IMG/VR virus record: IMGVR_UViG_3300035701_004971
Coordinates: 1 to 23,272 of that record
DNA length: 23,272 nucleotides
Direction: 5' to 3' (one strand)
DNA from: a virus
In this document: positions 1-23,272 of the stretch, piece after piece
Position numbering within the stretch: the stretch's first letter is position 1
How the letters are laid out: each line of letters begins with the position of its first letter
The notes under the pieces: model-generated
What the model was told of the DNA's origin: nothing
What the model saw: only the letters and a program-made list of their open reading frames with translations
Databases searched by the model: none
Position numbers and translations under genes: made by a program

Positions 1-1185
1 CTCATCTTGCCATTGCGAGAGATCGGCCGTTTGTGCTCCGCTCCACCGTTTGATGATTTCTGCCACAACTGCATCGGACGGGGATCGGTGTACGGAGCGG
101 TAAAGCTCCTTCAGGTTCATATCCAGATCACCGAGTGTTGTGAACCACGCGAGATTCGCGCCCGCCTCGTCTTGAACACTGAAGATGTTGGCACCGACAG
201 AATTGAACCGTCTCGCTACAAGCGGGGAGGTTATTGCATCGCCAGCCTTAAACAGGTACGGCACGCCGCCCACAGCACCAGGGGATGCGTTGTTGCCGTC
301 GATTCGGTGCGCGTTCAGCATGCCAACGGCAGGAGCACCATAAAGCATGTACGCACGGTCAATAGGGGTGATGTCCGCGCCGCCCACACCATCGAACCAC
401 ACGTCGCGGTTGCCTCCGCTTACCGACATGATGCTGCCAACCTGGCGGCGGTACGAACCCGGGGAGACACTCAAGGTCGCGGTGTTGCTCACGTAGACAG
501 GATCGCCTATCGCACCGGAGCCGAGGGGAACAGTTGCGATGCGCCCGATGTATCGGACCTTGGCAAGCTCGCCGGCCGACACGCTGAGATTGCCGGCAAC
601 GTCGCCTTCCACCACGCACAACAACTCGTCCATATTGTCGAGGGAGCTGGCGAGCGCTTTTGTGAAGCCGGGAACCGTTTCTTGGCCGGGCAAGCCGGCT
701 TTGATGACTGCTCCGCTTGTGACGCGAACCACATCGCCGTGCGTGAGCACCCCTCCCGACGTGTTCTCTCCGACGAGGGAGCCGGGATCGGAAAGTAGCG
801 CGTCGATGCGACGGAGAAGGGAATTCATCGCGGAGGCCCACCCGTCCGCAAGATCCACTTCAACCGTTTCGCCGGCTGCGGGAATGCGCTCAAGCGTCTT
901 GAGTTGTCGGATTCCAACGATGGCCTTATCGATCTTCTCGTCTGGCAGGCCGAAGTTGACGATCAACTGAAGGAGGTACGAACCCTCTTTCTTTGGTGTG
1001 AACGTCGGGTTTTCAATGTTCGTCGCACTCAAGGAATCGACAGGGCCGGGCGGCTGATCGAGGATCGACCACAAATATGTCAGCTCGCCGAGGTTGTCGT
1101 CGTTGGAAAGCTGCACGAGTGCGTTAATCGGCAACGCATCGTTGCTTCCGGGTGTGCCATTGATCTCAATGCGAGCTTGCGTCAT
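1..1185 (-). CDS. Tail fibre / baseplate-attached protein, 3' end outside window (partial)
   Basis: An open frame of 395 codons runs from ATG at 1185 to the window edge without a stop. The N-terminus (MTQARIEINGTPG) leads into a PKD/Ig-like beta domain over about residues 5-80, with a TYLWSILDQPPG stretch and NPTFTPKKEGSYLLQLIV. The middle part (IGDPVYVSNT, YRRQVGSIMS, DVWFDGVGG) resembles repeated beta segments often found in phage fibre or virion proteins. It sits 15 nt after the preceding gene, with AGAGAG upstream as a weak ribosome site, and is the last gene of the baseplate run, where fibres are usually encoded. The fibre role is inferred from position and composition. The receptor-binding end, if present, lies outside the window. 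Confidence 0.7.
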   Translation of the reverse strand, partial: MTQARIEINGTPGSNDALPINALVQLSNDDNLGELTYLWSILDQPPGPVDSLSATNIENPTFTPKKEGSYLLQLIVNFGLPDEKIDKAIVGIRQLKTLERIPAAGETVEVDLADGWASAMNSLLRRIDALLSDPGSLVGENTSGGVLTHGDVVRVTSGAVIKAGLPGQETVPGFTKALASSLDNMDELLCVVEGDVAGNLSVSAGELAKVRYIGRIATVPLGSGAIGDPVYVSNTATLSVSPGSYRRQVGSIMSVSGGNRDVWFDGVGGADITPIDRAYMLYGAPAVGMLNAHRIDGNNASPGAVGGVPYLFKAGDAITSPLVARRFNSVGANIFSVQDEAGANLAWFTTLGDLDMNLKELYRSVHRSPSDAVVAEIIKRWSGAQTADLSQWQDE

Positions 1186-1200
1186 GGGTATGTCTCTCTG

Positions 1201-2316
1201 TTACAGCATCATGTGGCCGACGACTTGAAACGAATTAAGAGTAGCGGCTCCGTTTGCGACGCAGTAAAGTAGGAATTTCCAGTAGGGTTGCCCTATGGCG
1301 ACCTTCACTTGTGGCGAAGCGTTCACGCCCGCCACCGCCGATTGAATGACAGAATCCACCAACCCGGTTGCGGACAATCCTATGGTCGCTGTCTGAATAG
1401 TCCCCGCAGCAATCGCGTTCGCAACGCACAAAGGGGACGCGATTGTGGCGTCACCGGGGAAGAAATACAACTCGACAGAAACAGGGTTGTTGCTGATGCC
1501 CACCGCAGAGACCACCAATCCTGGCGGTGCGTGGAGCCGCGTCATAATCACAGGGATTCCCCCTGCTGCCATAGTGATCATGGCTGCGAATTGTCCGGTG
1601 CCTCCGGGGCAAAGCATCCGGCGATAGTCTACTATTGTGTCGGCATCGAGTGTTGTGATTGGCGCACTCCCCACATTGATGCGCGAAATTTTAGTGTAAC
1701 CAGCGGACGGGCTCGGCTCCAGGCCCGGGTTTCCTGCTACTCCTATTTTGAGACTGAGGGCGGCTGTCGACTGTGCCGGATCGGTCACTTGTCCGATATT
1801 GTTGTCGAGACTCCAAGACAGGGTTTTATTAACGGAGGCGGGATCGAACACGCCTGTGCTGATGTTGAGGACGTCTCTGGAACTTGGTTCGCCCACCAAG
1901 CGGTTCGTTTTGACCTCAATGATGTCGATTCGAGTGTTGGGCGCCGACGGCGCAGCAGGCAAGTTGAATTGGTGATCGGCGTTCAGAGTGATGGGCTTCC
2001 ACTGCGAAAGGTCATTCACTCCCGAGATGCCGTTGATGTCTGATGCCGTCGCTGGATCATAGACAAAACCAATTCCGGCCTTGACTACGGCTGCCATAGC
2101 CGGTGGACCTGCCGGTCTTGTTTTGAAACCGCCACCGACGAATCCGGTGATCGGGGCTGCCGCATCGTCGGGGTAGATGACTGCGCGACTCAAGAAGATT
2201 TGAGTGAGCACTTCGCGCAGAGTGCGATCGGATTCTGACACCAATCGGTTGATGTCGCTAGACGCCGGGCGCTCTCTCGTGTTGATGATGGTACGGTCAA
2301 AAGCGTTGTTTGCCAT
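1201..2316 (-). CDS. Baseplate-proximal tail fibre or fibre-attachment protein
   Basis: A 371-residue protein whose N-terminus (MANNAFDRTIINTRERPASSDINRL) looks like the leading segment of proteins that dock fibres to a baseplate. The remainder is rich in Gly, Ala, Ser, Thr and Val with many short beta-like stretches and no enzymatic motif. Its ATG overlaps the stop codon of the upstream gpJ-like gene, so the two are probably translationally coupled. In P2-like layouts the genes after the gpJ and gpI wedge proteins encode fibres, which supports the call. The exact function is inferred. It could also be a baseplate rim protein rather than a fibre. Confidence 0.6.
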   Translation of the reverse strand: MANNAFDRTIINTRERPASSDINRLVSESDRTLREVLTQIFLSRAVIYPDDAAAPITGFVGGGFKTRPAGPPAMAAVVKAGIGFVYDPATASDINGISGVNDLSQWKPITLNADHQFNLPAAPSAPNTRIDIIEVKTNRLVGEPSSRDVLNISTGVFDPASVNKTLSWSLDNNIGQVTDPAQSTAALSLKIGVAGNPGLEPSPSAGYTKISRINVGSAPITTLDADTIVDYRRMLCPGGTGQFAAMITMAAGGIPVIMTRLHAPPGLVVSAVGISNNPVSVELYFFPGDATIASPLCVANAIAAGTIQTATIGLSATGLVDSVIQSAVAGVNASPQVKVAIGQPYWKFLLYCVANGAATLNSFQVVGHMML

Positions 2317-3479
2317 TATTGCCCTCTCTGTTCTACTGCTACCGCCGCCCCCGCCGCCACGATTTGACGAAGGGTGTCGAGTAGCCCTTTATACACGGAT
2401 TGGAGTTGAAGGTCGAACCCATCGAAGCCCCCCTGAAGGAAGCCGAAGCCGAGATTGCTCGGCACGTCCCACGCACCGACGGAGCGTTTGCCACCAGAAG
2501 CAACGCTCATCAAGGCAGCCGCGTTGATCGCGGCGTCGTCCCACACCATTCCGGTGTCTATCAAGGGCTGAATCGACTCGACCACGACAACGATTCCGCC
2601 ACGGAAGTCTGATTCGTCAAGCCATCGGTTGCGAAACGGATAAGGGTTGCGAGGATCGTCGTAGCAGAACAAATTCGGATCGTAAAGAGACCCGGAAATT
2701 GTTTGCGTCGGAGCGTCCCAACAGGTTTGGTAGGTGATTTGCCACGTCTCGATAATGTCGAAACCTGCGCCATACGTTCCGAGCAGAGTGGTGATCACAC
2801 GAAAAAAAGCCTCGGGACTGACGGTGTCTGGCAGCGCTCGCAAACGAGCCCTGTAGGCGGCATCGGTTTCATTCACGAGACGCAACAATCCGCGATCGCT
2901 TCCGAGCGCATCGAGAGCGGCGTCGGTTCCGCCAGTCGTGTCCGTGGTTTGGGAAACGGTGATCGTGGTGTCTCCGTAGTCTGGCGCTTCGATCAACACC
3001 TTGATCGTATCGATCTCCCCCGGCAGCGTCTCCCCGGAAGCAGTCAGCACGCTCCCCTTTACGTTCCATTCGTAGCCCACGGAGATCGCTTGAATTGGCA
3101 CGGAGAACGGACCCAAGTCGGTCGGCCCGAAGGCGACATCTTGCAGCGTCACGAAGTCTTGCCCACCGATACTGCACGTGACGGTCGAACCTGCTTTGAC
3201 CACTACCGCGATCCCGTCCGGATGAGGCGACGGCCGAGACAAAAACACCGTCCCGGTCGCTTTTGAACCGCTCGCAGCCGTGGCAATTTGCGCGTTCTGG
3301 CCGGCAATTTCGATGGCGCGAGAGGCTCGGGCGAAAATTTTTGCGTAGGCTTGGAGGATTTCATATCCCGGCCCCGGAGATTTCAACGGCGCAAGATAGT
3401 GCTCGGGAAACACCCGATCGATCAGGTCCAAAAAATCCTGTTCCGTAAGGGCTACGATCGGGTTAGAAATCTCGGCCAT
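2316..3479 (-). CDS. Second gpJ-like baseplate wedge protein
   Basis: A 387-residue protein with the features of the Baseplate_J fold. There is a helical N-terminus, then GSKATGTVFLSR, then an AGSTVTCSIGGQDFVTLQDVAF beta segment and VPIQAISVGYEWNVKG. This matches the known gpJ pattern of 'AGT-V-...-G-F-T-DV' followed by 'VPV-A-..G--NV'. NETDAAYRARLRAL then corresponds to the gpJ 'ES-E-LR-R' helix. The C-terminal half carries a Cys/Pro/Asn-rich insertion (CYDDPRNPYPFRNRW). It directly follows another gpJ-like gene, so the wedge may use two different gpJ-fold subunits. It occupies the position where P2-type phages have gpI. Start ATG has GAGGATTG just upstream. Confidence 0.72.
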   Translation of the reverse strand: MAEISNPIVALTEQDFLDLIDRVFPEHYLAPLKSPGPGYEILQAYAKIFARASRAIEIAGQNAQIATAASGSKATGTVFLSRPSPHPDGIAVVVKAGSTVTCSIGGQDFVTLQDVAFGPTDLGPFSVPIQAISVGYEWNVKGSVLTASGETLPGEIDTIKVLIEAPDYGDTTITVSQTTDTTGGTDAALDALGSDRGLLRLVNETDAAYRARLRALPDTVSPEAFFRVITTLLGTYGAGFDIIETWQITYQTCWDAPTQTISGSLYDPNLFCYDDPRNPYPFRNRWLDESDFRGGIVVVVESIQPLIDTGMVWDDAAINAAALMSVASGGKRSVGAWDVPSNLGFGFLQGGFDGFDLQLQSVYKGLLDTLRQIVAAGAAVAVEQRGQ

Positions 3480-3486
3480 TCAATCC

Positions 3487-4695
3487 TCACGCGAGCGAGT
3501 ACGCATCCGGATTGGTCCCGGTGATGATCGGAAGATTGGTTTGCGCCGCGAGAGCGCTCACCAACCCGAGAGAAGCGCGGATCACTTGAAGCGGCTTGGC
3601 GACGATGTCTCCCGCCGGGCTCAAAAGCTCTGTACCGGTATATACGAGACCGGGAATGGTTCGTAACACCGCGCTCGCGTCGACGACGAGAAACGGCTTC
3701 CCTGGAGCTAACGAATTGATGTAGGTCACAATGGCGGCGCGGGCCTGAAGCGACGCGAGGTTGACATCGACTCCGGCTAAGAACGTGAGGGCGAGCTGCA
3801 CAGGCTGCAAAATGACGTTGGCAACCGTCACCTGAACGAAAATCCCAAGCGCTCGATATTTGTTGAGAGCGTCGTAGACGGCGGACGTCAAGAGCTGACT
3901 TTGCAACTGATAGCGTGGCGGCACCGTGCTGTAGTCCGCAAACTGCTCTGTGTACGCGTCGGCGACCGACAGCAATGAAAACCGCGCCGGGCGCCCAAGC
4001 GAATCGATCACGTCGAACGCGCTCGCTTTTCGCACCCCTGGAACACCCAAAGCCGCCGCCTCAACGGCGTCTTTGGTGCCGCGTCGTGCGGCGGCAAAGA
4101 AACGTCGCGCCCTATCGCGAAGCGCCTCGTCCTTTTCAGAGTCGTCGCCACCGGCAGAGGCGAGAGGGTTCGTGACCACGAGATCGCTCGCGGCACTCGG
4201 AATCGTGCTCACGACGCTGTTGATCGAACCGATGATGACGTTTTGTGTGGCACCAGCGAGCACGCTGCGGGCTCCGACAATCAACGGACCGACGGTGCCG
4301 ACCAAGAAAATAGAGTCTTCGATGGTTACAAATTGCACGCCTTGCGCCGTCTGCACGATCGTTCCGGTCGGAATCGTGAACGTGGTCGGGCTCGCCACCG
4401 TGGTCGAGAACGACACGGACACGAACGACGCCGCCGCCGGTTTGCGGGTCATGCCGTATCGATCGAACACGAGACGATCGAGAGCCGTACCCGTAGCGGA
4501 ATCGAGATAGAGAGCGGCCGACAAATCGGTGAGTTGGCCCACGACTTCGTCAGCCATGGCGGCGGCGGCAGCCACAAGAATGTTGGCGTCCATGCCGTCT
4601 CGCTCGACTGCTTCACGAGAGATGCGCGCGTTGCGCACGAGCACTTCATCGCGCCCGAGTCGAAACAAGTCATTGAACGACGGAAAGTCCGGCAT
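3487..4695 (-). CDS. Baseplate wedge protein, gpJ-like (T4 gp6 family)
   Basis: A 402-residue protein with the standard Baseplate_J arrangement. The N-terminal helix region has LYLDSATGTALDRLVFDRYGMTRKPA. The beta domain includes IPTGTIVQTAQGVQFVTIEDS. The hallmark GGDDSEKDEALRDRARRFF and GTKDAVEAAALGVPGV follow at about residues 180-225. This family forms the wedge ring around the central hub of contractile tails and triggers sheath contraction. The gene follows the gp25/gpW-like gene, as in P2 (V-W-J order). A GGAG ribosome site lies 5 nt upstream of ATG 4695. Length is slightly above that of P2 gpJ. Confidence 0.92.
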   Translation of the reverse strand: MPDFPSFNDLFRLGRDEVLVRNARISREAVERDGMDANILVAAAAAMADEVVGQLTDLSAALYLDSATGTALDRLVFDRYGMTRKPAAASFVSVSFSTTVASPTTFTIPTGTIVQTAQGVQFVTIEDSIFLVGTVGPLIVGARSVLAGATQNVIIGSINSVVSTIPSAASDLVVTNPLASAGGDDSEKDEALRDRARRFFAAARRGTKDAVEAAALGVPGVRKASAFDVIDSLGRPARFSLLSVADAYTEQFADYSTVPPRYQLQSQLLTSAVYDALNKYRALGIFVQVTVANVILQPVQLALTFLAGVDVNLASLQARAAIVTYINSLAPGKPFLVVDASAVLRTIPGLVYTGTELLSPAGDIVAKPLQVIRASLGLVSALAAQTNLPIITGTNPDAYSLA

Positions 4696-4704
4696 GGCTG
4701 TCTC

Positions 4705-5550
4705 CTATAGTACAACTCCGGAGGTAGGTATCGGCACGCCGATCTCTATTTGTTGACCCGTGTTTTTCAACTGCGCCCGAACCTGCACGTATAGCACGTT
4801 ATCGGTTGTGAGGGAGAGGAAAGTGTTCACGTTATTCACTTCGGGCTCGGCCAACACTTGCTGATCGATGTCGGCCTTGAGCTTCACTAAATCCCCGGAC
4901 GGGATCGGCTCTTTCACTCGTAGCCCGATTCCGTAATCGGGGAGATGAAAGAAGTCTCCGGGCATAGTAATCAATCTACGAATGATCAGCTTCCGAAGCA
5001 GGTCCGAACCGGACACGTTTTCGTAGTCGCCGGACGCGCCGACCACAAGCGTGCCACCGATCAAATCCGGAGCGCTGACGGGAAGCGGCGGATTGGCGAC
5101 GTCTCGTACTTGCGCGTTCTGGCTTGCGAGTTTCGCATCTGGTGTCGCGGTCTCTTCTGCTAACGCCCCCGCAAAATTCGCTTTTCGAGGAGGCAATAGG
5201 ATCCCGCCGCCGGCGTCGCGTAGCGTCGCCGAAGATACTTGGTGAGCCACTAGAGCCGAGCCGAACGGCTGCAACACCGTCAGCTTGTAGACGGTCGGCG
5301 AGATTTCGTCGACGCGAACGACGTTGAAAAATTCAAGCGTGTCGAGACGCTGCACCGTCCACGTGTTCGGGTTGAAGGCGTCGCCCTCTCCCACTGACAC
5401 CGTGTGAAGAGGCTCGGCCGACAGCGTGACGCGCACCTCGTTCGTGCTCAAAGCTACCGCCGAAACGAAACTCACGCCGACGACTGACGGCGCCGAGCCA
5501 AATCCTCCGGTGCCGTACGGGTCGAGACCCCAACCAAGTTGTAACGTCAT
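4705..5550 (-). CDS. Baseplate wedge protein with C-terminal gp25/gpW domain
   Basis: A 281-residue protein. The C-terminal part from about residue 199 (DFFHLPDYGIGLRVKEPIPSG ... DIDQQVLAEPEVNNV) matches the gp25/gpW domain, which links the inner baseplate to the sheath. The N-terminus starts with GWGLDPYGTGGFG and continues with an Ig-like beta region (FVSAVALSTNEVRVTLSAEP ... YKLTVLQPF). P2 gpW and T4 gp25 are only about 115-135 residues, so this is an enlarged, probably two-domain version. It lies between the spike/unknown pair and gpJ, consistent with P2-like order. An AGGAGAG ribosome site precedes ATG 5550. Confidence 0.85.
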   Translation of the reverse strand: MTLQLGWGLDPYGTGGFGSAPSVVGVSFVSAVALSTNEVRVTLSAEPLHTVSVGEGDAFNPNTWTVQRLDTLEFFNVVRVDEISPTVYKLTVLQPFGSALVAHQVSSATLRDAGGGILLPPRKANFAGALAEETATPDAKLASQNAQVRDVANPPLPVSAPDLIGGTLVVGASGDYENVSGSDLLRKLIIRRLITMPGDFFHLPDYGIGLRVKEPIPSGDLVKLKADIDQQVLAEPEVNNVNTFLSLTTDNVLYVQVRAQLKNTGQQIEIGVPIPTSGVVL

Positions 5551-5559
5551 CGGTCTCTC

Positions 5560-6072
5560 CTATAAAATCGGCGCCGTGATTCCGAGAGGAAAGGTCGCCA
5601 ATGCTCCGGTTAGGTTCAAAATGTGCAAGCCAAGATTCGGCATACCCGGTGGCGGCGGAACCCCGCCGCTCACGATGTTCGTGAATGCCGCATTCGTCGA
5701 CAGTTTGTTGTCGCGGTTGTAGTTCGCCGCCGCTTCGATGTCGGCCTTGACGGCAGCAAGCCCCGGTGGCGGAACAATCGCCAACGCACCGGCAAAGACC
5801 GATGCCGGCGGCGCGAGCGCTCCCCACCAGGCAAAGATCGCAGCCTGCAAAATAGGCGTGCCCATAGAGCCCGAGAGCCCGGCTAGCGCGCCAATCATCG
5901 CGGATTTCGCTACTGGCAAAATTGCCGCATTGATCGGGATGCCGTTGCACACCGCGTCGATGAAGTAGGTATTCCAAGCGTTCGTCCACCCTTGGATCGC
6001 AGCGGGCTCGGTAGAAAAGATGCCCATGCTCGCGAGCCCGTTGATGAGTGTGTTTGCGACCTTGCCCGGCAT
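5560..6072 (-). CDS. Unrecognised hydrophobic baseplate-region protein
   Basis: A 170-residue protein that I do not recognise. It is poor in charged residues and has long apolar runs, especially over about residues 45-105 (PVAKSAMIGALAGLSG, LQAAIFAWWGALAPPASVFAGALAIV), then a short Pro-rich segment (GGVPPPPGMPNLG). It begins 3 nt after the spike gene stop and ends 9 nt before the gp25-like gene, so it is embedded in the baseplate operon and is probably a baseplate or tail-tip component. The apolar stretches could suggest membrane insertion, but they are interrupted by Gly and Pro and need not be transmembrane helices. A small holin is much less likely in this position. Confidence 0.75.
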   Translation of the reverse strand: MPGKVANTLINGLASMGIFSTEPAAIQGWTNAWNTYFIDAVCNGIPINAAILPVAKSAMIGALAGLSGSMGTPILQAAIFAWWGALAPPASVFAGALAIVPPPGLAAVKADIEAAANYNRDNKLSTNAAFTNIVSGGVPPPPGMPNLGLHILNLTGALATFPLGITAPIL

Positions 6073-6075
6073 CTG

Positions 6076-6768
6076 TCACCCGTTCGGCATCTTGATCTTT
6101 GTGGAGTTGATAGCGGAATCCCATGCGGGGAATGCGGCGTTCGGAGCCAGTGGCGGGCCGGACGGTCCGGTGCCTGTCGAGTGGGTATGGTTATCGAAAA
6201 TGGCTTTGATCCCAACAAGAGCCTTTTCGTAGAGATCTTGCAGATTCTCGGCAATGGTGACGCTCTTTGAGCCGTCGAGCATCGTGACTTTGGAATCGTC
6301 AGCTTCTACATCCCCGATACTGACATCCGGCGCATCGAGGAAGAGCTTGCCAGAACCAGTTACCTTGAGCCGCAAGCTCTTGTCCTTCTCGATCACGAGC
6401 ATCACTTCGGTCGGATCGTCGGTAGCTTCGGTCGGGGGCGTATCGGCGGCAGACCACAGTCGCGCCACCACGACGGGCCCGTGTGCCGAGTCTCCCGACG
6501 GCACGACCACCACGAGATCGTCGTTATCTTTGATCTTTGCGTAGAAGCCGAAGCCCTGGCCGACGTAGTCTGCCGACACGCGCGCCGACATCGTTTCCCC
6601 CGTCGGCAAGAGCTGCACGTCGACGTAGACGCCGTGATCTTTGTCGACGACGGAGTCGCCGAGAGCGACGGCGAGCGAGACCCACGTGCGCGGATCGATG
6701 CCGGGATACGACATCGCCATGCCCATGCGATGAACGTCCGGAGTGCGAGATATGCGGGTTTTTCTCAT
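6076..6768 (-). CDS. Tail spike / baseplate assembly protein, gpV-like
   Basis: A 230-residue protein consistent with the P2 gpV/Mu gp45 spike family. PGIDPRTWVSLAVALGD and an OB-fold-like beta region lead to DLVVVVPSGDSAHGPVVVARLWSAADTPP. A beta-rich segment (SIGDVEADDSKVTMLDGSKSVTIAEN) follows, like a beta-helix stem. Near the C-terminus HTHSTGTGPSGPP (His about 194 and 196) resembles the HxH motif that binds iron at the tips of gpV-type spikes. The protein would pierce the host outer membrane. The start chosen is ATG 6768, which has no clear ribosome site. In-frame ATGs at 6726, 6720 and 6714 are alternatives. Confidence 0.85.
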   Translation of the reverse strand: MRKTRISRTPDVHRMGMAMSYPGIDPRTWVSLAVALGDSVVDKDHGVYVDVQLLPTGETMSARVSADYVGQGFGFYAKIKDNDDLVVVVPSGDSAHGPVVVARLWSAADTPPTEATDDPTEVMLVIEKDKSLRLKVTGSGKLFLDAPDVSIGDVEADDSKVTMLDGSKSVTIAENLQDLYEKALVGIKAIFDNHTHSTGTGPSGPPLAPNAAFPAWDSAINSTKIKMPNG

Positions 6769-6789
6769 GTTAAATCTGCACCGCGAGCC

Positions 6790-8592
6790 TCACTCTGGAA
6801 TCGGAACCAACGCCGGAGGAATCGAAACCAACGCCGGAGGAATCGGAACCAACGCCGGAGGAATCGAAACCAGTGCGGGCATGTCGTCTGGATCAGTGAA
6901 ACGGGCTTCAACGTAGTTCTGGAAATCGAACTCGACTTTGGCTCCCGATTTCGAATCCCACGTGAATCGGACGTTGGCCACGCGGAACGTCTGTTGCAAC
7001 TCCGTGATCATCTTCCGATTGGTGGAGACGAGCACGCGGGCCAAATTCTCGTCACCGAGTCTCGCCGCCACCTCTTTGACCTCTTCCTCGAAGCTCCGCG
7101 CCGAGTGCTGGTTCAGCTCCGAAATAATCGGCGGGTACGTCCCGAGACCTGAGCCATCCATGCGGATCTCGACGGGATCGCCAGGTCGAATCTTGAGCAT
7201 GTCGGCATCTTGGTTCGAGCCTCCGAAGCTCGCCAGGTTCTTCGTCTCGCACGAGCCGCCGATTTCCTGGCGCCCGATTTCGGCGTGTAGAGACTTGGCG
7301 ACTCTCAAGAGCTGATCCTGATTTTTGCAACCGGGGTATGCCACTCTCAAAACAGAGGTTTCGGCAGCTTCCCCGCTAGGGCCGACGGTCGTGGCTCGGG
7401 CTTCGATTTCCTCTTCGGATGGGTATTGCGCCTTGATCCATCTCTGCTTCACCCCCTTTGTAGTGTTGTCCGTATCGATCGAACTGACCTCGATTACAGG
7501 CACCTTGACGCCACCAATTTTGCGATCGAACTTCAACGAGGCAATGTCTCGACCGAAAACGAGTCGCCGGTATCCGAATGTTTCCGATTCTTTCACCGTT
7601 GGCGGATCCAAGTCTCTCGGGTGACCCCCTGAAAACGGAGTCGGGAAGCGAGGATCGAAAGCCTTGTCGAGACGGCGTTGATCGTAGAGATTGAGGGTTG
7701 GCCGGAGCCGAAGATTCGAGCCGACGAAGTACGGTATTGCGCCGCACAAAAAACACCACTGTACGATGAGATCCCAAAAATTGATCCGGCCCGCCTCGCC
7801 TTTTGTTTTGGTTGGCGTCTTCGAGCCGACGCTTTTCTTCGTGGTCTTCACCGTTGGGCCGGCGGCGTCGAAATTTGGACGGGTGAGATCCCCTTCGACA
7901 TAGGGGGTCGGCACCTTTTTATCCGGCCATTCGCTTGGATCGATCTCGACTTGAATGCCCTTGCCGAGAGGGTGCAGCTCGTTCACGAGCCGCTTGATCA
8001 CTTTGTCTAGCGGCTCGCGCAGATCGATTTGCTTCAGTGTTTTCTCAGTCGCGCTCGTATCGGCCAGGATCCCGCGCAAGTCGCGCCCCGACAGCTTCAC
8101 GCGACTGCCGCTGTCGTTGTACTCAGTCACAATGTCGTCGACTACACCGGCTAAGAGCAGATTGTCGACGGTCGTTTGAGCAATCGATCGTCGGCGCCCG
8201 AGACTGGTGTGCCCCGTCATGCCAAAAGACCATTCGAGAGCCGGCACGGCGTCGAGGTGAATTGCCACGCCGATCGCTCGAACTGCACGCGGATCAATCG
8301 GGAAGTCTCGAAACAGAAATTCCAGCTCGAACGACCCGGCGTTGCGGTATCCGGGGATCTCGACGGAGGCGGATACCGGCACGAGCCCGACCACGACGCT
8401 CATGTCGTCTTTGCCAGACTTCGAGAGAATGAGAGGCTGTGGCACCGACGAGGGCTCCGTGTCTCCGGTTTTGTCTGCCAGCTCGTCCGCAGAAATCGGT
8501 TGGGCGATCGTGAGCTTGCTGTCGAAGCGGATCTGGCAGTTGACCACGAGACTCGGGTAGTAGACAGACGCAACGGAAATCGGGCTCGGCAC
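6790..8592 (-). CDS. Baseplate hub protein, gpD / gp27-like (late control D family)
   Basis: A 600-residue protein. Residues around VKLSGRDLRGILADT, the following LREPLDKVIKRLVNEL, and the later beta-rich part (GDPVEIRMDGSG) fit the hub family of P2 gpD and T4 gp27, which forms the trimeric ring holding the spike. It lies directly upstream of the spike gene, as in P2-type clusters. I choose GTG 8592 as start because GGAAGG lies 9 nt upstream and the preceding stop is only 2 nt away. Longer versions would overlap the upstream gene heavily. The C-terminus ends in about four heptad copies of PPALVSI/PPALVPI encoded by a 21-bp repeat, an unusual tail for this family. Confidence 0.83.
   Translation of the reverse strand: MPSPISVASVYYPSLVVNCQIRFDSKLTIAQPISADELADKTGDTEPSSVPQPLILSKSGKDDMSVVVGLVPVSASVEIPGYRNAGSFELEFLFRDFPIDPRAVRAIGVAIHLDAVPALEWSFGMTGHTSLGRRRSIAQTTVDNLLLAGVVDDIVTEYNDSGSRVKLSGRDLRGILADTSATEKTLKQIDLREPLDKVIKRLVNELHPLGKGIQVEIDPSEWPDKKVPTPYVEGDLTRPNFDAAGPTVKTTKKSVGSKTPTKTKGEAGRINFWDLIVQWCFLCGAIPYFVGSNLRLRPTLNLYDQRRLDKAFDPRFPTPFSGGHPRDLDPPTVKESETFGYRRLVFGRDIASLKFDRKIGGVKVPVIEVSSIDTDNTTKGVKQRWIKAQYPSEEEIEARATTVGPSGEAAETSVLRVAYPGCKNQDQLLRVAKSLHAEIGRQEIGGSCETKNLASFGGSNQDADMLKIRPGDPVEIRMDGSGLGTYPPIISELNQHSARSFEEEVKEVAARLGDENLARVLVSTNRKMITELQQTFRVANVRFTWDSKSGAKVEFDFQNYVEARFTDPDDMPALVSIPPALVPIPPALVSIPPALVPIPE
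6797..6880 (-). repeat. 21-bp tandem repeat at the 3' end of the hub gene
   Basis: Three near-identical 21-bp units at 6797-6817, 6818-6838 and 6839-6859, plus a diverged fourth at 6860-6880. Units alternate at one base (GGAATCGG against GGAATCGA on the plus strand), so Ser and Pro alternate in the encoded PPALVS/P-I heptads and the true period may be 42 bp. The repeat stays in frame and ends just before the stop codon at 6790. Confidence 0.95.
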
Positions 8593-8594
8593 GA

Positions 8595-9713
8595 CTAGGT
8601 TCCTTCCGTTCCGAGTTTCGGCACCAAAACCACCGTGCCGGCATGGAGCCTGCTCCCGCTGATGTGATTGTACGTCGCGAGACGGCGCCATTCGTTCGCG
8701 GTGCCGTAGTATTGCGACGACACGTCGCGCAAGTCCTGTCCCTCGCGCGCCACGAACGCGGCGAGCGTGGCCTGTTGATACGAGTTGGCGAGCATCTCTT
8801 GTTGCTGGCGAGCAGCTTCTCGCTGCAACTTGCGGGCGGCAAGACGGGCCTTGCGTGTCTTCTCTTCCGAGTCGATTGCTTGCTCCTGAGTGACCGTTGA
8901 AACGTCGGTGACGGCACGCTGTGCCCGAGCCGGAATACTTTGAAACGCCGAAACGATCGACTGCGCCTCGTCTTTGAATGTTTCCAGAGTCGAAATGACC
9001 TTGCGAAACGTCTCCGGACCCGACATCGCCAGATTGACGAACTGCTGCGCCATCGACGAAAGCTCGGCGGCGGCATCGGCGATCGCGTCGATGGCGTTGT
9101 TCACGAGGTTGATAATCGACGCCACCATGGCGAACGCGTCTTTGATCACCTGCACGGCGTCTAAAAGCGCCTGAACGGCGTTAAGAATCTTGTTGATGAT
9201 GTCGACGATCGACAACGACGTGCCAAAACCCACGGGCAAAACCAATTCGCCACGACTCGACCACTGAAACTCAATCGACCACTCTAGGTCTTCGCGCCGC
9301 TGCCACGTCTGCTCGAATTGCGTCATGATGCCGTGACGGGTGATTTCGTCCCATTTCACTTCGAGAAGCTGTCCGCGCATGCGAAACCCGTCGACCACCT
9401 TCGCCAGATCGGAAACGTCCCGCACTGCGGCCCCTTCATAGAGAGCCACGGCAGTCTGTCCGAACACGGGCAAACCGCTGTCCGTGGTAGTCTTCAAGAA
9501 GCGATCTTTCCACATGCCGTTGATCGTAGTCGCGTCCTCTTGCGTACCGAGCATTTGAATCGAAGCGATCGGATTACCGGGATACCACGTGAATTCGGCA
9601 CGCATTTTTCCAGAGAGCTTGAGCGGCCTATAGGGGAGCGCCCGCCCCTGCAAGATCAGCTTTCGCCTTTCTCCGGTCAGCTCCTTAATCGACAATGAAC
9701 TCGGGCTACCCAT
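8595..9713 (-). CDS. LysM-containing baseplate / tail hub adaptor protein
   Basis: A 372-residue protein with a C-terminal LysM-like domain at about residues 320-366 (AREGQDLRDVSSQYYGTANEWRRLATYNHISG ... LHAGTVVLVPKLG). LysM domains bind glycan. In contractile phages a LysM protein after the tape measure (T4 gp53-like, XkdP-like) glues baseplate wedges together or contacts the hub. The N-terminal half (RAEFTWYPGNPIASIQMLGTQEDATTINGMWKDRF) resembles tail proteins of this type. A helical middle region (about 170-310) is rich in Ala, Ile and Gln. The gene begins 8 nt after the tape measure stop, with GATAGG as a weak ribosome site. Confidence 0.82.
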   Translation of the reverse strand: MGSPSSLSIKELTGERRKLILQGRALPYRPLKLSGKMRAEFTWYPGNPIASIQMLGTQEDATTINGMWKDRFLKTTTDSGLPVFGQTAVALYEGAAVRDVSDLAKVVDGFRMRGQLLEVKWDEITRHGIMTQFEQTWQRREDLEWSIEFQWSSRGELVLPVGFGTSLSIVDIINKILNAVQALLDAVQVIKDAFAMVASIINLVNNAIDAIADAAAELSSMAQQFVNLAMSGPETFRKVISTLETFKDEAQSIVSAFQSIPARAQRAVTDVSTVTQEQAIDSEEKTRKARLAARKLQREAARQQQEMLANSYQQATLAAFVAREGQDLRDVSSQYYGTANEWRRLATYNHISGSRLHAGTVVLVPKLGTEGT

Positions 9714-9721
9714 GGCCTATC

Positions 9722-11704
9722 TCACGTTCCCGAAAACAACGGATTGAACCCCTGGCCGATTTTTTTATCAGCAAGCGCGGCCAAGTCGTTCGAGAAAGCG
9801 ACGGCGATACGATCGGGATCGAAACCCTCGGCGAAGGTTTGCGTGATGTCGAACTTGCTGCCACGGAAATCGTTGTAGTTCTCCGGAGGTTTCGCCGAGG
9901 TAGCAGCCGCAGCCGCCTCTTTCCTCTTTCTCCCCAACTCTTCTGCATTTCTAATGCCGATCTTTCTCTCTTTCTCGGCCGTCAAACGCGCGGTTTCGGA
10001 CCACCCTTTTTGAAAAGCCTCCCCCCATCCATGCCTCCACCCACCCTTCACCACGTCGCTTAGATGGGTTATCACGTAGACGATTGTTTGAATGACGTGC
10101 AGAATTCCGTCTATGGCATCGGCAAGAACCATGACCGTCGCCATCATCTGCTCCCCAAAAAAATCGTCGAACAAACTGAAAAACTCCGACGTCGAATCCC
10201 ACATGCTCTTGAATGTGTCGATAACGGGGGAGAGCAGATCCCCAATCACTGCCAAACGTGCTTTCCACGTGTCGATCATGAGCATCAAATGGGTCTTGAG
10301 CCCCTCGTAGTTCGACCGAATCAGCGACACGGCTTTTGTCACCATGTAGACGACCGCCAGAATGGCGGTAACCACCAAGTTGATTCTCAACGCACCCGTG
10401 ACGAACTTCAAAAGAGTCGGCGCGGATCGCGTCAACATCGGTACGATCTTCGACCACATCGGAGCCGTTTTGGCCAACGGCATCGACTCACCCGACAACA
10501 CCGCAGTGCCGGTGAGCTTAGACTTGATCATCTCAAAAAACGACGCCGCCCCTCCTCCTCCACCAACACCGGTGTATCCGGCACGGGTTGCGGCTCTCGA
10601 CAGCAAAGATTTTTTTAGCAGACCCCCATATTGGGATTTGAAAGGCAACGCCTCTTCTCCAGAAATGATCGTCGACAACGCCCCGCCTGTTTTTCCCCCT
10701 AGCGCGGCCGTCGCTGCGTTTCCGGTAAGGCCCCCTCTCGACAGCATCCCCCACAACCCGCGCCCCCCCTTCATGCCCAATCCGCCGGCTTTCGATGCCC
10801 ACTCGCCAAGCCCCGTCCCCGTCGCTTTTTGCAGCAAAAAATTGTACATCATCGCCTTGCCTATGGCTCGGACAAGACCAAGATGGTCGGTTAAAAACTC
10901 TCCGAACACCTTGCCATAATGCGAAGCGGCAGTGGTCCAACTGTCGATGTGATCTTCGACGTACTTCATGAGGTGTTCGATGTGCGGTAGCAGCGCCGTC
11001 ACGAACGCCATTTTGATTTTGTCCCACCCGCTTGCGATTCGGCGTTGGGCTTTTTGGATGTTGTACACCCGGTTGACGTTGTCGTCAGTGGCGATCCCCA
11101 ATTTTTTGAATGCCTCAATCTGTTTCTGAATCGCCTCCGGTCCCTCTCCGAGAACGTCGATCAACTTTCTGGCGCTCTCTGGAGGCAATCGGTATAGCCG
11201 TTGCAAGTCTTGAATCGACAGCTTGTGGGCTTGTGCCGACTTTGCGAGCTGCATAAATTGTTGCTGCGGCGTCTTCCCCGCCAAGCCGAATTGCTTGAAG
11301 AGATGCAACGCCGCCTTCGTCTGTCCGCCAAACCCAGAGGCCGCCGTCTTTGCCTTGTTGCCAGCCATGGCGAGACGGTTCATTGCCGTCACGGCTTCTT
11401 GCCCCGTAATACCGGCGTCGTCGAGAATATCAACCAATCCACCGGCTTCCACTGCCGACATTTTCGTGAAGTCTCGAACTTTCTTCACCGACTCCAAAAA
11501 ACTCATCGTGCCCTTTACGGCATCGACGGCCGAGAAGGCACCGGCGGCGGCTCCGGCTAGAATTCCGAACGAGCCGAGCGTCGAAGACGCGCGGTTGAAC
11601 AGGCTAGAAACCCTACCGGCGGCTCCGGACATCGCCGCGAGCGGTTGCGACGCCTGATCCACAACCGAGAATCGGGTGGAGACATTGTTGACTACGTCAA
11701 CCAT
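9722..11704 (-). CDS. Tail tape measure protein
   Basis: A 660-residue protein, long and mostly helical, directly after the tail assembly chaperone pair, which is the conserved place of the tape measure gene. Two apolar segments are visible, at about residues 44-61 (GSFGILAGAAAGAFSAV) and 436-462 (INLVVTAILAVVYMVTKAVSLI), typical of tape measures that may insert in the host membrane on injection. A Gly-rich linker (TGVGGGGGAAS) interrupts the middle. The C-terminus (GSKFDITQTFAEGFDPDRIAVAFSNDLAALADKKIG) has the FDI-Q-FAEGFDPDRIA pattern common to these proteins. At about 1.5 Angstrom per residue the tail would be roughly 100 nm long. Its ATG overlaps the stop of the T frame. Confidence 0.92.
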   Translation of the reverse strand: MVDVVNNVSTRFSVVDQASQPLAAMSGAAGRVSSLFNRASSTLGSFGILAGAAAGAFSAVDAVKGTMSFLESVKKVRDFTKMSAVEAGGLVDILDDAGITGQEAVTAMNRLAMAGNKAKTAASGFGGQTKAALHLFKQFGLAGKTPQQQFMQLAKSAQAHKLSIQDLQRLYRLPPESARKLIDVLGEGPEAIQKQIEAFKKLGIATDDNVNRVYNIQKAQRRIASGWDKIKMAFVTALLPHIEHLMKYVEDHIDSWTTAASHYGKVFGEFLTDHLGLVRAIGKAMMYNFLLQKATGTGLGEWASKAGGLGMKGGRGLWGMLSRGGLTGNAATAALGGKTGGALSTIISGEEALPFKSQYGGLLKKSLLSRAATRAGYTGVGGGGGAASFFEMIKSKLTGTAVLSGESMPLAKTAPMWSKIVPMLTRSAPTLLKFVTGALRINLVVTAILAVVYMVTKAVSLIRSNYEGLKTHLMLMIDTWKARLAVIGDLLSPVIDTFKSMWDSTSEFFSLFDDFFGEQMMATVMVLADAIDGILHVIQTIVYVITHLSDVVKGGWRHGWGEAFQKGWSETARLTAEKERKIGIRNAEELGRKRKEAAAAATSAKPPENYNDFRGSKFDITQTFAEGFDPDRIAVAFSNDLAALADKKIGQGFNPLFSGT

Positions 11705-12292
11705 CGGCGGCCTTTCTCATCGCGTCGCTTTCCTCTCGAAGCAATTCGCCGACGCTTTCGGCGAGACTGCACAGGTCGGGAAACGTCATGCCCAAACAGC
11801 CCTCGACCGGCTGGTGCCCGTATCTTCCGAGAAAGGCGACGAGACGCCAAATCCGGTGCATGTGTTCGTCCACGCTCCCGAGTCGGCTCGTGGCGAGTAG
11901 GAACGCCCCGTAGTGGACTAGCCCACTCGAACTTGCCGACTCGCCAGAAAACCCTCGATCGCTTCCTCCGGCGGCGCGTGCAGCTTCGCGTGAGCAGTCA
12001 TGAGAAGCTGTCGCACCGGTGGGCTCATCTTCCCGAACGCGGCGTCGGCCGAGCCGTCGGCGATCTTCACGACTTCGCCGTTCACTTCCACGAGAGCCTG
12101 CTTCAACTGCTCGTACGCCATTTTGAACGTGTCGCCGTTCGACCGCTTGGCGCACATCATCTCTTCGTGAGCCGTGAGCTGCACGAGCCCGATCGTCTTG
12201 ACCTCGTCGCCGAGAGACGCCGGGATCTCGTACACGTAAACCGGTCGTACTGCTTTCGCCGCTTCTATCTTTTCTCTGATCGCGTTTGCCAT
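11697..12292 (-). CDS. Tail assembly chaperone gpGT, -1 frameshift fusion
   Basis: Predicted fusion of about 198 residues. The G part is read from ATG 12292 for 115 codons to Gly-Phe at the slippery site 11948-11954, then the ribosome shifts -1 and reads 83 codons to the stop at 11697. The T part reads SGESASSSGLVHYGAFLLATSR ... CSLAESVGELLREESDAMRKAADG and lacks any good start of its own. In lambda and most long-tailed phages the G and GT products coat the tape measure and recruit tube protein. The slippery heptamer is in the correct phase and the T frame opens into the gap up to the tape measure start. The frameshift is inferred from sequence, with strong support from the conserved arrangement. 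Confidence 0.85.
11880..11954 (-). promoter_or_regulatory. Programmed -1 frameshift signal (slippery site plus stem)
   Basis: The heptamer GGGTTTT at 11954-11948 is phased as G GGT TTT in the G frame, so both tRNAs can re-pair after a -1 slip (GGG TTT). Five nt downstream, GAGTCGGC (11942-11935) is perfectly complementary to GCCGACTC (11887-11880), enclosing a small AGTGG/CCACT hairpin. A competing GGCGAG/CTCGCC pairing also exists. Slippery site, short spacer and stem match the textbook layout of frameshift sites in tail chaperone genes. Confidence 0.85.
11918..12292 (-). CDS. Tail assembly chaperone, short G product
   Basis: A 124-residue protein between tail tube and tape measure (MANAIREKIEAAKAVRPVYVYEIPASLGD ... 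IEGFLASRQVRVG). The mixed alpha/beta start, the central LTAHEEMMCAKRSNGD and the position identify it as the gpG-type chaperone. It is the unshifted product of the frameshift pair. A GGAGGG ribosome site lies 4 nt before the ATG. The last nine codons after the slippery site are unique to this short form. Confidence 0.88.
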   Translation of the reverse strand: MANAIREKIEAAKAVRPVYVYEIPASLGDEVKTIGLVQLTAHEEMMCAKRSNGDTFKMAYEQLKQALVEVNGEVVKIADGSADAAFGKMSPPVRQLLMTAHAKLHAPPEEAIEGFLASRQVRVG

Positions 12293-12322
12293 GACACCCT
12301 CCGTTTAAGTGAATGGCTTGGG

Positions 12323-12820
12323 TTACAGAATGCTGATGTCCGACGCCGAGAAGTCGAGCCCGACCGTGCCGTAGTCGGCGCGGCTGCCGAACGAAATCGG
12401 CACTTCGCCGAAAAACGCGTCGGAGATCATCACGCGAGGCCGGTCCCCGTTGGGGAAGTTGAGCGTCGCTTTGATGTTGATCTGAGTGCCCGGGGTGCGC
12501 CGCTTGGCACGGTCGATGATCGATTGGATCGTGCTGAACACGTCGCTGTTCTCGAAATGCAGCTCGACGCGACCGCGAACCCCGTTGAAGATTTCGTCGT
12601 AGCGGTTCGTCTTCTCGCCGAGGTAGCCCTCTTCCTTCAATTCGAGCTTGGCTGCCACCTCGAACGAGCGCACGTCGGTGACGGTGTCCTGCACATCACC
12701 GTCGACCACGAGTAGCACTTCAACCTCTTGCCGTCTGTTACCTCCGGCTATCGCCGGCGGCCAGGTCGTTTCTTGTTCCGCCTGGCTCCTCGCGTCGCCG
12801 CGAGGTGCGGACCATATCAT
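12323..12820 (-). CDS. Tail tube protein (start uncertain)
   Basis: The C-terminal 130 residues are a clear tail tube protein: VDGDVQDTVTDVRSFEVAAKLELKEEGYLGEKTNRYDEIFNGVRG, then RTPGTQINIKATLNFPNGDRPRVMISDAFFGEVPI. It polymerises into the inner tube under the sheath. The first beta strand seems to begin at about NRRQEVEVLLVVDG, but there is no ATG just before it. I take ATG 12820, which lies 6 nt after the HNH stop and could be reached by re-initiation; this adds a doubtful N-terminus read through three hairpins. GTG 12823 is adjacent. GTG 12718, with AAGAGG 5 nt upstream, gives 131 residues but would cut into the first strand. The family assignment is firm and the start is not. Confidence 0.85.
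   Translation of the reverse strand: MIWSAPRGDARSQAEQETTWPPAIAGGNRRQEVEVLLVVDGDVQDTVTDVRSFEVAAKLELKEEGYLGEKTNRYDEIFNGVRGRVELHFENSDVFSTIQSIIDRAKRRTPGTQINIKATLNFPNGDRPRVMISDAFFGEVPISFGSRADYGTVGLDFSASDISIL
12744..12805 (-). other. Three consecutive hairpins ahead of the tail tube coding core
   Basis: On the minus strand: CCTCGCG-GCGA-CGCGAGG (12805-12788, a 7-bp stem with a GNRA loop), then GCCAGG/CCTGGC (12786-12781 with 12765-12760), then CCGGC-GATA-GCCGG (12757-12744). The last is followed at once by GGAGGT. They occupy the region between the HNH stop and the recognisable tail tube sequence and look more like untranslated structured leader than coding sequence. Confidence 0.7.
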
Positions 12821-12826
12821 CACCCA

Positions 12827-13609
12827 CTAGGGGTGCTCGGCGTGTGGCCTCTGAGGGTTCCGATCGATTTCGATCGGCCTTCCCTGCTGATTGCCCGCAC
12901 CGAACGGATTGTCACTCTTTTCGAGTACCGTCGGATTCTCGGGTGTTCCAGCAAATAGCCGAGTGTGAACGGCGCGGTTGCCCGCGTCGGGGGCCGCTTG
13001 TGTCAACCCTTGATTCTTTGATCTGCCATCTTCAATGCTCCTGAGTGGTTTGCCCCACTCTTCTAGGGTTCTATCTCTCTTCGAGCTATTGCAGCGTTTG
13101 CACGCCGGAACAACATTCAGAACTTCGTGCTTCCCACCACGGGTCAACGGAAAAATATGATCTTGAGTCAATCGACCACCACACCCACAATAGGCACAGC
13201 GCCACCCATATTGCTCAAGAATGGTTTCCCAATCTGAGAGACTCACAGCATCGATAGTGTTGAACGTGCGCGCTCTCCACGACTCGTATCGCACTTTCCC
13301 GATTTCCGGGTAGCGTCTTCGGTATCGAGCTGCCGTGATCCGCATTACGTCCCGATGCTTCTCTTGCCATCTTTTGATCGCATTCTTCAGCTCGGGTTGC
13401 TGATGCTCACACGGGCGACATAACGGACGGAGGTATTCATGATTGCCAACGGTACGCACGCGAAACGCGTCTGCCGGTTTTGTTTGATGGCACGCTTCAC
13501 ACTCGGCCGGGAGCCCAGGCAAGCGCCTGCTTGTTCGCCCTTTACGCGCCCAATGCGCTTTCAACGAAGCGCTTCGCTTGGTGTTTGATTCTTGGGTTTG
13601 AGCAAACAT
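12827..13609 (-). CDS. HNH endonuclease, free-standing homing-type
   Basis: A 260-residue protein from ATG 13609. An N-terminal Cys-x2-Cys pair at about residues 37/40 and a second at 64/67 form a likely zinc knuckle. A basic helical region (KRWQEKHRDVMRITAARYRRRYPEIG) is followed by the HNH domain: C138-x2-C141, D150-H151, N165 and C170-x2-C173 (RLTQDHIFPLTRGG ... VVPACKRCNSSKRDR). It probably nicks or cuts DNA as a selfish homing nuclease lodged between sheath and tube genes. The longer start at GTG 13657 is rejected because it would be translated through a terminator stem. GAGGGCGGC precedes ATG 13609. Residues from about 200 on are not part of a usual HNH domain and may derive from another small gene. 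Confidence 0.85.
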   Translation of the reverse strand: MFAQTQESNTKRSASLKAHWARKGRTSRRLPGLPAECEACHQTKPADAFRVRTVGNHEYLRPLCRPCEHQQPELKNAIKRWQEKHRDVMRITAARYRRRYPEIGKVRYESWRARTFNTIDAVSLSDWETILEQYGWRCAYCGCGGRLTQDHIFPLTRGGKHEVLNVVPACKRCNSSKRDRTLEEWGKPLRSIEDGRSKNQGLTQAAPDAGNRAVHTRLFAGTPENPTVLEKSDNPFGAGNQQGRPIEIDRNPQRPHAEHP

Positions 13610-13620
13610 GCCGCCCTCAA

Positions 13621-13662
13621 AACAAAAAGGCGCGTGAAGTGGCCGAAGCCTCTTCACGCGCC
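13621..13662 (-). terminator. Strong intrinsic terminator after the tail sheath gene
   Basis: On the minus strand an 11-bp perfect stem GGCGCGTGAAG/CTTCACGCGCC (13662-13652 with 13639-13629), an A-A mismatch, then GGC-TTCG-GCC, closed by a C(UUCG)G-type loop. TTTTTGTTTT follows at once. This is a classical Rho-independent terminator acting on transcripts from the sheath gene. The plus-strand direction has no T tract. Confidence 0.95.
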
Positions 13663-13667
13663 CTATC

Positions 13668-13719
13668 CCCTCACGAAACGCGAGGGTGAAGCCGTGATTC
13701 AGTGGCTAGAATGCCACTG
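13668..13719 (-). other. Two hairpins between the sheath stop and the terminator
   Basis: Minus-strand hairpins CAGTGGC/GCCACTG with a 6-nt loop (13719-13700) and CCCTCGCG-TTT-CGTGAGGG (13686-13668, one G-T pair). Neither has a T tract. With the terminator they form a three-hairpin 3' end for the sheath mRNA and may stabilise it. Confidence 0.75.
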
Positions 13720-13739
13720 CCGCACGAACAGAGTCAAGC

Positions 13740-15752
13740 CTACTTCACGGTGACGTTCACGCCCTCGCCAGCTTCCACCTGGAGCACAATGAAGTCGGCC
13801 GTCGCCAACGTGCGCACTTTCGCAATCGCCACGAAAATGCCCTTGGCTTCGAGATCCGGCGTGTTACCGCTCTTGTCGTCGATGATGTACCCGGCAATGC
13901 GCTGCGCCGGCGGGTTGTTAATCGACAACAGACCCGCGAGAAACGCATCCATTTCACCGACGATGGTGTCTTTGAGAGCCGGGGTCAGCGGCAGCTTGGA
14001 GAACGCCACCAGCCGTTGCGCCATGGAGTCTTCGAGGAAGTCCGCCATGCGCCGACGGTTGATGTTCTTCTCGCCCGAAATAAGCGACGAAGTGATTCCG
14101 GACTGAACGATCGGCCCGACCATGCGATCAATTCGCAAAGCGGCGACGCCACGCTGCCGAAGCAGTGTGTAATCGCCAATCTGCAACTTGGTCACCCCAC
14201 GCTGCACGCCCTTCACGGGGGCGAGAATCACGGGAATCGGCGGCGCCGCCTGCCCGGGATTGCGCTCGGGCGCGAGCACCGACAAAATGCTCGCCATCCA
14301 CGCGTCGAAATGCGTGTCGATGTTGCCGTCGGCGTAGAGCTTGCCGTCGGCACCCTTCATGTTGAAGCCCACCGCTTCCGGAATGAAGGTGAGAGCGCCC
14401 GGCCAATCGTAGAAAATGCGCTCGTTGCGATTGGCCCCGACGCCCGGATCGCTGTCGCCGACCACCGTATCGATCGATAGGGTTGTCAGCTCCGGCGACA
14501 CAACCGCCACTCGGCCAACGCCTTGCGTGCTCGCAGTGAGCACGTGCGACTTGAGCTTCGTACGAATGTCCGAATTGTGACGAGCCGCGACCACGATGTT
14601 GACGTCGCGGGCCGGCAGATCGTCGGTCAGCAACGCGTCAATCGCGGTCGAATAAAGCGCCGTGAGCTTCGCGTGACTCACGGCATTCGGAGCCTGCACG
14701 TCGGCGTCGTACGCCAAACCGGGCGACGTCGGCGACGTCTTCATGAGCAATCCCGACAGTGGATCCCACGACGACGCGGTCGGCACAGGTGGAGCGAGAG
14801 TCGGGCCGAGTGTGATGCTCGCGGCGATCGTCGAATCGAGAGGCCGCGCCGGCAGCGTGTAGCCAGCGGCTTCCGACATCTGATGGTTGAGGCCAGTATC
14901 GGCGTCTGTGGACGGATGAATGCGCCACGCCAGGCTGCCGCCCGACGTCGCCCAATCGAAGTTGATGCCGTCGATCATCTCGACGGTGAGTTGCGTCGCA
15001 GAGCTTGCGTCGGCGGCGACTCTGAAATTGCCGTAGTTCAAACCGGCGCCGGCGTTGGTGCCCTGCGCACCAGCCGCGCCGATGACTCCGACCACCAGAA
15101 TGTCGCCCTCTTGAACCGGTCCACCATTCTTCGCCGTAGTGAATGCGCCGCCGGCGGCGGTGAAAAGTTGCGTCGCGGCGGGGGCGCCCGCCACGGTTAC
15201 GGCGCCGTCGACGCCTTGCTTGTAGTGGCCGGTGTCCGTGAAGACCACGCGAGCGCCGAGGCGCACGCGGTTGGTCGACGATTTGAATTCGCGCCCCGCC
15301 GCCACCGTCGCAGCCGCGATCGGCACAGCCGGGGTCGGATTGGTCGAACTCTTGTTCGTCGGCAGGAATCGTGCGAGCCGCACGCCGAGGGGCGAGGCTA
15401 GATTGATCGGCACCAAGACGAGCCGCGAAAACTTCTTGTTGCGCAGCGCGATGAAGCCGTTGCCACCCGAGATGCCGGTGTCGCCGATCGTGGAATCGAA
15501 ACCGCCCACCTTGTTGAGCATGTCCTGCCCTGTCAAAACCTCGACGGGGATCGGATTGGTGGAAACGACGCCGACGGAATCGACAGACGTTGCGAACGTC
15601 ATGTCGGCAAACTCGCCGACAATGGCGACCGTGCCGACGCCGACACCGTTGATGTTTCCGGGCGGCGGAAGATCGACGATCACTACGCCCTCGATTGCGG
15701 TGATGACTTCTACACCCGGGAAAGTCTGATAGCGCCTGATGAAACCAGCCAC
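13740..15752 (-). CDS. Tail sheath protein
   Basis: A 670-residue contractile sheath protein. The N-terminus (MAGFIRRYQTFPGVEVI) gives the expected early beta strand. The C-terminal third carries recognisable sheath sequence: PGALTFIPEAVGFN, IDTHFDAWMASILSVLAPERNPGQ, YTLLRQRGVAALRID, KNINRRRMADFLEDSMAQRLVAFSKLPLT and a final VRTLATADFIVLQVEAGEGVNV. The central region (about 150-330) is a likely surface domain. It forms the outer cylinder that contracts on infection. Start is GTG 15752 with AGGAGG 5 nt upstream. The gene is followed by its own terminator. Confidence 0.93.
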   Translation of the reverse strand: MAGFIRRYQTFPGVEVITAIEGVVIVDLPPPGNINGVGVGTVAIVGEFADMTFATSVDSVGVVSTNPIPVEVLTGQDMLNKVGGFDSTIGDTGISGGNGFIALRNKKFSRLVLVPINLASPLGVRLARFLPTNKSSTNPTPAVPIAAATVAAGREFKSSTNRVRLGARVVFTDTGHYKQGVDGAVTVAGAPAATQLFTAAGGAFTTAKNGGPVQEGDILVVGVIGAAGAQGTNAGAGLNYGNFRVAADASSATQLTVEMIDGINFDWATSGGSLAWRIHPSTDADTGLNHQMSEAAGYTLPARPLDSTIAASITLGPTLAPPVPTASSWDPLSGLLMKTSPTSPGLAYDADVQAPNAVSHAKLTALYSTAIDALLTDDLPARDVNIVVAARHNSDIRTKLKSHVLTASTQGVGRVAVVSPELTTLSIDTVVGDSDPGVGANRNERIFYDWPGALTFIPEAVGFNMKGADGKLYADGNIDTHFDAWMASILSVLAPERNPGQAAPPIPVILAPVKGVQRGVTKLQIGDYTLLRQRGVAALRIDRMVGPIVQSGITSSLISGEKNINRRRMADFLEDSMAQRLVAFSKLPLTPALKDTIVGEMDAFLAGLLSINNPPAQRIAGYIIDDKSGNTPDLEAKGIFVAIAKVRTLATADFIVLQVEAGEGVNVTVK

Positions 15753-15794
15753 GACGGCCTCCTACAGTTTTGAGCCTACCGATTTGGCAACGGC

Positions 15795-15823
15795 AGTGTA
15801 CGTTTTTCCAAAGATTCTAGCAA
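15795..15823 (-). promoter_or_regulatory. Possible sigma70-type promoter for the sheath gene
   Basis: On the minus strand TTGCTA (15823-15818), a 17-nt spacer and TACACT (15800-15795), each matching four of six consensus bases. It lies in the 64-nt gap before the sheath gene and overlaps the upstream stop codon. Support is weak and based only on consensus and spacing. Confidence 0.3.
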
Positions 15824-16506
15824 TCCTGCACCACAACATTCGGTCCTGTAATTATCACATCCGGACCGACCTCGTCCAAGAGTACCTTGGGCTTGGCGAT
15901 CGGATACTCGAACACGTTCCCGACGGGCAACTGGCCGGTGATGACGAAAACCGCACGGCGGTAGCGGCGCATCGCGTCCTCTTCCGAGTCGATATACTGC
16001 ATCGACTTCGGCTCGAAGACGGCAAGCTGCCCGTAGTAGTACGGCAACAAAACCTTGAACCCATACATGAAGTCGACCGGACTAAGGGATCGCTCCAGCC
16101 CGGCGACAATCTCCATGCGCTCTCTCGGATCGTTCGCCCAAATCTCCACTCGGAGATCGATGACGAACTCGCACGAACTCACGAGATAGAAATTCGAGGT
16201 GCCGATCCGATTCCGAGCGTTCGGCATCGACGGCGTCAAACGGCTAGCGTCGTACAACCCCGGCTCGGGAGAGTAGACAACCGCCGCCGGATACGCCGCC
16301 GGATCTTCCGGCTCGGCCCACGTCGACAACACTTTCTTGAAACGGATCTCTCGCCCTCCGGGGGCACGAAAGACGGACGTGGTGAGATAGTCGGCGAGCC
16401 CTCGCGTCAACGCCGTGCGAACATCGGTTTCGCGCACGTCCGTGACAGTCGGCGCCGCCTCGGAAGAGGTGACAAGCGTGGCGCGCACCTGTGCCCCGTC
16501 GCTCAT
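15817..16506 (-). CDS. Neck / tail terminator candidate
   Basis: A 229-residue protein (MSDGAQVRATLVTSSEAAP ... DYLTTSVFRAPGG ... PNVVVQDC). No motif is diagnostic, but it lies between the gp10-like tail-completion gene and the sheath, where contractile phages usually encode the tail terminator that caps tube and sheath. It has mixed alpha/beta character with many strands in the second half (YLVSSCEFVIDLRVEIWANDP, MYGFKVLLPYYYGQLAVFEP). Its ATG overlaps the upstream stop, showing tight coupling to the neck genes. Role assigned by position only. Confidence 0.7.
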   Translation of the reverse strand: MSDGAQVRATLVTSSEAAPTVTDVRETDVRTALTRGLADYLTTSVFRAPGGREIRFKKVLSTWAEPEDPAAYPAAVVYSPEPGLYDASRLTPSMPNARNRIGTSNFYLVSSCEFVIDLRVEIWANDPRERMEIVAGLERSLSPVDFMYGFKVLLPYYYGQLAVFEPKSMQYIDSEEDAMRRYRRAVFVITGQLPVGNVFEYPIAKPKVLLDEVGPDVIITGPNVVVQDC

Positions 16507-17027
16507 TTAGGCTTCCTCCCGAGCGCCCTTTGCATCTCGGCATCGACCTCGTCATTCACGATCTTGACCATCTGATCCAACCCGCCCGACATCACTTTGC
16601 GCGCCCGCAATGGTCGGGTTTTCAACGTCTGCGCGATGGCCCACGCGGCGTCTTTCGCTTGCACGGCATTCAACCCGAGCTTTCGTTGCGCCCATCGTTC
16701 GAGACTGACTTTACCCTGCCGACTCACAGCGGCGGGCCGACGTCCGTACTCGATCACGGACGAATAGGGAGCGTCGTTACGAACCTCGGCGCCGTTCGGC
16801 AGCGGGTTCGATCGCCATGACGCGTGGTATCGACCATAGTTGAAAGCCCCTGTTTTCCCGCGCTCGCTCGCGGGTGGCGCCTCTTTCGTACGGTCCTGCA
16901 TGACTTTCACACACCGAAGGGCTCCCGATTGCACCCCGCGCACTGCCATCGGAACGAAATTTTTCCCCAGGTCACGCATGTACGCCTGCCACTGCTCCAG
17001 AGTCATGTTGACGGTAATGGTCGCCAT
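16503..17027 (-). CDS. Tail completion / neck protein, HK97 gp10-like
   Basis: A 174-residue protein from ATG 17027, overlapping the upstream TGA as TGATG. The longer start at 17087 would overlap the upstream gene by 61 nt and is rejected. The sequence is basic and helical at the N-terminus (MTLEQWQAYMRDLGKNF), followed by KEAPPASERGKTGAFNYGRYHASWRS, NDAPYSSVIEYGRRP, and an Arg/Lys-rich C-terminus (LKTRPLRARKVMSGGLDQMVKIVNDEVD). The 'TG---..SW' and 'APYA--IE-G' patterns are those of the HK97 gp10-like family at the head-tail interface. Confidence 0.78.
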   Translation of the reverse strand: MATITVNMTLEQWQAYMRDLGKNFVPMAVRGVQSGALRCVKVMQDRTKEAPPASERGKTGAFNYGRYHASWRSNPLPNGAEVRNDAPYSSVIEYGRRPAAVSRQGKVSLERWAQRKLGLNAVQAKDAAWAIAQTLKTRPLRARKVMSGGLDQMVKIVNDEVDAEMQRALGRKPK

Positions 17028-17554
17028 CACTCGGGATCCCCGTTGCGCGCCCGATCTTCGTGAGCCTTCTCTAAACGCAACTGCCACATGAAACGACCGG
17101 CGGCGTAGTGCGGCGCCGAACGAAGAAAGAAGCGCCGCTTGTCGCTCGTGCCGTCGAGCTTCGGAAATTCGATCTCGTAGTACACTTCGACGTCCGGATC
17201 CGGGGGGCGCCCGTCAGCCGACAAGAAGCGAAGATCGTTGTCGGTGAATCGTCCGCTGATTTCCGACACGAGAATGCTGCCGACCTCGTCGAGCCCGACC
17301 GGCTGCACGATCTCCGTCAACGTGGTCAAGTCTTGCACCAGCGGCGTCGGCAACAAGTCGAGAGTGTTTTCGACAATCGGCGTTCCGACTCCGCGCGACC
17401 CGTCGCTCCACCTCACGCGCACGATGCGGATCTTATAGGGCCGCATTCCGAAGCGAGTGAAAAGATCGCGCACGCGATCGGCTACTGGAATCAGCCGTTG
17501 CGCCAGCGTCGCGGTGATTTGCTTCGCGGTGAGATCGGTGAACTTGGTTGCCAC
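17027..17554 (-). CDS. Head-tail connector / head closure candidate
   Basis: A 175-residue protein (MATKFTDLTAKQITATLAQRLIPVADRVRDLFTRFGMRPYKIRIVRVRWSDGSRGVG). The pattern of a helix followed by strands, its length, and its place between the adaptor and the gp10-like gene suggest the stopper or head-closure role. I see no diagnostic motif. Start is GTG 17554, supported by GAGG 9 nt upstream. The stop overlaps the next ATG. Confidence 0.72.
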   Translation of the reverse strand: MATKFTDLTAKQITATLAQRLIPVADRVRDLFTRFGMRPYKIRIVRVRWSDGSRGVGTPIVENTLDLLPTPLVQDLTTLTEIVQPVGLDEVGSILVSEISGRFTDNDLRFLSADGRPPDPDVEVYYEIEFPKLDGTSDKRRFFLRSAPHYAAGRFMWQLRLEKAHEDRARNGDPE

Positions 17555-17560
17555 GACAGG

Positions 17561-17965
17561 CTACCTCACCGGGATCGACCCGGAGCGCACGCCCATGGCG
17601 ACTCGGTAGCGCGTCGAGTAGGGGTAAACAGGCACGCCGAGAATATCGGCAAGACGAAAGCCCCAACGCGCATATTCCTTTTCGAGCTGATCCGGCTCGT
17701 TCTCTCGCAACTTGAGTGAGTCGAGCTGTATGGCAGCGAGACGATCCTGAGAATCAATCAACTTCAGCTCCAGATCGTCCATGATCTTGAGCACGCGACG
17801 CACGCGATCGACGGCGTCCTCGATAAGATACGACATCGCCGAATCGACAAGAAAGATCGTTTGCAACGGACGGGGTATGCCGAACGAGAGTGAAGCGGCT
17901 GGCTGCACGGCTAGGTAGCCGAGATGATACCGCACCCGCTCTTTCTCTCTGGCATCTAGCGGCAT
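17561..17965 (-). CDS. Head-tail adaptor candidate
   Basis: A 134-residue, largely helical protein (MPLDAREKERVRYHLGYLAVQPAASLSFGIPRPLQT ... QLEKEYARWGFRLADILGVPVYPYSTRY). A small helical protein placed between capsid and neck genes and followed by the closure and gp10-like genes fits the adaptor ring that docks under the portal. The ATG follows the preceding TAA directly (TAAATG), so translation is likely coupled. The assignment is by position and helical content, not by a known active motif. Confidence 0.75.
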   Translation of the reverse strand: MPLDAREKERVRYHLGYLAVQPAASLSFGIPRPLQTIFLVDSAMSYLIEDAVDRVRRVLKIMDDLELKLIDSQDRLAAIQLDSLKLRENEPDQLEKEYARWGFRLADILGVPVYPYSTRYRVAMGVRSGSIPVR

Positions 17966-18304
17966 TTAGAACTTCTCCAGCTCCACGCCCGCGTCGATTG
18001 CGCGCTTGATCCCGTCGAGACCGTAGCTCGACACCTCGACGACGTCGCCTACGTGCCAGGTCACGATCTGTCCGTGCAACGAGAACGACTTTTGCGTCTT
18101 GACCCGATACCGGCTCGCCGGTTTCTCGGCCACAGGCGCCGCCGCCGGAGCGGCCGGGGCAACCGGGGCAGCTTCGGGAGCGGCCGGAGCAACTTCTGGA
18201 GCGGCCGGAGCCGCCGCCTTCACGCCCGGATCCGTGGGCTTCGAGTTTTCGCTCGACATCGGTATCGGCTTGATGCTGAGTTGCGGATTCACTTTCCTGG
18301 CCAT
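17966..18304 (-). CDS. Unrecognised small virion-region protein with Ala/Pro linker
   Basis: A 112-residue protein. The N-terminal 25 residues are polar and basic. Residues of about 28-60 form a low-complexity Ala/Pro/Val linker (AAAPAAPEVAPAAPEAAPVAPAAP). The C-terminal 50 residues (RYRVKTQKSFSLHGQIVTWHVGDVVEVSSYGLDGIKRAIDAGVELEKF) form a compact beta-rich domain with a final helix. I do not recognise the family. The ATG has a strong AGGAGG 5 nt upstream, but GCAT and ATGC flank it and could form a small hairpin holding the ribosome site in the loop. It is the first gene after the structured RNA, which makes it a candidate partner or a minor capsid protein. Confidence 0.8.
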   Translation of the reverse strand: MARKVNPQLSIKPIPMSSENSKPTDPGVKAAAPAAPEVAPAAPEAAPVAPAAPAAAPVAEKPASRYRVKTQKSFSLHGQIVTWHVGDVVEVSSYGLDGIKRAIDAGVELEKF

Positions 18305-18324
18305 GGCATCCTCCTATGCGATTA

Positions 18325-18865
18325 AAAGGCAGCGGAGTGAGACACAAATTAGATGGGCACCGATCATTATCCCGACCGTTGGGAAGTTGCCCGTCAATCT
18401 CGTGTCCCACTCCAGGCGATCGGTCCGAAGACCGACAACACAAGGCCCCGAGTCATCCGTGTATCCCCGGCACAGCCGGACACATCAGACTGGCTGCCAA
18501 AACTCTGCGCGGTTCCGTGGCGTAAGCCAGGGTTTGCGCAAATACCACGCCACTCAAACCCGAAGGTCTTTCGGCAACAAGGTTCCCGAACGTCGTCAAC
18601 TCTTGACCGAAGAGTGTCAGAACAAGGGAACGCACGAGCCGAAACAAAGAGTGGCGAAACCCCGCTCGTTGGCGTAACCGTCCGAAGACAGTAGCGAGCG
18701 GTTGAGCCGCCGATTCAACACGCCAGTGCGAATCGAAAGAGATCCCCGAAGGTATCTCGCAGCTCGAAATGCTCCCACAAGGAGAGCAACTTGAAAACCC
18801 CTGATCCATTCGCCCCTCGCACCCCCGCCGCCCGAGGGCGACGGGGGGCGAAAGAGGATTGATCA
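18325..18865 (-). ncRNA. Large structured RNA candidate between capsid gene and next gene
   Basis: About 540 nt without a convincing gene directly after the capsid stop codon. Minus-strand helices include TGATC/GATCA plus TTCGCCCC/GGGGCGAA plus CCGTCGCC/GGCGGCGG (18865-18802), GCTCTC/GGGAGC (18787-18771), GAGAT-CC-TTCG-GG-ATCTC (18758-18739), and CCGCTCG/CGAGCGG (18701-18662) enclosing ACTGTC-TTCG-GACGGT. Further helices are CGCCACTC/GAGTGGCG (18656-18649 with 18555-18548), CCGGC-TGT-GCCGG inside GTGT/ACAC (18483-18459), TCGGTC-TTCG-GACCGA (18435-18420) and a 12-bp helix GGAGTGGGACAC/GTGTCTCACTCC (18413-18402 with 18345-18334). CTTCGG occurs five times. Size and phage setting recall ROOL and GOLLD RNAs, but no family can be assigned here. 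Ends are approximate. It could be a processed 3' part of the capsid mRNA. Confidence 0.75.
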
Positions 18866-20269
18866 CTACTCTCCGTGCTCGACGATCAGAGCGCGCTTGA
18901 TCCTGGCGGCGTCGCCCGTCACGCTGTCGGTTCGGATGGGCCAGTCACCGATGAACTTCCACGCGGTACTGACCATGTCCTGCAACCGGTTGAGCGGCGA
19001 ACGGATGATGAGCTGGATCCGATCGCTGTAAATCTCGATGCCGTTGTTCGTCACCTTGGGCTCGCCCACGGCACCCGTGATCCCCGCCTCGGTGATGAGG
19101 CCGGAAAGATCCTGGTAGTATTCCATGAGTAGACCTTGCGCGACGAACAGCGGACGATGAATCTTCACGCCGCTCGTGGTGCCGTCGTTGTAAAGCTCGC
19201 CGGCGAACGGATCGTCCTGCGAGTACGACGCCGTGAGACCGCCTTCGACGGTGTCCGGGCCGGGGCACTCGGAGTTGCGGAAAAACACGTTTCCGAGCAG
19301 CTCACCGATGGCGAATTGCCGGTACATGAAAAAATCCGGCAACGAGGTCAGCAGCCGAGCGAACTGATCGTCGGCGAAAATCTGAGCCTGGCTGATCGGA
19401 TCGATGTGACAGTGGAAGCGACCGTCGGCTTGCTCCGGCACGTTCTGCGACCAGAGCCGCGCCACTGCCGATCGGATGTCCGCCAGGGTGAACTTGTCAC
19501 CGGAGCCGACATCGTCGACCTTGAGGCCGCCGCCGACACGCACCAGAACGGTGCGGTCGTTTGCGACCACATAGGCGCGAGCGGCCACTGCCGTCATCGC
19601 GGATTCCAGAGTCAAGGTGCCGGGGCCCGCCTCGTCGCCGGCGGTGTCGGCCGAGAAGCCGATCACGTTGAACGCCGCGTCAGCGCCGTTGTCGAACACC
19701 CGGATCGCCAACTTGTTGTTCGGCGACACGGTGTCGAAACGCACCGCACTGCCGAGCGGAAGATCCGGCCGGCGGGCGCGGGTGAAGCCGTTCAGCCGCT
19801 TGACCCGAAGGGTCGTGCCGCTCTGCGGGCCGCCGTCCGCGACGGTCGAGCCGGAGAGAGCCGCGTTGTACATCTTGTTGCGCGAGATGCGGTTGAGCGT
19901 CTGCGCGGCGCCGAGGCCGAGTTGCTGCGCGTTGCGGAGAAACAGCGAAGCGATCGCGGTGATGCTCGACGGCATGTGCGTGTCGATCGCGTCCGCGTAT
20001 TGCTGCAACTGAGCCGTCCACTGCTCATACTGGAACTGACTCGGGGTCGGATCGGTGCCGGGCACGAGCGCCTTCTGCTTCGTCTTCAGAAGACCGGTGC
20101 CGGTGAACACCATCGTGTCGCCGACGTTGTTGGGCCACAGTTGCGGCATGGCCTCACCACGGAACAGGTTCCGTGGATAGAGTGCGTCGTGAAAGGCGCG
20201 CTCCAGAATGTTTTCTTGGGTAAGCGCCCGGATGTCGGGAGCCTGAAGGATGGTACTGAAATCTGGCAT
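18866..20269 (-). CDS. Major capsid protein
   Basis: A 467-residue protein (MPDFSTILQAPDIRALTQENILERAFHDALYPRNLFRGEAMPQ) directly after a scaffold gene, with the composition of an HK97-fold capsid protein. There is a helical N-arm, a long spine region (QLQQYADAIDTHMPSSITAIASLFLRNAQQLGLGAAQTLNRISRNKMYNAAL), a likely inserted beta domain at about 155-270 and a C-terminal P-domain-like part (SDRIQLIIRSPLNRLQDMVSTAWKFIGDWPIRTD). It forms the icosahedral shell. An AGGAG ribosome site lies 7 nt before the ATG, and a plausible own promoter lies about 50-75 nt upstream. Confidence 0.88.
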   Translation of the reverse strand: MPDFSTILQAPDIRALTQENILERAFHDALYPRNLFRGEAMPQLWPNNVGDTMVFTGTGLLKTKQKALVPGTDPTPSQFQYEQWTAQLQQYADAIDTHMPSSITAIASLFLRNAQQLGLGAAQTLNRISRNKMYNAALSGSTVADGGPQSGTTLRVKRLNGFTRARRPDLPLGSAVRFDTVSPNNKLAIRVFDNGADAAFNVIGFSADTAGDEAGPGTLTLESAMTAVAARAYVVANDRTVLVRVGGGLKVDDVGSGDKFTLADIRSAVARLWSQNVPEQADGRFHCHIDPISQAQIFADDQFARLLTSLPDFFMYRQFAIGELLGNVFFRNSECPGPDTVEGGLTASYSQDDPFAGELYNDGTTSGVKIHRPLFVAQGLLMEYYQDLSGLITEAGITGAVGEPKVTNNGIEIYSDRIQLIIRSPLNRLQDMVSTAWKFIGDWPIRTDSVTGDAARIKRALIVEHGE

Positions 20270-20314
20270 TTTCGTGCTCCTAAGTTGGTTGGCCGCTTTT
20301 GCGGTACACGTTAA

Positions 20315-20344
20315 GTGATACGGCTAAAAGGGTGCGGCCGTCAA
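20315..20344 (-). promoter_or_regulatory. Probable sigma70-type promoter for the capsid gene
   Basis: On the minus strand TTGACG (20344-20339, five of six consensus bases), an 18-nt spacer and TATCAC (20320-20315, four of six) lie in the 103-nt gap between scaffold and capsid genes. Transcription would start about 40 nt before the capsid ATG. A small CCGC-AAAA-GCGG hairpin lies in that leader. Consensus evidence only. Confidence 0.45.
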
Positions 20345-20372
20345 GCAAGAGAAGCACGAATCGAAGATCGCG

Positions 20373-21314
20373 CTACGGTCCGACGCTCAAACCGCGCTTG
20401 GCGATGTGAGCGAGGAATTCCTCGCGCGACATTTTCTTCGCGTCCGCTTGTCCGCCGGCTGCGGCTGCGCCTGCGGCAGCTCCCGGCTTCGGCGCGGGCG
20501 GGTTTCCGTTCGTGCCGGTGCCAGTGTTTGCCGCCTTCACAACCTCACCGAACAGGTACGGGTGGGAAGTCCGCAGCTCTCCAAAGAACTTGCCCTCGTC
20601 GAACGTGGCAAGCTCCTTTTCGGTTTTCCCGTCCAGGTGACGAGTGAGCAAACGAATCGCGTAGTCGACGTCTTTGACGCCCGAGATCACTGCGGTCTCG
20701 CGCAACGCCATTTCCGCCTCTTTCGCGTCGAGCGCTTGCTGCAACTCTTTCCGCCGAGACGACTCCGATCGGATCTGCTTCAGGAGTTGATCCCGCTCTT
20801 CGCCCCACCGCTTCTGCTCTTTGTCGAGCTTCTCCCACGAGCGTCTGTCGACGTTCGAGTTGTTGCCCCTCGCCTGTTGAGCATTCTTCCCGCCGTTCGG
20901 CTGATTCTGCGGATTCTGATTCGGCTTGGGTTCGCCGTCGCCGTTATCAGAACGGGTCGATCCGCCTTTCGCGCGGACGGCTTTGAGAGCCCCTTGCATC
21001 TCTTCCGGTGAAGAGTAGCCAAGCTCTTTCGCCAACGCCGACAATGCCTCTTTCTTCCCCTTCGTGAAGTGCTCTTCTTTGATGCGCTTCATGCTGTGCT
21101 CGGGGATGACGAGGTTTTTGCCGCCGCCAACCTTTCCGATGTTCGATTGCGACGTCGCGGGAGCCGCGTTCGCGGTTCCGCCGTTGTCGCCTCCGGCAGC
21201 CGCCGGTGGATTCTGCGGTGCGGCCTGGGGATTTGGTGCCCCTTGGTTTACCGCCCCTTGTCCTGTTCCTGGTGTCCCTGTTCCTTGGTTCTCTACCTGC
21301 ACGTTGTCCGGCAT
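20373..21314 (-). CDS. Capsid scaffolding protein
   Basis: A 313-residue protein of scaffold type placed directly before the capsid gene. The first 60 residues are a Gln/Asn/Gly/Pro/Ala-rich disordered segment (TGTPGTGQGAVNQGAPNPQ). A second Asn/Gln/Gly-rich linker lies at about 118-150. Residues of about 155-210 are a highly charged helix, likely coiled coil (RSWEKLDKEQKRWGEERDQLLKQIRSESSRRKELQQALDAKEAEMAL). A final basic helix (KKMSREEFLAHIAKRGLSVGP) could be the capsid-binding end. Scaffolds guide procapsid assembly and then leave. No Ser-protease motif is visible, so it is a scaffold alone, not a protease fusion. GAGGA precedes the ATG. Confidence 0.85.
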   Translation of the reverse strand: MPDNVQVENQGTGTPGTGQGAVNQGAPNPQAAPQNPPAAAGGDNGGTANAAPATSQSNIGKVGGGKNLVIPEHSMKRIKEEHFTKGKKEALSALAKELGYSSPEEMQGALKAVRAKGGSTRSDNGDGEPKPNQNPQNQPNGGKNAQQARGNNSNVDRRSWEKLDKEQKRWGEERDQLLKQIRSESSRRKELQQALDAKEAEMALRETAVISGVKDVDYAIRLLTRHLDGKTEKELATFDEGKFFGELRTSHPYLFGEVVKAANTGTGTNGNPPAPKPGAAAGAAAAGGQADAKKMSREEFLAHIAKRGLSVGP

Positions 21315-21483
21315 TGCTTCCTCTTAGCCCCTTGCGATACCCATCCGGTCTCCGACTGATTCACCGCCGTCGTACACGTTGGCGACAGATCACGCCGGGC
21401 GCCGAAAGACGCACCGTCGGGACGTGCTGAAATTCACGAGGTCGAGACTCCCCGACCTCGCTACGTTGCACTATCCTGCACTA
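21315..21483. other. Intergenic region with inverted repeat and short direct repeats
   Basis: A 169-nt gap between the small virion protein gene and the scaffold gene. On the minus strand it starts with tandem stops (TAATAG) and two copies of TAGTGCA separated by GGA. A perfect 8-bp inverted repeat CGAGGTCG/CGACCTCG with an 8-nt loop follows at 21460-21437. No T tract follows, so it is not a standard terminator; it may be an mRNA processing or stabilising hairpin. I see no clear promoter and no gene. Confidence 0.75.
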
Positions 21484-21915
21484 TTACGAGCGCGCGAACG
21501 GGGCAGTCATGTCGACAGCCGCTCGCGGAACGTACTCGATCACGAACGCCGTCACGTCGCCGGTGGCGAAGGTCAGCGTCGTGCCGTCGTCACTGAGCTT
21601 GGCGACGCCAACGGCTGTGCTGGCGGCGGGAGAAACGACGGTGGCGCCGGCGTCACCAGCAACGTACGCGCCGACGGAGCCGGCGGTGGTGGCGGCGGTG
21701 ACGCGCAAGGCGATGACCGACAAGATCGCCGGGTGGCCGCCGTGGGCAGCATCGGTGATGTTGTGGGTGGTGCCGGTCAAGCCGGTCAGCGTCACTTTGG
21801 TAGGGGTCAGGATCGTGCCGAGCTTCGCCAGAGCGAGGGCGTCGCCGACCTGATTCAAGTTGCCCTTGTCGAGCACGGACTTGACGGTGTCTTTCACTAC
21901 GGTTGTCACTGGCAT
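21484..21915 (-). CDS. Small virion protein, possibly head decoration
   Basis: A 143-residue protein from ATG 21915, chosen because AGGAG lies 6 nt upstream. The longer start at 21969 has no ribosome site. After a helical start (MPVTTVVKDTVKSVLDKGNLNQVGDALALAKLG) the sequence is Thr/Val/Ala-rich beta (TPTKVTLTGLTGTTHNITDAAHGGHPAILSVIALRVTA ... TVTAFVIEYVPRAAVDMTA). Composition and position just before the scaffold and capsid genes fit a capsid-surface or decoration protein. The family is not identified with certainty. Confidence 0.78.
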   Translation of the reverse strand: MPVTTVVKDTVKSVLDKGNLNQVGDALALAKLGTILTPTKVTLTGLTGTTHNITDAAHGGHPAILSVIALRVTAATTAGSVGAYVAGDAGATVVSPAASTAVGVAKLSDDGTTLTFATGDVTAFVIEYVPRAAVDMTAPFARS

Positions 21916-21984
21916 TTTGTTCTCCTGTATTCCTTGACGGAATGCGGTGAAGGTACACGAAATCGACAACGAATTGCAACGTCT

Positions 21985-22365
21985 CTATGCCCTCTCCCCG
22001 AGAAACACGCGCACCGTCGCCGGCGTCGCGGGTGTGCGAACAAGATCAATCGCCGTGATCGGCGACGCGAGCGACATCAGAATCAGGTAGGTATCGAACG
22101 GCACCGCCTGTTGCGTGCCGTCGGCGCTCGTGAAACGAGCTTTCACTTTGCCGCCAACGGCTTTCAGCAGAACGACGTTCGCATTCGTCACGCCGCCGAA
22201 CGGCACGACCACCGGAGTGTCGACGTTCAGATCGATCTGCTCGAAATTCTTTTTGATGAGCACGAGGCTCTCGTCGATCACGGCGTCGATGTTCGGGTCG
22301 AACGACTGCACGCCGTCTAACGGCGTGGTCGTGTAGCCACCCGACAACTTGAATTGATCGGCCAT
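21985..22365 (-). CDS. Unrecognised small head-region protein
   Basis: A 126-residue protein (MADQFKLSGGYTTTPLDGVQSFDPNIDAVIDESLVLIKKNFEQIDLNVDTPVVVPFGGVTNANVVLLKAVGGKVKARFTS). After a short helical part it looks like a single beta sandwich (strands around VVVPFGG, NVVLLKAVGGKVKARF, VPFDTYLILMSLA, VRVFLGERA). I cannot name it. It lies among head genes, with GGAGGG 4 nt before the ATG, so a minor virion or head-associated role is plausible. Confidence 0.78.
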   Translation of the reverse strand: MADQFKLSGGYTTTPLDGVQSFDPNIDAVIDESLVLIKKNFEQIDLNVDTPVVVPFGGVTNANVVLLKAVGGKVKARFTSADGTQQAVPFDTYLILMSLASPITAIDLVRTPATPATVRVFLGERA

Positions 22366-22389
22366 GCTGCCCTCCTGCCGCTTCGGCTA

Positions 22390-22596
22390 TTACGCCGCGC
22401 GGCCACCGGGAGTCAGCGGACCCACCACAAACGGCGTACTCTCGGGAGCCTTCGGCATCTGCGCGGTCGGCAGACGATCGTCGGTCGGCACCGTGTCGAT
22501 GCTCTCTTTGTAGGTGCCGTGTTCGGCGTCGTACTTCTCGACCGCTTCCTTGTGAGTCTTGTCCTGGCCCACGTCGCTCATATCATTCATCGTCAT
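22390..22596 (-). CDS. Small conserved-looking protein B of a tandem set
   Basis: A 68-residue hydrophilic protein (MTMNDMSDVGQDKTHKEAVEKYDAEHGTYKESIDTV). The segment VGQD-T-KE-VE--D---G-YK-S aligns with the neighbouring 62-residue protein at about 14 of 25 positions, so the two look like tandem duplicates. The C-terminus is Pro-rich and ends GPLTPGGRAA. It has a good AGGAG site and is only 10 nt from the upstream gene. Function unknown. Confidence 0.72.
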   Translation of the reverse strand: MTMNDMSDVGQDKTHKEAVEKYDAEHGTYKESIDTVPTDDRLPTAQMPKAPESTPFVVGPLTPGGRAA

Positions 22597-22606
22597 TGGA
22601 ATCTCC

Positions 22607-22795
22607 TTACTTCTTGGAAACCGAAAATGGCTTCGGCTCGGCAGGGAGCGACGCGATCGCCTTCGTCGGCTTGCCGGCGTCGCTGTGCTTGTAGCTCCCG
22701 TAATTCTTGTCGAACGCCTCGACCGGCTCTTTCAGAGTCGCGTCCTGTCCGACCACGGGCGGGCCCATCTCTTTCCAGTTTGGCAAATGGCTCAT
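22607..22795 (-). CDS. Small conserved-looking protein A of a tandem set
   Basis: A 62-residue hydrophilic protein (MSHLPNWKEMGPPVVGQDATLKEPVEAFDKNYGSYKHSDAG). Its middle resembles the next protein downstream, and its end (PKPFSVSKK) resembles the end of the protein upstream (PKPFNVSKR), so it links the three members. It begins 4 nt after the preceding stop. No known family. An assembly factor or small capsid-associated protein is possible but not shown. Confidence 0.7.
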   Translation of the reverse strand: MSHLPNWKEMGPPVVGQDATLKEPVEAFDKNYGSYKHSDAGKPTKAIASLPAEPKPFSVSKK

Positions 22796-22799
22796 GTGC

Positions 22800-23042
22800 T
22801 TACCTCTTGCTGACGTTGAAGGGTTTCGGATTTTCGATCGGCTTGGCTCCGGCGTCGGTCACCTGTGCTGGCAGCTCGCGGTAGGTGCCGGCCGGTGCCA
22901 TGCCTGGCTGCGCCTCGGGAACGCCGGCGGCGGCGTTGTACGGCAAATGCTCGGTGAAGCCTTCGGGACGCGTGCCGATTTCGAGAGCGCGGGTGCGCGG
23001 AGTGCGGTGAACGCCGGGGGTCGCTTTGAATACCATGGTCAT
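22800..23042 (-). CDS. Small conserved-looking protein C of a tandem set
   Basis: An 80-residue protein (MTMVFKATPGVHRTPRTRALEIGTRPEGFTEHLPYNAAAGVPEAQPGM). The last 30 residues (GTYRELPAQVTDAGAKPIENPKPFNVSKR) align with the end of the neighbouring 62-residue protein (GSYKH ... DAGKP ... PKPFSVSKK). The N-terminal part is basic and has no match in the other two. It starts 3 nt after the preceding stop with GGAG upstream. Function unknown. Confidence 0.7.
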   Translation of the reverse strand: MTMVFKATPGVHRTPRTRALEIGTRPEGFTEHLPYNAAAGVPEAQPGMAPAGTYRELPAQVTDAGAKPIENPKPFNVSKR

Positions 23043-23045
23043 CTC

Positions 23046-23272
23046 CTACTTTCTGCGCGGCTCATTCAGGTGCGCCGACATCGGAAGCCCCTGGTAAAAG
23101 GTTTGGTTCTGCATGTGGCCGAGGTGAATGGGACCGGGATTGCTTTTCACGTAGACCTTGGCGCCGGTCGCGCTGACGTAGTAGCGACCGCCACGGGTGC
23201 CGGTTTCGATCGACTTTTGTTGTGCCGCAGAATCTCGTGCGCCGCTTCCGACGCTCCTGGCCCACGTCCGCA
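23046..23272 (-). CDS. Unidentified head-region protein, 5' end outside window (partial)
   Basis: The last 74 or so codons of a gene that enters from the right edge, with its stop at 23046. The visible end contains KSIETGTRGGRYYVSATGAKVYVKSNPGP, then HMQNQTFYQGLPMSAHLNEPRRK. The G-RGGRYY-S--G-KVYV motif occurs near the ends of several phage head-morphogenesis proteins, such as MuF-like and portal-associated ones. That fits an upstream portal/head module, but the family cannot be named from this fragment. Another frame here (23062-23265) begins with ATG but has shadow-like composition. Confidence 0.7.
   Translation of the reverse strand, partial: RTWARSVGSGARDSAAQQKSIETGTRGGRYYVSATGAKVYVKSNPGPIHLGHMQNQTFYQGLPMSAHLNEPRRK

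Follow-up and report, generated by a model that had tools for sequence, protein, structure and literature searches.

A new family of large multi-domain phage RNAs inherited with a major capsid gene

The 561-nt gap behind the major capsid gene of a phage recorded in IMG/VR encodes a conserved structured RNA, with conserved helices and a pseudoknot, a strict linkage to the capsid gene and no protein-coding content. The stretch of DNA analysed (23,272 nt, here called the window) carries a structural operon on the minus strand; the gap, at 18305-18865, separates the end of the capsid ORF (18866) from the start of the following one (18304). What is new here is the RNA family, which has no Rfam relative, and not a proven mechanism. 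No earlier description was found in the literature searched, with preprints and most subscription papers lying outside that search. Our leading reading, to which we assign a probability of about 0.4, is that these are large multi-domain phage RNAs, inherited with the capsid gene in a single lineage of tailed, uncultured phages, and that they most likely shape the 3′ end of the capsid message in cis. The features, listed from the capsid gene onwards, are:

18866-20269, minus strand: major capsid protein gene (phrog_1357 major head protein, E 2e-13), adjoining the RNA on its 5′ side
18324-18865, minus strand: structured RNA, from just past the capsid stop codon to a U-run (folding energy z -5.7; family-wide covariation)
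18802-18865, minus strand: 5′ hairpin of high stability, immediately adjoining the capsid stop codon and lacking a U-tract (from the fold)
18704-18765, minus strand: three-way-junction-like domain with a UUCG hairpin, similar in many relatives (local folds)
18663-18700, minus strand: hairpin with a 7-8 nt 3′ bulge (UACGCCAA), found in 16 of 43 loci versus 10% of shuffles (moderate support)
18549-18655, minus strand: domain closed by GCCACUC/GAGUGGC and carrying a CGGUC-loop hairpin at 18597-18616 (from the fold)
18496-18552, minus strand: core hairpin, with a covarying outer stem, the invariant internal loop GC-AAACCC / YGGAACC-GC and a covarying inner stem
18493-18498, minus strand: closing helix, 5′ strand GGCAGC, pairing with 18328-18333
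18420-18435, minus strand: C(UUCG)G hairpin in the 3′ domain (from the fold)
18334-18413, minus strand: long terminal stem (GGAGUGGGACACGAG / CUCACUCC side) with the pseudoknot as its cap (from the fold; same layout in relatives)
18361-18384, minus strand: H-type pseudoknot in the terminal stem, S1 UCCC/GGGA and S2 CGGUC/GAUCG
18324-18333, minus strand: closing helix, 3′ strand GCUGCC, followed directly by UUUU (family helix test and sequence)
17966-18304, minus strand: next gene (112 aa), with its own AGGAGG ribosome site before the ATG and homologues in the same place in relatives

Results

Folding of the gap and its UUCG loops

The gap has a minimum free energy of -254 kcal/mol (z -5.7), with none of 100 shuffles as low, and across the family the mean z is -4.3 for the RNA versus -1.4 for the capsid coding sequence. 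Since the opposite strand of the gap folds likewise well (z -7.2), folding energy alone does not fix the strand, and the comparison of G-U with A-C pairs as a strand test is not decisive (6 vs 6 in the core, 6 vs 3 in the pseudoknot); we assigned the RNA to the minus strand because of the direction of the operon and the C(UUCG)G loops. Between the window and a near-identical phage contig (L001) there are 105 mismatches in 8.4 kb and none in the 561-nt gap, where about seven would be expected. The length of the region across the family has a median of 489 nt (range 331-692). A protein-coding region was considered and rejected: between loci, frames match over short lengths, and the matches turn up simultaneously in several frames as well as antisense, and therefore reflect similarity of the DNA. 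No conserved protein reading frame, which the initial annotation had weighed against its own proposal of a large structured RNA directly 3′ of the capsid gene, runs across the loci, and the proposal itself is supported, with covariation throughout the family and no Rfam match.

The transcribed strand carries five copies of the motif CTTCGG (18425, 18560, 18607, 18682 and 18746). Dinucleotide shuffles of the gap average 0.48 copies and none of 2000 reach five, so that the excess pointed out initially is real, although the chance expectation then given, 0.13, was too low. Family-wide the density is 2.3 per 500 nt (39 loci), whereas shuffles have 0.32 and the coding sequence of the capsid gene has 0.14. 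The fold of the gap contains no fewer than three true C(UUCG)G hairpins, and the copy at 18607 folds with a CGGUC loop instead.

Two covarying modules

Of all modules, the AAACCC/GGAACC hairpin and the pseudoknot are the best conserved; neither appears in the initial annotation. Distant capsid relatives have gaps that align to that of the window at only ~45-50% identity; they share GCAAACCC-stem-loop-YGGAACCGC, with flanking stems that vary in sequence and stay paired. Alignment A2, of 31 sequences, has 86% of its cells paired compared to 65% in shuffles, and the covariation of the core is 0.491 versus 0.125 when shuffled and at most 0.144 when the partner strand is slid, with changes on both sides in 11 of 15 pairs. 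The window, in which the loop is present together with its covarying stems, scores 55.2 bits (E 7e-11) against the covariance model R1, being itself one of the 31 sequences from which R1 was built.

Reading of the 3′ parts of 26 loci gave the pseudoknot pattern CCC-nA-CGNNN-GGG-n(2-7)-NNNCG-G, which the window contains at 18361-18384. Because a permissive scan finds a pseudoknot in 45% of shuffles, stricter tests were applied. A pseudoknot with three features outside the search itself is present in 32 of 46 loci, versus 0.76% of dinucleotide shuffles and none of 46 coding controls. Since these features had been noticed in the same data, in a second test candidates were chosen regardless of the inner pairs of S2, and 63 of 91 turned out to be fully complementary (null mean 13.8, maximum 25). 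In alignment A3, S2 is 95% paired with a covariation of 0.781 versus 0.178 in shuffles, a figure biased upwards because the rows of A3 were picked by the first pseudoknot search. Covariation among homologues, on which the initial annotation had made the RNA depend, is present in both the core and the pseudoknot.

The pseudoknot also occurs without a recognisable core in seven further loci, one of them less clear. In L064 and L065 a variant of the pseudoknot is kept and the core is, by eye, seemingly lost, a natural deletion that is useful for dissecting function.

Further modules and the 3′ end

Folds limited to local pairing give, in many loci, the same order of modules: UUCG hairpins, three-way junction, 3′-bulge hairpin around GCCAA, CGGUC-loop hairpin, core and 3′ domain. 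We consider the three-way junction, the bulge hairpin, the CGGUC hairpin and the closing helix as candidate conserved modules with moderate support, the apparent recurrence of the three-way-junction domain being read from local folds of 48 loci. In 27 of 43 loci, against 21% of shuffles, CGGUC is found no more than 125 nt away from the core on its 5′ side. Between four close pairs of relatives, 17, 6, 5 and 4 base pairs have changed on both sides and none are broken, in folds predicted from these same pairs.

The (U)CGGUC loop (18597-18616 in the window, minus strand) is conserved in many relatives without a visible covarying partner, and no covariation of it with either the core or the pseudoknot was seen by eye; it may represent a tertiary contact.

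The closing helix joins the stretch immediately 3′ of the core to the one that immediately precedes the U-run, and so encloses the 3′ domain. Its mean score across loci, 17.2, slightly exceeds the highest of 300 permutations (null mean 15.7, sd 0.47). The 3′ boundary placed initially at 18325 coincides with the U-run (18324-18327) that follows this helix. A U-run is found in the tail of 24 of 30 loci, and an SD-like motif comes after the closing helix and U-run in 26 of the 30. A terminator scan of the gap revealed no standard intrinsic terminator. The U-run is short, and the GGCAGC/GCUGCC helix is followed by UUUU but encloses a whole domain. A scan for promoter-like sites inside the gap gave none above chance.

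Linkage to the capsid gene and evolution

Capsid homologues are found upstream of the RNA in every tested locus. When R1 was run on IMG/VR contigs fetched by DNA pattern alone (cut-off E <1e-6), all 30 matches, some of them second copies of contigs already in the set, had a capsid homologue upstream on their own strand, compared to none of 34 unpaired pattern matches (best E 0.0035). In most loci 100-400 nt separate the core from the capsid stop codon; L027 is among those in which the spacing is longer.

Two loci have HNH endonuclease genes (Pfam HNH) between capsid and RNA (L014, at 3906-4526, and L191, 249 aa), and the long spacing in L145 holds a 236-aa ORF that is HNH-like by eye without a Pfam match, so that the capsid-RNA junction may be a homing hotspot. 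The 2.5 kb between capsid and RNA in L191 also contains a 193-aa ORF resembling a dCTP deaminase/dUTPase and a further ORF. In L197, a relative of L192, the long stretch that separates the RNA from the capsid match holds a repeated piece of the capsid gene, which may be an artefact of assembly.

Among 84,980 prokaryote species genomes (GTDB) the core pattern had 12 matches and no convincing copy: nearly all lie inside unrelated coding frames and have no outer stem, and the best of them (L050, 27.9 bits) matches the loop part of R1 only and has no capsid neighbour. Compared with cultured phages, the DNA of the gap has no direct similarity and the core consensus yields only chance partial matches; two cultured phages with related capsids, Kromp (31% identity) and phiKX1 (26%), have a short gap or none behind the capsid gene, and no RNA.

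The core loop and the pseudoknot are kept across capsids that are only 42-76% identical. Capsid relatives were covered to the best 80 of 231. On a quick capsid tree the RNA is spread over the whole ingroup and the label 'no RNA' needs 5 changes versus 15 in shuffles; the RNA therefore looks ancestral in this capsid clade, with apparently a few losses. Of 16 RNA-lacking lineages, 11 have a hairpin with a U-tract within ~110 nt of the capsid stop codon. A terminator-like score of at least 14 is reached by 8 of these 16 versus 2 of 37 lineages with the RNA, a comparison that involves few independent clades and a score cut made post hoc.

Comparison with known RNAs

Large structured RNAs of bacteria and phages are rare and most have no assigned function. 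The Mu-gpT-DE motif, which is named for its position downstream of the Mu-like major head gene, is placed alike, 3′ of a phage major head gene, but it is much smaller and the capsid here belongs to a different family, phrog_1357. Its model, RF03012 (PMC7657543), does not match the gap at E up to 10. The same is true of the ROOL and GOLLD models at E up to 10, and Rfam 15 as a whole gave no match in the gap, HEARO and group I and II introns included, as the initial annotation had advised checking; the scan was functional, since it identified a true group I intron in another part of the window. The ROOL and GOLLD models likewise do not match L004, L005, L013 or L014 (E up to 2).

ROOL and GOLLD are large, multi-domain phage RNAs with pseudoknots, which lie near tRNA islands and form cages (PMC12286853). 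The RNA described here is similarly large and multi-domain, has a pseudoknot and resides in phage genomes, but is tied to one capsid lineage instead of tRNA islands. These comparisons give no support for kinship with ROOL and GOLLD, whose likeness in length and phage context was pointed out at first, while the other suggestion, of a new capsid-linked class, fits the fold, the capsid linkage and the lack of an Rfam relative.

Discussion

What might such an RNA do? In the reading that we favour, it would be read as part of the late structural transcript and therefore be made whenever the capsid message is made. Its pseudoknot-capped, tightly closed 3′ domain together with the U-run would provide the 3′ end of an abundant and stable capsid message, whether by termination, by processing or by protection from 3′ exonucleases, and capsid expression would in this way be kept apart from that of the low-demand connector genes behind the RNA. 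We infer co-transcription with the capsid gene, this 3′ end and a role in expression from the direction of the operon, the place behind the gene that is presumably in highest demand, the terminator-like hairpins in relatives, the closing helix abutting the U-run and the fresh SD-like motif after it. Intrinsic terminators behind phage capsid genes are familiar, T-phi of T7 being an example, and share with the RNA the place in the operon and the ending in a helix and U-run; many of the RNA-lacking relatives carry one. The RNA differs in its hundreds of nucleotides, its pseudoknot and invariant internal loop, and in that the gap of the window scored no standard terminator; this last point and the shortness of the U-run speak against the role in cis.

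An architecture of multiple domains with a pseudoknot and an invariant internal loop exceeds what a stabiliser of a message would need, which hints at a partner molecule or a role in trans. Since the fold is more elaborate than a role in cis requires, a trans-acting or protein-binding RNA is a serious rival. A separate RNA that is cut from the late transcript, builds up and serves as a folded particle or scaffold, as suspected for ROOL and GOLLD, is a real if clearly lesser possibility. The conservation of fold, loop and pseudoknot over such divergent capsids, and the complete identity of the 561 nt in two phages whose flanking genes vary, would suit it, and cage-forming phage RNAs provide a precedent (PMC12286853). 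However, with the patterns used the RNA was always found beside one gene family and nowhere else in IMG/VR or GTDB, no promoter of its own or tRNA neighbours were seen (a tRNA search of the window found none), and some relatives do without the RNA or, as L064 and L065, without the core hairpin. In a still bolder form, which we regard as rather doubtful, an ornate RNA cut from the capsid transcript would form its own particle, for example binding capsid or connector proteins via the AAACCC/GGAACC loop, or would enter the virion, so that a lineage of DNA phages would be using RNA in head building.

A feedback element, to which the capsid or another head protein would bind so as to tune expression of the capsid or the downstream head genes, appears unlikely to about the same degree. 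The strict linkage to the capsid gene and an invariant unpaired loop suited to protein binding are what such an element might be expected to display, and the L17 downstream element, with its proposed feedback role, sets a precedent for bacterial regulation from the 3′ side (PMC2864571). That element (RF01708) is likewise a structured RNA and lies in the 3′ region of a gene for a structural protein, but the gene is a bacterial ribosomal protein gene and the model has no match in the gap. We recognised no anti-SD or riboswitch-like arrangement, and several lineages have lost the RNA yet keep the capsid gene.

It is less probable again that the RNA is a structural component of the head, whether it is packaged into virions or takes part in assembling the capsid or in packaging the DNA. 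Such RNAs exist, as the phage-encoded pRNA of the phi29 head system (174 nt) serves the packaging motor, although no sequence or structural match between the two was found. The place of the RNA within the head operon and its inheritance together with the capsid gene would be in keeping with this role, but lineages without the RNA retain a homologous capsid and head operon, and there is no link to portal or terminase.

A mobile element or ribozyme, such as a degenerate intron, that came to lie behind the capsid gene by chance is strongly disfavoured: HNH genes do sit between capsid and RNA in L014 and L191, but these are exceptional and outside the RNA, the place and orientation are fixed in every locus with no other locations, and group I and II models do not match the gap. 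A decayed or chance array of GC-rich hairpins, conceivable in a GC-rich region where either strand folds well, is refuted by covariation far above shuffled and slid controls, by the complementarity test of the pseudoknot and by the compensatory changes, with no broken pairs, between close relatives.

With two strongly covarying modules, the major capsid gene as its strict genetic partner and close relatives that have naturally lost it, the RNA makes a ready comparative system. Should it prove to shape the expression of the capsid, it would be a bacterial 3′ element of unusual complexity; a function in trans or in the head would give RNA a new role in DNA phages.

The group I intron in the window (RF00028, 63.5 bits, full length) is located in the tail region at 12788-13014 on the minus strand, where it overlaps the end of an HNH/endonuclease VII-like ORF (12827-13657, minus strand).
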